Shown: positions 1 through 64,000 of the stretch, one piece after another | Layout of the letters: each line of letters starts with the position of its first letter | Position numbering within the stretch: position 1 is the stretch's first letter | Assembly: GCA_022510615.1 (NCBI GenBank) | Contig: JAFLTC010000006.1 | Location: 1 to 64,000, forward strand | Direction of reading: 5' to 3' | Source: Lachnospiraceae bacterium | Lineage (GTDB): Bacteria; Bacillota; Clostridia; Lachnospirales; Lachnospiraceae | Length of the DNA stretch: 64,000 bases | The notes under the pieces: generated by a model | The model's database searches: none | The model's input: only the letters and a program-made list of their open reading frames with translations | What the model was told of the DNA's origin: nothing | Position numbers and translations under genes: made by a program

Positions 1-5
1 AGAAC

Positions 6-982
6 ATGTTCGGACAGTTAATTGATATTTTAAAGAAAAGCCCAAAAAAATTGTGTTTACAGAGGGAAGTGACCCACGCATTCTGGAAGCTTCTTCACGT
101 TTGCTTGCCAGTACCTTTTTAGCGCCGGTACTGATTGGAAATTCAGAGGAAATTGCGAAGGCGGCAGAGGAAAGCGGTTTTAATATTCGCGGTGCAGAGA
201 TTATTGACCCGGCACTTTATGAAGAAATTGATGAAATGGCAGACTGCCTGTATGAAATCCGTAAGGAAAAGGGAATGACAAGAGAGCAGGCGAAGGAGAC
301 TTGTCTGCAGGCGAACTATTTCGGAACGATGTTAGTGAAAATGGGAAAGGCAGATGCTCTTTTGGGTGGTGCGACCTATTCTACGGCAGATACGGTGCGT
401 CCGGCACTGCAGATTATTAAGACAAAGCCGGGAAAGAATATGGTGGCTTCCTGCTTTATTCTCGTTCGTGAGTCTGTTACCGGCGGTAACTCGGTGCTTG
501 CCATGGGTGACTGTGCCATTAACATTAACCCGACTGAGGACGAGCTTGTGGAAATTGCCATAGATTGCGCGGAATGTGCAAGGACATTCGGTATTGACCC
601 GAGACTTGGATTTTTGAGTTATTCCACTTTCGGATCCGGCAGCGGTGAGGCCGTGGATAAAATGAGAAATGCAGCAGAGAAGACGAAGAAGGCAGCACCG
701 GAACTTCCGATTGTAGGAGAGGTTCAGTTTGATGCAGCGGTTTCTCCTCGTGTGGCACGTACGAAGTGCCCTGGTAACGAAGTGGCCGGTACAGTAAATA
801 CCTTTATTTTCCCGGATATCAGTTCAGGAAATATCGGATATAAAATTGCACAGCGTCTTGGTAATTTCGAGGCCTATGGTCCGATTATGCTCGGATTAAA
901 TGCACCGATTAATGACTTGTCCCGTGGATGTAACGCACAGGAGGTATATTCCATGGCGATTGTTACGGCGGCGCTGGCATAA
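6..982 (+). CDS. pta: Phosphate acetyltransferase, 5' end frameshifted
   Basis: Phosphotransacetylase interconverts acetyl-CoA and acetyl phosphate in acetate fermentation, normally beside acetate kinase (not visible here). The continuous ORF (309 aa from a GTG at 53) has typical Pta sequence: FTEGSDPR near the N-terminus, ADALLGG, and a C-terminal GPIMLGLNAPINDLSRGC. The natural start appears to be the ATG at 6 (MFGQLIDILKKSPK), which is in a different frame. Adding one A to the A7 run at 44-50 joins the two parts into a protein of about 325 aa, the usual Pta length. This is either a sequencing or assembly indel, or a real slippage site. The family call is very secure; the state of the 5' end is not. 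The ribosome-binding site lies outside the window. Confidence 0.93.
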
Positions 983-1067
983 TAATAAATAGAAAAAGGT
1001 ATTTGTTTTTTTAGCATTTTTGCCGATATACACCATATATGTACGGACTGTACGGATTGGAGGGTAT

Positions 1068-4000
1068 ATGAGAAGAAGAAAAATTCAGACACTCCTTGGA
1101 ATCGGGCTTTTAGCAGGGGCAGCAGGACTTCTTCTGCCGGGCAGTATCAGTCAGGCAAAGAAGGTAGTGCCAAAGAAAATAGCCATATCTGCAAAAAAGA
1201 AAACCCTGACCGTAGGAGATACCTATAAAATTACATATAGCGTAAAGCCAAAGAAGGTAAAAAATAAAAAAGTGTCCTTCACTTCGTCGAAAAAAAGCGT
1301 AGCGGCGGTTTCCAAAAAGGGAGTCGTTACGGCAAAGAAGGCGGGAAAAGCAGTTATTACTCTTCGTGCCAAAGCGAAAAAGACAGTGAAGGCGAAGGTT
1401 ACCATTACCGTAAAGGAAAAGGAAACAACACCTCTGTTTGCGCAGGGAGGACTGATTGTATTCGGTCCGGCTTTGCCTTCCGATTCGACATCTTCCGGCG
1501 TTCAGACAATAGCAGCACCTACGGCGATTATGATGCAGGAGACACTGGAACTGGCACCTGGCGAGAGGTATCAGATGACGGCTACTTTAGTGCCGGCGAC
1601 AGCTACTGGAACCATTACTTATTCCTGTGATTTCCAAGGTGGAATTAATGTATATTCAAACGGGAGCATTTATGTAACCGAAGATACGCCGCCGGGAACG
1701 GAAGCTAATATTAAAGCGACATGCGGCGGTGTCAGTGCGATTTGCCATCTGACAGTGTCCAATGGTGGTTGTGACCATATATGGAACAGTGGCAGCATTA
1801 CGACCCCTCCTGGGTGTCTGACATACGGTGTAAAGACCTACACCTGTACGAAATGTCGTAAAACAAAGACAGAGGAGGTTGCACCGGCAGGACATGTCTG
1901 GGATACCGGCAAAAAGTTAGAGGAGCCAACCTGTACCACGAATGGAAAAGTGCTCTATACATGTCGGGTTTGCCTACTTGAGAAAGAAGAATCTACTCCG
2001 GCAAACGGACACACATGGGAAAATGGTGAGTTAATAAAGGAACCAACCTGTACCGGAAAGGGTAAAAAACAATATACTTGCAGCGTTTGTGATGCGGAAA
2101 AAACAGAAGCCGTTGATGCACTGGGACATACATGGGATGGCGGGGAGAGAACAAAAGAACCTACCTGTACATCCCAGGGTAAAATTACCTATCACTGTAC
2201 AGTAGAGGGTTGTAAAGGGACGAAAACCGAATCCATCGAGGCGACAGGGCACACGTATAATTATGGTTCGATCACAACGGAGCCTACCTGTACGGCTCAG
2301 GGAGTCCGTACCAGTGAATGTCTGGTGTGCGGCCAAAAGATGACTGTCAAGGTGCCGGCACTGGGTCATGATATGGATGCGGGCAAGGTGACGAAGGAAG
2401 CGACCTGCACAAGATCCGGGACCAAAACATATACCTGTAATCTTTGTGGATACCAAAAGACTGAGGCCATTCATGCGTTGCAGCACGACTGGGGCGACTA
2501 TGTAATTAATAAAGAAGCGACCTGTACTACGAAGGGAAACAAATCACAGTATTGTAAAAGATGTAATCAACAAGGTCCTATTGTGGGAATTGCGGAAACC
2601 GGACATACCTTTGATGACGGCAAAGTCACAAAGGAACCGGCGTGTGCCAGTAGCGGTATGAAGGTTTTTACATGCGAAACCTGCGGTTTGGAGAAAAAGA
2701 GTGCGATAAAATCACTGGGGCATGACTGGGATGATGATTATACTGTTGATGTGGATCCGACCTGTACGGCAAATGGTAAAAAATCCATTCACTGTAAAAG
2801 GTGTACGGTTATTCAATGCGATTCTGCGATAAAACCGCTGGGGCACGATTACAGTGTTGCCGAAGTAAAGAAACAGGCAGCCTGCACGGAGGAAGGTCTG
2901 TTGCATTATGATTGTCAGCGGGACGGATGTAAGAGCTGGAAAGAAGAACCGGTTCCGGCGACGGGACATTCCTATAGTGATGATTATATTACAGATGAAG
3001 AGCCGACCTGTACTTTGCCAGGTAGCAAATCAAAGCATTGCCAGACCTGCGGATATTTATCCGATGTGAAGGTAATACCGGCAAAGGGACATGAGTGGGG
3101 CAACTGGAGTAATGCGGCGGGAGCCACCTGTACCGAGGCTGGTACCAAGGAGAGAACCTGTGGTGTCTGCCATACCGTGGAGAGTGCCGGTGTTCCGGCA
3201 ACAGGACATACCCGTGATGCCTCCGGTGCCTGTGCGAAATGTGGTAATCAGGTCACATATGAGTACACAATATCGTCCGAGTGGAATTATTCGCTGGACG
3301 GCACCTCGAAAATAATTACTCTTCGTTCTTACAAGGGTCAGAAGGAATACATTACGATACCGGCTGAGATGAATATCGTGGCAGACGGTGTTTCCACGAC
3401 ATATACAGTAACCTTCAAGGCATGCGAGGCCAGAGAATCAACAGGGGTTTTCACTGCCAGCGGAAGGAAATGTGATGTTAAAGGAGTACGTTTTGGAGTT
3501 GGAATGAGGCTTGAGGATATTTCCTATTTATTCTACAACTGCAAGTCTCTGGAAGAGGTTTCCGACATACCGGATACAGTCACCAATATGTATGCTACCT
3601 TTAAGGGCTGTGAGAACCTGACTTCTGTCAGCGGCGGATTGCCGGATGGTATTACTGAGCTTAAGAATACATTTGAAAATTGTACTTCTTTGCAGACTTC
3701 GCCGGAGATACCGAATACAGTAACGAGCCTCTACGCTACCTTTAAAAATGCGACGGCACTGGTCGTGGCACCGGAGATACCGGCAGGAGTTACTAGTATG
3801 GACTGGACCTTTGGTGGATGTAAAAGCCTTTTGATGCCTCCGGAGTTACCGGATGCGTTGACGGGTATGACAAATACCTTTAGTGACTGCATTGCCTTAC
3901 AGGAGGTTCCGGCGTCGATTCCGGCAGGTGTGACGAGATTGACAATGACATATTACGGTTGTACTTCGCTGACAATGGCACCGGCAGTACCTTCCACGGT

Positions 4001-4112
4001 GCAAATCATGGAATATACATATAAAAATTGTACGAGTCTGACCTATGCAGCACCGATTCCATCTGCGGTAAAACAGACAGATGTGTTTGCCGGTTGCAGC
4101 AGTCTGAAATAA
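1068..4112 (+). CDS. Secreted surface protein: Big_2-like domain, 12 Cys-rich repeats, BspA/DUF285-like C-terminus
   Basis: 1014 aa. The start was moved from the ORF-track TTG to the ATG at 1068, which follows GGAGGG and begins a signal peptide (MRRRK, then a hydrophobic stretch, then SQAKK). Order: signal peptide (1-30); lysine-rich bacterial Ig-like domain (about 30-120, ending KAKVTITVKEKE); a second Ig-like segment (about 145-230); 12 tandem repeats of about 40 residues, each with EPTCT, then YxCxxC, then a closing GH (about 234-725); then a leucine-rich region with repeated TF..C.sL units, like BspA or Listeria/Mycoplasma DUF285 repeats. No LPXTG motif, SLH domain or C-terminal membrane anchor is visible. 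It is probably an adhesin or cell-surface display protein. The function is unknown; the C...CxxC...H spacing suggests metal binding or disulfides (inference). A strong terminator follows. Confidence 0.85.
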   Translation: MRRRKIQTLLGIGLLAGAAGLLLPGSISQAKKVVPKKIAISAKKKTLTVGDTYKITYSVKPKKVKNKKVSFTSSKKSVAAVSKKGVVTAKKAGKAVITLRAKAKKTVKAKVTITVKEKETTPLFAQGGLIVFGPALPSDSTSSGVQTIAAPTAIMMQETLELAPGERYQMTATLVPATATGTITYSCDFQGGINVYSNGSIYVTEDTPPGTEANIKATCGGVSAICHLTVSNGGCDHIWNSGSITTPPGCLTYGVKTYTCTKCRKTKTEEVAPAGHVWDTGKKLEEPTCTTNGKVLYTCRVCLLEKEESTPANGHTWENGELIKEPTCTGKGKKQYTCSVCDAEKTEAVDALGHTWDGGERTKEPTCTSQGKITYHCTVEGCKGTKTESIEATGHTYNYGSITTEPTCTAQGVRTSECLVCGQKMTVKVPALGHDMDAGKVTKEATCTRSGTKTYTCNLCGYQKTEAIHALQHDWGDYVINKEATCTTKGNKSQYCKRCNQQGPIVGIAETGHTFDDGKVTKEPACASSGMKVFTCETCGLEKKSAIKSLGHDWDDDYTVDVDPTCTANGKKSIHCKRCTVIQCDSAIKPLGHDYSVAEVKKQAACTEEGLLHYDCQRDGCKSWKEEPVPATGHSYSDDYITDEEPTCTLPGSKSKHCQTCGYLSDVKVIPAKGHEWGNWSNAAGATCTEAGTKERTCGVCHTVESAGVPATGHTRDASGACAKCGNQVTYEYTISSEWNYSLDGTSKIITLRSYKGQKEYITIPAEMNIVADGVSTTYTVTFKACEARESTGVFTASGRKCDVKGVRFGVGMRLEDISYLFYNCKSLEEVSDIPDTVTNMYATFKGCENLTSVSGGLPDGITELKNTFENCTSLQTSPEIPNTVTSLYATFKNATALVVAPEIPAGVTSMDWTFGGCKSLLMPPELPDALTGMTNTFSDCIALQEVPASIPAGVTRLTMTYYGCTSLTMAPAVPSTVQIMEYTYKNCTSLTYAAPIPSAVKQTDVFAGCSSLK
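1768..3252 (+). repeat. 12 tandem Cys/His protein repeats (about 120 bp each)
   Basis: Within the surface protein, units follow the pattern [W/Y]..G...KEPTCT..G...Y.C..C...K.E.....GH, with a partial thirteenth unit ending ACAKCGN. The units differ considerably at DNA level, so the array is old rather than recently expanded. Unit length is 38-41 codons. Confidence 0.85.
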
Positions 4113-4128
4113 AGGATAGTCAAATTCT

Positions 4129-4170
4129 AAAACACTTGCTATAATGGGATTGTTATAGCAAGTGTTTTTT
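4129..4170 (+). terminator. Intrinsic terminator after the Cys-repeat surface protein
   Basis: Perfect 16-bp stem AAAACACTTGCTATAA / TTATAGCAAGTGTTTT with an 8-nt loop, followed by more T residues. Confidence 0.93.
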
Positions 4171-4213
4171 GTTTTGGGAATAAGATAGTGTGACGTTTCG
4201 GAAGGGAGACTAT

Positions 4214-5701
4214 ATGAAAGCGGAAATTCAGGTAAATAAGGAAAAGGTAATCAGTGAAATTGATAATCGTTTGTATGGTTCTTTTATTGAGCATCTGGGA
4301 CGTGCTGTTTATCATGGGATTTATGAGCCGAATCATGAGACGGCGGATGATATGGGATTTCGTCAGGATGTACTGGATACGGTTCGAGAAATGGAAGTGC
4401 CTCTTGTGCGGTATCCGGGCGGAAACTTTGTGTCGGGGTATCACTGGGAGGACGGAACAGGAGATAGGGCAAAGCGACCGAAGCGGATGGAGCTGGCCTG
4501 GAGTTCCGTGGAAACCAATGAGGTAGGAATCGATGAATTTCAGGAGTGGGCAAAGCGTGTCGGAACGGATATTATGATGGCGGTCAATCTTGGCACCAGA
4601 GGTCCGGAGGAGGCAGGTAACGTAGTAGAATACTGTAATTCCAGGACGGATACACATTTTGCCAATATGCGCCGGGAAAATGGATTTGAGGAACCCTTTG
4701 GCATCCGCACATGGTGTCTGGGAAATGAAATGGACGGACCATGGCAGATTGGCCATAAGACACCGAAAGAGTATGCAAGAACTGCCTGTGAAGCGGCAAA
4801 AATTATGAAATGGACCGATGAGACCATTGAACTGGTGGCCTGTGGAAGCTCCCATCAGAATATGGAAACCTTTGGTGAGTGGGAGGAAACGGTACTGAGA
4901 GAGGCTTATGAGCATATTGATTATTTGTCCATGCACGAGTACTATGGGAATCCGGACAACGATACACCGGGGTATCTCGGATGTTCTATAGATATGGATA
5001 ATTTTATTACGAAGGTGGCTACCATCTGTGATAAAATAAAAAAAGAAAAGGGCAGTGATAAGGATATTTATTTGTCCTTTGACGAGTGGAATGTCTGGTT
5101 TCATTCCCAGGAGCAGGATAAGAAGGTGCCGAGATGGCAAATAGCACCGCCACTTCTGGAGGATATTTATAACATGGAGGATGCTCTGGTGGTGGGCTGC
5201 CTTCTAAACACGCTGATTAACCATGCTGATCGTGTAAAAATTGCCTGTCTGGCTCAGCTTGTCAATGTCATTGCACCGATTATGACGGTAAACGGGGGAA
5301 AAATGTGGCTTCAGACGATTTTTTATCCTTATATGTATGCCTGCCGTTATGGACGGGGCAAGGCAATGAAAACCGAAGTGGCTTGTGATACCTATTCAGC
5401 GGGTGGAAAAGAGGCGATTCCCTATGTGGACTGCTCCGTTGTATGGAACGAGGAAAAGGATGGAGTAACGATTTTTGTCGTCAACCGGAATCTGAAGGAT
5501 GCGGTGGAGACCAGCTTTTCTCTGGCAGGTTTTGAGGACTACAAAATGATAGAGCACAAAGTGCTTGACCATGAGGATATGAAGGCGGTAAACTCACCGG
5601 AGAAGCCGGATACCGTTGTTCCAAGAGAGGGTGTCGGTATGGAGAACGGGACTGTTACACTGGAGCCCCATTCTTATCACATGATTCGTCTAAAAAAATG
5701 A
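4214..5701 (+). CDS. abfA: Alpha-L-arabinofuranosidase, glycoside hydrolase family 51
   Basis: 495 aa; releases terminal L-arabinofuranose from arabinan or arabinoxylan oligosaccharides. The start is the ATG at 4214 after GAAGGGAGAC rather than the upstream ORF-track start. GH51 hallmarks are clear: the N-terminal SFIEHLGRAVYHGIYEP, YPGGNFVSGYHWEDG, the acid/base Glu in LGNEMDGPWQ, and the nucleophile Glu in FDEWNVW, followed by a C-terminal beta domain. There is no signal peptide, so it acts in the cytoplasm on imported oligosaccharides. It stands alone, 19 bp from metF; the FGGY kinase at 26.5 kb is a plausible downstream partner but is not linked. Confidence 0.94.
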   Translation: MKAEIQVNKEKVISEIDNRLYGSFIEHLGRAVYHGIYEPNHETADDMGFRQDVLDTVREMEVPLVRYPGGNFVSGYHWEDGTGDRAKRPKRMELAWSSVETNEVGIDEFQEWAKRVGTDIMMAVNLGTRGPEEAGNVVEYCNSRTDTHFANMRRENGFEEPFGIRTWCLGNEMDGPWQIGHKTPKEYARTACEAAKIMKWTDETIELVACGSSHQNMETFGEWEETVLREAYEHIDYLSMHEYYGNPDNDTPGYLGCSIDMDNFITKVATICDKIKKEKGSDKDIYLSFDEWNVWFHSQEQDKKVPRWQIAPPLLEDIYNMEDALVVGCLLNTLINHADRVKIACLAQLVNVIAPIMTVNGGKMWLQTIFYPYMYACRYGRGKAMKTEVACDTYSAGGKEAIPYVDCSVVWNEEKDGVTIFVVNRNLKDAVETSFSLAGFEDYKMIEHKVLDHEDMKAVNSPEKPDTVVPREGVGMENGTVTLEPHSYHMIRLKK

Positions 5702-5720
5702 CAGGATTAGGAGAAAAGAC

Positions 5721-6572
5721 ATGATAAAAGATTATTTTCACAAAAAGAGACCAATCTATTCATTGGAGGTTTTTCCTCCGAAAAAGGATACCGATGTATC
5801 CGTGATATATGATGCACTGGATGAGTTTAAAGCATTGCACCCAACCTTTATCAGCGTTACCTACGGGGCCGGCGGAAATACGGCAGAGAATACTTTCGCT
5901 ATTGCCTCTTACGTTCAGAACCAGTGCGGAATTGAGGCACTGACCCATTTAACCTGTGCTGCCATTCCGGATAAGCTGTTTCTGACTAATTTTTTGACGA
6001 ACTTGTACCGAAACGGCATACATAATTTGCTTGCCCTGCGGGGGGATAAACCGGTATGGATGGATGAGAAGCAGTTTCGGGCACGCTACTATGAGCATGC
6101 CTCGGATTTGATAGTGGATGTAAAGGAGAGCTATGATTTTAGCGTGGCAGGGGCCTGCTATCCGGAGGTACATCAAGAGGCAGAAAGTCTGAAAGAGGAT
6201 GTTGCAAATCTGAAAATCAAGGTAGATAAGGGTGTGGATTTTCTGATTACCCAGATGTTTTATGATAATGATGCCTTCTATCGTTTTCTGGAGGAAGTGC
6301 GTAAGGCTGGTATTGAGGTCCCGGTACTGCCGGGGCTGATGCCGATTACCTCCTATGGGCAGATCAAAAATATTGTGGGAATGTCCGGCACAAAAATTCC
6401 GGAGGAGTTTATGAAAACCCTTGAGAAATATAAAGACAGTCCGGCAGATTTGAAAAAGGCGGGACTGGAATATACGAAAAAGCAGATGGGGGATTTGCTG
6501 GAACACGGTGTGGATGGGATTCATCTGTATTCTATGAATAAAGTAGAAATTGCGAAGGCAATCTATGAATAA
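5721..6572 (+). CDS. metF: 5,10-methylenetetrahydrofolate reductase
   Basis: 283 aa, flavin-dependent reduction of methylene-THF to methyl-THF for methionine synthesis. The N-terminal SLEVFPPKKD and the barrel motifs TYGAGG, LALRGD and QMFYDND are typical of MetF. The length matches the short bacterial form without an extra domain. RBS AGGAG is 8 bp upstream of the ATG. It is 19 bp downstream of the GH51 gene and may be cotranscribed with it. Confidence 0.95.
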   Translation: MIKDYFHKKRPIYSLEVFPPKKDTDVSVIYDALDEFKALHPTFISVTYGAGGNTAENTFAIASYVQNQCGIEALTHLTCAAIPDKLFLTNFLTNLYRNGIHNLLALRGDKPVWMDEKQFRARYYEHASDLIVDVKESYDFSVAGACYPEVHQEAESLKEDVANLKIKVDKGVDFLITQMFYDNDAFYRFLEEVRKAGIEVPVLPGLMPITSYGQIKNIVGMSGTKIPEEFMKTLEKYKDSPADLKKAGLEYTKKQMGDLLEHGVDGIHLYSMNKVEIAKAIYE

Positions 6573-6598
6573 ATATCAAACAGAAAGGAGTGTGTATT

Positions 6599-7489
6599 TT
6601 GTCAGCTACGGATACAAATACTGGAATTGAACAAAAAAAGGGCAGCCATGTCTTGTCAGTAATGAAATTTTTATGGGAATATGTGATGCTGGCGTTGGGA
6701 GCTGCCGTAGCCGCTTTTGCTATCGAAGAATTTCTGGTGCCATGTACCATTTTGGATGGTGGTGTGGTGGGAATCAGTATTATGGTAAACAATCTGTTAG
6801 GGATTCGTCTGAGTATACTGACTCTGGTGTTCAATATTCCTTTTCTGCTTGTTGGCTATAAAGTGCTGGGGAAGAAATTTTTGGCAAAGGCCGCTTTTTC
6901 CATGATGATGTTCTCATTCTTTCTGGAAATATTTTCGCCGATGCAAAATATGACCCAGGAATATCTTTTGGCAGTCTGCTTTGGCGGTATCGTCCTCGGG
7001 GTCGGTGTGGGACTGGTAATTTCTTTTGGTGGCTGCTTAGATGGCACAGAGACGGTGGCGATTCTTCTGAACCGAAAATTCAACCTTCCGGTGGGAAGAA
7101 CTGTCTTGGTTTTTAATGTAATCATTTATTCTGTGGCAGGATTTTTGTTCGGATTTGACCGGGCAATGTACAGCCTGCTCACCTACTATATTGCATCTAA
7201 GGTTCTGGATATTGTGGAAAACGGAATGGATCAGGCGAAGGCTGCCATGATTATTACGGATGAAGGAAAAGAGATTGCAGACATGATATATAAACGGATG
7301 GGACGGACCGTGACAGTATTAGAAGGTGAGGGATTAATCAGCGGGCGCAAGGACGTTATTTATTGCGTATTGAACCGCTTAGAGGTGTATGAGCTGAAAA
7401 AGCTGATTAATGAAGTCGATACCAGTGCTTTTATCGCTATTAATGAGGTTTCTGAGATTATTGGAAATCATATTAAGAAGAAGGGGTAA
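6599..7489 (+). CDS. YitT family membrane protein (DUF2179)
   Basis: 296 aa. The ORF-track GTG at 6590 overlaps the AAAGGAG ribosome-binding site. The TTG at 6599 (MSATDTN) has correct spacing and is preferred. About five membrane segments cover residues 20-200 (for example LALGAAVAAFAIEEFLV and GVGVGLVISFGG). A C-terminal cytosolic DUF2179 domain follows (AMIITDEGKEIADMI... SAFIAINEVSEI). YitT proteins are common Firmicutes membrane proteins of unsettled function, so no substrate is assigned. Confidence 0.9.
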   Translation: MSATDTNTGIEQKKGSHVLSVMKFLWEYVMLALGAAVAAFAIEEFLVPCTILDGGVVGISIMVNNLLGIRLSILTLVFNIPFLLVGYKVLGKKFLAKAAFSMMMFSFFLEIFSPMQNMTQEYLLAVCFGGIVLGVGVGLVISFGGCLDGTETVAILLNRKFNLPVGRTVLVFNVIIYSVAGFLFGFDRAMYSLLTYYIASKVLDIVENGMDQAKAAMIITDEGKEIADMIYKRMGRTVTVLEGEGLISGRKDVIYCVLNRLEVYELKKLINEVDTSAFIAINEVSEIIGNHIKKKG

Positions 7490-7490
7490 A

Positions 7491-7530
7491 AAAGCAACAA
7501 CCGCCACTCGGCAAAGTGAACGGTTGTTTA
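7491..7530 (-). terminator. Convergent terminator between the YitT and SEC-C genes
   Basis: Stem AACAACCG / CGGTTGTT with an inner CACT/AGTG helix. The T tract is on the minus strand (GCTTTTTT), so it mainly ends the SEC-C transcript and may also stop the YitT transcript. Confidence 0.75.
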
Positions 7531-7544
7531 GCAATAAATAACTA

Positions 7545-8051
7545 TTATCTGCCGCAGCAGTGCTTATATTTTTTGCCGCTGCCGCAAGGGCAAGGATCAT
7601 TTCGTCCGACTTTACGGTTCTCATTATGGATTGTACCGGATTCTTTCTGCTCCCGATATAGTTCCTTCCGGCGTTGCTCCGTCAAAATATCTTCCCACTG
7701 AGGAAGGTTATACAACCATTCAGCATTGCAGCCTACCATATTGTAATATAATTTTTCGGTATCCAGATCGATTTTTACTATGGTGTCCTTTTCCATAGTT
7801 TCAATCGGGTTTGTTTCTTTCAAGCTATCGTTGATGCCGTCCAGAAAACCTACCATCATAGAGAGGGGAACATCATATTTTTCTGCCAGTTCTTCTACCG
7901 TGCCCTCTACTACTTCCGAAGGATTGGATAAGAGCTGTTCGTAAATACCCTTTTCCAGATTAAAATAATTCTGCCAGAGTTTTTCCCCTTCTTTTGAATT
8001 TTGCATTTCCTCACTATATGCGTAATCACGCCATTCTTGTAATAGTGCCAT
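7545..8051 (-). CDS. SEC-C motif-containing protein
   Basis: 168 aa. A mostly helical, acidic N-terminal region of about 140 residues carries no domain I recognise. It is followed by a C-terminal SEC-C zinc motif, [16 protein letters not shown], the same module found at the SecA C-terminus, where it binds zinc and contacts SecB or ribosomes. RBS AAAGGAGG precedes the ATG at 8051. Role unknown; a ribosome- or chaperone-associated role is only an inference from the motif. Confidence 0.88.
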
Positions 8052-8149
8052 TGTTTTTTCCTCCTTTTGACAGTAATGAATATATCATAAATTGAAAAAA
8101 AATGCAAAAGTTTTGTATAAACGGAAAAAAAGCGGTAACAATATAACTA

Positions 8150-8295
8150 TCAGCAGAACAGAGTCGATTCCCCCTCTGCTCTGGACTGCTGTATTCTACC
8201 TATGACAAGGTTGAATACTTATCCTCCCCTTATGCCACGAAAGTGGCAAAACCTCCCAGCACCGGCAAGGACGTCGGTACTGGGAGATTTTTTAT
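8150..8295 (+). ncRNA. Putative structured non-coding RNA with its own terminator
   Basis: No ORF is present here. Four successive hairpins can be read. H1: CAGCAG...CTGCTG (8151-8191) enclosing CAGAG/CTCTG. H2: TATTCTACCT (8192-8201) / AGGTTGAATA (8208-8217) with a symmetric T-T mismatch. H3: GCCAC-GAAA-GTGGC (8234-8247), a GNRA-type tetraloop. H4: CTCCCAG (8253-8259)...CTGGGAG (8280-8286) followed by a T run. It does not match the tmRNA, SRP RNA, RNase P, T-box or common riboswitch consensus sequences that I know. It stands alone upstream of tRNA-Trp. A weak promoter-like pair (TTGTAT, 17 bp, TAACAA) lies just upstream. Confidence 0.55.
8253..8294 (+). terminator. Intrinsic terminator ending the putative ncRNA
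   Basis: CTCCCAG...ACCG / CGGT...CTGGGAG stem followed by ATTTTTTA. Confidence 0.85.
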
Positions 8296-8326
8296 GATTG
8301 CTATACTATTATGCCCTAAAATCTGC

Positions 8327-8355
8327 TTGACAAACAGACGGAAAAAATGTATTAT
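8327..8355 (+). promoter_or_regulatory. Sigma-A promoter of tRNA-Trp
   Basis: Perfect -35 TTGACA, 17-bp spacer, -10 TATTAT, about 35 bp before the tRNA. Confidence 0.85.
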
Positions 8356-8389
8356 GTTCAAGTGAGTGTTGGTACTTGCAAAAAAATAT

Positions 8390-8460
8390 AGGGGCATAGT
8401 TCATCGGTAGAATAAGAGTCTCCAAAACTCCAGAGCTGGGTTCGATTCCTAGTGCCCCTG
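8390..8460 (+). tRNA. tRNA-Trp (anticodon CCA)
   Basis: Complete 71-nt cloverleaf. Acceptor arms are AGGGGCA / TGCCCCT with discriminator G. The D-stem is GTTC/GAAT, the anticodon loop CTCCAAA (CCA), and the T-arm CTGGG-TTCGATT-CCTAG. The top anticodon-stem pair is mismatched. CCA is not encoded. It stands alone with its own promoter. Confidence 0.95.
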
Positions 8461-8591
8461 CTAAGGAAGGGCTGTAATCTGTGAAAACAGGATTGCAGCT
8501 TCTTTATTTTGTGAAAATTTTTTGCCATGCTTGTGACAAAAAAATTCATTAAAGTAACAGAAGAAAAAATGAATGGAGGTACGGGGCAGAG

Positions 8592-10655
8592 ATGAAGAAG
8601 TGGATCATCAGCATGATGCTATTTATGTTGTTAGGTATAGGCCTTATTCTGAACTCTGAGGTGAAGGCGGTCGAGGCTGAGGCAACGTCGGCGCCGGAGG
8701 AAAAAACCATTACCGAGATTGAAGTCACGGATACGGCACTGGAAATCCCCTATGGAAGTAAATTCAGTGGGTCGGATATTACTCTGTTAGTACATTATAG
8801 TGACGGTACAACAGAAATCGTGCACCCGGATACGCCGATTACGGTAGATACTTCTGTTTTGGGAAAGCAGACTATATCGGTACAATACAAGGGAGAAGAA
8901 ACATCCTATACGATAACGGTTGTGCCAAGGCAGGTAACCGGTGTCCGGATGCAGGGCGGTACCTCAGATTCTATGAAGGTTGGCTGGAACGCACTGGAGG
9001 AGGCAAAGGAATATGAGATTTATGTTTCCACAAAAAAGGACGGAGAATTTACCCTTTTAACCAGTACGGAGAAGACAGAATATGCATTTGAAGATTTGGA
9101 GATTGGTGAGATTATTTATGTAAAAGTCCGGGCGGTTTCGGAAGATGTGGCGGGTGAATACTCCGACATTACACCTGTGGCACCAAAGCCGAGCAGGGTA
9201 ACGAAAGTATGGGCAACTGCTGCAGTGAAAACAAAAATCACACTGGCATGGGATGAGGTAGAAGGTGCTACCGGTTATGCTATCTACTACCGTTTGTCCA
9301 CAAAGAGTGCGTATACATATGCCGGAAGTACTACGGCTCTTTCCTATAAGGTAACCGGGCTGAGTACCGGTAAGGATTATTATTTTAAGGTTTACGCCTA
9401 TGGCGCTGACCTTTCCAATCTGGGAGATCCTTCGGATGAGGTTTTATACGGAACAGCACCGGCGATTCCGGTTATTTCCCAGTTAAAGGGTGGGGACAAG
9501 CGTGTTAAAGTATATTGGAAGAAAGCTGCCGGGGCGCAGTTGTTTCGGATTTATGTCTCGACAAAGGCGTCTTCCGGATTTAAACTGGCAGGGACAGTGT
9601 CCACTCTGGATGCCCTCATTTTTGCTAAGGACGGTCTGGTGCAGAATAAGAAATATTATGTGAAGGTAGTATCGGTACGGACAGTGTCCGGTATGGAACT
9701 GACCTCCACCTCTGATGTAAAATCAGCAAAGACAAAAAAGGCGAATAAAACCAGTACCGCAGCAAAGTATTATACCACGAAGAAAAAGTTTAAAAAGTCT
9801 ACTGCTTATAAAAAATACAAGGCATTTCGCAAGAAGGTTTCCTATACGAAAAGTTTTATTCTTCCGGGTATGAAAAATACAAACGTGGGAGGCTTTGATG
9901 CAAAGAGAATGGTGCCGCAGAGTATTGCCTTTGCCGGGGATTATCTGTTAATATCGGCCTATGATTATTCAAAAGCACAAGAGTCGGTTCTCTATATTAT
10001 GAATAAGAAAACCCGCAAATATATTTCCACCATTGTACTTCCCCATAAAGGACATGTGGGAGGAATGGCATATGACGGAAATAATTTGTGGCTTGCCTAT
10101 GGAAAAAAGATGCAGTGCATTAAGTATTCCGTGATTCAGTCTGCGGTCCAGGGAAAAAAGCAGTTTACGGAGATTTATCGTTTTGCAGCCGAATGTCCGG
10201 CTTTGGATACCGTGTCATACATTACCTATTACAACGGAAAAATCTGGGCAGGTGCCTATAATGAGAAGGTTCAGAAATATATGTATGGATATACCATCAG
10301 CAATAAGAAGGGAACACCGGCATTGCAGAAAACCCACCAGATACTTATGCCAAACCGTACTCAGGGAGTGGCGATTACCTCCGCAGGTAAGATGATTGTA
10401 TCCCGTTCCTGTCAGACAAAGGAGGGAAAATCCGGTTTTATTTCCCAGTTAGTGACCTATAAGCCTACCTGGAATTTTGCTTCTGCTACCATTAAGAAAA
10501 ACAAAATGAAAAAGGTAGTAAAGATGCCGCCGATGAATGAGGGGATTGTGATTAGCGGTTCCTATCTCTATGTAGTATATGAATCCCCCGCCTTCTCTGA
10601 CTGTAAGGCACCGGTGGACCGGGTGACGGCATTTAAACTGAGTAAGGTGAGTTAG
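8592..10655 (+). CDS. Secreted Big_3 / fibronectin-III surface protein
   Basis: 687 aa. RBS GGAGGT lies 10 bp upstream of the ATG. An N-terminal signal peptide (hydrophobic stretch, then SEVKAVEAEA) is followed by a Big_3-type Ig domain (about 35-110; YGSKFSGSDITLLVHYSDG). Three fibronectin-III-like domains follow (about 112-200, 205-290, 293-385), then a lysine-rich linker, then a C-terminal domain of about 250 residues with repeated beta strands (for example SIAFAGDYLLISAYDYS, GGMAYDGNNLWLAYG) suggesting a beta-propeller (inference). No LPXTG or SLH anchor is seen. Likely an extracellular binding or structural protein; the ligand is unknown. Confidence 0.85.
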   Translation: MKKWIISMMLFMLLGIGLILNSEVKAVEAEATSAPEEKTITEIEVTDTALEIPYGSKFSGSDITLLVHYSDGTTEIVHPDTPITVDTSVLGKQTISVQYKGEETSYTITVVPRQVTGVRMQGGTSDSMKVGWNALEEAKEYEIYVSTKKDGEFTLLTSTEKTEYAFEDLEIGEIIYVKVRAVSEDVAGEYSDITPVAPKPSRVTKVWATAAVKTKITLAWDEVEGATGYAIYYRLSTKSAYTYAGSTTALSYKVTGLSTGKDYYFKVYAYGADLSNLGDPSDEVLYGTAPAIPVISQLKGGDKRVKVYWKKAAGAQLFRIYVSTKASSGFKLAGTVSTLDALIFAKDGLVQNKKYYVKVVSVRTVSGMELTSTSDVKSAKTKKANKTSTAAKYYTTKKKFKKSTAYKKYKAFRKKVSYTKSFILPGMKNTNVGGFDAKRMVPQSIAFAGDYLLISAYDYSKAQESVLYIMNKKTRKYISTIVLPHKGHVGGMAYDGNNLWLAYGKKMQCIKYSVIQSAVQGKKQFTEIYRFAAECPALDTVSYITYYNGKIWAGAYNEKVQKYMYGYTISNKKGTPALQKTHQILMPNRTQGVAITSAGKMIVSRSCQTKEGKSGFISQLVTYKPTWNFASATIKKNKMKKVVKMPPMNEGIVISGSYLYVVYESPAFSDCKAPVDRVTAFKLSKVS

Positions 10656-10666
10656 GAGTAAGTATC

Positions 10667-11419
10667 ATGAAAACAAATTATCATACCCATACGAAACGTT
10701 GCCAACATGCCAGCGGTGAAGATCGTGAATATGTGGAGGCAGCCATCGAAGCCGGCTACCGGATCCTTGGTTTTTCTGATCATTGTCCGTGGGTGTATCC
10801 GAATGATTATGTATCGAATATCCGTATGATTCCTTCGGTGGTGGATGAATATTTTGCCTCTCTTGAAGGTCTTCGTGAAGAATACAAAAGTGATATTCAG
10901 TTGCTGATTGGTTTCGAGGCAGAGTACATACCGGTGCTGATGGAAGCGCAGGATAAGTTCCTCAAAGATTATCCTCTTGATTACATGATCCTTGGACAGC
11001 ATTTTGTTGGAGAAGAGTGTGGTGGCAATTATGCCGGGGCTAAGACGAATAATATTGAAATGCTCCGTGGTTATGTGGATTTATGCATTGAGGGGATGAA
11101 GTCAGGACGATATCGGTATCTGGCACATCCGGACCTGATTTACTATGCCGGGGACACGAATATATATGAAAGAGAAATCAAGCGGTTGTGTGAAGCAATG
11201 AAGGAAATGGATGCTGTTATTGAGATGAATGTCCTCGGACTTGCTATAAAACGAAATTATCCGGACAGTCGTTTTTGGAGAATTGCAAAAGAAACCGGAA
11301 ACCGCGTAATCCTCGGGTTGGACGCACACTCACCGCAAACCTTTGCTGATTTTGAGACGGTGGAAAGGGCGAAGCACATATGTCAGGGGATGGATGTGGT
11401 CGAGGAGCTGGAGTGGTAG
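10667..11419 (+). CDS. hisK: PHP-family histidinol-phosphatase
   Basis: 250 aa; would remove phosphate from L-histidinol phosphate in histidine synthesis. The PHP metal-site motif HTHTKRCQHASG is at the N-terminus, with GFSDHCPW, FEAEYIP, ILGQHF, YLAHPDL and GLDAHSP following in HisK order. The RBS TTAGGAG overlaps the stop of the preceding gene. No other his genes are nearby; some HisK-like PHP proteins have other phosphoester substrates. Confidence 0.88.
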   Translation: MKTNYHTHTKRCQHASGEDREYVEAAIEAGYRILGFSDHCPWVYPNDYVSNIRMIPSVVDEYFASLEGLREEYKSDIQLLIGFEAEYIPVLMEAQDKFLKDYPLDYMILGQHFVGEECGGNYAGAKTNNIEMLRGYVDLCIEGMKSGRYRYLAHPDLIYYAGDTNIYEREIKRLCEAMKEMDAVIEMNVLGLAIKRNYPDSRFWRIAKETGNRVILGLDAHSPQTFADFETVERAKHICQGMDVVEELEW

Positions 11420-11431
11420 AACCGGCGTTGT

Positions 11432-11455
11432 TAGCACGGTGTCGCCATCATGCTA
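11432..11455. repeat. Dispersed palindromic repeat, copy 1 (degenerate)
   Basis: TAGCACGGTG...CATCATGCTA; imperfect relative to the palindrome family seen at 17539, 31157, 49267, 53358 and 59956. Lies between hisK and the SGNH hydrolase. Confidence 0.6.
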
Positions 11456-11567
11456 TACTAATAGTAGGAAACTACATTTGCCATGATAGAAATAAAAATA
11501 TATTTTTTTGGGGGGTACCCTTACAGACGGTTTTGTATTATAATACTAGTGATTATAATAGCATCCG

Positions 11568-11587
11568 CAGGGGGACTCCCCTTTTTA
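11568..11587 (+). terminator. Short terminator-like hairpin before the SGNH hydrolase
   Basis: AGGGG-GACT-CCCCT followed by TTTT, lying 27 bp upstream of the start codon. A TATAAT at 11554-11559 sits just before it with only a weak -35 (TTTTGT). It could be an attenuator in the leader or the end of upstream transcription. Confidence 0.35.
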
Positions 11588-11613
11588 GCGAGAGAAAGTA
11601 AGGAGCATAATAT

Positions 11614-13311
11614 ATGAGAGGACCAGCAGCACCAAAGGACCCGGTAGATAAGAGACCGTGTCTGTATGTCGTTTTAGACAAAACAATTTCAGGAACAAAA
11701 GAAAAGGACGGAGTGAACCGCGATTATGTATATCTCGAGGGGAGATTGATTGACCAGGTCAGATTTACATCGGGGGATATTGACGAAGAGATTTTAAATA
11801 TGCTTCCGAGGATGGAAACATTCCGAAAACTGGTACATAGCGTTGGCGTCAGCGTAAAAGCGGAAGATCCGGAGGACCGTGAGAAAACATTGGAATTCCA
11901 GTTCCAGTGCTATGGAAAGACGGATAAGTATACGACGGGAACTATCATGGAAATGACCTGTCCTTGTACGGGGGAGGAAATGGTTCTCCCGGTGGATGCC
12001 TATCCGGTCAATGAGGATGACGATAACTTTGGTTCCTTTAATTTTATCTTTCCGGAAGAAAATAAAAATGTAACGTTGACCATTAAGTTTTACTTGAATG
12101 ATGGTTATGAGGTTCCGGAAATTCAAGTGGATCCACCGGTTCAGTTTGATTCCGATGATTACAAAAAGATGATAGCAAATTCCCTCGTTTCTACGGGAAA
12201 TAACTATCGCTTAAAGAAAGTAATTGAGAGGGCAAAGAAGGGTGAGCCGGTAACGATTGCCTATATCGGTGGTTCCATTACCCAGGGAGCGGGAGGAAAG
12301 CCAATTAACACGATGTGCTATGCCTACCATTCCTATGAGGCTTTTTGTAATTTGTTTTCCCCATGCGGTGGAGATAATGTTTCCTATGTGAAGGCAGGTG
12401 TAGGTGGTACTTCTTCTGAATTCGGAATGGTTCGCTATGACCGGGATGTGAAAAAAGACGGCGAGATTAAGCCGGATTTAGTTGTGATTGAATATGCGGT
12501 AAATGACGAGGGGGATGAAACAGAGGGCGTCAGCTTTGAGAGTCTTGTGTTGAAGGTACTTCAGGCAGAGAACAAGCCGGCGGTACTGTTAAACTTTGCC
12601 GTATTTATGAGTGACTGGAATTTACAAAAGCGGTTGCAGCCGATTGGTGAGCGGTATGAGCTGCCGATGGTCAGTGTGAAGGATGCCGTAACACCGCAGT
12701 TTGAAAAGAGCAATATTATTACAAAGCGACAATTTTTCTATGACATTTACCATCCGACCAATGACGGCCACAGGATTATGGGAGACTGTATTGCCCATCT
12801 CTTTGAGGCAGTAGATAAAGAGGAAATGGCGGCGGAGGATATATCTCTGGATAAAGAGCCGGTATACGGTATCCAGTTCAAAGACATTGTCCGTTTTGAC
12901 AGAAAGGACGCCGAGCAGTTTGCCGAGATTACACCGCATGGCTATGAGGCGGTGGACACGGAAATCCAATATGTGGAGCGGGATATGGATTTGACAGCCT
13001 CACCGGAATTTCCGGATAACTGGATGAATGATGGAACGACGGAAAATGCGGAGTTTTCCATGAAAATCACATGCAAAAATCTGGTGGCGGTCATTAAGGA
13101 TTCCGGCTCCTCAGAATTTGGCACGGCGGATATTTATGTGGACGAAAAGATAGTGAAGAGCATTAACCCACTGGATAATGGCTGGGCACACTGCAATGCA
13201 CAGGTACTGATCGATGAAAAGGAAAGTGGTTCACACGAGGTAGTATTCCGAATGAAATCCGGTGATGAAGGGAAAAAGTTTACGATTCTCGGATTTGGTG
13301 TGACAAAGTAA
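11614..13311 (+). CDS. SGNH/GDSL-type hydrolase (probable carbohydrate esterase)
   Basis: 565 aa. RBS AAGGAG precedes the ATG. The N-terminal part (about 1-185) is a beta-rich module of unknown type. The central SGNH domain (about 200-400) has block I AYIGGSITQGAG (Ser nucleophile), a Gly block (KAGVGGTSSEFG), block III EYAVNDEG and block V IYHPTNDGH with the catalytic Asp/His pair. The C-terminal part (about 410-565) is a beta-sandwich-like module. No signal peptide, so it is probably cytoplasmic. GGSIT-type SGNH enzymes in gut Clostridia are often acetyl esterases acting on glycans; the substrate here is an inference. Confidence 0.83.
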   Translation: MRGPAAPKDPVDKRPCLYVVLDKTISGTKEKDGVNRDYVYLEGRLIDQVRFTSGDIDEEILNMLPRMETFRKLVHSVGVSVKAEDPEDREKTLEFQFQCYGKTDKYTTGTIMEMTCPCTGEEMVLPVDAYPVNEDDDNFGSFNFIFPEENKNVTLTIKFYLNDGYEVPEIQVDPPVQFDSDDYKKMIANSLVSTGNNYRLKKVIERAKKGEPVTIAYIGGSITQGAGGKPINTMCYAYHSYEAFCNLFSPCGGDNVSYVKAGVGGTSSEFGMVRYDRDVKKDGEIKPDLVVIEYAVNDEGDETEGVSFESLVLKVLQAENKPAVLLNFAVFMSDWNLQKRLQPIGERYELPMVSVKDAVTPQFEKSNIITKRQFFYDIYHPTNDGHRIMGDCIAHLFEAVDKEEMAAEDISLDKEPVYGIQFKDIVRFDRKDAEQFAEITPHGYEAVDTEIQYVERDMDLTASPEFPDNWMNDGTTENAEFSMKITCKNLVAVIKDSGSSEFGTADIYVDEKIVKSINPLDNGWAHCNAQVLIDEKESGSHEVVFRMKSGDEGKKFTILGFGVTK

Positions 13312-13332
13312 GGCGGAAGGGAAGAAAAGGAA

Positions 13333-14469
13333 ATGTACGAGCTGCTTGCCCGTGACGGACGGGCAAAACGAGGAAGGCTTTTTACTCCCCATGGCGTGAT
13401 AGAGACACCGGTTTTTATGAATGTAGGGACGGTGGCGGCGATTAAAGGGGCTGTTTCCACTGTGGATTTGAGGGAAATCGGTACACAGGTGGAACTATCC
13501 AACACCTATCATCTCCATGTGAGGCCGGGGGATAAGGTGATAAGGCAGTTAGGCGGTCTTCATAAATTTATGAACTGGGACAGACCGATTCTGACGGATT
13601 CCGGCGGATTTCAGGTCTTTTCACTGGCAGGACTTCGCCGGATAAAGGAAGAGGGTGTGTATTTTAACTCCCATATTGACGGCAGAAAGATTTTTATGGG
13701 ACCGGAGGAGAGCATGCAGATTCAGTCGAATCTGGCCTCTACCATTGCCATGGCATTCGATGAATGTCCTCCCCACCCGGCAACAAGAGAATATATGGAA
13801 AATTCTGTGGCGCGGACAAGCCGCTGGCTGAAGCGCTGCAAAGAAGAAATGAAACGGCTGAACAGTCTGCCGGATACCATTAATAAAGAGCAGATGTTGT
13901 TTGGCATTAATCAGGGTGGAACCTTTGAGGACATCCGTATCGACCATGCCAAGGAGATTCGGGAACTGGATCTGGACGGCTATGCACTGGGCGGTCTGGC
14001 GGTAGGAGAAAGCCACGAGGAAATGTATCACATTTTAGATGTCACCGTACCTCACCTTCCATCAGCGAAACCGGTTTACCTGATGGGAGTAGGAACCCCG
14101 GCGAATATTTTGGAAAGTGTGGAGCGGGGAGTGGATTTCTTCGACTGTGTATATCCCGCCAGAAATGGGCGTCACGGTCATGCCTATACGAATTTTGGCA
14201 AGATGAATCTGATGAATGCGAAATATGAACTGGATGACAGACCAATCGAAGAAGGCTGTGGGTGTCCGGTCTGTAAAAACTATAGCCGGGCCTATATTCG
14301 GCATTTGTTGAAGGCAAGGGAAATGCTGGGACTTCGATTCTTGGTCTTGCATAATCTATATTTTTATAATACAATGATGAAAGAAATTCGGGAAGCCATT
14401 GATAGTGGGAATTTTTCTGGATATAAAAAAGAAAAGCTGGAGCGTATGGAATCCGGCGAAAACATTTAG
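13333..14469 (+). CDS. tgt: tRNA-guanine (queuine) transglycosylase
   Basis: 378 aa; exchanges guanine-34 in GUN anticodons for the queuosine precursor. Active-site region DSGGFQVFSLAG, the GGLAVGE and MGVGTP motifs, the DCVYPARNGRHG loop, and the C-terminal zinc ligands CGCPVCKNYSRAYIRH are intact. Full length for bacterial Tgt. Forms a tight cluster with yajC (16 bp) and the MIF-family gene, an arrangement common in Firmicutes. Confidence 0.97.
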   Translation: MYELLARDGRAKRGRLFTPHGVIETPVFMNVGTVAAIKGAVSTVDLREIGTQVELSNTYHLHVRPGDKVIRQLGGLHKFMNWDRPILTDSGGFQVFSLAGLRRIKEEGVYFNSHIDGRKIFMGPEESMQIQSNLASTIAMAFDECPPHPATREYMENSVARTSRWLKRCKEEMKRLNSLPDTINKEQMLFGINQGGTFEDIRIDHAKEIRELDLDGYALGGLAVGESHEEMYHILDVTVPHLPSAKPVYLMGVGTPANILESVERGVDFFDCVYPARNGRHGHAYTNFGKMNLMNAKYELDDRPIEEGCGCPVCKNYSRAYIRHLLKAREMLGLRFLVLHNLYFYNTMMKEIREAIDSGNFSGYKKEKLERMESGENI

Positions 14470-14485
14470 TGTTAGGAGGTAACTC

Positions 14486-14758
14486 ATGAGTACGATTGGA
14501 ATTATTGCAATTTATGCTGTTATTATCGGAGGTTTTTACTTTATTGCCATTCGTCCGCAGAAAAAACAGGAGAGAGCACATCAGGAACTGGTGTCTTCCG
14601 TGGCTGTGGGGGACAGTATTCTGACTACCAGCGGATTTTATGGTGTAGTCATTGATATGACAGACGAGGTTGTGATTGTGGAATTTGGAAGCAATAAAAA
14701 TTGCCGCATTCCGATGAAGAAGGAAGCGATTGTAGAAGTAGAAAAAGCGGAGGAATAG
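14486..14758 (+). CDS. yajC: Preprotein translocase subunit YajC
   Basis: 90 aa. One N-terminal membrane segment (IIAIYAVIIGGFYFIAI), then the signature RPQKKQERAHQELVSSVAVGD and a small cytosolic beta domain (ILTTSGFYGVV). YajC joins SecDF at the Sec translocon. RBS TAGGAGG, start ATG. Directly downstream of tgt, as in many bacteria. Confidence 0.95.
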   Translation: MSTIGIIAIYAVIIGGFYFIAIRPQKKQERAHQELVSSVAVGDSILTTSGFYGVVIDMTDEVVIVEFGSNKNCRIPMKKEAIVEVEKAEE

Positions 14759-14761
14759 AAT

Positions 14762-15106
14762 ATGCCATTTATTGATTCAAAAGTTACGGTAAAGATTTCC
14801 CCGGAAAAGGAGGAGGCCATTAAGAAGAAATTAGGTCAGGCGATTACTGCGATTCCGGGAAAAAGTGAGAGCTGGTTAATGGTAGGCTTTGAAGATGAAT
14901 ACACACTGTACTTCAAAGGCGAAAAATGCGAAAAGGCTGCCTTTGTAGATGTAAAAGTCTATGGCGGTGCCAACAGTCAGGTCTATAACCAGATGACCGC
15001 AGAAATTTGCAAAATTTATGAAGAAGAGCTGGGGATTCCGGCGGGCAACATCTACATTGCCTATCAGGGTATTGCAGACTGGGGCTGGAACGGCGGAAAC
15101 CTTTAG
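14762..15106 (+). CDS. MIF/phenylpyruvate tautomerase-related protein
   Basis: 114 aa. Starts MPFIDSKV with Pro2, the catalytic base of the tautomerase superfamily. The length, the AAFVDVKVYG strand and the C-terminal IYIAYQGIADWGWNG match the macrophage migration inhibitory factor family. It starts 3 bp after yajC, so it is cotranscribed. The biological substrate in bacteria is not established. Confidence 0.88.
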   Translation: MPFIDSKVTVKISPEKEEAIKKKLGQAITAIPGKSESWLMVGFEDEYTLYFKGEKCEKAAFVDVKVYGGANSQVYNQMTAEICKIYEEELGIPAGNIYIAYQGIADWGWNGGNL

Positions 15107-15130
15107 ATGGCAAATTAGCACAGTTATAAT

Positions 15131-15187
15131 AACGGTTCAGTACCACTTACATTGTAACAATAAGGCGGCACTGAACTGTTTTTTTTT
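15131..15187 (+). terminator. Intrinsic terminator of the tgt-yajC-MIF operon
   Basis: GTTCAGT-A-CC / GG-C-ACTGAAC stem extended by AAC/GTT, followed by a run of eight or more T. Confidence 0.88.
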
Positions 15188-15248
15188 GCAACACTTTATC
15201 CTGCTTGTTTGTCTAATAATAAAATGAAACAGGAAAAGGAGACATGGT

Positions 15249-15650
15249 ATGAAAAAAATAGGTCTGGTTTTATTATTGGGAGGATTGCTGACAGGACTGC
15301 TCAGTGGTTGCGGAACGGCAGCTTCTTCCGGTGGAGCGGTCAAAGAGGCAGAATCCGCCAATGTGGTTGACAAAGAGTCAGCTTCTTCTGAAGAATCGGC
15401 AGAGGAAAAGCCGGTGCGGATGATTCGGGTGAATGATACGTTGTATTATGAAGCAGGTAAATGCGAGAGGGAACCCACCTGCGGCACGATGGATGGTCGC
15501 ATTGAACGGATGACAAAGAACTATGCCATACCGACAAAGAATGGTCAATCAAATTTTGGTAAGGGGTATGGCTATCAGTGGGACAACGGTGGAATTGACG
15601 TGAAAATAGGGGAGGAATGGTACTTCTTTAAGAAGAAAAAAACAAAATAG
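15249..15650 (+). CDS. Putative lipoprotein
   Basis: 133 aa. Type-II signal peptide with lipobox LLSGC (Cys about residue 21), then a Ser/Ala/Glu-rich linker. A C-terminal globular part of about 75 residues follows, with two Cys (KCEREPTCG) and aromatic strands (GYGYQWDNGG, EWYFFKKK). RBS AAAAGGAG. I do not recognise the domain. Located outside the membrane, lipid-anchored. A Big_2 protein follows 26 bp later. Confidence 0.75.
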   Translation: MKKIGLVLLLGGLLTGLLSGCGTAASSGGAVKEAESANVVDKESASSEESAEEKPVRMIRVNDTLYYEAGKCEREPTCGTMDGRIERMTKNYAIPTKNGQSNFGKGYGYQWDNGGIDVKIGEEWYFFKKKKTK

Positions 15651-15676
15651 GAAAATTAAAAAAGGAGGAAATATCT

Positions 15677-16384
15677 ATGAACAAAAAATCGATGCTTGCT
15701 TTATACCTTGTAATGATGCTTATGGTATCTTTGGTGGCAGCTCCGCCAGTGGATGCCAAAAAGAAGGTGTCACTGAATAAGACGGTTATTACGCTGAAGA
15801 AAAACCAGACCGCCCAATTAAAGGTAAAAAATATTTGCAAAGTAAAAAAGATTACATGGACATCAAAGTCAAAGAACATTGTAACGGTAAACAAAAAGGG
15901 AAAAATCAAGGCGAAAAAAGACGGAAAAGGAATCGTTATTGCCAAGGTGGGAAAGAAGAAGTTACAGTGTACGGTCTTTGTCGTTCCTGAGGTTAAGATG
16001 AGCTATAACAATACGATTTTTACCAAGGAAATGGTGAAGCAGGTAGAGAGTGTTTGCTGTGAAACGTGGAGTAATACGCGTACATTTCATGAAAAGGTAA
16101 CGAACAGGAATGCTATTAAGGTTATCTTTAACCGGTATTCTTCTCTGTCCCTGAGAGAGGAGAAGAAAGAAGAGCGGGAGGCCAGAAAAGATTTGATCGG
16201 TGCCCTGGCATACGATATTGTTTTTCATCTGAAGGATGGAACAGAACTGCGGGCGACACCGTACAATAATCATGTCCAACCGTATCATTATTCCTGGTTT
16301 TTTACAAAGAATACATATTGGGTCGTTGATAAGCCAATGGCGGCATCTGAGATTGCCTCTCTGATTAAGAAATATGCAGACTGA
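15677..16384 (+). CDS. Secreted protein with lysine-rich Big_2 domain
   Basis: 235 aa. RBS AAAGGAGG. Signal peptide (about 1-25, ending PVDAKK), then a Big_2-like Ig domain (about 27-100: SLNKTVITLKKNQTAQLKV, ITWTSKS, VTVNKKGKIKAKKDG). A C-terminal domain of about 135 residues follows with no recognised family; it contains a paired Cys (ESVCCETW) and an aromatic HYSWFFTKNTYWV. Probably coexpressed with the upstream lipoprotein. Confidence 0.78.
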   Translation: MNKKSMLALYLVMMLMVSLVAAPPVDAKKKVSLNKTVITLKKNQTAQLKVKNICKVKKITWTSKSKNIVTVNKKGKIKAKKDGKGIVIAKVGKKKLQCTVFVVPEVKMSYNNTIFTKEMVKQVESVCCETWSNTRTFHEKVTNRNAIKVIFNRYSSLSLREEKKEEREARKDLIGALAYDIVFHLKDGTELRATPYNNHVQPYHYSWFFTKNTYWVVDKPMAASEIASLIKKYAD

Positions 16385-16405
16385 TTTGCACATCGGTGCA
16401 TAAGC

Positions 16406-16455
16406 TAAAAGGACGTTCCGGAAAATGGGTGTTAGCTCACGGGACGTCCTTTTAT
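16406..16455. terminator. Bidirectional terminator between convergent genes
   Basis: AAAAGGACGT...ACGTCCTTTT stem; A and T tracts on the two sides suit both the Big_2 gene (+) and the MerR gene (-). Confidence 0.82.
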
Positions 16456-16504
16456 GATTCATATAGAAAAATCCGAACTGTTTACCGGTAATCATATTCA
16501 CAGA

Positions 16505-17305
16505 TCATTCCTTTAAAGGAATGACCATGCGTGTCACAAATCTGTCCGGCTTGATCTCTCTCCCCATATATGGCGCAACAGGACTCATTCCGAGAACGAC
16601 TCCCCTGTGCTTTAAATTAAGCTCCTTCATCTTATCAAGGAGAAGTGCGGGAACTTCCTCTCTGATATGTGAAAAATCACCATAATACAGGATTGACAGA
16701 GCCTTTCCACCCGGGATAAATGTTGTTTCCTCAGAAGCGCAGTCCGGCTCAACAGGCATACAGCAGGTATAATGTATCGTTTCCCCATCGGGTATCCCAC
16801 TGAAATATTCATCATATGTACGCATATGGAAAAGAGGTTCTGTCGGTACCATACGATAGCCCTTTTTATAAGCCTCATGGCAGTGGTCGTACATATCCTT
16901 ATATTGATCCGGAAATCCGTTTCCGGTAAAGGAACGTGCATAGCACACATAGTCAGGCAGCTCAATGAACTCAAATGACAGATGATTCTTATCATCGTGC
17001 CACAGCCTGAGTTCATCCACAGTACGTTTTATAAGTGCCAATCTGTGCTCCATCTTCTTAAGAAAGCCAAAAGACCCTCCGCCGGAGGTGTAATATTCCA
17101 AAATATCGTCGTATTCCAGTCCCATTTCCTGAAAAGCCTGTATTTGCAGTATCTTGTTGATATTGTGGTTGTCGTAATAGCGGTAGCCGGTCTTCTCATC
17201 AATGTGGGCTGGGGTGAGCAGTCCCCTTTCTTCCAGACGCATTATCGTACTGCGTGAAATATCGCAGACCTTAACTACCTCGCTTATCGTAAAAAAATTT
17301 TCCAA
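16505..17305 (-). CDS. MerR-family regulator with GyrI-like effector domain
   Basis: 266 aa. The N-terminal winged helix is FTISEVVKVCDISRSTIMRLEERGLL with TGYRYYDNH (about 1-75), followed by the dimerisation helix (about 80-115). A C-terminal GyrI/AraC-effector-like ligand-binding domain (about 120-266) contains FPDQYKDMYDHC and ALSILYYGDFSHI. This resembles BmrR/BltR-type multidrug-responsive activators. No efflux gene is adjacent, so the target is unknown. RBS GAAAGGAG. The upstream intergenic region holds no obvious partner gene. Confidence 0.88.
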   Translation of the reverse strand: MENFFTISEVVKVCDISRSTIMRLEERGLLTPAHIDEKTGYRYYDNHNINKILQIQAFQEMGLEYDDILEYYTSGGGSFGFLKKMEHRLALIKRTVDELRLWHDDKNHLSFEFIELPDYVCYARSFTGNGFPDQYKDMYDHCHEAYKKGYRMVPTEPLFHMRTYDEYFSGIPDGETIHYTCCMPVEPDCASEETTFIPGGKALSILYYGDFSHIREEVPALLLDKMKELNLKHRGVVLGMSPVAPYMGREIKPDRFVTRMVIPLKE

Positions 17306-17538
17306 AAAAAATCTCCTTTCCTATTGACTTGTTCATGGGTGGACATGGCATGATATATATTATAGCTTTTAATATGCCACAAAAATATTCAAAAATCAAC
17401 AAAAAAATCAGGGAGCAGACCGTTCCTGTAGGATGGTACGGACACAACAGATCCCCAATCTGATAGAGTTTTTCGTCTGATATAAAGTCAGATGGCTATG
17501 TGAGTAGGAGATTTTTTGTAGATAAAATGATATGGGAC

Positions 17539-17554
17539 TAGCACCATCGTGCTA
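17539..17554. repeat. Dispersed palindromic repeat, copy 2
   Basis: TAGCAC-CATC-GTGCTA, a perfect hairpin placed immediately before the AGAAAGGAG ribosome-binding site of the GLUG surface protein. Confidence 0.7.
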
Positions 17555-17573
17555 AGAAAGGAGAAAATAGAAC

Positions 17574-20500
17574 ATGAAACGAAGGATATTAGCAGCACTC
17601 TTAATTTTTTGCATGTGTATGACGGCGCCGTCATGGGGAGGCATGACTGTGATGGCGGCAGAGGAGGAACCGGATCTTATTATTGAGAACGAAGAGCAAC
17701 TCATAGCGTTTGCACAGTTCGTCAATAATGGTGACGATGACTATGCAGGCAAATATGTCAAACTGGGTGATAATATCACACTGACAAAACCATGGGAGCC
17801 GATGGGGGAATATAGTGAAGGAAAAAATGAAGAGGAAACCAAAAAGTTTTCCGGTACGTTTGACGGTGCTGGTCATACGATTACAGGATTGTCTATCACG
17901 TCCAATACTTCTTCTTCTGTCTGTGTAGGTTTGTTTGGATATGTAAACGGAGGTACGATCCAAAATCTCACTGTGAAAGGCGAAGTTACGGTTGTCGGTA
18001 AGGAGAATATCGATATCTATGTTGGAGGAATTGTGGGGCATAATCAAAATGGAACAGTAAAAAACTGCCGGAGCGAAGTCTCTGTTAAGGTCGAGAATAC
18101 CTCTGATCCACACCGTATTTATATCGGAGGAATTGTAGGGTATAATGAGGGAGGGGGAACAGTAACAGACTGCCGGAACCACGGTGATGTTGAGATTGAT
18201 GATTCGGATGGCTCTGGAAACTATGCCGGAGGAATTGTGGGGCAGGATAAGGTGGGAAGAGTAGAAAACTGCCGGAACCACGGTGATGTTAAGGGTATAG
18301 ATAATAGGACCTTTGCCGGAGGAATTGTAGGGGGAAATAATACACCAGAAGCACCCACTACTATAGAAAACTGCCAGAACGAAGGCGGTGTTACGGGTGA
18401 CCATGCCGGAGGGATTATGGGGCGAGTTTCTAACGGTTATGGGATCCCAGTAGAAGGTATCCAGGCAAAAATAGAAAACTGTTGGAACGAAGGCGATGTT
18501 ACGGGTGAACGCCGTGCCGGAGGAATTATGGTGTACAATAGCTCAGCAGAAAATGCGATTATAAAAAACTGCGGAAACAAAGGCACGGTTATGTGCGATA
18601 ATGCTAGGTACGTTGGAGAAATTCTTGGACCTTTTGGTAACGAAACAACCATAACAAACTGCTATTACCTCAATGATACAGAAAATACAGGTATTGCCGG
18701 GAAAGATGATGAAAAGGGGCAAGTAGAAGGAAAAACGGAGGACGAATTTAAATCCGGCGAAGTGACATGGCTGCTGCAGAAGGGGCAGGAAAATCAGGAT
18801 GATCTGGTCTGGGGTCAGAGGCTTACAGGGGATCCGAAGGATGATTTCCCTCGTTTAGCGTGTTTCATGGGTAAGGACGATGCGAAGTGGGTATACAGAG
18901 TTACGTTCCACCATGCAGAGGACGCGGCAGGGTATGAGGAGTATGAAACATATGCGAATCAGGGTAGTACGGTGGAACTGCTGGGGAAACCGGATCTCTC
19001 AGATGTCGAAATCCCTGATGGATACAAGGCTGTGTGGCTGGATTCCAGAGATAATCCAGAAAAGATATATGGGGAAGACACAGAGATAGAGAAAGACACA
19101 GAATTGTATCTCTTTTATAAGGAGACGTTTGGCAGCGAGGGCGGTACGATTACCACATCCTATGGAACATCAGAGACGAAGAACTTAGATGACTATATAA
19201 CATATGAAAAAAGCGGAACAGAAAAGGTCGCAGGAAACTTTACATATAAGATTACGGCTGGAAATGATGACACGTTGAAGGCGTCGGTAGAGGGCAGCAT
19301 ACTTACGATTCCTTCTACGGCAGCTTCAGGTAGCCATGAACTTACGATAGAGGCGACGGAAAACGAGTCGCCAATGGAGAACCAGCAGGAAAGAGTGACC
19401 GGTTTTAACATAGATTCCATCACCTTTACCGTGAAAGTCATCATAGATACTGACAAGGGAATCGTGGAGAAAGAAACCCAGTCCGGAAAGGGAGCGCCGA
19501 GAGCAGAACTGCCGATGGAGACGGAGGAAATGGCGGACGCTGTCTTTACGGAAAAAGAGCGGCAGGAGATTGAAGAGGGAAAGGACATCAAACTGCTGCT
19601 CACGGTAGATAACATCGAAGAAGACAAAGTATCAGCAGGGGACGCTGAAAAGATTGAAAAAGGTGCTGCCTATTATACTGTGGGACAGTATCTGGACATC
19701 GAACTGCTTAAAGTGGTAACGGACAAAGAGCAAAACAAAGAAACGTTCAACATCACCACAACCGTTACCCCGATCCGTATCACCATCCAAATACCGGAGA
19801 GCTTGAAAGGGGAGGGAGACAAGGTAAGAACCTATGCCGTTGTTCGTCTTCATAATGGAGAGGCAACTCTGTTAGAGGACTTGGACAATGACCCGGACAC
19901 CATTACCATTGAGACGAACCGGTTCTCCACCTACGCCATGGCTTATACGGAACTGACGAATGAGGACCGTGTGGCAGGGGCAGAAGAAAAGCTGCCGGGA
20001 ATTCTCGATGGTCTGACAGCGACCAACGACACGACAAAAGAAGACATGGAAAAACAGATCCATGATAAACTGGCGGAGGCGGGATATGGAGATGTCACCG
20101 TTGCGGTAGAGATTACGGAGAGAGAAGCAGCCACCACGGAAAAAGAAGGAAAGCTCAGAGGAACCGTGACAATCAAAAAAGGCGATGCCAGCGGACAAAC
20201 GATGCCGTGGGAAGCTGTCATTGGCAAAGTGAAGAAAACGCCGGTAGTGACTCCGACAGCAGCGCCAGATGAGAACTCTGACAACGATAAGTATAAAAAG
20301 GTCGGGCTGATAGCGGAACTGAAAGTGACCCAGAAGAAGAAAAAGATTCAGGCCGAGTGGGGAAAAGTGTCCGATGCCGACGGTTATCTGGTATATGTAC
20401 AGTACTGCGGCAAGAAGTTTGCGAAGAAGGCGACCAAGACCATCAAAAAATCTTCCACCACGAACGTGAACATAGCGAAAGTAGGCGGCAAGAAACTGAA

Positions 20501-20897
20501 GTTAAAGAAAAACTTCAAAGTCTATGTGGCAGCTTATAAGATAATTGGCGGCAAACGGGTGGTAATCAAGAAGACCATGACCGGACACATCGTAGGAAAG
20601 AAAAACTACAAATACACCAACGCAAAGAAGGTAAACGTTACTAAGAGCAAGTTTACATTGCAGGTCGGAAAGACCGCAAAGATTAAGGCAAAGACCGTTC
20701 ATGTGGATAAGAAAAAGAAATTGCTTCCAACGGGACACGGCAGGAAGTACCGCTATAAATCTACGAATACCAGCGTAGCGAAAGTATCGAAGAGCGGAAA
20801 AATCACAGCAGTGGGCAAGGGAGCCTGCAGCGTCTATGTATTTGCCCAGAATGGGTGTGCAAAGAAAATAAAAGTAACAGCAAAAATGAAAAAATGA
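17574..20897 (+). CDS. Giant GLUG-repeat surface protein
   Basis: 1107 aa. RBS AAAGGAG, signal peptide (about 1-28, ending VMAAEEE). About eight GLUG-type units (YxGGIVG...ENCRNHGDV) cover about residues 105-370. A beta-rich segment follows (about 430-640), then a module shared with the next gene (about 640-790; GQYLDI, YAVVRLHNGEATLLEDL, ITIETNRFSTYA), and a proline/threonine linker. The C-terminus is lysine-rich: an FN3-like domain (about 905-1005) and a Big_2-like domain (about 1015-1107). GLUG repeats occur in adhesins and IgA-protease-like proteins. No LPXTG motif, so wall attachment is unexplained. Confidence 0.85.
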   Translation: MKRRILAALLIFCMCMTAPSWGGMTVMAAEEEPDLIIENEEQLIAFAQFVNNGDDDYAGKYVKLGDNITLTKPWEPMGEYSEGKNEEETKKFSGTFDGAGHTITGLSITSNTSSSVCVGLFGYVNGGTIQNLTVKGEVTVVGKENIDIYVGGIVGHNQNGTVKNCRSEVSVKVENTSDPHRIYIGGIVGYNEGGGTVTDCRNHGDVEIDDSDGSGNYAGGIVGQDKVGRVENCRNHGDVKGIDNRTFAGGIVGGNNTPEAPTTIENCQNEGGVTGDHAGGIMGRVSNGYGIPVEGIQAKIENCWNEGDVTGERRAGGIMVYNSSAENAIIKNCGNKGTVMCDNARYVGEILGPFGNETTITNCYYLNDTENTGIAGKDDEKGQVEGKTEDEFKSGEVTWLLQKGQENQDDLVWGQRLTGDPKDDFPRLACFMGKDDAKWVYRVTFHHAEDAAGYEEYETYANQGSTVELLGKPDLSDVEIPDGYKAVWLDSRDNPEKIYGEDTEIEKDTELYLFYKETFGSEGGTITTSYGTSETKNLDDYITYEKSGTEKVAGNFTYKITAGNDDTLKASVEGSILTIPSTAASGSHELTIEATENESPMENQQERVTGFNIDSITFTVKVIIDTDKGIVEKETQSGKGAPRAELPMETEEMADAVFTEKERQEIEEGKDIKLLLTVDNIEEDKVSAGDAEKIEKGAAYYTVGQYLDIELLKVVTDKEQNKETFNITTTVTPIRITIQIPESLKGEGDKVRTYAVVRLHNGEATLLEDLDNDPDTITIETNRFSTYAMAYTELTNEDRVAGAEEKLPGILDGLTATNDTTKEDMEKQIHDKLAEAGYGDVTVAVEITEREAATTEKEGKLRGTVTIKKGDASGQTMPWEAVIGKVKKTPVVTPTAAPDENSDNDKYKKVGLIAELKVTQKKKKIQAEWGKVSDADGYLVYVQYCGKKFAKKATKTIKKSSTTNVNIAKVGGKKLKLKKNFKVYVAAYKIIGGKRVVIKKTMTGHIVGKKNYKYTNAKKVNVTKSKFTLQVGKTAKIKAKTVHVDKKKKLLPTGHGRKYRYKSTNTSVAKVSKSGKITAVGKGACSVYVFAQNGCAKKIKVTAKMKK
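17920..18690 (+). repeat. About eight tandem GLUG-motif repeats
   Basis: Repeated GCCGGAGGAATTGT...GAAAACTGCC-type segments encode GGIVG...NC..EGDV. Some neighbouring units are close at DNA level (GAACCACGGTGATGTT appears twice), suggesting fairly recent unit duplication. Confidence 0.8.
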
Positions 20898-20956
20898 GTT
20901 CGGAATCTTACTTTTTTGCAAGGAATAGGCGATTTGAGAAAGGCAAATAATCGGTT

Positions 20957-22123
20957 ATGGAAAATTTCAATAGACTTTCAAGATATAAGAGGATGGGGAA
21001 AAGGATACTGTCGGTGTTTATGATATTTTGCATGGGGCTATCCCTGCTGCCACAGGGAACGGTAACCTTTGCTGCGGAAACAGAAGATGTAATGCCGCTC
21101 AATGAGACTCATGACGGTTATATTCCGTGGTCAGGGAGTGGTCTGCCGACAGCTCCGGGGAATTATTATCTGTCAGATGATATAAAAATTGATGCTGACA
21201 ATGCAGCTGGAAAATATGATTGGAAACCGGAGGGGAATATTACTCTCTGCCTTCATGGGCATACAATAACCTGCAATGCATTTATAAATATGATGAGTGG
21301 TAATGTTACGATTGATGATTGTGGTGACGAGGAAGGCGGCATAGTGTTTAAAAAAACTGGTAATTCCTCGGGCTACTCTGCGATTCAGATTGGTTATAGT
21401 GGAGCAGTTCACCTGACGATAAACGGAGGTAAATTTGAGCGAAATGATGATAGGCGTAGTACAATAGGAGTATATAATGGTTCCACTTTAACGATAAATG
21501 GAGGCAGCTTTACGCACAGTAAAGGGTATGCCATCGAGTTAAATATTTTTGATACAACACTGGAACTGTCTGGTTCGCCTGTTATGGATGGCGGCTCAGG
21601 AGATATTTTGGATGCAACAGGTTATGGTGCTGAACAAGGGCATATTAATGTTGTGGGTAAGTTGTCAGGGAAATACTCTCTATGTATCGCTGACTTAGCT
21701 TATCAGTTGGGATATTTACAGGAATATCCATTCACAAGCAGCCCAGATACCAGTTTTAATAATTTAGAAAACTTTGAAGTATTTGATGTAGATACGGATA
21801 ACGGTTTATTCGCTACTAAAGCTATAGAGGACAAAGGTTATGCCACTCGTAAAAATTTAAACAGCGGACAGCTTGAGGTCATTGAACCGTACTGTACAGT
21901 GACCTATGATTATCAGGGGGCAGATGGTGGTGATGACATAAAATATTACTATTATAGTGAAAATGAGACTTATTATGTTCTGCCAACCCCTACGAGAACA
22001 GGTCACGACTTTGAGGGGTGGTGGTATACAGATGCAGATGGCGGTACCCAGGTCAAGAGTGGCGATCGAGTAGAACCCGAAGAACCCAAAGAGGCTCGCA
22101 AGCGCACCATCTACGCACATTAG
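20957..22123 (+). CDS. InlB B-repeat surface protein, N-terminal part (ends at amber stop)
   Basis: 388 aa. Signal peptide (about 1-38; GKRILSVFMIFCMGLSLL, ending TFAAE). A beta-helix-like region follows (about 60-300) with repeated short strands and NGG turns (LTINGGKFERND, LTINGGSFTHS), then a first InlB B-repeat (CTVTYDYQG...DFEGWWYTD). The frame stops at TAG 22121-22123 but continues in the same frame through the next ORF. The stop sits where the other repeats have Trp in YAKWT, so the ancestral gene was about 1415 aa (20957-25204). No strong RBS lies next to the ATG (AAAGG is about 14 bp upstream). Either a pseudogene, a recent nonsense mutation, or a sequence error. Confidence 0.8.
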   Translation: MENFNRLSRYKRMGKRILSVFMIFCMGLSLLPQGTVTFAAETEDVMPLNETHDGYIPWSGSGLPTAPGNYYLSDDIKIDADNAAGKYDWKPEGNITLCLHGHTITCNAFINMMSGNVTIDDCGDEEGGIVFKKTGNSSGYSAIQIGYSGAVHLTINGGKFERNDDRRSTIGVYNGSTLTINGGSFTHSKGYAIELNIFDTTLELSGSPVMDGGSGDILDATGYGAEQGHINVVGKLSGKYSLCIADLAYQLGYLQEYPFTSSPDTSFNNLENFEVFDVDTDNGLFATKAIEDKGYATRKNLNSGQLEVIEPYCTVTYDYQGADGGDDIKYYYYSENETYYVLPTPTRTGHDFEGWWYTDADGGTQVKSGDRVEPEEPKEARKRTIYAH

Positions 22124-22168
22124 AAAGCCTATACCTATGACATTACATATCAGGATGAGGGGGATGAT

Positions 22169-25100
22169 GTGGAGTTTAGTGGGGAGAATAAAGAGGAACT
22201 TCCTAAGACTCATACCTATGGAATAGAGACTGAATTGAAAGATGCTTTTAAAACAGGATGCACGTTTGGGGGCTGGTATACGACGAGCGATTGTAAGAGC
22301 GGGAGCGGTCCGGTGAACATCCTTGCGGCAGGTGCGTATACGGAAAAGGATGAAAAAATCGTTCTGTATGCGAAATGGACCCCTAACACCTATTCCGTCA
22401 CATATACGGAAAACGGAGGAACGATAGCCGATAAAGAAAAGTATACAAGCTATACATATGGAGAAGGATTAACTCTGCCGAAACCGACCAAAACAGGCTA
22501 TACCTTTGGCGGCTGGTATACCGATTCTGCTTGTGACGGTGAACCAGTTACAAGTATAACGAAAACGGATACAGGAGAAAAAACCTATTATGCAAAATGG
22601 ACAGTTAACACTTATGAAATTACATATAAAGATCAGGGGAATGTGGGCTTCAGTGGGACGCATGAAGGGACACCTCCTTCCCGTCATACCTATGGAAAAG
22701 ATACCGAATTAGGAACAGCTTCCAAAACAGGATACGAGTTTGGGGGCTGGTATACGACGAGCGATTGTGGGGGAAATCCGGTGACAAGACTTCTGGCAGA
22801 TTCGTATACGGAAGAGATTATTTTGTATGCGAAATGGACAGCTAATACCTATGAAGTGACCTATGTGTATGAGGGAGCAACCGGAGGCAATGACAAGACA
22901 GGCAAGGAAGTCACCTATGGAGAAGCCTATGGCGACCTGCCGGAGCCTGTGAAAACAGACTATGTGTTTGCAGGATGGCACACGGAGCCAGACGGGAAAG
23001 GGCAGAATGTGGAGAGCACTACAAATGTCACCATTGCGGATGACCACAAGCTCTACGCATATTGGACAGATGAGCTCTACACCGTGACTTATGATTATCA
23101 GGGAGCAACCGGAGAAGATACAGTGAAGAGCAAGTCCGTTGCCTATGGAAGCACCTATGGCGACCTGCCGGAACCGACAAGGAAAGGTTATGAGTTTGCA
23201 GGATGGTATACGGCGGCAGAGAACGGGGAGAGAGTTACATCAGGTACCGATGTCTTGCTCAAGAAAGACCATACTCTTTATGCCAGATGGGAGGATCATA
23301 CAGCACCTGTTATCGGAACTCTAAAATATAATTATGAGCCGAAATTTTTTCTGGATTGGCTCATCGGTAAGGACAGCCTTGTTATAACAGTTCCTGTCAC
23401 GGAGGAGGGAAGTGGTGCTGACAAGATTACCTATGTTGTCACGAAAACCGGGGAATCCCCACAGGAAGAGGAAGAGGCTACCATCCAAAATAACAAGGCG
23501 ACGATTACCGTCAATGCAGATTTCAAGGGAACGATAAAAATCGACTGTGTGGATAATGCAGGCAACGCCGCAACCAGTGTGATGGTAGGTCCAACCGGTA
23601 ATGGTTTGATCGTGGAGGACAAGGCACCTGCTATCAGCTTTGAAATGAAGGGTGGTACGCTTAGAGAAGATGGCTGTTATGGTTCTGCACCTGCTGTGGA
23701 GGTCACGGTGGCCGATGATATCGTATTGGCAGATACGAATGAAAATGCTGTTTCCAGTGGGCTTGCGTCCATCACTTATCGGATTGACAACGACAATGAA
23801 AGCGGCACAGAGCAGACAGTTACAGGAGATTTTACTCAGGGAATCGTAACACAGCACAGCTTTACGATCTCTCCAGAGGAAATTCCGATAGGTATCAGCA
23901 CCATAACCGTAATCGTGGAAGATAATGCCGGAAATATAAGTGAGGAAAAGCTGCTCGTAAAGATACGGGGAAATGTGGAAGTGAAGGCTGAGTCTGGAGA
24001 AAATGCTCCCAAAGTGAATCTGCCGATGGGAGAAGAAGAACTGGAAGACGCTGTCCTTACGGAACAGGAACGTAGGGAGCTGGAAGAGGGAAAGGGCATC
24101 AAAATTTCTCTCATCGTGAAGGACATTAGCAGCACTGTTTCGGCAGAGGAAGTTCAGGAGATAGAAAAAGGAGCTTCCAATTATACGGTAGGACAGTATT
24201 TAGACATTAGCATGATGAAAACAGTAACGGTAAATGGTGTCGCAGGAGAACCGTCTCCGATTCACAACATAAGCAAGCCGATCCGTGTTGTCATTGACAT
24301 ACCGCTGGAACTGAAAGGGGAGAAACATCGGGATTATGCCGTAGTGCGCCTGCATGAAGGCCAGACAACCATTCTAGAAGATATGGAGAACCCGGATGAT
24401 CCGGATACCATTACCATTGAGACAGACCGTTTTTCAACCTATGCTATTGTCTATGCTGAGATCACGGGCGGAGAACTGAATCCGTCCCCAAGCACATCTC
24501 CGGAGCCGACTCCAAGTGCACCGGCAAAGCCGACCCCGAGTACATCGCCGAAATTGACACCAAGTGCAACACCGCCCGCAGCTATAATTCCGAAAAAAGA
24601 GCAGGAGAAAAATAGTATTACTATGATGGCAGGGCTCAAAGTGTCCCAAACAGGTAAGAAGATTTCCGTCAAATGGGGTAGGGTTGGAGAAGCTGATGGC
24701 TATCAGGTATATGTCCAGTATTGTGGCAAAAAGTTTACTTCCAAGCCGGCAAAGACTGTGAAAGGTGCTTCGGTTACCAAATCCACAGTAACAAAAATAA
24801 ATAGTAAAAAGTTGAACTTAATGAAAAACTATAAAGTATATATTGCTGCTTATAAAACAGTAACGGGTAAAAAGGCAGTACTGGGAAAAACCTTGATCGG
24901 TCACATCGTAGGAAAGAATAACAAAGCATACACCAATGTAAAGCAGGTCAAGTTGGCGAAAAGTAAGTTCACCATCAAAGCAGGAAAGTCTGTTAGGATT
25001 AAGGCAAAGACAGTACTTGTGGATAAGACCAAGAAACAGCTTACGGATGCACATGCGAAGGAGCTACGCTACAAATCTACAGATACCAGCGTGGTTACAG

Positions 25101-25204
25101 TGTCAGCCAGTGGCAAAGTAACCGCCAAGGGTAAGGGAACCTGTATTGTCTATGTATATGCCAGAAATGGGTATGCGAAAAAAGTGACAGTGAAGGTGAA
25201 ATAG
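22169..25204 (+). CDS. InlB B-repeat surface protein, C-terminal part (same frame after amber stop)
   Basis: 1011 aa from a GTG with a weak GAGGGGG upstream, but with no signal peptide, so a separate exported protein is unlikely. Five InlB/Listeria-Bacteroides B-repeats (about 1-370) each end GYxFGGWYT...LYAKWT. An Ig-like region follows (about 375-620). Next comes the module shared with the preceding gene (about 620-770: ELEDAVLTEQERRELEEGKG, YAVVRLHEGQTTILEDM), and a Pro/Ser/Thr linker (about 770-810; repeated PTPS). The C-terminus is an FN3-like plus Big_2-like lysine-rich region (about 815-1011). The upstream part of the protein lies in 20957-22123. Confidence 0.8.
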   Translation: MEFSGENKEELPKTHTYGIETELKDAFKTGCTFGGWYTTSDCKSGSGPVNILAAGAYTEKDEKIVLYAKWTPNTYSVTYTENGGTIADKEKYTSYTYGEGLTLPKPTKTGYTFGGWYTDSACDGEPVTSITKTDTGEKTYYAKWTVNTYEITYKDQGNVGFSGTHEGTPPSRHTYGKDTELGTASKTGYEFGGWYTTSDCGGNPVTRLLADSYTEEIILYAKWTANTYEVTYVYEGATGGNDKTGKEVTYGEAYGDLPEPVKTDYVFAGWHTEPDGKGQNVESTTNVTIADDHKLYAYWTDELYTVTYDYQGATGEDTVKSKSVAYGSTYGDLPEPTRKGYEFAGWYTAAENGERVTSGTDVLLKKDHTLYARWEDHTAPVIGTLKYNYEPKFFLDWLIGKDSLVITVPVTEEGSGADKITYVVTKTGESPQEEEEATIQNNKATITVNADFKGTIKIDCVDNAGNAATSVMVGPTGNGLIVEDKAPAISFEMKGGTLREDGCYGSAPAVEVTVADDIVLADTNENAVSSGLASITYRIDNDNESGTEQTVTGDFTQGIVTQHSFTISPEEIPIGISTITVIVEDNAGNISEEKLLVKIRGNVEVKAESGENAPKVNLPMGEEELEDAVLTEQERRELEEGKGIKISLIVKDISSTVSAEEVQEIEKGASNYTVGQYLDISMMKTVTVNGVAGEPSPIHNISKPIRVVIDIPLELKGEKHRDYAVVRLHEGQTTILEDMENPDDPDTITIETDRFSTYAIVYAEITGGELNPSPSTSPEPTPSAPAKPTPSTSPKLTPSATPPAAIIPKKEQEKNSITMMAGLKVSQTGKKISVKWGRVGEADGYQVYVQYCGKKFTSKPAKTVKGASVTKSTVTKINSKKLNLMKNYKVYIAAYKTVTGKKAVLGKTLIGHIVGKNNKAYTNVKQVKLAKSKFTIKAGKSVRIKAKTVLVDKTKKQLTDAHAKELRYKSTDTSVVTVSASGKVTAKGKGTCIVYVYARNGYAKKVTVKVK

Positions 25205-25268
25205 AAATCGTTAGACGAGGATCAAAATAGCTGCCAGGGTAAAATTTTTGTAGGAAAATAGAAAAAGA

Positions 25269-25336
25269 AGAAAGCACCAACTTTGTGTTATGATTTAATT
25301 GATGAAAAAAATCTACATGAAGGAAGGTGCTTTCTA
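25269..25336. repeat. Inverted repeat upstream of galE
   Basis: AGAAAGCACC and GGTGCTTTCT arms separated by about 46 bp of A/T-rich sequence. Directly after it is a 34-codon ORF (ATG 25336, stop 25440, AAGGAAGG upstream) that abuts galE. Could be a leftover of a mobile element or a leader structure; no transposase sequence is recognised. Confidence 0.45.
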
Positions 25337-25369
25337 TGAATAGCAGCATTAAAAAATCATACATGGGGA

Positions 25370-25397
25370 TTGTAAAAACAGAAAAATGTGATATAGT
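25370..25397 (+). promoter_or_regulatory. Candidate galE promoter
   Basis: TTGTAA, 16-bp spacer, TATAGT, about 45 bp before the galE start. Confidence 0.45.
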
Positions 25398-25443
25398 AAA
25401 GACAGCAAAGAAGGAAAAAAGCGTGTACAAATGGAGGTAAAGC

Positions 25444-26448
25444 ATGAAAATATTAGTGACCGGGGGAACCGGCTATATCGGCTCCCATACCTGTGTGGAG
25501 TTATTAAATCGGGGGTATGAGGTTGTTGTATTTGACAACCTGTACAATTCCAAAATTGATGTGGTGGACAAAATAAAGAAAATTACGGGAAAGGAAATTA
25601 CCTTTTACAAAGCGGATATGCGGGACAAAGAAAGTATGCGTCCGGTTTTTGAGGAGCATACCTTTGATGCCGTCATTCATTTTGCCGGCCTGAAGGCAGT
25701 GGGGGAGTCCGTGGAAAAACCGCTTTTGTATTATCAGAATAACATTACCGGAACTCTGAATCTGTGTGAGCTGATGAATGAATATCAGTGCAAGAAAATT
25801 ATTTTCAGTTCCTCGGCAACGGTATACGGCTCGCCGAAAACCGTACCGATTACAGAGGATTTCCCTCTCAGTACAACAAATCCCTATGGAAGCACAAAGC
25901 TAATGCTTGAGGGTATTCTTTCGGATTTTTGTGTGCCGGATGAGGAGTGGAGCGTCGTTCTTTTGCGCTATTTCAATCCGATAGGAGCCCATGAAAGCGG
26001 TTTATTAGGAGAGAGTCCGAATGGTATCCCAAACAATCTGATGCCGTATATTATGCAAGTGGCGGTAGGTAAGCTGCCGGAGCTGGGAGTGTTTGGAAAC
26101 GATTATGATACACCGGATGGAACGGGTGTCCGGGATTATATTCATGTGGTGGATTTGGCAAAGGGACATGTTAATGCCGTGCAGAAGGTAACAGGGACTA
26201 CGGGAGTGAATATTTACAATCTGGGAACCGGAAACGGTTATAGTGTATTGGATATAGTAAAGGCCTTTGAAGAGGCAAACGGAGTGAAAATTCCATATTC
26301 CATCAAGCCACGCCGTGCCGGGGATATTGCAGAATGCTACGCCAATCCCAAGAAGGCAAAAGAGGAACTGGGCTGGGAAGCTCAGTATGATTTGCGGAGG
26401 ATGTGTGAGGATTCCTGGCGTTTTGCGAAAATGAATCAGGGGCAGTAA
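25444..26448 (+). CDS. galE: UDP-glucose 4-epimerase
   Basis: 334 aa; interconverts UDP-glucose and UDP-galactose for galactose use and surface polysaccharides. Extended-SDR features: NAD-binding [10 protein letters not shown] at the N-terminus, [12 protein letters not shown], the SSSATVYG active-site Ser, the NPYGSTK Tyr-Lys pair and the RYFNPIGAH segment. RBS ATGGAGGT. 31 bp upstream of the FGGY kinase, probably cotranscribed. Confidence 0.96.
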
Positions 26449-26479
26449 AAGAACAAAAAGGAAACAGGAGGATAGGAAG

Positions 26480-28084
26480 ATGGCTATAAATAGCAATGCG
26501 AAGGATGTAATCTGTCAGGGAAAGGCAATTTTGGGAATTGAGTTTGGCTCCACCAGAATTAAAGCAGTTTTGATTGGGGAAAACCATGAGCCAATTGCCT
26601 CCGGCAGCCACGAATGGGAAAATCAGTTGATAGACAATATCTGGACCTACAGTATTGATGATATCTGGGCGGGGCTGCAGGACAGTTACCGGAAAATGTG
26701 TGAGGAAGTCAAGGAAAAATATGATACAGAAATAACAACTCTTGCGGCCATTGGTTTTAGTGCGATGATGCACGGTTATATGGCATTTGGTGCAGATGAT
26801 GAGATTCTTGTTCCGTTCCGTACATGGAGAAACTCCATTACCGAGGAAGCATCCGAAGCGCTGACAAAGCTTTTCAATTATAATATTCCTCAGCGCTGGA
26901 GCATTGCTCATTTGTATCAGGCGATATTAAATGGTGAAGAGCATGTGAAGGAGATTTGTTTCCAGACAACACTGGCTGGCTATATTCATTGGACGCTGAC
27001 CGGAAAGAAAGTGCTTGGTGTGGGAGAGGCTTCCGGTATGTTCCCGATTGATATTGCTACAGGAAAATTTAATCAGAGCATGGTGGAGAAATTTGACGCA
27101 GCCATTGCGGATAAGAAATATCCATGGAAGCTGTCAGACATATTCCCTGAGGTACTTTCCGCAGGAGAAAATGCGGGAAGTCTGACAGAGGAGGGTGTGA
27201 AGCTCTTAGACCCATCCGGAACATTGCAGGCAGGCATACCGCTTTGTCCGCCGGAGGGAGATGCCGGAACCGGTATGGTGGCTACAAACAGTGTAGAAAG
27301 AAGAACGGGAAATGTATCGGCGGGAACCTCGGTATTTTCCATGGTAGTGCTGGAAAAGGAACTGAGTAAAGTGTATCCGGAGCTGGATTTGGTGACAACA
27401 CCTTCCGGCGATTTGGTGGCAATGGTACACTGTAATAACTGTACCTCCGATTTGAATGCCTGGGTCAACATTTTCAAAGAATTTGCAGAGGCCTTTGGCA
27501 TGGATGTGGATATGAATAAACTCTTTGGCACATTATACAAAAAGGCAATGGAAGGGGATGTAAACGGAGGCAACCTTCTTTCCTATAACTATATTTCAGG
27601 AGAAAATATCACCGGTATGGAGGAGGGGCGTCCGCTGTTTGTGCGAACGCCTAACAGTAAGTTTACTCTGGCAAACTTTATGCGTGTCAATCTATATACG
27701 GCACTTGGCGCCCTGAAGATGGGTATGGATATCCTCTTAAAGGAAGAGGGCGTAAAGGTAGATAAATTACTGGGACACGGAGGTCTGTTTAAGACAAAGG
27801 GCGTGGGGCAGCAGATACTGGCAGATGCCATGAATACACCGATTTCCGTTATGGAAACGGCAGGAGAAGGCGGTGCATGGGGAATTGCGGTGCTGGCAGC
27901 CTATATGAGTAAAAAGGCAGGAGGAGAATCCCTTGGGGATTATCTGGGAAAAAAAGTATTTGCCGATCAGGAGGGAAGCGAGCTTGCTCCGAATCCGGAA
28001 GGGGTAAAGGGCTTTGATGAATTTATAAAAATCTACAAAGAGGGACTGCCGATTGAGCGGGCAGCAGTGGATTCTATGAAATAG
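26480..28084 (+). CDS. FGGY-family carbohydrate kinase (ribulokinase-like)
   Basis: 534 aa; RBS ACAGGAGG. The N-terminal actin-like domain begins with [15 protein letters not shown] and has [13 protein letters not shown]. The C-terminal domain has the ATP-site Gly motifs [12 protein letters not shown] and [14 protein letters not shown] plus the typical AGEGGAWG. The length fits L-ribulokinase or xylulokinase. The insertion pattern and MHGYMAF resemble the clostridial L-ribulokinase-like branch, but the substrate cannot be fixed from sequence alone. It would pair functionally with the GH51 arabinofuranosidase. Confidence 0.87.
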
Positions 28085-28088
28085 CGCC

Positions 28089-28117
28089 TTGACTTTTTTC
28101 CGCATTTCCAGTATGAT
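28089..28117 (+). promoter_or_regulatory. Sigma-A promoter of the valS T-box leader
   Basis: -35 TTGACT, 17-bp spacer, -10 TATGAT. Confidence 0.85.
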
Positions 28118-28137
28118 AGATTTTATTAAAATAAAAA

Positions 28138-28452
28138 TGTAGTGCGAAAGAGGAGTACACATCTCACTCCGCCAGAGAGAAGAGTCCACCGGCTGAAAGG
28201 CTCTTTCGGAAAGGATTTGTGGAAGGTAGCTTTCAAACAGCGTTTCTGAACCGAAATTGAATGGGATTTCCAAGTAGGAGACGACGGGTAGTTTCCGTTA
28301 TCGGCTGAATGAGAAATGTTCGTATCTGGGACGTTTGTGTGCAGATACCCATTTAAATAAAGGTGGTACCACGGCAGGGATGTCGTCCTTTGAGTTATGC
28401 CGTGGCAGTAATCAGAATAAAAACCTGTCGGTATGGCAGGTTTTTTCTATTG
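28138..28452 (+). promoter_or_regulatory. T-box leader, valine-specific (specifier GTA)
   Basis: The antiterminator T-box sequence GGTGGTACCACGG is at 28362-28374, ending the usual 5'UTR. Stem I closes as GAAAG / CTTTC, with AGTA on the 5' side and GGAAG-GTA-G on the 3' side of the specifier loop. The GTA at 28226-28228 reads valine, matching valS. Downstream come a CCACGGCA...TGCCGTGG helix and a terminator AAAACCTG...CAGGTTTTTT (about 28421-28447). Uncharged tRNA-Val should stabilise the antiterminator and turn on valS. Confidence 0.92.
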
Positions 28453-28503
28453 TGTATTTTGCGGCTGTTGCGGTGAAAATAAAGTTTCGGAATGGAGGTA
28501 ACA

Positions 28504-31155
28504 ATGAAAAAAGAATTGGAAAAGACATATAATCCGAAAGAGATTGAAGACCGGTTATATGTAAAATGGTTGGACAAAAAATATTTTCATGCGGAGGTAA
28601 ATGCCAATAAGAAGCCGTATACGATTGTCATTCCGCCGCCAAACATTACCGGACAGCTTCATATGGGGCATGCCCTGGATAATACATTGCAGGATATTCT
28701 GATTCGTTTTAAGAGAATGCAGGGCTATGAAACGCTCTGGATGCCGGGAACGGACCATGCTTCCATTGCCACAGAGGCAAAGATCGTAGAGGCGATGAAG
28801 GAAGAGGGAGTGACGAAGGAAGATATCGGCAGAGAGAAGTTTTTGGAACGTGCATGGGCATGGAAGGAAGAATTTGGTGGACGCATTGTTTCCCAGTTGA
28901 AAAAAATGGGCTCCTCCTGTGACTGGGATCGCGAGCGTTTTACCATGGATGAAGGTTGTAATAAGGCGGTAAAGGAAGTGTTTGTCAATTTGTATAACAA
29001 GGGCTTGATTTACCGGGGCGAGCGTATTATTAACTGGTGTCCGGAGTGCTGTACCTCGATTTCCGATGCCGAGGTAGAATATGAGGACCAGAAAGGACAT
29101 TTCTGGCATCTTCGCTATGCCTTTAAGGATGGCAGCGGCTATATCAATCTGGCAACCACCCGTCCGGAAACCTTGCTTGGTGATACGGCGGTAGCGGTAA
29201 ATCCGAATGATGAGAGATATAAGGATTTGGTAGGAAAGACATTGATTCTGCCGATTGTCCATCGCGAGATTCCGCTGATTGCCGATGACTATGTAGATAT
29301 GGAGTTTGGAACCGGTGTTGTAAAAATTACCCCGGCCCATGACCCGAACGACTTTGAAGTGGGACTGCGCCATGACCTGCCGGTTATTAATGTCCTGACG
29401 GACGATGCGAAAATCGTAGAGGATTATGAGAAATATGCCGGTATGGACCGCTATGAGGCGAGAGAGGCGATTGTAGAGGATCTGGAAAAAGAGGGAGCGC
29501 TGGTGAAGACGGAAGACCACGACCATAATGTAGGTACCTGTTACCGCTGTGGCACGACAGTAGAGCCGCGAGTTTCCAAGCAGTGGTTTGTGAAAATGAA
29601 ACCCCTTGCCGGACCTGCCATTGATGCCGTAAAGGACGGAAGAACGAAATTTGTACCGGAGCATTTTAATAAAACCTATTTTCACTGGCTGGAAAATATC
29701 CGTGACTGGTGCATTTCCCGTCAGCTTTGGTGGGGACATCAGATTCCGGCATTTTACTGCGATGACTGCAATGAACTGGTTGTAACAAAGGAAAACAGTG
29801 CAGTATGCCCGAAATGCGGGAAGCCGATGCGTCAGGACCCGGATACGTTAGATACCTGGTTCAGCTCTGCCCTTTGGCCGTTTTCTACTATGGGCTGGCC
29901 GGATCATACAGAGGAAATGAAATATTTCTATCCGACAAGTACGCTGGTAACCGGATATGATATTATTCCGTTCTGGGTTATGAGGATGATGTTCAGCGGT
30001 CTGGAGCATACCGGTGAAGTGCCGTTTGATACGGTACTGATTCATGGTCTGGTAAGAGATTCTCTGGGAAGAAAAATGAGTAAATCCCTGGGGAACGGCA
30101 TAGACCCGCTGGAGGTAATTGATAAATACGGAGCGGATGCGCTTCGATTGACTCTGGTAACGGGAAATGCACCGGGAAATGATATGCGTTTTTACTGGGA
30201 ACGTGTGGAGGCAAGCCGGAATTTTGCCAATAAGGTATGGAATGCATCCCGGTTTATTATGATGAATTTTGAGCAGAATGCAGGGCTGGATTACGAAAAT
30301 GTCAGTCGGGAGCAGTTTACCCAGGCAGACAAATGGATTCTCTCCAAGGTAAATCATCTGGCACAGGATGTTACGGCATTGATGGAGACCTTTGATCTGG
30401 GAATTGCCGTTCAGAAGATATATGATTTTATCTGGGAGGAATTCTGCGACTGGTATATTGAGATGGTAAAACCACGTCTTTACAGTGATACCGATAATAC
30501 GAAGGCAGCGGCTCTCTATACTTTAAAAACAGTATTAGTGGATGCCCTGAAGCTGCTGCATCCGTATATGCCGTTTATTACAGAGGAAATTTATTGTACG
30601 CTGATGGACAGCGAGGAGGAATCCATCATGGTATCCTCCTGGCCGGTATTTACAAAGGAGCGGGATTTTGCCGAGGATGAAGCAAAGGTAGAGCGTATTA
30701 AGGAGGCGGTAAAGGGAATCCGTAACCTCCGCGGGGAAATGAATGTACCACCGAGCAAAAAAGCGTCGGTTATTGTTGTTTCGGAAAAGGATGAGGTACT
30801 GAAAATTTTCGAGGACAATAAGGTATTCTTTGCCACCCTTGGATTGGCCAGTGATACCAGCTTCCAGAAGGACAAAACAGGAATTGCAGATGATGCGGTT
30901 TCGGTAGTGATTGCCGATGGAACGATTTATATTCCGTTCGCGGAGCTGGTGGATATTGAGAAAGAGATTGAACGCCTCAGGAAAGAGGAGAAAAAGCTGC
31001 AGGGCGAATTAAAGCGTTCCGAAGGTATGTTGGGCAATCCGAACTTTGTCAATAAGGCACCGGAAAAGAAAATTGCGGAGGAAAAAGAAAAACTGGAGAA
31101 ATACAAAGGTATGATGGCGCAGGTGAAGGAAAGACTGGCGCAGTTGACAAAATAA
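28504..31155 (+). CDS. valS: Valyl-tRNA synthetase
   Basis: 883 aa. The start is the ATG at 28504 after GGAGGTAAC; the ORF-track start lies inside the ribosome-binding site. Class I features: HIGH-like motif [17 protein letters not shown] motif [14 protein letters not shown], the connective editing domain ([17 protein letters not shown]), a zinc-type CPECC/CYRCG region, and the C-terminal valyl-specific coiled coil ([18 protein letters not shown]). Charges tRNA-Val in the cytoplasm. Regulated by the upstream T-box. Confidence 0.98.
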
Positions 31156-31156
31156 T

Positions 31157-31205
31157 CGCTAGTGCAAGACTAAACAGGGTTCAAATTGACACCATCGTGC
31201 TAGCC
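31157..31205. repeat. Dispersed palindromic repeat, copy 3 (long form)
   Basis: Left arm GCTAG, centre GGGTTCAAATTGACACC, right arm ATCGTGCTAGC. The centre and right arm match copy 4 at 49267 almost base for base. Directly follows the valS stop. Confidence 0.6.
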
Positions 31206-31226
31206 TGAAAAATAAAAATAGTGTAG

Positions 31227-31274
31227 AAAAAGGATGCCCCTAAGCCCTTTACCGGCTTTCAGGCATCCTTTTTT
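31227..31274. terminator. Bidirectional terminator between valS and pyrG
   Basis: AAAAAGGATGCC...GGCATCCTTTTTT with inner AGCC/GGCT helix; A and T tracts serve both strands. Confidence 0.92.
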
Positions 31275-31285
31275 ATATACAACTG

Positions 31286-32893
31286 TTATTTTGCTTCATA
31301 TTCCATGGCTGCTCCTACAAATCCCTTAAACAGTGGGTGTGGGTGGTTCGGTCTGGACTTAAATTCCGGATGCGCCTGTGTGGCGATAAACCATGGATGG
31401 GAAGAAATTTCTATCATTTCTACAATTCTGCCATCCGGAGAAAGACCGGAAAGGGTCATGCCATGTTTTTCAAAGTCCTCACGGTATAGGTTATTGACCT
31501 CATAGCGGTGGCGGTGTCTTTCGTGAATCGTTTCTTTGCCATATAGCTCGTGGGCCTTGCTGCCTGCTTCCAATTCACAAGGATAGGAGCCAAGACGCAG
31601 GGTACCTCCGATATCCTCTACACCGTCCTGATCCGGCATCAGATGGATGACAGGGTGTGTCGTGGATGGGTCCAGCTCGGCACTGTGAGCATCGTTCCAA
31701 CCAATCACATTTCTGGCAAATTCCACGAGACTGAGCTGCATACCAAGACAGAGGCCGAGGAATGGAATGTTATTTTTTCTGGCGTATTCAATGGCGAGAA
31801 TCTTTCCGGCAATGCCACGGCTTCCAAAACCTCCCGGCACCAAAACACCGCTGACATCGTTTAACAGCTCGTCTACGTTGTCCTGTGTAATATCTCCGGA
31901 GTATATCCATTTGATGTTGACCTGTGCGTTATGGGCAAAACCGCCGTGTTTTAATGCCTCCACTACACTGATATAGGCGTCGTGGAGGTCGGTATATTTT
32001 CCTACAAGGGCAACCGTCACTTCCTTATTCAGATGTTTAATGGAGTCTACCATGTCCTCCCAGACCTTGATGTCCGGCTCCGGGCAATCCAGCTGCAGGC
32101 ATTTGCAGACTGTCTGGGCAAGATTCTCCTTTTCCATGGCCAGAGGAACCTCGTAGAGGGTTTCCACATCCAGATTTTGTATAACCTGACTGCTCGGTAC
32201 ATTACAGAACAAAGAAATTTTATCCCGGATCGCCTTATCTAATGGAATTTCCGTACGGCATACAACGATATTCGGCTGAATCCCCATTCCCTGAAGTTCC
32301 TTAACACTGGCCTGGGTCGGCTTGGATTTTAATTCCTGAGAAGCCTTCAGATAGGGAACCAGTGTCACATGAATAAGGATGGCGTTTTCGTGTCCGACAT
32401 CCAGTTGGAACTGTCGAATCGCCTCTAAGAATGGCTGGCTTTCAATATCACCCACGGTACCGCCCACCTCGATGATGGCAATCTGGGTTTCCTTGCATCC
32501 GTCGTTCCGGTAAAAGCGGCTTTTTAATTCGTTTGTAATATGCGGAATAACCTGCACCGTACCGCCGCCGTAATCGCCCCGGCGTTCCTTGGAAAGTACG
32601 GACCAATATACTTTTCCGGTCGTTACATTACTTTGCTTTGTCAGGCTTTCGTCAATAAATCGTTCATAATGTCCCAAGTCCAGGTCCGTTTCCGCCCCGT
32701 CATCCGTCACGAATACCTCTCCGTGCTGAATCGGGTTCATAGTTCCCGGGTCAATATTGATATAAGGGTCAAACTTCTGCATCGTTACCTTATAACCACG
32801 CATTTTTAACAGTCTTCCCAATGAAGCGGCTGTGATTCCCTTGCCAAGACCGGAAACAACACCGCCGGTTACAAATACGTACTTTACCGCCAT
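31286..32893 (-). CDS. pyrG: CTP synthase
   Basis: 535 aa. The start [11 protein letters not shown] at 32893, with GGAGGAAAAT upstream, is preferred over the ORF-track start 8 codons earlier. The N-terminal amidoligase has [20 protein letters not shown] and [13 protein letters not shown]. The C-terminal class I glutaminase has the nucleophile Cys in FLGLCLGMQ, and HRHRYEVN and [11 protein letters not shown] for the His/Glu pair. Converts UTP to CTP with glutamine. Monocistronic on the minus strand. Confidence 0.98.
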
Positions 32894-33107
32894 ATTTTCC
32901 TCCTCAATACGAATCAATATGTATCCTGTTTCAAAATAAAAAACATGATTCTAGTATACCCTTTTTACAGGTGGGTTTCAAGTATAAATTCATGAATCTT
33001 TCACACTCTTCCCATTGATTTATAAGGGAAAATCTTTTATACTATAAAGAGTGCGAAGACTGCCCGGAAATATTGCCGGTGGTGTAAACAACGAAAGGAA
33101 AGAATAT

Positions 33108-35054
33108 ATGGATTCGAATAACAATAATAAACAGGATAATAACAGAAAAAAGAGAAACCGGATGAATATTATCATCTGCGTGGCGGCGGCTGTGTTTGCC
33201 ATGTGCCTGATTCTGTTTTTAAATTCCGAGATACAACGAAATACGGAAAAGGAAATTACTTATACGAAGTTTGTGGAAATGCTGAAAAAAGACCAGGTTA
33301 AAAAGGTAATTTTTAAGGCAAATCTGATATATATTGAGCCAAAGGTAGAAGAAAAGGTGGCGATGTTTGCCGTTACCTATTATACCGGCTATGTCAATGA
33401 CACCAGCCTCGTTCAGGATATGCTGAACAAATACGGGGTGGAATTTTCCGCTGAGATTTCCGATACCGGCTCGGGAATTTTGAATTTCTTACTGACCTAT
33501 CTGCTGCCGATAGCGGGACTCTGGCTGCTTTTGTGGTTTTTTATGCGATCTGCCACAAAGGGTGGAGGCCTGATGGGCGGCGTTGGAAAATCCAATGCGA
33601 AAATGTATGTGGAAAAGAAAACCGGTGTTACCTTTGCGGATGTGGCAGGAGAAGAGGAGGCAAAGGAATCGCTGACGGAGTTAGTGGATTTTCTTAAAAA
33701 TCCTGCGAAATACCGTGAAATCGGTGCCAGACTGCCAAAGGGAGCTCTGCTTGTGGGACCGCCGGGAACCGGTAAAACATTGTTGGCGAAAGCCCTTGCC
33801 GGAGAGGCGGGCGTGCCGTTTTTCTCTCTGTCCGGTTCGGATTTTGTGGAAATGTTTGTGGGTGTCGGTGCTTCCCGTGTCAGGGATTTGTTTAAGCAGG
33901 CCACTTCCATGGCGCCGTGTATTATTTTTATTGACGAGATAGATGCCATCGGAAAAAGCCGTGACAGCCAGTACGGCGGCGGTAATGACGAGAGGGAGCA
34001 GACCTTAAACCAGCTGCTGTCGGAAATGGATGGCTTTGATTCCTCCAAGGGAATTATTATTTTAGGTGCCACAAACCGCCCGGAGGTGCTTGATAAGGCA
34101 CTGCTTCGTCCGGGACGCTTTGACCGGCGGATTATTGTAGAAAAACCGGATTTGAAAGGACGTGTGGATGTTCTCAAGGTACATTCCCATGATGTTTTAA
34201 TGGATGATTCGGTGGATTTGGAAGAAATTGCGCTGGCTACTTCCGGTGCGGTAGGAGCCGACCTTGCCAATATGGTAAATGAGGCGGCGATTATGGCGGT
34301 GAAGGACGGCAGAAAGGTTGTGAGCCAGAAGGACCTTTTTGAGGCAGTAGAGGTTGTGCTGGCCGGAAAGGAAAAGAAAGACAGGATTCTTGGAAAAGAG
34401 GAAAAAGAAATTGTTGCCCACCATGAGATTGGACATGCTTTGGTGACGACACTGCTGAAAAATACGGAACCGGTACAAAAAATTACAATAGTACCACGTA
34501 CTATGGGAGCTCTCGGCTATGTAATGCAGGTGCCGGAGGAAGAAAAATATCTGATGAAGAAGGAAGAACTTCTGTCCGAGATTACGACGTTGTTAGGCGG
34601 TCGTGCAGCAGAGGAAGTGATTTTTGATGACGTGACCACAGGGGCCTCCAATGATATTGAGAAGGCAACCTCCATTGCCCGTGCCATGGTGACTCAGTAC
34701 GGTATGAGCGAAAAGTTTGGCATGATGGGACTGGAAACGATTCAGAGCCGTTATCTGGATGGCAGACCGGTGGTAAACTGCGGGGAGGCCACAGAAAGCG
34801 AAATAGATGCCGAGGTTATGAAAATCTTGAACGAGTGTCATGACAAGGCGGTTAAGATTATTGAAGAAAATAAGAATGTGCTTGAGCTGCTGGCAAAGCA
34901 TCTGATAGAGAAAGAAACCATTACCGGAAAGGAATTTGTGGAGATTTTTGAAAAGGAAACCGGGATTAAGCTGAAAAGGAAGGAAACAGACGAGGAGAAG
35001 GAAGAGGTAGAAAAAGAAACGGAACATGTAGTGAAAACAGGAGAAGATGAATAA
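33108..35054 (+). CDS. ftsH: ATP-dependent zinc metalloprotease FtsH
   Basis: 648 aa; RBS GAAAGGAA, ATG at 33108 (the ORF track starts 19 codons too early). Two membrane segments (about 20-42 and 125-147) flank the extracytoplasmic domain. The AAA module has Walker A GPPGTGKT, Walker B CIIFIDEIDAIG, and the SRH ATNRPEVLDKALLRPGRFDR. The zinc site is HHEIGHAL. The C-terminal tail is Lys/Glu-rich. Degrades membrane and short-lived cytosolic proteins. Its stop overlaps the start of the HAD gene (TAATG). Confidence 0.97.
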   Translation: MDSNNNNKQDNNRKKRNRMNIIICVAAAVFAMCLILFLNSEIQRNTEKEITYTKFVEMLKKDQVKKVIFKANLIYIEPKVEEKVAMFAVTYYTGYVNDTSLVQDMLNKYGVEFSAEISDTGSGILNFLLTYLLPIAGLWLLLWFFMRSATKGGGLMGGVGKSNAKMYVEKKTGVTFADVAGEEEAKESLTELVDFLKNPAKYREIGARLPKGALLVGPPGTGKTLLAKALAGEAGVPFFSLSGSDFVEMFVGVGASRVRDLFKQATSMAPCIIFIDEIDAIGKSRDSQYGGGNDEREQTLNQLLSEMDGFDSSKGIIILGATNRPEVLDKALLRPGRFDRRIIVEKPDLKGRVDVLKVHSHDVLMDDSVDLEEIALATSGAVGADLANMVNEAAIMAVKDGRKVVSQKDLFEAVEVVLAGKEKKDRILGKEEKEIVAHHEIGHALVTTLLKNTEPVQKITIVPRTMGALGYVMQVPEEEKYLMKKEELLSEITTLLGGRAAEEVIFDDVTTGASNDIEKATSIARAMVTQYGMSEKFGMMGLETIQSRYLDGRPVVNCGEATESEIDAEVMKILNECHDKAVKIIEENKNVLELLAKHLIEKETITGKEFVEIFEKETGIKLKRKETDEEKEEVEKETEHVVKTGEDE

Positions 35055-35866
35055 TGGCTTATGAATTACTTGTGCTGGATGTGGATGGCACATTAGTAAA
35101 CACGAAAAAGGAAATCACGAAGAAAACAAAAGATGCCGTGATTGAATGCCAGGAGAAGGGGATTAAAGTGGCGATTGCCTCCGGGCGCTGTACGGAAGGT
35201 ATCCGTCATCAGGCAAAGGAAGTGAAGCTGGATGAATTTGGCGGTTATATTATCTCTTACAATGGAGGACGCATTACAAACTGCCGTACCGGCGAGGTAG
35301 TATACAATATTCCCCTGCCGGATGGGATGATACATGAACTGTATGATTATTCCTTAAAGGAGAATACCGGAATCCTGACCTACTATGACGGGAAAATCAT
35401 TTCCCATAGTGATACGGACCCTTATATTGTCGTAGATGCCAGGGGCTGTGATATTCCGATCTGGGTGCCGGAGGATTTTCATGCAGAGGTCCGGTTCCCG
35501 GTAAATAAGTGTATTCTCACCGGTGACCCGGAACACTTGGAAAAGCTGGAAGAAAAGGCGGCAAGGGACTTTGAAGGACGGTTATCGGTTTACCGCTCAG
35601 AAGGGTTCTATCTGGAAATGATGCCATTAGGAGTAGACAAGGCATATGGTGTTTCCAAGCTTTTACAGCGGCTGGGCTACAGCCGGGGACAGATGATCTG
35701 CTGTGGAGACGGCTTTAATGATTTGCCGATGATAGAGTATGCGGGGTTAGGGGTAGCGATGGCAAATGCACCGGAGGAACTGAAAGAACGGGCGGATTAT
35801 ATTGCCCCGTCCTGTGATGAGGATGGTCTGGTAGAGGTGATTAACCGATTTGTGAAGGACTGGTGA
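35054..35866 (+). CDS. Cof-type HAD-IIB family phosphatase
   Basis: 270 aa. Motif [13 protein letters not shown], motif II IASGRC, and motif [20 protein letters not shown], with the C2B cap between. Family members dephosphorylate sugar phosphates, FMN or similar small molecules; the substrate is not predictable. It is translationally coupled to ftsH (1-bp overlap) and to uvrC (4-bp GTGA overlap). Confidence 0.93.
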
Positions 35867-37716
35867 GTGTGTTTAATCTGGAAGAGGAATTGAAAAAGCT
35901 GCCGGGAAAGCCGGGAGTGTATCTGATGCATGATGCATCGGATGAAATTATTTATGTGGGCAAGGCAATCAGTCTGAAAAACCGGGTCCGTCAGTATTTT
36001 CAGAAAAGTCGGAATGTGACGCCGAAAATACAGCGGATGATTGACCGGATTGCCTGGTTTGAATATATTGTGACGGACAGTGAACTGGAGGCACTGGTAC
36101 TGGAGTGTAATCTCATAAAGGAGCATAGTCCGCGTTATAATACAATGCTGAAAGACGGAAAATCCTATCCGTTTTTGAAAGCGACGGTACAGGAAGCCTA
36201 TCCAAGGCTTCTTTTTGCACGCCAGATGAATCGGGATGGCAGCCGGTATTTTGGCCCCTTTACAAGTGGAAAGGCGATACGGGATACCATTGAGCTGGTA
36301 AATGAACTGTTTCATCTGCGGAGCTGCCGCAGGTCGTTGCCAAAGGATATCGGGAAGGAACGCCCCTGCCTGTATCATCAGATCGGACAGTGTCCGGCCC
36401 CATGTCAGGGAGGAGTGCCGGAGGAGGAATACCGGAAAAATTTCGAGCGGGCATTGAAATTTTTACAGGGAGATACGAAGGAAATTGTCCGGGAGCTGAC
36501 GGAAAAAATGACCCGGGCCTCGGAGGCAATGCAGTTTGAGGAGGCGGCGCAGTACCGGGATTTGATTCATAGTATTGAGCAGGTGACAGAAAGGCAGAAA
36601 ATTACCTCAGAGGACAATGAGGACAGAGATATTGTGGCAATGGCGCGGGGCGGCGATGAAGCGGTAGTGCAGGTGTTTTTTATCCGTGGCGGAAAGCTGA
36701 TAGGAAGAGAGCACTATTATCTGACCGGCGTGGAAGAAGAGGAAAATGCCAATGTACTGTCTGCTTTTATTAAGCAGATGTATTCCGGTACGCCCTATAT
36801 TCCCCGGGAAATCTGGACGGAGGAAGAGGTGTCAGACGGGGAGGCGATTCTTACCTGGTTGTCGGCAAAGAGAGGAAGAAAGGTATATTTCCGGGTGCCA
36901 AAGCGGGGCGAGAAGGAGCGGCTTTTGGAGCTGGCAAAACGGAATGCTTATATGGTGCTGACGAAGGACGCAGAGAAGCTGAAAGCGGAGCGGGCAAGGA
37001 CTATTGGTGCCATGGAGGAAATTGAGGGACTTCTTGGACTTCAGGGGCTGTCCCGGGTGGAATCCTACGATATTTCCAATATCAATGGCTTTGATACCGT
37101 AGGCTCCATGGTAGTATTTGAAAATGGAAAGGCAAAGAAAAATGATTACCGGAAGTTTCGTATCCGCTCGGTCAGTGGTCCCGATGATTACGGAGCCATG
37201 GAGGAAATGCTGACACGGCGTTTCGAGCACAGCCGGCGGGAAAATTTATCGGAGCTGGATTCCTTCCGTCATCTGCCGGATATTATTTTTATGGATGGCG
37301 GAAAAGGACAGGTAAACATAGCGGAAAAGGTATTGTTAAATCTAAATATAACTATTCCTGTATGCGGCATGGTAAAGGATGATCATCACCGCACCAGAGG
37401 GCTATATTTCCGTAATCAGGAGCTTCCGATCGATACTCATGGACAGGGGTTCCGGCTGATTACACGGATTCAGGATGAAACCCACCGGTTTGCCATTGAG
37501 TATCACAAACTGATTCGCAGTAAGACCCAGGTGCATTCCATTCTGGATGATATACCGACTATTGGTGCTACAAGGAGAAAAGCACTGATGCGGCATTTTG
37601 AATCTCTGGAACAGATCAAAAATGCCACGTTGGAGGAACTGAAGGAAGTGCCGGAAATGAATGAACGCTCGGCAAAGGAAGTAATAAAGGCACTGAGGGG
37701 CGGTCAGGAAGAATAA
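35863..37716 (+). CDS. uvrC: Excinuclease ABC subunit C
   Basis: 617 aa. Starts at a GTG inside GTGA of the HAD stop; a second GTG two codons later is also possible. The GIY-YIG nuclease is N-terminal ([19 protein letters not shown]), with a UVR motif at about 225 ([17 protein letters not shown]). The RNase H-like 5' nuclease follows ([19 protein letters not shown]), and helix-hairpin-helix units are at the C-terminus ([16 protein letters not shown]). Makes both incisions in nucleotide excision repair with UvrA/UvrB, which are not in the window. Confidence 0.97.
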
Positions 37717-37733
37717 GAAAGGGGAACAGGTGC

Positions 37734-39641
37734 ATGGAGCAGACGGATAACACCGAATTTTTGCCTATTTCCAGAGAAGATATGCAGAAACGGGGCTGGG
37801 AACAGTGTGATTTTGTCTTTGTCATAGGGGATGCCTATGTAGACCATTCCTCCTTTGGACCCGCCATTATCAGCCGGCACCTGGAGGCCCACGGATACCG
37901 GGTGGGGATAATTTCCCAGCCGGACTGGAAAAGGGATGACAGCATATCCATACTGGGGGAGCCGAGGCTGGCGTTTTTAGTCTGCGGTGGCAATATGGAT
38001 TCCATGGTAAATCACTATACGGTAGCAAAAAAACGGCGGAAAAATGACGCTTATACCCCCGGTGGCATCATGGGGAGGCGTCCGGATTATGCCACGGTGG
38101 TGTATTCGAACCTGATTCGAAGAACCTATAAAAAGACGCCCATTGTGCTCGGAGGAATCGAAGCGAGCCTGCGGCGTATGGCTCATTATGATTACTGGTC
38201 GGATAAGGTAAAGCGCTCTATTCTTTTAGATGCCGGTGCTGACCTTATTTCCTACGGAATGGGCGAGCATAGTATGCTGGAAATCGCAGAGGCACTGGAC
38301 AGTGGGATGAAAGTAAAGGATATAACGTTTATCCCGGGAACCGTTTACCGCACAAAAGAGGGGGAGGTTAGCGCCTATGAGCCGGTGTATCTTCCATCCT
38401 TTGAGGAAATTACCACGGAAAAGAAAAAGTATGCCGAGAGCTTTATGATACAGTATGAAAATACGGATCCCTTTACGGCAAAGCCTCTGGTGGAACGCTA
38501 TCCAAATAAGGTAATGGTAGTGCAGAATCCCCCGTCTAAGCCTTTGACAGAACAGGAAATGGATGATGTTTATGCCTATCCCTACGTGGGAACCTTTCAT
38601 CCTTCCTATAGGGAACGGGGCGGTGTGCCGGCTGCCGGGGAAATCCGGTTTAGCCTGGCAAGCTGCCGCGGCTGCTTTGGGGGCTGTAGCTTTTGTGCCC
38701 TTACCTTTCATCAGGGGCGGATTGTTCAGGCACGAAGCCATGCCTCTATTATAGAAGAAGCAAAGAAAATGACAGAAAATGAAGACTTTAAGGGCTATAT
38801 CCACGATGTGGGCGGTCCCACGGGGAATTTTAGAAGGCCTTCCTGTAAAAAGCAAATGGAAAAGGGAGTATGCCGGAGAAAACAGTGCCTGTTCCCACAG
38901 CCATGTCCGAATCTCAAGGCAGACCACAGCGATTATATCCGGCTGCTTCGTAAGCTTCGTAAGCTGCCGAAGGTAAAAAAAGTGTTTGTGCGTTCCGGTA
39001 TCCGCTTTGACTATGTCATGGCTGATAAGGACGATACTTTCCTACGGGAGCTGTGTGAACACCACATCAGCGGTCAGCTCAGGGTGGCACCGGAGCATGT
39101 GTCGGACAAGGTGCTTCATGCCATGGGTAAGCCTTCCAATGCTGTGTATCAGAGATTTTTAAAATGCTATGAACGGATTAACAAACGGACGGGAAAGAAT
39201 CAGTATGTTGTGCCCTATCTTATGTCTTCCCATCCCGGCTCCACCCTGACGGAGGCAGTGAAATTGGCAGAGTATATTCGTGATCTGGGCTATATGCCGG
39301 AGCAGGTACAGGATTTTTATCCCACACCGGCAACTATTTCCACCTGTATGTACTATACGGGACTGGATCCCCGTACGATGGAGCCTGTATATGTACCGAA
39401 AAAACCCCATGAGAAGGCGATACAGAGGGCATTGATACAGTACCGTGACCCGAATAATTATGAATTAGTGAAGGAAGCCCTCTACAAGGCGGGACGGGAG
39501 GATTTGATTGGTTTTGGGCCTCATTGCCTGATTCCGCCAAGAAAGCTTTCCGGCAAAAAACCGGTGCATAAAGGAAAAGAAAAAACAGGAAAAAAAGTAA
39601 GAAAAACAGAAAAAAGCAAAAAAAATAGAAAAAAGTATTGA
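37734..39641 (+). CDS. YgiQ family radical SAM protein
   Basis: 635 aa. The radical SAM CxxxCxxC cluster is CFGGCSFC, within CRGCFGGCSFCALTFHQ. The N-terminal cobalamin-like region has FVIGDAYVDHSSFG, and the C-terminal half has YVPYLMSSHPGSTL and QDFYPTPATISTCMYYTG (DUF3362 region). A lysine-rich tail ends the protein. Function of YgiQ is unknown; B12-dependent chemistry is an inference from the N-terminal fold. 17 bp after uvrC, probably the last gene of the ftsH-HAD-uvrC-ygiQ run. Confidence 0.93.
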   Translation: MEQTDNTEFLPISREDMQKRGWEQCDFVFVIGDAYVDHSSFGPAIISRHLEAHGYRVGIISQPDWKRDDSISILGEPRLAFLVCGGNMDSMVNHYTVAKKRRKNDAYTPGGIMGRRPDYATVVYSNLIRRTYKKTPIVLGGIEASLRRMAHYDYWSDKVKRSILLDAGADLISYGMGEHSMLEIAEALDSGMKVKDITFIPGTVYRTKEGEVSAYEPVYLPSFEEITTEKKKYAESFMIQYENTDPFTAKPLVERYPNKVMVVQNPPSKPLTEQEMDDVYAYPYVGTFHPSYRERGGVPAAGEIRFSLASCRGCFGGCSFCALTFHQGRIVQARSHASIIEEAKKMTENEDFKGYIHDVGGPTGNFRRPSCKKQMEKGVCRRKQCLFPQPCPNLKADHSDYIRLLRKLRKLPKVKKVFVRSGIRFDYVMADKDDTFLRELCEHHISGQLRVAPEHVSDKVLHAMGKPSNAVYQRFLKCYERINKRTGKNQYVVPYLMSSHPGSTLTEAVKLAEYIRDLGYMPEQVQDFYPTPATISTCMYYTGLDPRTMEPVYVPKKPHEKAIQRALIQYRDPNNYELVKEALYKAGREDLIGFGPHCLIPPRKLSGKKPVHKGKEKTGKKVRKTEKSKKNRKKY

Positions 39642-39668
39642 CCGTGACGTAACGTCATGGTTTATAGT
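39638..39668 (+). promoter_or_regulatory. Candidate rfbBD promoter with internal palindrome
   Basis: -35 TTGACC overlapping the ygiQ stop, -10 TATAGT, unusually long 19-bp spacer. The spacer carries the palindrome TGACGT-A-ACGTCA (39645-39657). A 19-bp spacer with a central dyad is the layout of MerR-type activated promoters. Confidence 0.5.
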
Positions 39669-39677
39669 ATAGAATAG

Positions 39678-39709
39678 GAAGCGGGAGTGGACGCTTCAGA
39701 ATGGAGGTA
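39678..39709 (+). promoter_or_regulatory. Leader hairpin plus CGCTTCAGAATGGAGGT motif before rfbB
   Basis: GAAGCG-GGAGTGGA-CGCTTC hairpin directly followed by AGAATGGAGGT, the ribosome-binding site. Similar hairpin-CGCTTCGGAATGGAGG leaders precede rfbD, the PBP1A gene and the gene at 47503. Confidence 0.5.
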
Positions 39710-39714
39710 TATTT

Positions 39715-40737
39715 ATGAAGATATGTGTCACCGGCGGTGCCGGATTTATCGGAGGAAACTTTGTCCACCATATGGTAAAGAAATACCCGGATTATGAAAT
39801 ATTAAATCTGGATTTACTAACCTACGCTGGGAATCTGGAAACGCTGAAACCAGTGGAAAATGAACCAAATTACCGGTTTGTAAGAGGTGATATTGCGGAC
39901 CGTGACTTTATTATGGATTTATTTAAAAAGGAAAGGTTTGATGTGGTGGTAAACTTTGCGGCGGAGAGCCATGTGGACCGTTCCATCAGCGACCCGGGGA
40001 TTTTTGTACAGACGAATGTGTTAGGAACGCAGGTATTGCTGGACGCCAGTAAGGAATACGGGGTGAAACGTTTTCATCAGGTGTCCACCGATGAAGTGTA
40101 TGGAGATCTTCCGTTAGACCGTCCGGATTTATTTTTCCGTGAAGACACGCCGTTACACACCTCCAGCCCGTATTCCTCCAGTAAGGCAAGTGCGGATTTG
40201 TTCGTTATGGCGTATCATCGTACCTTTGGGCTGCCGGTTACGATTTCCCGTTGTTCCAATAACTATGGACCGTATCAGTTTCCGGAGAAGCTGATTCCCC
40301 TTATGATATCCAGGGCATTGGAGGATGAGGCCCTTCCGGTATACGGCAAAGGAGAAAATGTCAGAGACTGGCTCCATGTGGCAGATCACTGTGAAGCCAT
40401 TGATTTGATACTTCATAAGGGTAAAGTAGGCGAGGTTTATAATGTAGGTGGGCATAACGAGCGGACGAATCTGGAGGTTGTGAAAACGGTTTTAAGAGAA
40501 CTGGATAAGCCGGAGAGTCTGATTGAATATGTTACAGACCGTCCCGGTCATGATTTGCGATATGCCATTGATCCGACGAAAATTGAGACAGAGTTGGGCT
40601 GGAAGCCGACCTACAATTTTGATACCGGCATCCGCCAGACTATCCAGTGGTATCTGGATCATAAGGAATGGTGGGAAAACATTATCAGTGGCGAATATGC
40701 CAATTATTTTGAAAAGATGTACGGGGAGCGCCTATAG
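39715..40737 (+). CDS. rfbB: dTDP-glucose 4,6-dehydratase
   Basis: 340 aa; second step of dTDP-L-rhamnose synthesis. Extended SDR: GGAGFIGGNFVHH (NAD site), NFAAESHVDRSI, STDEVYGDLP active-site region, YSSSKASAD with the Tyr-Lys pair, RCSNNYGPYQFPEKL. RBS ATGGAGGT. rfbD follows 23 bp later, while rfbA and rfbC are not here. Confidence 0.96.
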   Translation: MKICVTGGAGFIGGNFVHHMVKKYPDYEILNLDLLTYAGNLETLKPVENEPNYRFVRGDIADRDFIMDLFKKERFDVVVNFAAESHVDRSISDPGIFVQTNVLGTQVLLDASKEYGVKRFHQVSTDEVYGDLPLDRPDLFFREDTPLHTSSPYSSSKASADLFVMAYHRTFGLPVTISRCSNNYGPYQFPEKLIPLMISRALEDEALPVYGKGENVRDWLHVADHCEAIDLILHKGKVGEVYNVGGHNERTNLEVVKTVLRELDKPESLIEYVTDRPGHDLRYAIDPTKIETELGWKPTYNFDTGIRQTIQWYLDHKEWWENIISGEYANYFEKMYGERL

Positions 40738-40760
40738 CGTAGCTTCGGAATGGAGGTAAT

Positions 40761-41600
40761 ATGAAGGTATTAGTGACAGGAATCCATGGACAGCTGGGGC
40801 ATGACGTGATGGAGGAGTGTAAAAAGCGTGGATATGATGCCGTCGGCGTGGATGTGGAGGAGATGGATATTACCGATGAAGGGAAGATCCGGGAGGTTTT
40901 CTCCCGTGTATGCCCGGAGGCGGTTGTTCATTGTGCTGCTTATACAGCGGTGGATAAGGCGGAGGATGAAGAGGAAATCTGCCGTCTTGTCAATGGAAAG
41001 GGAACGGAGAATATTGCGAAAGTATGCCGGGAACAGGACTGTAAGTTACTGTATCTCAGTACAGATTATGTATTTCAGGGAGAGGGCGAGCGTCCATGGG
41101 AGCCGGAGGATGAGGCGAATCCTTTAAATATATATGGGCAGACAAAATATGAGGGTGAGCAGGCGATTCGACGCTATGTGGAAAAATACTTTATTGTGCG
41201 TATATCCTGGGTGTTTGGTGTGAATGGTGGAAATTTTGTGAAAACGATGCTCCGGTTGGGGAGAGAAAACGGTGCCGTGAAGGTGGTGGATGATCAGATT
41301 GGTTCTCCTACTTATACCCGTGATTTGTCGGTGCTATTGGTGGATATGATAGAAAGTGAAAAATATGGAATTTATCACGCCTCCAATGAAGGCTTCTGTA
41401 GCTGGTACGAATTTGCCAGAGAAATTTTTCGGCTGGCGGGGCTTTCGGTAGAGGTGACACCGGTGGATACCGACCAGTTTCCGGTGAAAGCAAAACGGCC
41501 GAAAAACAGCCGTATGAGCAAAGAAAAAATAGTTAAAAGTGGATTTAACCAGCTACCCTCCTGGGAAAATGCTCTGGAAAGGTACTTGAAAGAGCTTTAA
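40761..41600 (+). CDS. rfbD: dTDP-4-dehydrorhamnose reductase
   Basis: 279 aa; last step of dTDP-rhamnose synthesis. NADPH site TGIHGQLGHDV, VVHCAAYTAVDKAEDE, LSTDYVFQGE, NIYGQTKYEGE with the catalytic Tyr-Lys, and FPVKAKRPKNSRMS near the C-terminus. RBS GGAATGGAGGT. Its TAA overlaps the stop codon of the convergent PBP gene by 4 bp, leaving no room for a separate terminator. Confidence 0.95.
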   Translation: MKVLVTGIHGQLGHDVMEECKKRGYDAVGVDVEEMDITDEGKIREVFSRVCPEAVVHCAAYTAVDKAEDEEEICRLVNGKGTENIAKVCREQDCKLLYLSTDYVFQGEGERPWEPEDEANPLNIYGQTKYEGEQAIRRYVEKYFIVRISWVFGVNGGNFVKTMLRLGRENGAVKVVDDQIGSPTYTRDLSVLLVDMIESEKYGIYHASNEGFCSWYEFAREIFRLAGLSVEVTPVDTDQFPVKAKRPKNSRMSKEKIVKSGFNQLPSWENALERYLKEL

Positions 41601-44167
41601 TTGTGTACTTTACAGGTAGAGTGAGCCAGATAGCCTGGAATCAGCAGTGGAGAATCTGATGTTTTATCAGAACCGGATGCACCTTTCTTATCGGAAGGTG
41701 CATTTTTTTGCAGGTACACCATAGTATATATCTGGGAAGCCGGGCAGTTATCTCCGGCAAGATGGCCAGAGGATTTACATATTTTGCAACGGACATGGCA
41801 GTCGCAGGTTTTTGTCGGTACAGAATCTTTGGCAAAATATTCACGGCGGGCACAGGAACCGCCTACAGCGTTCCCACATAATCCGTCAATAGCGAGATTG
41901 CCACACTTTGTACAGATAAGAGCAGAGGTAACAGAAGACGGTTTAGCAAAGGATTTCTTTTTATATTTCTTATTCAATTTTTCCATGATTTCCCGCCATA
42001 TGGTCTTATGAAAGGAAGTAGCGTTCTGCTTTTCACTGGCATCATAGCCTCCCCAGACACCGGCTGTAAGATATGGCGTATATCCCACAAACCACAAATC
42101 CTTGTTGTCGGTGGAGGTTCCCGTTTTTCCTGCCTGAGGCATATCAAGAGTACGGAATTTCAAGCTTGTTCCTGTTCCCCTCTGGATTACATCCCCCATG
42201 GCACTGGTGAGGAGCCAGGCGGTAGAATCTTTCATAACACGGCGGGAGTCATCCGGGGTGTTTTCTAACAGGACATTGCCGTCATGGTCCAGGATTTTAC
42301 TATAAAAGGAAGCCCGGTGATAAACGCCTCCGTTGGCAATGGAAGCAAAACCGGTAGTCAGTTCCAGATTTGTTACGCCCCTTGTCAGTCCGCCTAATGC
42401 CATTGGCAGTGCAATATCGGTATAGGTTTTGCCAGAATTATCCGTATAATTATCAATAAGTGTGGTAAAACCTAGATTTAACAAGTAATCATAACCGATT
42501 TTCGGTGTTACCTCCTCCAGTGTTTTGACCGCAACGACATTCATGGAATCCGCAATGGCAGTTCGCAGAGAGGTAAGTCCACGATAGGAAGCACCGTACC
42601 AGTTTTTCACCAGGCGTTTCGTGCCGGGATAGTAGTAAGGCGCATCGTCCTGTACGTTGGCAAGAGTCATGCCGGCGGTATCGAAAGCCGGCAGATAGGT
42701 GGACAATACCTTAAAGGTAGAGCCGGGCTGTCTAGCTGACGAAGTGGCACGATTCAAAGTACGGCTGCCGGTTTTAGTTCCCCTGCCGCCACACAGGGCT
42801 TTGACATTTCCTGTACTCTGTTCCATCAGAACAAAGGAGGACTGAGGCTGTATGACAAAGGAAACCGTTTCGGAAACAATGTCCTTCTTCTTTTTCACAA
42901 CCGCTTTCTTATATTGGGAAATCAGCTTTTTGGCCGTTTCTTTTTTTGTATAATACCGGCTGATATTCTGTGCTTTTGTTTTCTTATACCATTTCTTCAT
43001 CGTGTCAAAATTGTAGGTGATTTCCTTGTCATCTGCCTGTTTTACGGTTAGCTGGTAGGAAAGCTGGTATTTAGAATCCGGCGGATAGTATCTTTTATCA
43101 TTGATAATTTTGTCACAGACCTTTTGCATCGAACTGTTCTGTGTACTGTAAATCGTGAGACCGCGACTGTAAAGGGCATTGTAAGCCTGTGTCTCCGTAT
43201 AACCCAGTTTCTGCTTCAAATCCTGAATTACCTGGTCAATGAGGGCATCGGTAAAATACGATGTGGTACGGGCAGTACTTGTCGTTTTCTGATTTACCTT
43301 CTGAATACGCTTATAAACGTTATCCTGAATGGCAGCGGCATATTCCTCCGAGGTAATAAAACCCTGCTCTCTCATATAAGCAAGAATGGTGGTTCGTTTC
43401 GTTTTATTTTTGGCTGGATGAGAAATCGGGTTATAGGCAGAGGGGTTCTGGGTAATTCCTGCCAAAACGGCGCATTCCGAAAGGGACAGGGTGGACACAT
43501 CCTTTCCGAAATACCGCTTTGAGGCCGCCTGGACGCCCAATGTATTCTGCCCTAAGTTAATCGTATTCAGATAATATTCTAAAATCTGGTTTTTAGAGTA
43601 TTTTGTTTCCAGTTGAATGGCAAGGTACTGCTCCTGAATTTTCCTGCGGAAGCGGCTGTAGAGGGTGGTTTCTTCCCCTCCGTTAAAAACCTGGTTTTTC
43701 AGCAGCTGCTGGGTCAGTGTACTGGCCCCCTGGTTGAAATCCCCACCATTTCCAATTCCCGTCACAAAGGCGCGGAAAATACCGGGCACATCAATTCCCT
43801 TATGGGACCAGAAACGTTCGTCTTCAATGGCCACGAAAGCATTTTGTAGATGTACCGGAATTTTGTCCAGTGTAACATATTCCCGGTTTGCGTCCTTTCC
43901 CACCAATGTCTGAATCGTTTTTCCCTTTGAATCCTTAATGGTAGTAGTATACCCCTGAGGTACAACCTGAATGGAGTTAATGTCCGGTGCAGAGGAAACA
44001 ATGCTTTGAAAAGCACCAAAAAAAACACTGGCCCCCAGACAAGCACCAAAAAATATAGCAATTAAAAGAATTCGGATTCCCATAAGCTGTATTTTGTGGA
44101 GTCTGCGGATTGCCGGCGATTTTAGCTGGTTTGCCCTTTTTTCTACTGCCTTGCGACTAAAATTCAT
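41597..44167 (-). CDS. Class A penicillin-binding protein (PBP1A family)
   Basis: 856 aa; start ATG 44167 after GGAGGG. One N-terminal membrane anchor (about 30-58), then the GT51 glycosyltransferase (about 85-270; AFVAIEDERFWSHKGID, GASTLTQQLLKN) and the transpeptidase (about 440-750; SxxK in PGSTFKVLS, SxN in DSMNVV, KTGTS). An extracellular Cys-rich tail (about 770-830) holds about a dozen Cys in CxxC-like pairs (ICTKCGN, CDCHVRCKICKSSGH). Polymerises and cross-links peptidoglycan. The tail is unusual and may bind metal or form disulfides. Confidence 0.95.
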   Translation of the reverse strand: MNFSRKAVEKRANQLKSPAIRRLHKIQLMGIRILLIAIFFGACLGASVFFGAFQSIVSSAPDINSIQVVPQGYTTTIKDSKGKTIQTLVGKDANREYVTLDKIPVHLQNAFVAIEDERFWSHKGIDVPGIFRAFVTGIGNGGDFNQGASTLTQQLLKNQVFNGGEETTLYSRFRRKIQEQYLAIQLETKYSKNQILEYYLNTINLGQNTLGVQAASKRYFGKDVSTLSLSECAVLAGITQNPSAYNPISHPAKNKTKRTTILAYMREQGFITSEEYAAAIQDNVYKRIQKVNQKTTSTARTTSYFTDALIDQVIQDLKQKLGYTETQAYNALYSRGLTIYSTQNSSMQKVCDKIINDKRYYPPDSKYQLSYQLTVKQADDKEITYNFDTMKKWYKKTKAQNISRYYTKKETAKKLISQYKKAVVKKKKDIVSETVSFVIQPQSSFVLMEQSTGNVKALCGGRGTKTGSRTLNRATSSARQPGSTFKVLSTYLPAFDTAGMTLANVQDDAPYYYPGTKRLVKNWYGASYRGLTSLRTAIADSMNVVAVKTLEEVTPKIGYDYLLNLGFTTLIDNYTDNSGKTYTDIALPMALGGLTRGVTNLELTTGFASIANGGVYHRASFYSKILDHDGNVLLENTPDDSRRVMKDSTAWLLTSAMGDVIQRGTGTSLKFRTLDMPQAGKTGTSTDNKDLWFVGYTPYLTAGVWGGYDASEKQNATSFHKTIWREIMEKLNKKYKKKSFAKPSSVTSALICTKCGNLAIDGLCGNAVGGSCARREYFAKDSVPTKTCDCHVRCKICKSSGHLAGDNCPASQIYTMVYLQKNAPSDKKGASGSDKTSDSPLLIPGYLAHSTCKVHN

Positions 44168-44313
44168 AAAACCCTCCATTCCGAAGCGTCAGCGGATAGG
44201 AATCTCCGCCGATACCATTTCCCTTATTATAACAAAAACCCTTGAAAAGGAAAAGAAGAATTAGTAAAATAACAACAGATATACGGATTGGTTTGGAAAG
44301 GATAGGAAAAAGG

Positions 44314-44964
44314 ATGGAAGATTCCCAGATTATATTATACCGGGGCGGACAGGGAGAAGTGGTGGAAAAAAAGTCCAGATTTATAGCGAATATTTTTCCG
44401 GTGTCGGCAGAAGAGGAAGCACTGGAAAGGATAGCGGAGATAAAAAAGAAGCACTACGATGCCAGACACAACTGTTTTGCCTATGTTATCGGGGAAAAAA
44501 ATGAGACGGAGCGCTGCAGCGATGACGGAGAACCCTCCGGCACGGCAGGACGGCCTATGCTAGAGGTGCTGACCGGACAGGGCATCCATAATGCGGCGGC
44601 AGTGGTGACGAGATATTTCGGCGGCACGCTGTTGGGTACCGGGGGACTGGTACGGGCCTATACGGCGGCCATGAAAGAGGCCTTGGCAAACTGCGTGCTG
44701 ATGGAGCAGATGGCAGGGTGCAAAATCAGTATCCGGACGGATTATAATGACATTGGAAAAATCCAGTATCTTGCCAGAACAAAGGAACTGGCGGAACTGG
44801 ATACAAACTATGCCGATACGGTGGAAATGATTTTACTGGTGCCGGAAAAGCTACAGGAGTCGGTCTGCCAGGAAGTAACGGAAAAGACAGCGGGAAAAGC
44901 AGTGATTACTCTGTTAGAAAAGGTGCATTATGGTATTGCCGACGGAAAGGTAATTGTATTATAA
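44314..44964 (+). CDS. YigZ / IMPACT family protein
   Basis: 216 aa from the ATG at 44314 (MEDSQIILY), which gives the normal YigZ length; the ORF track begins 24 codons earlier without an RBS. Signature TRYFGGTLLGTGGLVRAYT plus DDGEPSGTAGRPM are intact, with a C-terminal DUF1949-like domain. Conserved protein of uncertain function (related to eukaryotic IMPACT). The next gene starts 13 bp downstream, probably an operon with rarA. Confidence 0.92.
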   Translation: MEDSQIILYRGGQGEVVEKKSRFIANIFPVSAEEEALERIAEIKKKHYDARHNCFAYVIGEKNETERCSDDGEPSGTAGRPMLEVLTGQGIHNAAAVVTRYFGGTLLGTGGLVRAYTAAMKEALANCVLMEQMAGCKISIRTDYNDIGKIQYLARTKELAELDTNYADTVEMILLVPEKLQESVCQEVTEKTAGKAVITLLEKVHYGIADGKVIVL

Positions 44965-44977
44965 AGGAGATGAGCCC

Positions 44978-46315
44978 GTGGATTTACTGGATTATATGAG
45001 TCAGCAGAATAAGGAAAAGGAATCCCCCCTTGCCTCCCGGATGCGTCCGGTTTCTCTGGACGAGGTGGTGGGGCAGGAGCATATTATCGGTAAGGGAAAG
45101 CTATTATACCGTGCTATTAAGGCGGACAAGCTCAGCTCCATTCTTTTGTACGGACCGCCGGGAACCGGAAAAACCACCCTTGCCAAAGTAATTGCCAATA
45201 CGACCAGTGCGTCATTTCTCCAGATCAATGCCACCTCTGCCGGGAAAAAGGATATGGAGGAAGTGGTGGCAAAGGCAAAGGAAAATCTGGCGGCATACGG
45301 GAAAAAGACGATTCTATTTATCGACGAGATACACCGCTTTAATAAAGGGCAGCAGGATTATCTTCTTCCCTTTGTGGAGGACGGCACGGTGGTGCTGGTT
45401 GGTGCTACTACGGAAAATCCGTATTTCGAGGTAAACGGGGCCTTGATTTCCCGCTCTGTTATATTTGAACTGAAACCATTGGAAAAAGAGCATATAAAAA
45501 CCCTGATTCTCCGGGCTGTTTCGGACAAAGAAAGGGGACTGGGAAGCTATCAGGGCGAAATCGATGAAAATGCACTAGAATTTCTTGCCGACATCAGTGG
45601 GGGGGATGCCAGAACTGCCTTAAATGCTATCGAGCTGGGAGTATTGACAACGGAGCGCAGTGAGGACGGAAAAATCCACATTACCCTGGATGTGGCTCAG
45701 GAATGTATACAAAAGAGAACTCTTCGCTATGATAAAACCGGGGATAATCATTACGATACCATATCCGCCTTTATTAAAAGTATGCGGGGCTCGGACCCGG
45801 ATGCAGCGGTTTATTATCTTGCCAGAATGCTCTATGCCGGTGAGGACATTACCTTTATTGCCCGCAGGATTATGATATGTGCGGCGGAGGATGTTTCCAA
45901 TGCGGACCCGCAGGCGTTAGTGGTGGCTGTCAGTGCGGCCCAGGCGGTGGAACGGCTGGGATTGCCGGAGGCACGGATTGTATTAGCGCAGGCGGCGACC
46001 TATGTGGCATGTGCCCCGAAAAGCAATTCGGCAATCATGGCCATTGATGATGCCACTGCGTTTGTAAAAAGCCATCCAAATTACCGGATTCCGGCGTATC
46101 TTATGGATGCCCATTATAAAGGAGCCGCCAAGCTGGGGCATGGGATTGGCTATCAGTACGCCCATAACTTTGAAAATCATTATGTCAAACAGCAGTATTT
46201 GCCGGACGAGGCGAAGGCAGAGCGGTTTTATATCCCGTCCGATAATGGCTATGAGGCTGAGATACAGAAATATTTCAAAAAAATAGGTGCAGATAAGGCA
46301 GATGCACAGAAATGA
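44978..46315 (+). CDS. rarA: Replication-associated recombination protein A (RarA/MgsA) AAA ATPase
   Basis: 445 aa. Start GTG 44978 with AAAGGAG 8 bp upstream; the ORF-track TTG overlaps the previous gene. MRPVSLDEVVGQEHI, Walker A YGPPGTGKTTL, Walker B LFIDEIHRFNKGQQD, sensor LVGATTENPYFEVN, and the C-terminal tetramerisation part (AHNFENHYVKQQYLP) are typical. Acts at stalled replication forks. Confidence 0.96.
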   Translation: MDLLDYMSQQNKEKESPLASRMRPVSLDEVVGQEHIIGKGKLLYRAIKADKLSSILLYGPPGTGKTTLAKVIANTTSASFLQINATSAGKKDMEEVVAKAKENLAAYGKKTILFIDEIHRFNKGQQDYLLPFVEDGTVVLVGATTENPYFEVNGALISRSVIFELKPLEKEHIKTLILRAVSDKERGLGSYQGEIDENALEFLADISGGDARTALNAIELGVLTTERSEDGKIHITLDVAQECIQKRTLRYDKTGDNHYDTISAFIKSMRGSDPDAAVYYLARMLYAGEDITFIARRIMICAAEDVSNADPQALVVAVSAAQAVERLGLPEARIVLAQAATYVACAPKSNSAIMAIDDATAFVKSHPNYRIPAYLMDAHYKGAAKLGHGIGYQYAHNFENHYVKQQYLPDEAKAERFYIPSDNGYEAEIQKYFKKIGADKADAQK

Positions 46316-46322
46316 GGTTATC

Positions 46323-46562
46323 ATGGAGGAAAAGAAAAAAATGTCCTACACAAAGGGACAGAGAATATTTGCCATAATCGGTGTCATTCTGCTTCTGGCA
46401 CTGTATATTATTACATTTGTTGCGGCCCTTACCACATCACCGGCGGCACCGGCACTGTTTAAGGCCTGTATTGGTGCTTCGATGCTGATACCGCTGATGC
46501 TCTGGTGCTACATCCGGTTTGCGAAATTATTTATGGATGGGAAAGGAAAAGGTGAAGAATGA
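46323..46562 (+). CDS. Small two-helix membrane protein
   Basis: 79 aa from ATG 46323 (GAGGTT upstream). Two predicted membrane segments, IFAIIGVILLLALYIITFVAAL and ALFKACIGASMLIPLMLWCYI, with charged ends. I do not recognise the family. It starts 7 bp after rarA and its stop overlaps the following lipoprotein start (ATGA). Confidence 0.8.
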   Translation: MEEKKKMSYTKGQRIFAIIGVILLLALYIITFVAALTTSPAAPALFKACIGASMLIPLMLWCYIRFAKLFMDGKGKGEE

Positions 46563-47167
46563 GAAAAGTTGCAGTATTAGGTATCGTTTTTTTGCTGGTG
46601 GTCAGTATAACCGGGTGCGGCGGTAACACAGGGAAAGAAAATACGGCGGCAATGGGACCGGAAATGGAAGCCTACCGGAGCTATCTTGAGGAGAGAGATC
46701 AGGTTGAAGACCTTTATTTTTCCTGCATCCCCGTATCGGAGGAGGGGGTGGAAGTTTTAGCGCTCACCTACGGAAAAAATGCGGTGAAAAAAGAAAAGAA
46801 TTCTATCACTACCAGTCATTTGGTACTGAAAACCTATTCCGAGGGCAAGGTTTTAGATGTAGAAGGCAGTAACATGGACAGTTTCAGTAATACCGCTGCT
46901 TTTTTAGCAGGGGACGGAAAAATGTGGGTACCTGTCTATGGAGGAATCGGCGTTTACACGGTAAAGGGAACTATGCTGACCGGCAATGTTTACACCAAGG
47001 AAATGGAAACCTATACGACGTATTCCGTCAATGGGAAAAAGCGGTCTGAGCCGGAAGCCATAGATGCCGGGACGGTAGAGAAGATAGTGGAAACCGGAGA
47101 TAGCACAGCGAAGCCTATCCTGTTTTACAAGAATACAAAGGGAAATAGGGAAAAGTATTTGAAGTAG
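46559..47167 (+). CDS. Putative lipoprotein
   Basis: 202 aa. Type-II signal peptide with lipobox ITGC (Cys about residue 20), then a mature domain of about 180 residues with beta strands (GKMWVPVYGGIGVYTV) and no known motif. Translationally coupled to the small membrane protein, so the two are probably partners at the membrane (inference). Function unknown. Confidence 0.78.
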   Translation: MRKVAVLGIVFLLVVSITGCGGNTGKENTAAMGPEMEAYRSYLEERDQVEDLYFSCIPVSEEGVEVLALTYGKNAVKKEKNSITTSHLVLKTYSEGKVLDVEGSNMDSFSNTAAFLAGDGKMWVPVYGGIGVYTVKGTMLTGNVYTKEMETYTTYSVNGKKRSEPEAIDAGTVEKIVETGDSTAKPILFYKNTKGNREKYLK

Positions 47168-47224
47168 ATGAGTTGTTATTTATTACATAAGACAATATTA
47201 CTTTTTAAATTCACAATAAAAAAA

Positions 47225-47298
47225 TCGAGGTGACAGGATTTGAACCTGCGACCTCTGCGTCCCGAACGCAGCGCTATACCAAACTTAGCCACACCTCG
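47225..47298 (-). tRNA. tRNA-Pro (anticodon CGG)
   Basis: 74-nt cloverleaf on the minus strand. Acceptor CGAGGTG / CACCTCG with discriminator A. Anticodon stem-loop CTGCG-TTCGGGA-CGCAG, T-loop TTCAAAT. CCA is not encoded. A run of seven T follows, serving as the transcript end. Confidence 0.95.
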
Positions 47299-47480
47299 AA
47301 TGTCATCGACTTTATTACTATATAACAACTATATAAAAATGTCAATCCTTTTCTGATGTAAATGGTGCGGCTGGATTGAAAAATGCTTTTAAGAAAGGAA
47401 AGAAATTTCTTGTGCTTTTAGCAGAAATTTACTAAAATAAAAGTAACAGAAAATAGATAGGCGGCGTGCCCCCTACGCTA

Positions 47481-47500
47481 ACGCTTCGGAACGGAGGATA
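47481..47500 (+). promoter_or_regulatory. Leader motif ACGCTTCGGAACGGAGG
   Basis: Same extended leader as before rfbD and PBP1A; a small GCGT-GCCCCCT-ACGC hairpin lies directly upstream. Confidence 0.45.
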
Positions 47501-47502
47501 AG

Positions 47503-48531
47503 ATGAAAAAGGTAAAATGCACGATTTGTCTGTTTCTGGTATTTGTCCTGACGATAGCATCGACAGGGCAGCAGGATACACAGGCAAAAAAGAAAAAGGC
47601 AAAGCTGAGTAAAACGAAACTGACCCTGTATGTGGGGAAAACCGCAAAGCTGAAAGTAAAGAACAACAAGAAAAAGATAAAATGGTCGTCCTCGAAAAAG
47701 AAGGTGGCGATGGTATCGAAAAAAGGAAAGGTAACGGCAAAGCAAAAGGGAAAGGCGGTCATTACCGCTAAAATCGGCAAAAAGAAATTAAAATGTAAGG
47801 TGACGGTGAAGGAAAAAATCGTTTACAAGACCCAGATGATAGAAAATTTTGAGAGCTATGCACCGGGAACCGACTGGGGAAATTACACTCTGGGTGAGGG
47901 ATTGACCAGCGGCGGCGATGAGGATCCTCATTATCTGGCGAAGGACGAGACGATGAAGGTAGTTGTGGACCCGGAAAATCCAAATAATAAGGTGCTTCAG
48001 GTAAAACCGAAATTTTACAGCTATGCACCGGTCTTTACGGTAGACCTTACGAAATTAACAGGCTTATCCACAAAGAAGCTGGGAGACTATGCCGGTGTCC
48101 GCGTAAAAATCCGTGTTGTCAGCGATGCTTCCTGCCATGTGGGAATCGGTCTGAATGCCTTCTTTGGAAAAGCCGGAACGATTAATAAAAAGTATGCCTT
48201 CAATACATACACAGCAAGTGACCAGGCCTTACCAAAGGAAGTAGAATATTACAAATTTTATTATGCAAAGGGAATGCTGACTGGCGTAGGACCAGAAGAC
48301 GGCAGTATGCCACAGTTTACTGCAGGTAAACATACAAAAGGTCATAAGTTTTTGGAAAAAGATAAAAATGTTGGCTTTGCCACAAAAACACTGACCTTTA
48401 ATAAATACCTGACAAGCACCCTCAAGCAGCAAAACCAGTTTGACTTTGTGCTGGGAGGCAGTTATAGCAAGCCGTTAAAAGGGGAGTATCTGGCGTGGTA
48501 TATGGATGATGTGCAGTTGATTTACCGCTAG
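47503..48531 (+). CDS. Secreted Big_2 protein with C-terminal beta-sandwich domain
   Basis: 342 aa. Signal peptide (about 1-28, ending TQAKKK). Very lysine-rich Big_2-like domain (about 30-105; KLSKTKLTLYVGKTAKL, GKVTAKQKGKAVI). A C-terminal domain of about 230 residues begins QMIENFESYAPGTDWGNY and ends YLAWYMDDVQLIYR, a layout like carbohydrate-binding jelly-roll modules (inference). No catalytic motif seen. Probably binds extracellular or cell-wall glycans. Confidence 0.8.
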   Translation: MKKVKCTICLFLVFVLTIASTGQQDTQAKKKKAKLSKTKLTLYVGKTAKLKVKNNKKKIKWSSSKKKVAMVSKKGKVTAKQKGKAVITAKIGKKKLKCKVTVKEKIVYKTQMIENFESYAPGTDWGNYTLGEGLTSGGDEDPHYLAKDETMKVVVDPENPNNKVLQVKPKFYSYAPVFTVDLTKLTGLSTKKLGDYAGVRVKIRVVSDASCHVGIGLNAFFGKAGTINKKYAFNTYTASDQALPKEVEYYKFYYAKGMLTGVGPEDGSMPQFTAGKHTKGHKFLEKDKNVGFATKTLTFNKYLTSTLKQQNQFDFVLGGSYSKPLKGEYLAWYMDDVQLIYR

Positions 48532-48564
48532 CGATAACCATCAAAATATAGGCTTTAAACAATG

Positions 48565-48640
48565 GATACCATTCAATCGATTCGAACCGGAAACGCTTCG
48601 CGTCTAAGGTTCTCACTGATTGAATGGTATCTTTTGTTTT
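48565..48640 (+). terminator. Long-hairpin terminator after the Big_2 protein
   Basis: Perfect 14-bp stem GATACCATTCAATC / GATTGAATGGTATC, inner GAACC/GGTTC and apical ACGC-TTC-GCGT, followed by TTTTGTTTT. Confidence 0.85.
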
Positions 48641-48733
48641 AACTATGTTAGGTGGTTGTCGCTAGAGGTTAATCAAAGCAAAGTGTACCCCTTTCCCTCG
48701 GCAAAATCAAAGCGAAAAACAGGTTTCAAACGA

Positions 48734-48808
48734 GAACAAGCCACCAATCAGCGAAAACCTTTAACGCGAAGCGTTACCTGTGAGATTGGTGGGCTGTTCT
48801 TGTTTTAT
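48734..48808. terminator. Second long hairpin before the thioesterase 3' end
   Basis: GAACAAGCCACCAATC pairs with GATTGGTGGGCTGTTC; apical AACGC-GAA-GCGTT; TTGTTTTAT follows on the plus strand. Lies between convergent genes and may stop both transcripts. Its apex is the exact reverse complement of the apex of the preceding hairpin. Confidence 0.7.
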
Positions 48809-48815
48809 AGCCTTG

Positions 48816-49202
48816 TTATTTCGCCTTCTGATTTGCCTTCTCTTGAAACTTCTCATCCCAGACAATAAATCTCTCATGTCGGCCTTTGCCGATAACATCC
48901 TTATCATCAAAGGCACGGACTTCAAAAACCAGACGGCGTCCGTCAATTTCAATTAGCTCACTCTCGCAGGTGACGGTCATGCCGAGAGGGGTGGCGGCGT
49001 CATGGGAAACTTCCAGTTTAATCCCCACTGTCCCCTGTCCCTCTTCCAGATAAGGAGCCACGCTTTTCCATGCCGTTTCCTCCATCAAAGCAATCATGGC
49101 AGGAGTGGCAAAAACCTCCAGCGTACCGCTGCCCATGGCTTTTGCACAATTTCGTTCATTCGCCGTTACAGATTCGGTTCCTTTTATTCCGATTTCCAAC
49201 AT
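48816..49202 (-). CDS. Hot-dog thioesterase (fluoroacetyl-CoA thioesterase-like)
   Basis: 128 aa. The start was set at ATG 49202 (MLEIGIKG), 10 bp after GAGGA; the ATG at 49211 overlaps that site. A single hot-dog fold: SGTLEVFATPAMIALMEETAWKSV, then GTVGIKLEVSHDAATPLGMTV and ALIGxGxHERF-like VIGKGRHERFIV, as in the FlK-like family. Hydrolyses small acyl-CoA thioesters; the substrate is unknown. Confidence 0.87.
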   Translation of the reverse strand: MLEIGIKGTESVTANERNCAKAMGSGTLEVFATPAMIALMEETAWKSVAPYLEEGQGTVGIKLEVSHDAATPLGMTVTCESELIEIDGRRLVFEVRAFDDKDVIGKGRHERFIVWDEKFQEKANQKAK

Positions 49203-49266
49203 AATTATCATTCCTCACTTTATGTTTAAATTCTTTCTTTTAATTTCTGTCAAAGATGATTCGCCC

Positions 49267-49301
49267 TAGCACGATGGGTTCAACTTGACACCGTCGTGCT
49301 A
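49267..49301. repeat. Dispersed palindromic repeat, copy 4 (long form)
   Basis: TAGCACGATGG, 13-nt centre GTTCAACTTGACA, CCGTCGTGCTA. Arms pair over 11 positions with one G-T wobble, and the centre also pairs (TTCAA/TTGA). Confidence 0.75.
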
Positions 49302-49363
49302 TCATTATAAAACATTACAAATTCTCATGTCAAATTTTACATTTATGGGGCGGTACAAAACAT

Positions 49364-49401
49364 AAAAGGGAAAGGACAGACGGTTATCCGGCTGCCCTTT
49401 T
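49364..49401 (-). terminator. Hairpin likely ending the MoxR-VWA-LRR transcript
   Basis: AAAAGGG...CAG-A-CGG-TTAT-CCG-G-CTG-CCCTTTT. On the minus strand the stem is followed by ATGTTTTG. It is about 190 bp beyond the MoxR stop. Confidence 0.5.
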
Positions 49402-49415
49402 GAAAGAGGAGTTTT

Positions 49416-49499
49416 ATGAAAAAATATCAAATATTAGGGTTTGGCAATAATCATTACGTGTCGGAACAAAACATGCTGTTCCCTCACGTACGACCCTAG
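49416..49499 (+). CDS. Possible 27-aa small protein
   Basis: ATG 49416 with a strong AAGAGGAGTTTT ribosome-binding site; the product starts MKKYQILGFGNN and ends LFPHVRP. Too short for the ORF track. No family recognised. It lies between the minus-strand terminator and a half-copy of the palindromic repeat, with no following plus-strand gene. May be a small peptide gene or a remnant. Confidence 0.35.
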   Translation: MKKYQILGFGNNHYVSEQNMLFPHVRP

Positions 49500-49565
49500 T
49501 ATAGACACTAATTGTGACAAAATAGTGTTCAAATTTATGATAAAGTGTGAACAGTTTGTGAAGTT

Positions 49566-49580
49566 GGCGTCATCGTGCTA
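49566..49580. repeat. Dispersed palindromic repeat, half copy
   Basis: GGCGTCATCGTGCTA right arm only, 7 bp beyond the MoxR stop. The preceding 70 bp contain weak inverted repeats (ACACTA/TAGTGT, GTTCA/TGAAC). Confidence 0.45.
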
Positions 49581-49587
49581 AACCTTT

Positions 49588-51114
49588 CTATAGCTTCAGT
49601 CGCCGAATCTGTTCCTGCAGCTTTGCCTTTTTTTCTTCCAACAGAAGTTCCTTATTATACTCAAAAAATTTATCACAGCCATGCTCTGTCACAAACCATG
49701 CCGCCTGTGGGTTCAAAGTAAGCTCGGTAACGAAAAGAACCATCTCCGGTCTGCCGGCAAATATTTTTTCCAAAAAGAGAAAGGAATTTGTCAGAGAAGT
49801 TCGGGTTTCTTCTGCCAGCTTTTCATATTCTTCCGTAGATACCGAAAAAGCCTTTTTGATTTCTCCAAAGGCTGCTTCTCCCTCGGTAGAGGAAAAACTG
49901 CTTAGCATATTCTGGTAGGAGTAAAGAAACTGACTGGCCGCAAATCCGGTACTTTCCCCTTCTTCTGTCAACTGTCCGGCAGCACGTTTTTTCTGCTGGT
50001 TCTGCTCGAACTGCTCCAGTTCGGTAGAAAGCAATTCAGTCGGAGTTTTTGCAGAAGAGGCAAACTGCCCCTTCAGACGCTGTAATATTTCAAATACTAT
50101 GGTGAGCACGGAATCTCTCTTTTTCGTTTCGCCAAATCGCTCTCCCAGAGCTCCGAGAAACAGTCCGATGACACTCAGCACTTCATCAAAAGGAGCTTCT
50201 GCCAGCCGGGATACCATCTCCGGGGCATCCTTTCCTTGTAAAATGCCGGTAATATCATAAGAACTTTTATATTTACGGAACAAATCATAATAGCTGGAAA
50301 AATCTCTGGCGATCTCTTCGTGCTGCAAATACTGATGCACCACAGCGGTTGTAATGGGCAGGGACTGTTTTTCATAGGAAATGATTAGTCGGGATAAATC
50401 CTCCCATCCTCTTGCTGTCACAAAATCTTCGCCGTGAATCGTCGTTTCCACCTGATAAAAATTCTCTTTTTTTATATCCAGATAAGATAAAATGGCGGGA
50501 TGTACACCATGACCGTAGGCATATTCCTTCCAGGAGGTAAAGTCCTCCGCAATATCAATCCGTTTCAAACGGTCAAGAGTTACAATGTCAAAATCCCGGA
50601 CCGATTTATTGTATTCCGGCGGATTTCCGGCAGCTATAATAACCCAGCCCTCCGGTACCCGGTGGGAGCCGAAGGTCTTATATTGAAGAAATTGCAGCAT
50701 CGTGGGAGCCAGAGTTTCCGATACGCAGTTAATTTCATCCAGAAACAAAATGCCTTGGGACAAATGGCTCTGCTGCATCTTTTCATAAATGGAAGCAATA
50801 ATTTCACTCATCGTATATTCCGTGACGGAAAAGGACTGACCGTCATATTCCTTTTCCCTTATAACCGGCAGTCCGATGGCACTCTGCCTGGTGTGATGGG
50901 TAATCGTATAGGACACTAACGCTACATCTGCCTCAGCGGCAATCTGTTCCATAATGGCAGTTTTGCCGATGCCCGGCGGTCCCATAAGAAGAATGGGGCG
51001 CTGCTTTTCCACGGGGATTTCATAGCGGCCCTCTTTGTTTTTTGATAAATACACCTGCATGGTGTGAAGAATTTCCTGCTTGGCTTCTTTAATTGTCATC
51101 GTATACTGGTTCAT
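49588..51114 (-). CDS. MoxR-family AAA ATPase
   Basis: 508 aa. N-terminal AAA module (about 1-260): Walker A LLMGPPGIGKTAI, Walker B GILFLDEINCV, sensor IIAAGNPPEYN, arginine-finger region TLDRLKRIDI. The C-terminal half (about 260-508) is helical and specific to this subgroup. MoxR ATPases act as chaperones that remodel a target through a paired VWA protein. The VWA gene ends 12 bp upstream, giving the classic MoxR-VWA pair. RBS AGGAGAACACC. Target unknown. Confidence 0.9.
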   Translation of the reverse strand: MNQYTMTIKEAKQEILHTMQVYLSKNKEGRYEIPVEKQRPILLMGPPGIGKTAIMEQIAAEADVALVSYTITHHTRQSAIGLPVIREKEYDGQSFSVTEYTMSEIIASIYEKMQQSHLSQGILFLDEINCVSETLAPTMLQFLQYKTFGSHRVPEGWVIIAAGNPPEYNKSVRDFDIVTLDRLKRIDIAEDFTSWKEYAYGHGVHPAILSYLDIKKENFYQVETTIHGEDFVTARGWEDLSRLIISYEKQSLPITTAVVHQYLQHEEIARDFSSYYDLFRKYKSSYDITGILQGKDAPEMVSRLAEAPFDEVLSVIGLFLGALGERFGETKKRDSVLTIVFEILQRLKGQFASSAKTPTELLSTELEQFEQNQQKKRAAGQLTEEGESTGFAASQFLYSYQNMLSSFSSTEGEAAFGEIKKAFSVSTEEYEKLAEETRTSLTNSFLFLEKIFAGRPEMVLFVTELTLNPQAAWFVTEHGCDKFFEYNKELLLEEKKAKLQEQIRRLKL

Positions 51115-51126
51115 GGTGTTCTCCTT

Positions 51127-52455
51127 TTATTCCATAAGAAAGTCTTTCTTTTCCTCTGCCTCATCAATTCTCAGCCGGATGGCCCAATGCGGCACTCTGT
51201 CATAGGCAGGCAGGGCATGAGATGGTGTTTCCTTTAGAAAATCCGCCAGTAAAAAGGCGGTGGGATATGCAGGCGGATGCTCCGGATACGTGCCGTAGCC
51301 GTCGGTGAGAATCATAAGCCCCTGCAATCCGGAAAAGCCACCGTTCTTCTGTTGTTTCTCAATATAGTCAAAGACGCAGCGGTAATCAGTACCGCCAAAA
51401 CCTTTCACCTGAAAGGACTCTGCAAGACGGAAAAACTGTTCAAAATCCGTAATACATAAATCCTCCTGTATGATTGTATCAAATTGGAGCAGATGGATAC
51501 GGCTCTGCCGGAAAAAATACCGGGAATGCTTTAAAATGCCGTAGGTTTCCATGAGAAAACGCCGTACCGGATTACCCCGGCAGGAACCGGAGGTATCTAC
51601 CGCAATGACAAGCTCCTTTATTTTTTTCTCCTCCTTATATTCCAGTGGCTCCAATAAAGGGGTATTGCCGTACAAATCTAACCCCAATGTATAGTAGTTT
51701 ACATCAAATTCATCTTCATTTATTTTCAGATTTTCCCGCCAGGCGGCAAACCGTTTCAAAAAATAATCATACCGGTATTCCTCCTGTGTTGTAATCTGTA
51801 AAAGTTCCAGAAGCTTTCCTGCCTGATTTCCGGCACGCCGGTAAAAAGTTTCCATATTTGTTTTTGTCTTCTCGCTGATTTCCTTCCACTTTTTTTCCTG
51901 CTGCTTTTTTGACTCCTCTCCACCGTCCCTTTTCCAGAGAGCGTGGGAATCAATACAAAAATCCTGCTCCATAAAAAGCATATTCTGGTGGTAAAAAACA
52001 TGTTTTTCGAAAAAGAGGTATAGCCGTCCCGGCGTGTAAAAAATCTTATTATCCTCCAATAGCCGGTATGTCTGCTCCCGGATGGGAGACTGCATTTTCT
52101 GCAGACAGGGTACCGACAGAGAGTCAATAATGGCTTCCACACAAATATCGCAGCATAAATCCCACAGTTCTTTGCTTTCTTTTGCCGGCAGATAGAGGTG
52201 GGAGAAAATACAGTGCAGTAAATTGTGCAGATAAGCACGGTTTACCAGTACTGGATTTTCCTCGTAGGAGGAAAGCAGATATTTGGGCTGTACATACAGC
52301 GTTTCACCATCCGTGGCTGTGGAGGAAATGACAGGGCTTATTTCATAGCCCAGTCCCGCTAACGGAACATCTAAAAAACGCATGGCAAGATAGAGTTCAT
52401 TGCGTGCAGCAGACAGTATATCCTTCCCTAATTGGGCAATCGGCTGATATTCCAT
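51127..52455 (-). CDS. VWA-like protein with degenerate metallopeptidase-type N-domain (DUF2201-like)
   Basis: 442 aa. The N-terminal domain (about 1-200) resembles the DUF2201 putative metallopeptidase domain with LHNLLHCIFSHLYLP, but has Asn where HExxH zinc enzymes have Glu, so it is probably not a peptidase. The C-terminal VWA domain (about 290-430) has the MIDAS motif AVDTSGSCRG, a Thr in GGTDYRCV and LTDGYGTYPEHPP. The MIDAS should bind Mg2+ and a protein ligand. Sits between the LRR and MoxR genes in a tight minus-strand operon (9 and 12 bp gaps). Confidence 0.87.
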   Translation of the reverse strand: MEYQPIAQLGKDILSAARNELYLAMRFLDVPLAGLGYEISPVISSTATDGETLYVQPKYLLSSYEENPVLVNRAYLHNLLHCIFSHLYLPAKESKELWDLCCDICVEAIIDSLSVPCLQKMQSPIREQTYRLLEDNKIFYTPGRLYLFFEKHVFYHQNMLFMEQDFCIDSHALWKRDGGEESKKQQEKKWKEISEKTKTNMETFYRRAGNQAGKLLELLQITTQEEYRYDYFLKRFAAWRENLKINEDEFDVNYYTLGLDLYGNTPLLEPLEYKEEKKIKELVIAVDTSGSCRGNPVRRFLMETYGILKHSRYFFRQSRIHLLQFDTIIQEDLCITDFEQFFRLAESFQVKGFGGTDYRCVFDYIEKQQKNGGFSGLQGLMILTDGYGTYPEHPPAYPTAFLLADFLKETPSHALPAYDRVPHWAIRLRIDEAEEKKDFLME

Positions 52456-52464
52456 GTGTTCCTC

Positions 52465-53253
52465 CTATAGCGCAAATTTCCCGGCACCTTTTTTATCGTC
52501 TCCGGCAGTCCGGTTTTTTACATCCAGAACATAGCTGATGAGCTCCGGCCGTTCCAGAGAGGCGGCAATCTCTCCTGCTAACGTAAGCAGTTTGACATCG
52601 ACGTTATCCCCCTCCAAAAAGAAATGCAGGCTATCCATGTCCGGTTCTTTCATATACCAGGTCAGAAGCTCCCTGGTATGCTCCTTAAAGTATTGTTCAT
52701 ACATAGAAGAACAATCCTCTGACAGCTGGTGGGGAAAGCGCAGCCGGTAGGATAGAATACGGGCAAGCACGGAAATTTCTTCACTGACACAGGCGCGTTT
52801 CCACAGGCTGTCATACCTTGGATAATCAATACGGGAATCAAAGAAACATTGCTGATAAAGATAGCCGGTGCCATATCCTACCTCGCTGAAAATTCTTGCC
52901 GGCTCGTTGGCAATATACTCATACTCATAATGGGGAAATAAAAGCACGGCACAGTCCTGCTCCGAATATATGACAGTGACTTTGATTTCATGGTTCATAT
53001 CATACAGGATATCCTTTAAACAGTTGCAGTTATCTTCGCCTTTCCGAAGAATAATATGAGATACCCGCTGACAGTTTTTAAAGGCACCGTCTTCGATTTC
53101 AATACTGCCGTGGGGCAGAATTACCGTCTCTAAGTAACGGCAGTTATAAAAGGCGTGTTTTCCGATCACCTTTGTGCCTTCGGGAATCTCAATTTTTTGC
53201 AATTTTTCGTTTCCGGCATAGGCATAATCCGGTATCCGGTGTGCTTGCTCCAT
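52465..53253 (-). CDS. BspA-type leucine-rich-repeat protein of the MoxR/VWA operon
   Basis: 262 aa. Start ATG 53253 (MEQAHRIPDYAYAG) after GGGGAAGGACAGG is preferred to the ATG 8 codons earlier. The N-terminal part (about 10-70) has two or three BspA-like LRR units (IPDYAYAGNEKLQKIEIPEG, IGKHAFYNCRYLETVILP, IEDGAFKNCQRVSHIIL). The rest (about 80-262) is a helical domain that includes an ankyrin-like SLHFFLEGDNVDVKLLTLAGEIA. No signal peptide, so it is cytoplasmic. First gene of the operon; probably an adaptor or target-recognition subunit for the MoxR-VWA pair (inference). Confidence 0.8.
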   Translation of the reverse strand: MEQAHRIPDYAYAGNEKLQKIEIPEGTKVIGKHAFYNCRYLETVILPHGSIEIEDGAFKNCQRVSHIILRKGEDNCNCLKDILYDMNHEIKVTVIYSEQDCAVLLFPHYEYEYIANEPARIFSEVGYGTGYLYQQCFFDSRIDYPRYDSLWKRACVSEEISVLARILSYRLRFPHQLSEDCSSMYEQYFKEHTRELLTWYMKEPDMDSLHFFLEGDNVDVKLLTLAGEIAASLERPELISYVLDVKNRTAGDDKKGAGKFAL

Positions 53254-53308
53254 GCGACCTGTCCTTCCCCTTTTCATTCTGTTTCAATATACAAAGAATA
53301 GCACTGTA

Positions 53309-53337
53309 TGGACTTTTTGACAAGAAAATGATATAAT
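53309..53337 (+). promoter_or_regulatory. Candidate promoter of the zinc-ribbon/RelA-like operon
   Basis: TGGACT, 17-bp spacer, TATAAT; the palindrome copy at 53358 would lie in the 5' leader. Confidence 0.55.
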
Positions 53338-53357
53338 AATTTTAAATTGGGTTTATA

Positions 53358-53381
53358 TAGCACGATGGCGCCATCGTGCCA
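53358..53381. repeat. Dispersed palindromic repeat, copy 5 (perfect)
   Basis: GCACGATGGCGCCATCGTGC is a perfect 20-bp palindrome, flanked by TA and CA. It sits between the divergent MoxR/VWA/LRR and zinc-ribbon/RelA-like operons, right before the AGAAGGGA ribosome-binding site. Confidence 0.8.
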
Positions 53382-53399
53382 GAAAGAAGGGATGAGTAT

Positions 53400-53834
53400 A
53401 TGTATTGTCATAATTGTGGAAATCCGTTAGGGGATGGAGATAAATTTTGCAGCGCCTGTGGGACACCGGTTGGTGATGAGGGAAAACCTGAGCAGTCAGA
53501 GGAGCAGACAGAGCTGAGAAGCCAGCCGGCATCTGAGGAGCGGGTCGTGTGGGAAGAATCGCAGCCGGTAGCTGATACACACAAAAGAAATACTGGACTT
53601 TTGGTGGCAGTGGTTATTATTGCCGGGGTGCTGACGTTCCTTGTTCTGCTGATCAGCATCTTTATCTGGGGCGGAAAGGCTGAAGGTAGTCTGGAAAAAT
53701 GGAGGGAGCGCTATCGGCCCTACGAAGATCTGGAAGAGGAGGAAGAACCGGCAGATGACGAGGATTTCTGGGGTTCTTACAATGGGGACGAATTTGACAG
53801 GAAAGGGAATCCGGACAGTAACCGTTATTTGTAA
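53400..53834 (+). CDS. Zinc-ribbon single-pass membrane protein
   Basis: 144 aa; start ATG 53400 (MYCHNCG), RBS AGAAGGG. The N-terminal zinc ribbon CHNCG...CSACG (about 3-24) is followed by an acidic linker, one membrane helix (LLVAVVIIAGVLTFLVLLISIFIWGG, about 68-93), and an acidic tail (DLEEEEEPADDEDF). The zinc ribbon should face the cytoplasm. 14 bp upstream of the RelA/SpoT-like gene; may tether or sense for it (inference). Confidence 0.83.
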   Translation: MYCHNCGNPLGDGDKFCSACGTPVGDEGKPEQSEEQTELRSQPASEERVVWEESQPVADTHKRNTGLLVAVVIIAGVLTFLVLLISIFIWGGKAEGSLEKWRERYRPYEDLEEEEEPADDEDFWGSYNGDEFDRKGNPDSNRYL

Positions 53835-53848
53835 GAGGGAGTGTGGCA

Positions 53849-55639
53849 ATGAAATATGATGTAGAGGAAATCAGGGGTAAAATTCATACAGGACAATTGG
53901 AAGGAATCGGCGAGAGACTGGAGGAAGACATCGAGAGCATATTAAAACGTGGAGGCATTTATTTTCGAATTTTTAACCGGGCAAAAACACCCTTTTCCAT
54001 TGCGAATAAGCTGGAAAAGGGCGGATACGGTTTCGGGGAAAACGAAAAAAAACTACAGGACTTAGTAGGACTCCGTGTGGTCGTTTATTATCAGGATGAT
54101 ATGAATATTGTAAGGTCTATTCTGGAAGAAACTTTCTGTCTTGAGGGTGAGTGGTCAGAAACCGATACGACCGAGGAGGAATTCAAGGCATCGAAGTTCA
54201 ATGGTGTATTCCGTATTCCCGATGAATATCAGCGGATTTATAACGGGGACATCAGCTGCGTGCCGGCGGATTTGACTTTTGAGGTACAGCTGCGGACCAT
54301 TTCCTTTGAAGGATGGCATGAAATTGAGCATGACATGCGCTATAAATCTCCTCATGGCGAGGAATTCTGGAAAAACAACGGGGATTTGTCCCGGACTTTA
54401 AACTGTGTACTCGCGAATCTGGAGTTGTGCGACTGGTCTACTCTCAGCGTGTTTGACCAGCTATCCTACTATCATTACGAAGAGGGAAACTGGGAGATGA
54501 TGCTGAAAGGAAAATTCCGTCTCCGTTTTGATGTAAAACCGTTGGCACCGGAACTCATCGATTTTCTGGATGATAATCTTGGTGTGGCATACTGCCTGTA
54601 CCGTTGTACAAGAGACCGGGTTATCTATGCCCTGTTACGGGAGGGCAATTATGAAAAACTGACCTATAATCTTCTGGTAAAGGTGGCAAATGAAACGGTG
54701 GCAACCTATGACAACAAGATTCAGAGGCGTCTTGCCAAGTTGTGTAACGAGATACTAAAGGCGGAGAAAACGCCGCCGGCAGAAAGAGCGGATTTAAATC
54801 CTATGGATGTGACACCGAATTTTCAGCTGAATGTGGTACTGTCCCACCATCCGGAAACGGAGCTTCAGGAAGAATTCATGACAGCGGTGCAGATGATTGG
54901 TGTATGGGCTCAGAGCCGTTTTCACAATATTGTCGGTGATATACCGGTGGAACCGGTGGATTATGAGCTCCATATGGCGGGGTACAACCTGCAGATTTCA
55001 GCAAATGCGTCCTTAGGTTTTTATCGACTGAATCTGGATTATGTAGATATGGAACGGAAAGGAGTAATCTGGCGGACCAGTGTAAGTCTGGAAAGAAGTG
55101 AGCGGATTCGGATGAAGGTGCAGTGCGACTATTGTCATCCACCGGACCGTTTGATTCGTGAGAGTTTTGCAAAACCCCGCTTTGTGGACGAAATTTTCCG
55201 CAAGATTGGCTATGAGGATGTGATACCGATGTCTTTAAAGCCGAGGAAGGTACATAATCTGAAGGATATAGAAAATCTCAGTGAGTTTATTGCTGCCCCG
55301 GCAAGGAATCTGCCGGTCATCGTGGCAGTGGAAGATGAAGACGGGGAACGGCAGATTAATGTGACGAGACTGGCCGAGACGGTGGGAACCTATGCCCATG
55401 TATTTTTGCTGGACAAAAAGGCAATACCGGTCATGGTGGAATCCTCGGATTATACGAGGGAGGAACTGCTTGGTTCCGTCTGGGTCACTTTTCGGGACGG
55501 TGAGGATAAATTTTACACGAAAGAAATGATTGCGGACAGCCGTTTTGACTTTAACAAATACGCATTTGACCGGGGCAATATCTATGAAAAGGCTTTCCGC
55601 CATAAATTGGTAAGGCTTATTAAGGAAAAGAATTGCTGA
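53849..55639 (+). CDS. Divergent RelA/SpoT-domain protein with unknown C-terminal domain
   Basis: 596 aa; ATG 53849 about 9 bp after AAGAGGGA. The N-terminal half (about 1-190) is a RelA/SpoT nucleotidyltransferase-like domain: NRAKTPFSIANKLEKG (substrate-binding Arg/Lys loop), DLVGLRVVVYYQDD, and EVQLRTISFEGWHEIEHDMRYK with the conserved Glu. The segment that normally reads NGYxSLH is NGVFRIP here, so the guanine-stacking Tyr and the His are missing. No HD hydrolase, TGS or ACT domain. The C-terminal part (about 300-596) is unrecognised and contains LPVIVAVEDEDGE and RLAETVGTYAHVFLLD. May make a different nucleotide or act as a sensor. Confidence 0.8.
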   Translation: MKYDVEEIRGKIHTGQLEGIGERLEEDIESILKRGGIYFRIFNRAKTPFSIANKLEKGGYGFGENEKKLQDLVGLRVVVYYQDDMNIVRSILEETFCLEGEWSETDTTEEEFKASKFNGVFRIPDEYQRIYNGDISCVPADLTFEVQLRTISFEGWHEIEHDMRYKSPHGEEFWKNNGDLSRTLNCVLANLELCDWSTLSVFDQLSYYHYEEGNWEMMLKGKFRLRFDVKPLAPELIDFLDDNLGVAYCLYRCTRDRVIYALLREGNYEKLTYNLLVKVANETVATYDNKIQRRLAKLCNEILKAEKTPPAERADLNPMDVTPNFQLNVVLSHHPETELQEEFMTAVQMIGVWAQSRFHNIVGDIPVEPVDYELHMAGYNLQISANASLGFYRLNLDYVDMERKGVIWRTSVSLERSERIRMKVQCDYCHPPDRLIRESFAKPRFVDEIFRKIGYEDVIPMSLKPRKVHNLKDIENLSEFIAAPARNLPVIVAVEDEDGERQINVTRLAETVGTYAHVFLLDKKAIPVMVESSDYTREELLGSVWVTFRDGEDKFYTKEMIADSRFDFNKYAFDRGNIYEKAFRHKLVRLIKEKNC

Positions 55640-55646
55640 GAATTTA

Positions 55647-55675
55647 TTGACAGTTTTACAATAATATTCTATTAT
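55647..55675 (+). promoter_or_regulatory. Sigma-A promoter of the FN3 protein
   Basis: Consensus -35 TTGACA, 17-bp spacer, -10 TATTAT, 67 bp before the start codon. The AAAAGGAG ribosome-binding site lies between. Confidence 0.85.
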
Positions 55676-55741
55676 AAAGGTGCCGTAGTTTTTTACTTAT
55701 AAACTAATTAACTTACTTAAAAAAAGGAGAGAAAAAAAGAC

Positions 55742-56932
55742 ATGAAAAAAACATGCAAAGTTTTAATGATGGTTTTTGCCGTTGCTTTTGGTGTTTTGCT
55801 TTTGACGGGCACTTCCAGTAAGGCGGCAGCAACAATTACTGGTCTCCAACAGACAAAGGCATCAAGCACCTCTGTCACGGTACAATGGCAGGCTGTTATG
55901 GAAAATAGTGTATATTATTCGACTCACATCGGTACGAGTGCAAACAATCTGACCCGACAGGATAACCAATATGGAACAACCGGCTATATCAGTGGACTGA
56001 CAGAAGGCGGTACATATTATGTTCAGGTACGGGCCTATTCCGATTATGCAAGAAATACAGTTATCGCAATATCACCTGTTATTCAGGTAGCTACCACGCT
56101 GGCTGATGTATCGGGTGTTACCCAGACTTCCGCAACAGGAAATACCATTACAATGAAATGGAATCCGGTAACGGGGGCGACAAGTTACTATATCTATCGT
56201 TATGCAAATAGTACCTATACACAAATTGGCAGTTCCAAGACAGCAAGCTATATGGTGACAGGTCTGTCTCCATCTTTGCAGGCAAGCTTCTATGTGGTAG
56301 CAGTAAAGACAACTACCTCTGGATTTACTGTATCAAGTGATTATTATAGAGGAGCTTCTATGCGGACGACACCGGCCAAGCCGGCAAATGTCGCTATCAC
56401 GAGCTGGTATGACAATATTAATGTGGCATACTTGGGTTGGAACGGTGTAAGCTGTAACGGATATCAGGTACAGATTCAGAACAGCAAGGGTAAAACATTG
56501 TTAAATCAGGATGTATCCTATAACAGCCTTAGAGTAAGCCCGTTCTGGAAAGGGGTATTTACGAAGACCCGTGTAAGAGGTTACATTACCATAGGTAACA
56601 AGAAGCTTTACGGTCCATGGTCCGATTATAGCTACAATGCTTCCAATAAATCCATTAAAATATCAAGTAAGAGTAGAAAAATCAAGGTAAAATGGAAAAA
56701 GATTACCGGTGCGGCAGGATATACGATTTATATTTCTAATAAATCCGATTCCGGCTTTAAGAAAGTAAAAACACTGGGCAAGAAAAAGACTTCCATTACC
56801 ATCAAGAAATGTGGTAAGAAAAAGCTGAAAAAGAGAAAAACCTATTATGTTCGTGTGAAATACTTAACAAAAGTAGGCAAAAAGAAAGTAGCCAGTGGAG
56901 TAATGGGACAGGGGTCCATCTACGTTTATTAA
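55742..56932 (+). CDS. Secreted fibronectin-III repeat protein
   Basis: 396 aa. Signal peptide (about 1-29, hydrophobic core VLMMVFAVAFGVLLL, ending SKAAA). Four FN3-like modules: about 31-118, 119-210 (NTITMKWNPVTGATSYYIYR), 213-300, and a lysine-rich fourth at about 303-396 (KIKVKWKKITGAAGYTIYI). No catalytic domain and no sortase signal. Strong own promoter and terminator make it a single-gene, probably abundant, extracellular structural or binding protein. Confidence 0.83.
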   Translation: MKKTCKVLMMVFAVAFGVLLLTGTSSKAAATITGLQQTKASSTSVTVQWQAVMENSVYYSTHIGTSANNLTRQDNQYGTTGYISGLTEGGTYYVQVRAYSDYARNTVIAISPVIQVATTLADVSGVTQTSATGNTITMKWNPVTGATSYYIYRYANSTYTQIGSSKTASYMVTGLSPSLQASFYVVAVKTTTSGFTVSSDYYRGASMRTTPAKPANVAITSWYDNINVAYLGWNGVSCNGYQVQIQNSKGKTLLNQDVSYNSLRVSPFWKGVFTKTRVRGYITIGNKKLYGPWSDYSYNASNKSIKISSKSRKIKVKWKKITGAAGYTIYISNKSDSGFKKVKTLGKKKTSITIKKCGKKKLKKRKTYYVRVKYLTKVGKKKVASGVMGQGSIYVY

Positions 56933-56939
56933 TGAAAAA

Positions 56940-56976
56940 AGAAAAGACCGTCGCGGTTGTGCGGCGGTCTTTTTTG
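56940..56976 (+). terminator. Intrinsic terminator of the FN3 protein
   Basis: AAAAGACCG-T-CGC...GCG-G-CGGTCTTTTTT. Confidence 0.9.
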
Positions 56977-57019
56977 TGTTAAGATAGAAAATAGATTTAG
57001 AATAAAGGAAGTGTATGTA

Positions 57020-57532
57020 ATGAAAGCTGGAATTTTTTATCACAAAAGAACAGGTGAGCCTGTACAAATCATTGCACGCGCACAGACAAAGCCTACCTTT
57101 CAGGAGGTTATCTGCTATCAGGAGCTGACAAAGCCCTATGAATATTTTGTCATGGAGAAACGGCAGTTTTTCGCAGAGTATGTCAGAGAGTTTACAGAAC
57201 TGGCGTTGACGGAGCAAAAGCAGTTAGATAAAAGAGAAGATTTACCGGACAAGCAGCCCCGGATATCCAAAGGGGTGGTAAAAGAAATGGAAAATCAAGA
57301 CCCGGAGGATGCCAGACTGCAAAAGCTGATTGAATTTTTTGATGCGGAAACCTATTTGGAAAAGATAAAATTATTTGAGAACATGAAAGATGAACTGAAT
57401 GAACATATGTTAAATAACATAGCGGTCAGTCTGGATTTGTCCATTGAGGACGGGGTAGACGGCTATCGGTTCATTTTATCGGAGTTAGAGATACGGAGTA
57501 AATACGAAGGAGAACGGAGCGACAGATATTGA
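57020..57532 (+). CDS. DUF1653-like protein
   Basis: 170 aa; ATG 57020 (MKAGIFYHKRTGE) after AAGGAAG; the ORF-track start is 21 codons too early and inside the previous terminator region. The N-terminal about 55 residues (YHKRTGEPVQIIARAQ... EVICYQELTKPYEYFVMEKRQFF) follow the DUF1653 pattern. The remaining part is charged and helical (DARLQKLIEFFDAETYLEKIKLF). Function unknown. Overlaps truA by 4 bp (TTGA), so it is translationally coupled to it. Confidence 0.78.
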   Translation: MKAGIFYHKRTGEPVQIIARAQTKPTFQEVICYQELTKPYEYFVMEKRQFFAEYVREFTELALTEQKQLDKREDLPDKQPRISKGVVKEMENQDPEDARLQKLIEFFDAETYLEKIKLFENMKDELNEHMLNNIAVSLDLSIEDGVDGYRFILSELEIRSKYEGERSDRY

Positions 57533-58269
57533 GTAATTACCGTTTAAAAATTCAATACGATGGCACAAAATACCGTGGCTGGCAGAGACAGAGGGGAAAC
57601 AGTGACACGGTGCAGGGCAAAATAGAGCAGGTACTTGGCCGTCTGTATGGAAAAGAACTGGAAATTGCCGGGGCGGGCCGGACGGATGCCGGCGTCCACG
57701 CCTATTGTCAGATTGCTAATTTTCATTTGGAAACAAAGGATACGCCGGATAAAATCCGTGACAGCCTCAATGAATATTTGCCACAGGATATACGGATACT
57801 GGAAGTGGAGCAGGCGGGAGAGCGTTTCCACAGCCGCCTGAATGCCACCGGCAAGGTGTATGAATATCATTTGGTAAAAAAGGATTATTATGATGTGTTT
57901 GCCAGAAAGTACAGCTGGCAGATGGAGAAAGAGTTGGATTTGGAAAAAATGCGTAAGGCGGCGGAACTTCTTTTGGGTCAGCATGATTTCAAGGGGTTCT
58001 GCACAAGAGCCTCCAAGAAAAAATCCACTATCCGCAGACTGGATGCGGTGAAGGTATGGGAGACCAAAAAGGATATTTTCCTGCGCTTTGAGGGAAGTGG
58101 ATTTCTCTATCATATGGTGCGGATTCTGACCGGTACCCTGGTGGAGATTGGAGCCGGTGAACGACAGATAGAGAGCATTCGGCAGGTACTGGAAACCGGA
58201 GACCGGACCCTTGCGGGGGAAACGGCACCGGCACAGGGGCTTACTCTTATTTCAGTGAAGTATGAATAG
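57529..58269 (+). CDS. truA: tRNA pseudouridine synthase A
   Basis: 246 aa; makes pseudouridine at positions 38-40 of tRNAs. Starts at TTG 57529 overlapping the upstream stop. YDGTKYRGWQRQ, the catalytic Asp in GAGRTDAGVHA, YHLVKKDYYDVF and the C-terminal GSGFLYHMVRILTGTLVEIG are typical. Full length. Confidence 0.96.
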   Translation: MSNYRLKIQYDGTKYRGWQRQRGNSDTVQGKIEQVLGRLYGKELEIAGAGRTDAGVHAYCQIANFHLETKDTPDKIRDSLNEYLPQDIRILEVEQAGERFHSRLNATGKVYEYHLVKKDYYDVFARKYSWQMEKELDLEKMRKAAELLLGQHDFKGFCTRASKKKSTIRRLDAVKVWETKKDIFLRFEGSGFLYHMVRILTGTLVEIGAGERQIESIRQVLETGDRTLAGETAPAQGLTLISVKYE

Positions 58270-58308
58270 CATAACCTAGCAAGCGAAAAGGGAGAGGACT
58301 GAGGAACC

Positions 58309-58539
58309 GTGAGAGAAATGGAATTTAAAATGGAGCGGGAAAATCTTGTGACGGAGGGGCAGGAGGTTACGATTACCGAGGGGGTGCTTCCCAGTGCATG
58401 GTATTATGTCATCAATCCGGCAGTGGCGATGTCTGCTAATTATACCTTCCGTGAGCGGCTCAAGTCCGACCACGGAATAGTCAAAGAAATTAAACACAAC
58501 GAAAAGGGATATTACGTCGTTGTAGAATTTGATGAATAG
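58309..58539 (+). CDS. Conserved small protein, function unknown
   Basis: 76 aa from GTG 58309 (GGGAGAGG 11 bp upstream), or 73 aa from ATG 58318. Mixed charge; contains VLPSAWYYVINPAVAMSANYTFRERLKS and a C-terminal GYYVVVEFDE strand. No known domain. It lies between truA (39 bp) and the M18 peptidase (20 bp) on the same strand and is probably cotranscribed with the peptidase. Confidence 0.7.
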   Translation: MREMEFKMERENLVTEGQEVTITEGVLPSAWYYVINPAVAMSANYTFRERLKSDHGIVKEIKHNEKGYYVVVEFDE

Positions 58540-58559
58540 AAGGAAAGGAAGAAATAATC

Positions 58560-59945
58560 ATGGAGAGAAGAAATGCTTGGAAAGATTATACGAAAAAAGA
58601 AGTCAGGGAGTTAGAAAAGCTGAATAAACAGTACCGGGAATTTCTCGATGCGGGAAAGACCGAGAGAGAGTGTACCGCCCAGGCTGTCGTTATGGCAGAA
58701 AAAGCCGGTTACCGGAATCTTTCGGAAGTGATAGAGGCCGGAGCTGCCCTTCAGCCGGGGGATAAGGTATATTCTGTCAATATGAAAAAGTCGATTTCTC
58801 TCTTTCAGATAGGAAGAAAGCCGATGGAAAAGGGAATGGCAATTCTGGGAGCCCATATTGATTCCCCGCGGATGGACATTAAACAGAATCCTCTGTATGA
58901 GGATACGGAACTTGCCTATCTGGATACCCATTATTACGGCGGAATCAAGAAATACCAGTGGGTGACACTGCCTCTGGCTATCCACGGCGTTGTTGTGAAA
59001 AATGACGGCACGGTAATTGATATCCGTATCGGTGAGGACGAAAAAGACCCGGTTTTTTGTGTCACGGATTTACTCATTCATCTTGCCCATGAGCGCATGG
59101 AAAAAAAGGCCGATAAGGTCATTGAAGGAGAGGCGTTAGATATTCTCTTTGGCAGCCAGCCGTTAAAGGGCGAGGAAAAGGATGCGGTCAGTAAAAATGT
59201 ACTCTCCATATTAAAGGAAAAATACGATATAGAGGAGGAGGATTTTCTCTCTGCCGAGCTGGAGGTTGTGCCGGCAGGAAAGGCGAGAGAGTCCGGTATT
59301 GATGCCAGTATGATTATGGCGTACGGTCAGGATGACAGAGTGTGTGCCTTTACCTCTCTGCTTGCCATGCTGGAAGTGGAGAATACAGAGTATACGACCT
59401 GCTGTCTCTTAGTAGACAAGGAAGAGATTGGAAGTGTGGGGGCGACCGGAATGCGCTCCAATGTCTTTGAAAATACAGTAGCCGAGGTGATGGAATGTCT
59501 GGGGCAGTATTCGGAGATGGCACTGCGCCGCTGTCTTGCCAACTCGAAAATGTTGTCCTCGGATGTGAGTGCCGCCTTTGACCCGGTATATGCCTCTGCC
59601 TATGAAAAGAAAAATGCCGCCTATTTTGGACGGGGTATGGTATTTAATAAATTCACAGGCTCCCGGGGAAAATCCGGAAGCAACGATGCAAATGCTGAAT
59701 TTATGGCGCAAATCCGTGGTGTTTTAAAGGATGCCAAGGTGGCATACCAGACAGCAGAGCTGGGAAAGGTTGATATCGGTGGAGGCGGCACTATCGCCTA
59801 TATTATGGCATTATACGGGATGGATGTCATCGACTGCGGTGTTGCCGTTTTAAATATGCATGCACCTTGGGAGGTTACGAGTAAAGCGGATGTATATGAA
59901 ACAAAGAAAGGCTATGTTGTATTTCTGGAAAAGATCTTTGGCTAA
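58560..59945 (+). CDS. M18-family aminopeptidase
   Basis: 461 aa; RBS AAGGAAAGGAAG. Dinuclear zinc aminopeptidase features: GAHIDSPRMDIK (His and Asp ligands), LVDKEEIGSVGATG (Glu catalytic and ligand), the HYYGGIKKYQW loop and the C-terminal NMHAPWEV His ligand. Cleaves N-terminal acidic or neutral residues from peptides in the cytoplasm. Full length for the clostridial M18 branch. Confidence 0.95.
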   Translation: MERRNAWKDYTKKEVRELEKLNKQYREFLDAGKTERECTAQAVVMAEKAGYRNLSEVIEAGAALQPGDKVYSVNMKKSISLFQIGRKPMEKGMAILGAHIDSPRMDIKQNPLYEDTELAYLDTHYYGGIKKYQWVTLPLAIHGVVVKNDGTVIDIRIGEDEKDPVFCVTDLLIHLAHERMEKKADKVIEGEALDILFGSQPLKGEEKDAVSKNVLSILKEKYDIEEEDFLSAELEVVPAGKARESGIDASMIMAYGQDDRVCAFTSLLAMLEVENTEYTTCCLLVDKEEIGSVGATGMRSNVFENTVAEVMECLGQYSEMALRRCLANSKMLSSDVSAAFDPVYASAYEKKNAAYFGRGMVFNKFTGSRGKSGSNDANAEFMAQIRGVLKDAKVAYQTAELGKVDIGGGGTIAYIMALYGMDVIDCGVAVLNMHAPWEVTSKADVYETKKGYVVFLEKIFG

Positions 59946-59955
59946 TACCGGAGGT

Positions 59956-59990
59956 TAGCACGATGGTGCCAGCGTACCAGCGTGTCGCTA
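59956..59990. repeat. Dispersed palindromic repeat, copy 6 (degenerate long form)
   Basis: Left arm TAGCACGATGG intact; right side CCAGCGTGTCGCTA diverged. Directly followed by ACAGGAGGA, the ribosome-binding site of the secreted C39-like protein. Confidence 0.6.
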
Positions 59991-60010
59991 CACAGGAGGA
60001 ATCAGAGGAA

Positions 60011-61597
60011 ATGACAGAGAAGCTGCAACGGATGTTATGGATAGGAACATGCTTGCTGGCACTTGGCATCTGGCTGATGCCGGTACATTCTTTTGGTGCC
60101 TTAAAAAAAGATACGGCTTATTTTGCCGAGGTTGAAAAGATCCTTTTGTCCTCCTCTACAAAGACAGTAGAGTATCAATACGGAAAAATAAATTCCGGGA
60201 AAAATAAATACTGGAAAAAGGCAGTTTCTCTCCCCCTGACGGCTTCTAAGGTGAAGATTTCCAAAAAGGGCTGGTATACGGTCAGGGTGACCTCCGATTC
60301 AGGCAACAAAAAGCTGAGTAAAAAGCTACACAAAATCAAACTGAAAAAGAAAACCTATCGGGTAGCTGCAAATACACCGGTAAAGCAAAAAGCCGGCAGA
60401 TATTATCTGATACCGAAAGGTAATAAGGGCGACGCCCTGAAGATGCCGGCGGGCTCCTGTCAGCCGGGGATAGCTGCCATTATCGGAGAAAAAGAAGCAG
60501 CGGCATATTCTGTCTGGCAGCTGAAACCGGCGGAAGGGAAAAAATTCCGGTTAAAAAACAGTAACAGCAATCTCTATCTGGGACTGGAAGCGGGAAAGAC
60601 AAAGAGTGGGGCATCCTTTGTCCAGAAAAAGTATTCGGAGACGGATATGACTTTGTTATTCGAGGCGGCATCTGCCGGAGGATCTTATTATTACATAAAA
60701 AATGTGGGGAATGGCAGATATCTGCGGCTCAAGGATAACGTGGTTGTAGCGGCTAAGAGAAAAAATAAAAAGGCATGGAAATATCGGATAAAGAAGACGA
60801 AAAAGCCGGATTCCTATGCGGCGGCAAGGGATTATACCTATCCGACCTCTGTGTTGTTAGGTTCTTCTTTTGTTTTGAAGGGGACGGTTTCCTCCCATTA
60901 TACGATGACCTCTCTGACTGCTTCCGTCATAAACAATAACAATACGGTTGTATTGAAAAAAACGGTAGCGCCAGAGAGCTGTCTCTATGATTTAAAAGGG
61001 ATTGATGCGGCGATGACTTTTGGCAGACTGCCGGTGGGAAACTACCGCTATATCGTGACGGTAACGGACAAAAGGGGTGCGACCTTTACCGTGATTAACC
61101 GGAATTTTGGGGTATATGCTCTTTCTATTGTAAATGGGAAAGTGCTTTCCTATGATGCGGCAAAAATTCTAGCAATAGGACATCAGTCCAACGGGACTGC
61201 CTTAGAGAAAAAGGCATGTGCCTCCTATGCCCTGGCATATTGCAATTCCATTTTAGATGGCACCACTCCGAGTCCCCATACCTACTGGCTCAGTGAAACA
61301 AAGGTGGACTGTGTATGGAGTAAGGGCGGCTACACGACCTATGCCTATGATTCGGAAAGTGCCGTTCTCCAGGCGGCTTACGCTCAGATTACCGCAGGCA
61401 GACCTTGTATTCTCTATGTGACGGGAAGTACAAGCAGCCAGCACTGGCTGACACTCATTGGATATAAAAATGTTACTTCTGTCCAGTCGCTAAACGCCGG
61501 TAATTTCATTGCTATTGACCCATGGGATGGGGCGGTTATTACCGTTTCGGATAAATATAAGGTAAAAAATCCGTATCGTCTGGGCTATAAAAGCTAA
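60011..61597 (+). CDS. Secreted protein with ricin-type lectin and C39-like peptidase domains
   Basis: 528 aa. Start ATG 60011 (MTEKLQRMLW) after AGGAGG; the ORF-track ATG lies inside the palindromic repeat. Signal peptide (about 1-32, IGTCLLALGIWLMPVHSFGA). Lysine-rich beta region (about 35-115), then a RICIN-like beta-trefoil (about 118-260: YRVAANTP, FRLKNSNSNLYLGLEAG, YYYIKNVGNGRYLRLKDN). An Ig-like segment follows (about 275-375), then a C-terminal papain-like C39-type domain (about 385-528) with a Cys in KACASYALAYCN and a His in SSQHWLTLIGY. Probably binds glycans and cleaves peptides outside the cell; peptidase activity is inferred from the two residues. Confidence 0.8.
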   Translation: MTEKLQRMLWIGTCLLALGIWLMPVHSFGALKKDTAYFAEVEKILLSSSTKTVEYQYGKINSGKNKYWKKAVSLPLTASKVKISKKGWYTVRVTSDSGNKKLSKKLHKIKLKKKTYRVAANTPVKQKAGRYYLIPKGNKGDALKMPAGSCQPGIAAIIGEKEAAAYSVWQLKPAEGKKFRLKNSNSNLYLGLEAGKTKSGASFVQKKYSETDMTLLFEAASAGGSYYYIKNVGNGRYLRLKDNVVVAAKRKNKKAWKYRIKKTKKPDSYAAARDYTYPTSVLLGSSFVLKGTVSSHYTMTSLTASVINNNNTVVLKKTVAPESCLYDLKGIDAAMTFGRLPVGNYRYIVTVTDKRGATFTVINRNFGVYALSIVNGKVLSYDAAKILAIGHQSNGTALEKKACASYALAYCNSILDGTTPSPHTYWLSETKVDCVWSKGGYTTYAYDSESAVLQAAYAQITAGRPCILYVTGSTSSQHWLTLIGYKNVTSVQSLNAGNFIAIDPWDGAVITVSDKYKVKNPYRLGYKS

Positions 61598-61689
61598 CGT
61601 TTAAAGTGAAGAGATTTCGTATTATATGACAATAGCCTTTTTCTCTTTTTTCTATTATAATATCCATAAAAGATTTTGCACAAAAGCTA

Positions 61690-61721
61690 TTGACAATCCA
61701 ATCAAGATAGTATAGTATAAA
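61690..61721 (+). promoter_or_regulatory. recA promoter
   Basis: -35 TTGACA at 61690-61695, -10 region TATAGTATAAA at 61711-61721 (TAGTAT gives a 17-bp spacer). Confidence 0.8.
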
Positions 61722-61728
61722 CACATAC

Positions 61729-61742
61729 AGAACATTCGTTCG
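61729..61742. promoter_or_regulatory. LexA (SOS) box upstream of recA
   Basis: AGAACATTCGTTCG matches the Gram-positive SOS box CGAAC-N4-GTTCG apart from the first base. It lies just after the -10, where bound LexA would block recA transcription. Confidence 0.85.
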
Positions 61743-61764
61743 GAAAAATGAGGAGGATATTTTC

Positions 61765-62829
61765 ATGGAAAAGGATCAGAATAAATTAAAGGCACTGGAG
61801 TCAGCGATAGCCCAGATTGAGAAGGCTTATGGACAGGGCTCTATTATGAAGCTGGGAGATACGACACAGATGCAGGTGGAGACAGTTCCTACCGGTTCTC
61901 TCAGTCTGGATCTGGCGCTGGGTGTTGGCGGAATTCCGAAGGGACGTATTATTGAGGTATACGGACCGGAGTCCAGCGGTAAAACCACCGTTGCCCTGCA
62001 CATGGTGGCAGAGGTTCAGAAAAAAGGCGGGATTGCCGGATTCATTGATGCCGAGCACGCCCTCGACCCGGTCTATGCGAAGAATATCGGAGTAAATATT
62101 GATGAGCTCTATATTTCCCAGCCGGATTCCGGAGAGCAGGCCATGGAGATTACAGAGACTATGGTACGCTCTGGCGCAGTGGATATTGTCATTGTGGACT
62201 CGGTGGCGGCCCTTGTGCCGAAAGCGGAGATTGACGGCGACATGGGAGATTCCCATGTGGGATTACAGGCGCGTCTGATGAGCCAGGCACTCCGTAAGCT
62301 CACCAGTGTGATTAATAAGTCAAATTGTACAGTTATCTTTATTAACCAGCTACGTGAAAAGATAGGAGTTATGTTTGGAAATCCGGAGACTACCACCGGA
62401 GGACGTGCATTGAAGTTTTATTCCTCTGTCCGGCTGGATGTCAGAAGAATCGAGACGTTACAGCAGGCAGGCGAAAAGATTGGAAACCGGGTCAGGGTAA
62501 AAATAGTAAAAAATAAGGTGGCACCGCCATTTCAGGAAGCTGAGTTTGACATTATGTTCGGCAAAGGAATTTCCCGAGAGGGTGATGTGCTGGATTTGGC
62601 AGCAAAGCACGATATTATCGTAAAAAGCGGTGCGTGGTATTCTTATAATGGCGAACGTATCGGACAGGGTAGAGAAAATGCGAAACAATATCTTGCAGAC
62701 AGGCCGGAAGTTTTTGAAGAAGTAGAGGCAGCCGTGCGTGCCAAATGTATGCCGAAGAAAGAAGAAGAAACAGAGGCTGACAAGGACACGGGAAAAACTG
62801 CGGGAAAAGCAGCAAAGAAAGATGAATAA
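61765..62829 (+). CDS. recA: Recombinase RecA
   Basis: 354 aa; RBS GAGGAGG. Walker [21 protein letters not shown], Walker [15 protein letters not shown]-binding loop L2 region [16 protein letters not shown], and an acidic/lysine tail. Catalyses strand exchange and LexA cleavage. Followed 2 bp later by recX. Confidence 0.99.
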
Positions 62830-62831
62830 AA

Positions 62832-63299
62832 ATGGACGAAGAATGTAAAAAAGCAGCAGAAAAAGCCATGAATCTTCTTCTGGTACAGGACCGGACGAAA
62901 AAAGAATTGCAGGAGCGTCTGTACCGGGCAGGGTTTTCTGAGAAAGCAGCGGATTATGCGCTGGAATATGTAATGAGCTTTGGCTACATTGATGATTTGC
63001 GGTATGCAGAGAATTATATATCCTTTCATAAGGAGAACCGCAGCCGCAAGGAATTACAGTATAAGCTAATGCAGAAAGGAGTGCCTCCGGAAATTATTTC
63101 GGAAGCATTTCTTTCTTATAATAGAGAAGATGAATACACAGCGTTAAAGCATCAGCTTCGTAAGAAATTAAAAGGAAAACATCTTTCGGATATGGAATTT
63201 CAGGAAAAAAATAAGGTGACTGCTTATCTGGCGAGGAAGGGATATGCCCTTCCGGCAATACGGCATGTTTTGCAGGAGCAGGAGGAGGAAGAGCAGTAG
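62832..63299 (+). CDS. recX: Regulatory protein RecX
   Basis: 155 aa of three-helix RecX repeats (LLVQDRTKKELQERLYRAGFS, AENYISFHKENRSRKELQYKLMQKG, KVTAYLARKGYALPAIRHVL). Limits RecA filament growth. Starts 2 bp after recA, so it is coexpressed under the SOS box; its own ribosome-binding site is weak. Confidence 0.93.
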   Translation: MDEECKKAAEKAMNLLLVQDRTKKELQERLYRAGFSEKAADYALEYVMSFGYIDDLRYAENYISFHKENRSRKELQYKLMQKGVPPEIISEAFLSYNREDEYTALKHQLRKKLKGKHLSDMEFQEKNKVTAYLARKGYALPAIRHVLQEQEEEEQ

Positions 63300-63301
63300 C
63301 A

Positions 63302-63327
63302 AGCGTCGTTTTCTCACGGCGCTTTTT
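63302..63327 (+). terminator. Probable terminator after recX
   Basis: AGCG-T-CG / CG-G-CGCT stem followed by TTTTT. Confidence 0.6.
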
Positions 63328-63345
63328 CTGACTTTTGAAATTTAG

Positions 63346-63374
63346 TTGATTTTTCCTTGACTGTTGTGTATAAT
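63346..63374 (+). promoter_or_regulatory. glmM promoter
   Basis: -35 TTGATT, 17-bp spacer, perfect -10 TATAAT, about 75 bp before the start codon. Confidence 0.8.
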
Positions 63375-63450
63375 GTAGTACATATGGAATTTTGGGCGAA
63401 GTCTGTCCAAATGAGTTTATTTGCCAGTGATTGGCGGATTGGAGATTGAC

Positions 63451-64000
63451 ATGAAGTACTTTGGGACGGATGGATTCCGTGGCGAGGCGAATGTTACTTT
63501 GACCGTGGAACATGCATACAAAGTGGGAAGATTTTTAGGACACTATTATCAGAAAGAAAATCACCATGTCAGAGTAGTGATTGGAAAAGATACAAGATTG
63601 TCCGGTTATATGTTTGAAACGGCACTGGCTTCCGGTCTGAATGCGAGTGGGGCTGATGTGTATGAACTTCATGTGACGACTACACCGAGTGTATCCTATC
63701 TGGTGCGCAAGGAAGCCTTTGACTGCGGTATTATGATTTCCGCCAGCCATAACCCTTATTTTGACAATGGTATTAAAGTAATTAATGGTCAGGGTTTTAA
63801 ACTGGAGCCGGAGATAGAGGAACAGATTGAGAAATATATCGACGGGGAAATCGGAGAACTTCCTTTCGCAAAACGTGAGAAAATCGGACGCTGTTTTGAT
63901 TACTCAAAGGGGCGTGATGAATATATTGAATATTTGAAAGGTCTGGTTAAGAAGCCTTTTGACGGTAAGACAGTGGCACTGGATTTGGCAAACGGCTCTG
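63451..64000 (+). CDS. glmM: Phosphoglucosamine mutase, 3' end beyond the window
   Basis: About 183 codons visible from ATG 63451 (GGAG upstream); no stop, as the gene runs off the window end and is absent from the ORF track. MKYFGTDGFRGEAN and the active-site phosphoserine loop ISASHNPYFDNGIK are the hexosephosphate-mutase signatures; the N-terminal FGTDGFRG favours GlmM. Converts glucosamine-6-P to glucosamine-1-P for UDP-GlcNAc and peptidoglycan synthesis. Confidence 0.92.
   Translation, partial: MKYFGTDGFRGEANVTLTVEHAYKVGRFLGHYYQKENHHVRVVIGKDTRLSGYMFETALASGLNASGADVYELHVTTTPSVSYLVRKEAFDCGIMISASHNPYFDNGIKVINGQGFKLEPEIEEQIEKYIDGEIGELPFAKREKIGRCFDYSKGRDEYIEYLKGLVKKPFDGKTVALDLANGS

Follow-up and report, generated by a model that had tools for sequence, protein, structure and literature searches.

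Examination of the window, the whole analysed stretch of 64,000 nucleotides, revealed five genes arranged in two divergent groups. The three minus-strand genes, hereafter the trio, are predicted to encode an LRR protein, a VWA protein and a MoxR-like AAA+ ATPase, with gaps of 9 bp (VWA-LRR) and 12 bp (MoxR-VWA), while a zinc-ribbon membrane protein and a RelA/SpoT-like protein are encoded on the plus strand (Table 1). The probable start codon of the LRR gene is preceded by GGGGAAGG and lies about 146 bp from the zinc-ribbon gene. When the coordinates were re-derived, the five-gene layout, the 12 and 9 bp gaps and the exact 20-bp palindrome all agreed with an earlier sequence-only reading of this DNA. 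The genome from which the window comes is an assembly of 2.1 Mb in 129 contigs (88% complete), and the closest named relative of the window is CANQYY010000013.1, an uncultured Lachnospiraceae bacterium. Putative secreted proteins (Big_2, fn3 and a large uncharacterised protein) flank the locus at 47503-48531, 55742-56932 and 59963-61597 of the window, and a hotdog protein similar to FlK-type fluoroacetyl-CoA thioesterases (48816-49211; E 1.5e-40) serves as a synteny marker for the clade-1 locus.

Table 1. Genes and other features of the locus, with positions in the window.
Feature	Position	Strand	Details
MoxR-like AAA+ ATPase	49588..51114	-	508 aa; Pfam AAA 4.8e-9 and AAA_5 8.5e-8 (above cut-off)
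VWA protein	51127..52455	-	442 aa; Pfam DUF2201 5.5e-11 and weak DUF2201_N
LRR protein	52465..53277	-	270 aa; 262 aa from probable ATG 53253; LRR_5 8.7e-15
Predicted trio promoter	53295..53323	-	Consensus match only
Predicted promoter of the zinc-ribbon/RelA-SpoT-like operon	53309..53337	+	Consensus match only
20-bp perfect palindrome	53360..53379		No strand; dispersed genomic repeat
Zinc-ribbon single-pass membrane protein	53400..53834	+	Likely start ATG 53400; Zn_Ribbon_1 3.2e-9; neighbour, outside the trio
RelA/SpoT-like synthetase-domain protein	53843..55639	+	598 aa; RelA_SpoT 4.5e-14; neighbour, outside the trio

The LRR-VWA-MoxR trio is a real, conserved unit. Its distribution was investigated in 39 genomes of the genus, 298 genomes of the family (taken as Lachnospiraceae, going by the named matches) and 399 genomes of the phylum, and in a scan of named genomes in which 80 loci were kept out of 569 relatives. 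The VWA protein was present in 24 of the 39 genus genomes and 172 of the 298 sampled family genomes, with presence counts varying with the profile thresholds. Two VWA types were distinguished in the genus: type 1, about 60-76% identical, occupies one syntenic site in the window and nine genomes, and type 2, about 35-41% identical, is located elsewhere. Gene order was scored only where the length of the flank or contig allowed it, and all genus loci on a long enough contig, except that of G007, have LRR before VWA and MoxR after it. The LRR protein had been proposed as a true third component of the MoxR-VWA pair, and this was borne out by the named loci, 68 of 80 of which have an LRR gene adjoining VWA as against 2 of 339 background ORFs (0.6%); almost every locus has an AAA+ gene next to VWA, and in some named loci the LRR gene sits downstream of MoxR. 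The C-terminal domain of the LRR protein was detected in 108 of the 298 family genomes, all of which carry VWA (Fisher p 5e-36), and in 91 of these 108 it lies directly upstream of VWA on the same strand. A natural LRR-VWA fusion, found in one genome only (G038, L041:7885-10200), forms a single reading frame of 771 aa. In the phylum sample, matches were obtained in 10 of 399 genomes. With the window set aside, nine loci remain, and in no fewer than five of them VWA has an LRR gene as its neighbour; among members of other families, the LRR gene lies upstream of VWA in G724, G513 and G639, and between the other two genes in G723 (order VWA-LRR-MoxR).

The distance matrices of the three proteins were correlated (r 0.84-0.88; permutation maximum 0.24), a correlation to which shared species history contributes. 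The AAA+ protein is the most conserved and the LRR protein the fastest evolving, the mean pairwise identities being 0.54, 0.47 and 0.30 for AAA+, VWA and LRR, respectively. The LRR protein is not obligatory, for no recognisable LRR C-terminal domain was found in 64 of the 172 family genomes with VWA, and some six to eight of the named loci are without a nearby LRR gene. No replacement third component was found in the LRR-less loci, where the neighbours are ordinary (uridine-kinase-family, ParA/NUBPL, URO-D and diguanylate cyclase), and clustering of the neighbours brought out neither a fourth component nor a client that recurs as the trio genes do. At L188, from an uncultured clostridium, and L189, from Pseudoflavonifractor, VWA is bordered on both sides by genes for large LRR proteins (612-702 aa and others); at these two loci no MoxR was found within the stretch examined.

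The LRR protein consists of a short BspA-type LRR (residues 15-80) followed by an alpha+beta domain (about 84-265), and its AlphaFold model has a pLDDT of 92.8 and a pTM of 0.88. The LRR_5 repeats, detected by Pfam in all 68 LRR proteins scanned, are shared with BspA-type LRR proteins such as TpLRR (6MLX), 4FS7 and 4GT6, from which the present protein differs in that the LRR is short and is followed by a new alpha+beta domain tied to the presence of VWA. No Pfam match to the C-terminal domain was shared among the 68 proteins, and Foldseek searches of the PDB and of viral models (BFVD) matched only the LRR part, with no E below 0.001. The C-terminal domain is a new domain without a match in Pfam, the PDB or BFVD, and is offered here with a confident predicted structure.

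Sequence analysis of the VWA protein revealed a zincin-like half (DUF2201_N) followed by a DUF2201 VWA domain with an intact MIDAS, the residues of which (D287, S289, S291, T356, and D385) were invariant in 46 aligned sequences. Pfam detected DUF2201 in all 46 homologues and DUF2201_N in 45 of them, and no domain beyond DUF2201 in the 46 proteins; the protein ends shortly after the VWA fold. A profile search of the PDB with the VWA protein returned only calcium-channel VWA domains with E near 1, and almost no literature on DUF2201 was found in the open-access papers searched. The annotation of DUF2201_N as a putative metallopeptidase domain, together with the invariance of three histidines (H77, H81, and H86) and of D103, D169, and H171 in the 46 sequences, would favour a peptidase system in which the AAA+ ring feeds a catalytically active VWA zinc metallopeptidase. 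However, the glutamate of the HExxH motif, at position 78, was seen in just 2 of 46 aligned homologues and in 1 of 76 loci where the motif could be read; the other 44 and 75 have M, S, N, T, L or further residues there, and the motif reads HNLLH in the window. The metallopeptidase-type domain is therefore degenerate, just as the sequence-only reading had described it, and an active metallopeptidase was rejected on the loss of HExxH. Because this glutamate is nearly always lost, the VWA protein is probably not a peptidase, and we regard a peptidase system as extremely improbable. With the catalytic glutamate lost and the histidines and aspartates kept, the zincin-like half more likely binds a metal structurally, or for the maturation of a metal centre, than cuts peptides.

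The AAA+ protein contains Walker A (GPPGIGKT), Walker B (ILFLDEIN), AGNP and DRLKR motifs, which are conserved in 20 homologues and supply the Walker, sensor 1 and arginine-finger elements expected of a P-loop AAA+ core. Comparison with Pfam gave 21.3 bits for bpMoxR and 16.8 bits for AAA_3, both under the cut-off. Because a profile search of the PDB matched classic AAA proteins of the p97/FtsH type and not the solved MoxR proteins, the placement in the MoxR group rests on the Pfam AAA_5 match and the pairing with VWA.

Two divergent promoters were predicted in the intergenic region, overlapping at 53295-53337. That of the trio is composed of a -35 box TTGTCA (53323-53318), a 17-nt spacer and an extended -10 box TGC-TATTCT (53300-53295), and that of the RelA/SpoT-like operon of a -35 box TGGACT, a 17-nt spacer and an extended -10 box TGA-TATAAT. 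Nine of the ten clade-1 loci retain the box that holds the trio promoter; in genomes that lack the trio, this box was not detected ahead of the RelA/SpoT-like operon. The palindrome GCACGATGGCGCCATCGTGC is 20 bp long and perfect, as had been noted from the sequence, but it is not specific to the locus: 23 genomic sites were found at ≤3 mismatches, four of them exact, as against 0 for a control pattern, and nine relatives lack it at the same intergenic site. The five copies inspected all lie between genes. The palindrome is a dispersed repeat, not an operator, the latter having been rejected because a dispersed repeat is concerned that is missing from the intergenic region of the relatives.

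The N-terminal domain of the RelA/SpoT-like protein is SAS-like, and its fold matches RelP (6ewz; E 2e-5). In small alarmone synthetases the canonical G-loop is a tyrosine motif of the NGYRSLH type; the altered G-loop of this protein reads NGVFRIP, and D73 and E147, at the positions of the catalytic Asp and Glu, are invariant in 33 sequences. The C-terminal half gave weak SRPBCC/START-like and thioredoxin-like fold matches, and the protein shows similarity to HEC-07 of PADLOC. It was found in 16-17 of the 39 genus genomes and 24 of the 298 family genomes, as a rule not beside the trio, and in the clade-1 genomes L118 and L057 the zinc-ribbon gene was not detected beside it.

In each of the ten clade-1 genomes, the window included, the trio and the RelA/SpoT-like operon lie side by side in divergent orientation. 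This arrangement, together with the conservation of the overlapping promoters and the confinement of the trio box described above, would favour one functional module of five genes, a link that the sequence-only reading had raised; in such a module the trio would regulate the RelA/SpoT-like enzyme or be regulated by it. Genome comparison has largely refuted this module. In G033, G034, G003 and others that lack the trio, the operon keeps its syntenic site, next to the hotdog thioesterase or to the fn3-truA-M18 genes, and type-2 trios are located away from it. Among the 22 carriers of the RelA/SpoT-like protein outside the genus, VWA is absent from 4, and in 16 it is separated by ≥18 kb or sits on a different contig, with G290 and G309 left out of this assignment; no adjacency of trio and RelA/SpoT-like gene was found in the resolvable genomes outside the genus. 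Since the operon stays in place without the trio, and VWA is absent, distant or on a different contig in the resolved carriers outside the genus, the linkage is local: the neighbourhood analysis showed that the five genes do not stay together across Lachnospiraceae, their linkage being confined to a single clade within the genus. The RelA/SpoT-like gene was rejected on linkage as a part of the system. The operon is independent, a shared promoter region in a single clade being all that ties it to the trio, and a five-gene module is very unlikely.

Regarding the function of the trio, we lean towards the view that the products of the three minus-strand genes work together as one ATP-driven remodelling machine of three components, in which the LRR protein is a docking adaptor on the VWA protein. 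The MoxR-like protein would assemble as a ring, and the VWA protein would plug this ring and grip a client through the metal of its MIDAS. The dependence of the LRR protein on VWA, together with the indirect indications of its gene position and the single fusion, suggests that it docks on the VWA protein through the new C-terminal domain; its LRR face would provide client recognition or tethering. The trio would best be read as a remodelling chaperone of the NorQ/NorD or RavA/ViaA kind that has, in addition, a new adaptor in the form of the LRR protein.

The client of NorQ/NorD is nitric oxide reductase. One NorD sits on each NorQ hexamer, mutants in Walker B or MIDAS lose client activity, the NorD MIDAS has been proposed to bind an acidic patch of the client, and an adaptor-type mechanism has been put forward (PMC9976466). 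Given the conserved motifs, a similar mode of action is likely here. The trio has in common with NorQ/NorD, RavA/ViaA and CbbQ/CbbO an AAA+ protein and a VWA partner with intact MIDAS encoded in the same operon; those systems are two-component as described, whereas the present operon encodes, as a third component, an LRR protein that carries a new domain, and its VWA partner has the DUF2201_N zincin-like half. The two domains and their order are those of DUF2201_N/DUF2201 proteins (Pfam PF13203/PF09967), except that the metallopeptidase glutamate is nearly always missing in the trio branch.

The LRR protein could instead be the client, matured or remodelled by the MoxR-VWA pair. The genes for MoxR-VWA chaperones frequently neighbour that of the client, as in norQ/norD and cbbQ/cbbO, and the fact that the LRR C-terminal domain never occurs without VWA (108/108) is expected of a dependent client too. 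On the other hand, the LRR protein has no evident cofactor site and is fused to VWA in G038, and the large LRR proteins of differing length at L188 and L189 fit interchangeable recognition parts better than a single enzyme client. The client reading is considered rather unlikely.

Another alternative is a defence or conflict system with the LRR protein as the sensor of an invader, as LRRs are sensors in eukaryotic NLRs, and the LRR protein evolves faster than its two partners. The published MoxR-vWA ternary conflict systems likewise combine MoxR, vWA and a dedicated, sensor-like third protein in one operon, the defining component being VMAP, iSTAND, FtsH, a beta-propeller, iSTAND2 or TERNS3 (PMC7159879, PMC8195603), and in TERNS3 systems it is encoded by a conserved 5' gene, as the LRR protein is here. 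In contrast to those systems, which occur mainly in multicellular lineages, the trio is found in gut clostridia, has as its third component an LRR protein with a Pfam-unmatched domain, and has neither an effector fused to VWA nor a defence context that could be seen. A Pfam scan of the 68 LRR proteins, which covers the known third components only as far as these have a Pfam model, found none of them, and the LRR stretch of the window protein is short. Of the 134 flanking proteins, no more than 9 gave a PADLOC match, cysteine-desulfurase-type matches among them; the remaining neighbours of the trio are diverse ordinary genes, and the trio proteins themselves gave no PADLOC match beyond generic AAA. 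With no defence enrichment in the 134 flanking proteins, a defence island was rejected and the phage-response role raised by the sequence-only reading was not upheld; a stress role is possible. A defence system is, on this evidence, decidedly unlikely. Because no LRR version of the ternary systems was found, and because VWA is without an effector and no defence context was seen, the trio is not filed among conflict systems; it would work in the manner of a MoxR-VWA remodelling pair that has acquired a new third component. Somewhat speculatively, and in our judgement improbably, the trio may be an undescribed MoxR-vWA ternary system in which the cytoplasmic LRR protein, with its new C-terminal fold, is an interchangeable sensor, its LRR faces swapped between lineages; if so, the AAA+ ring and the metal-bound VWA protein would transmit the signal, providing a bacterial parallel to LRR-sensing NTPases.

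No published system of MoxR-VWA-LRR composition was found in the open-access literature searched, in line with the initial impression that this composition matches no nameable system. As a remodelling machine with an LRR adaptor, the trio would add a type of third component to the MoxR-VWA class, and the LRR protein would give a direct experimental handle on how MoxR-VWA machines choose their clients. The VWA protein, typically with an LRR neighbour, is present in over half of the family genomes sampled, the members of this family being abundant gut bacteria.
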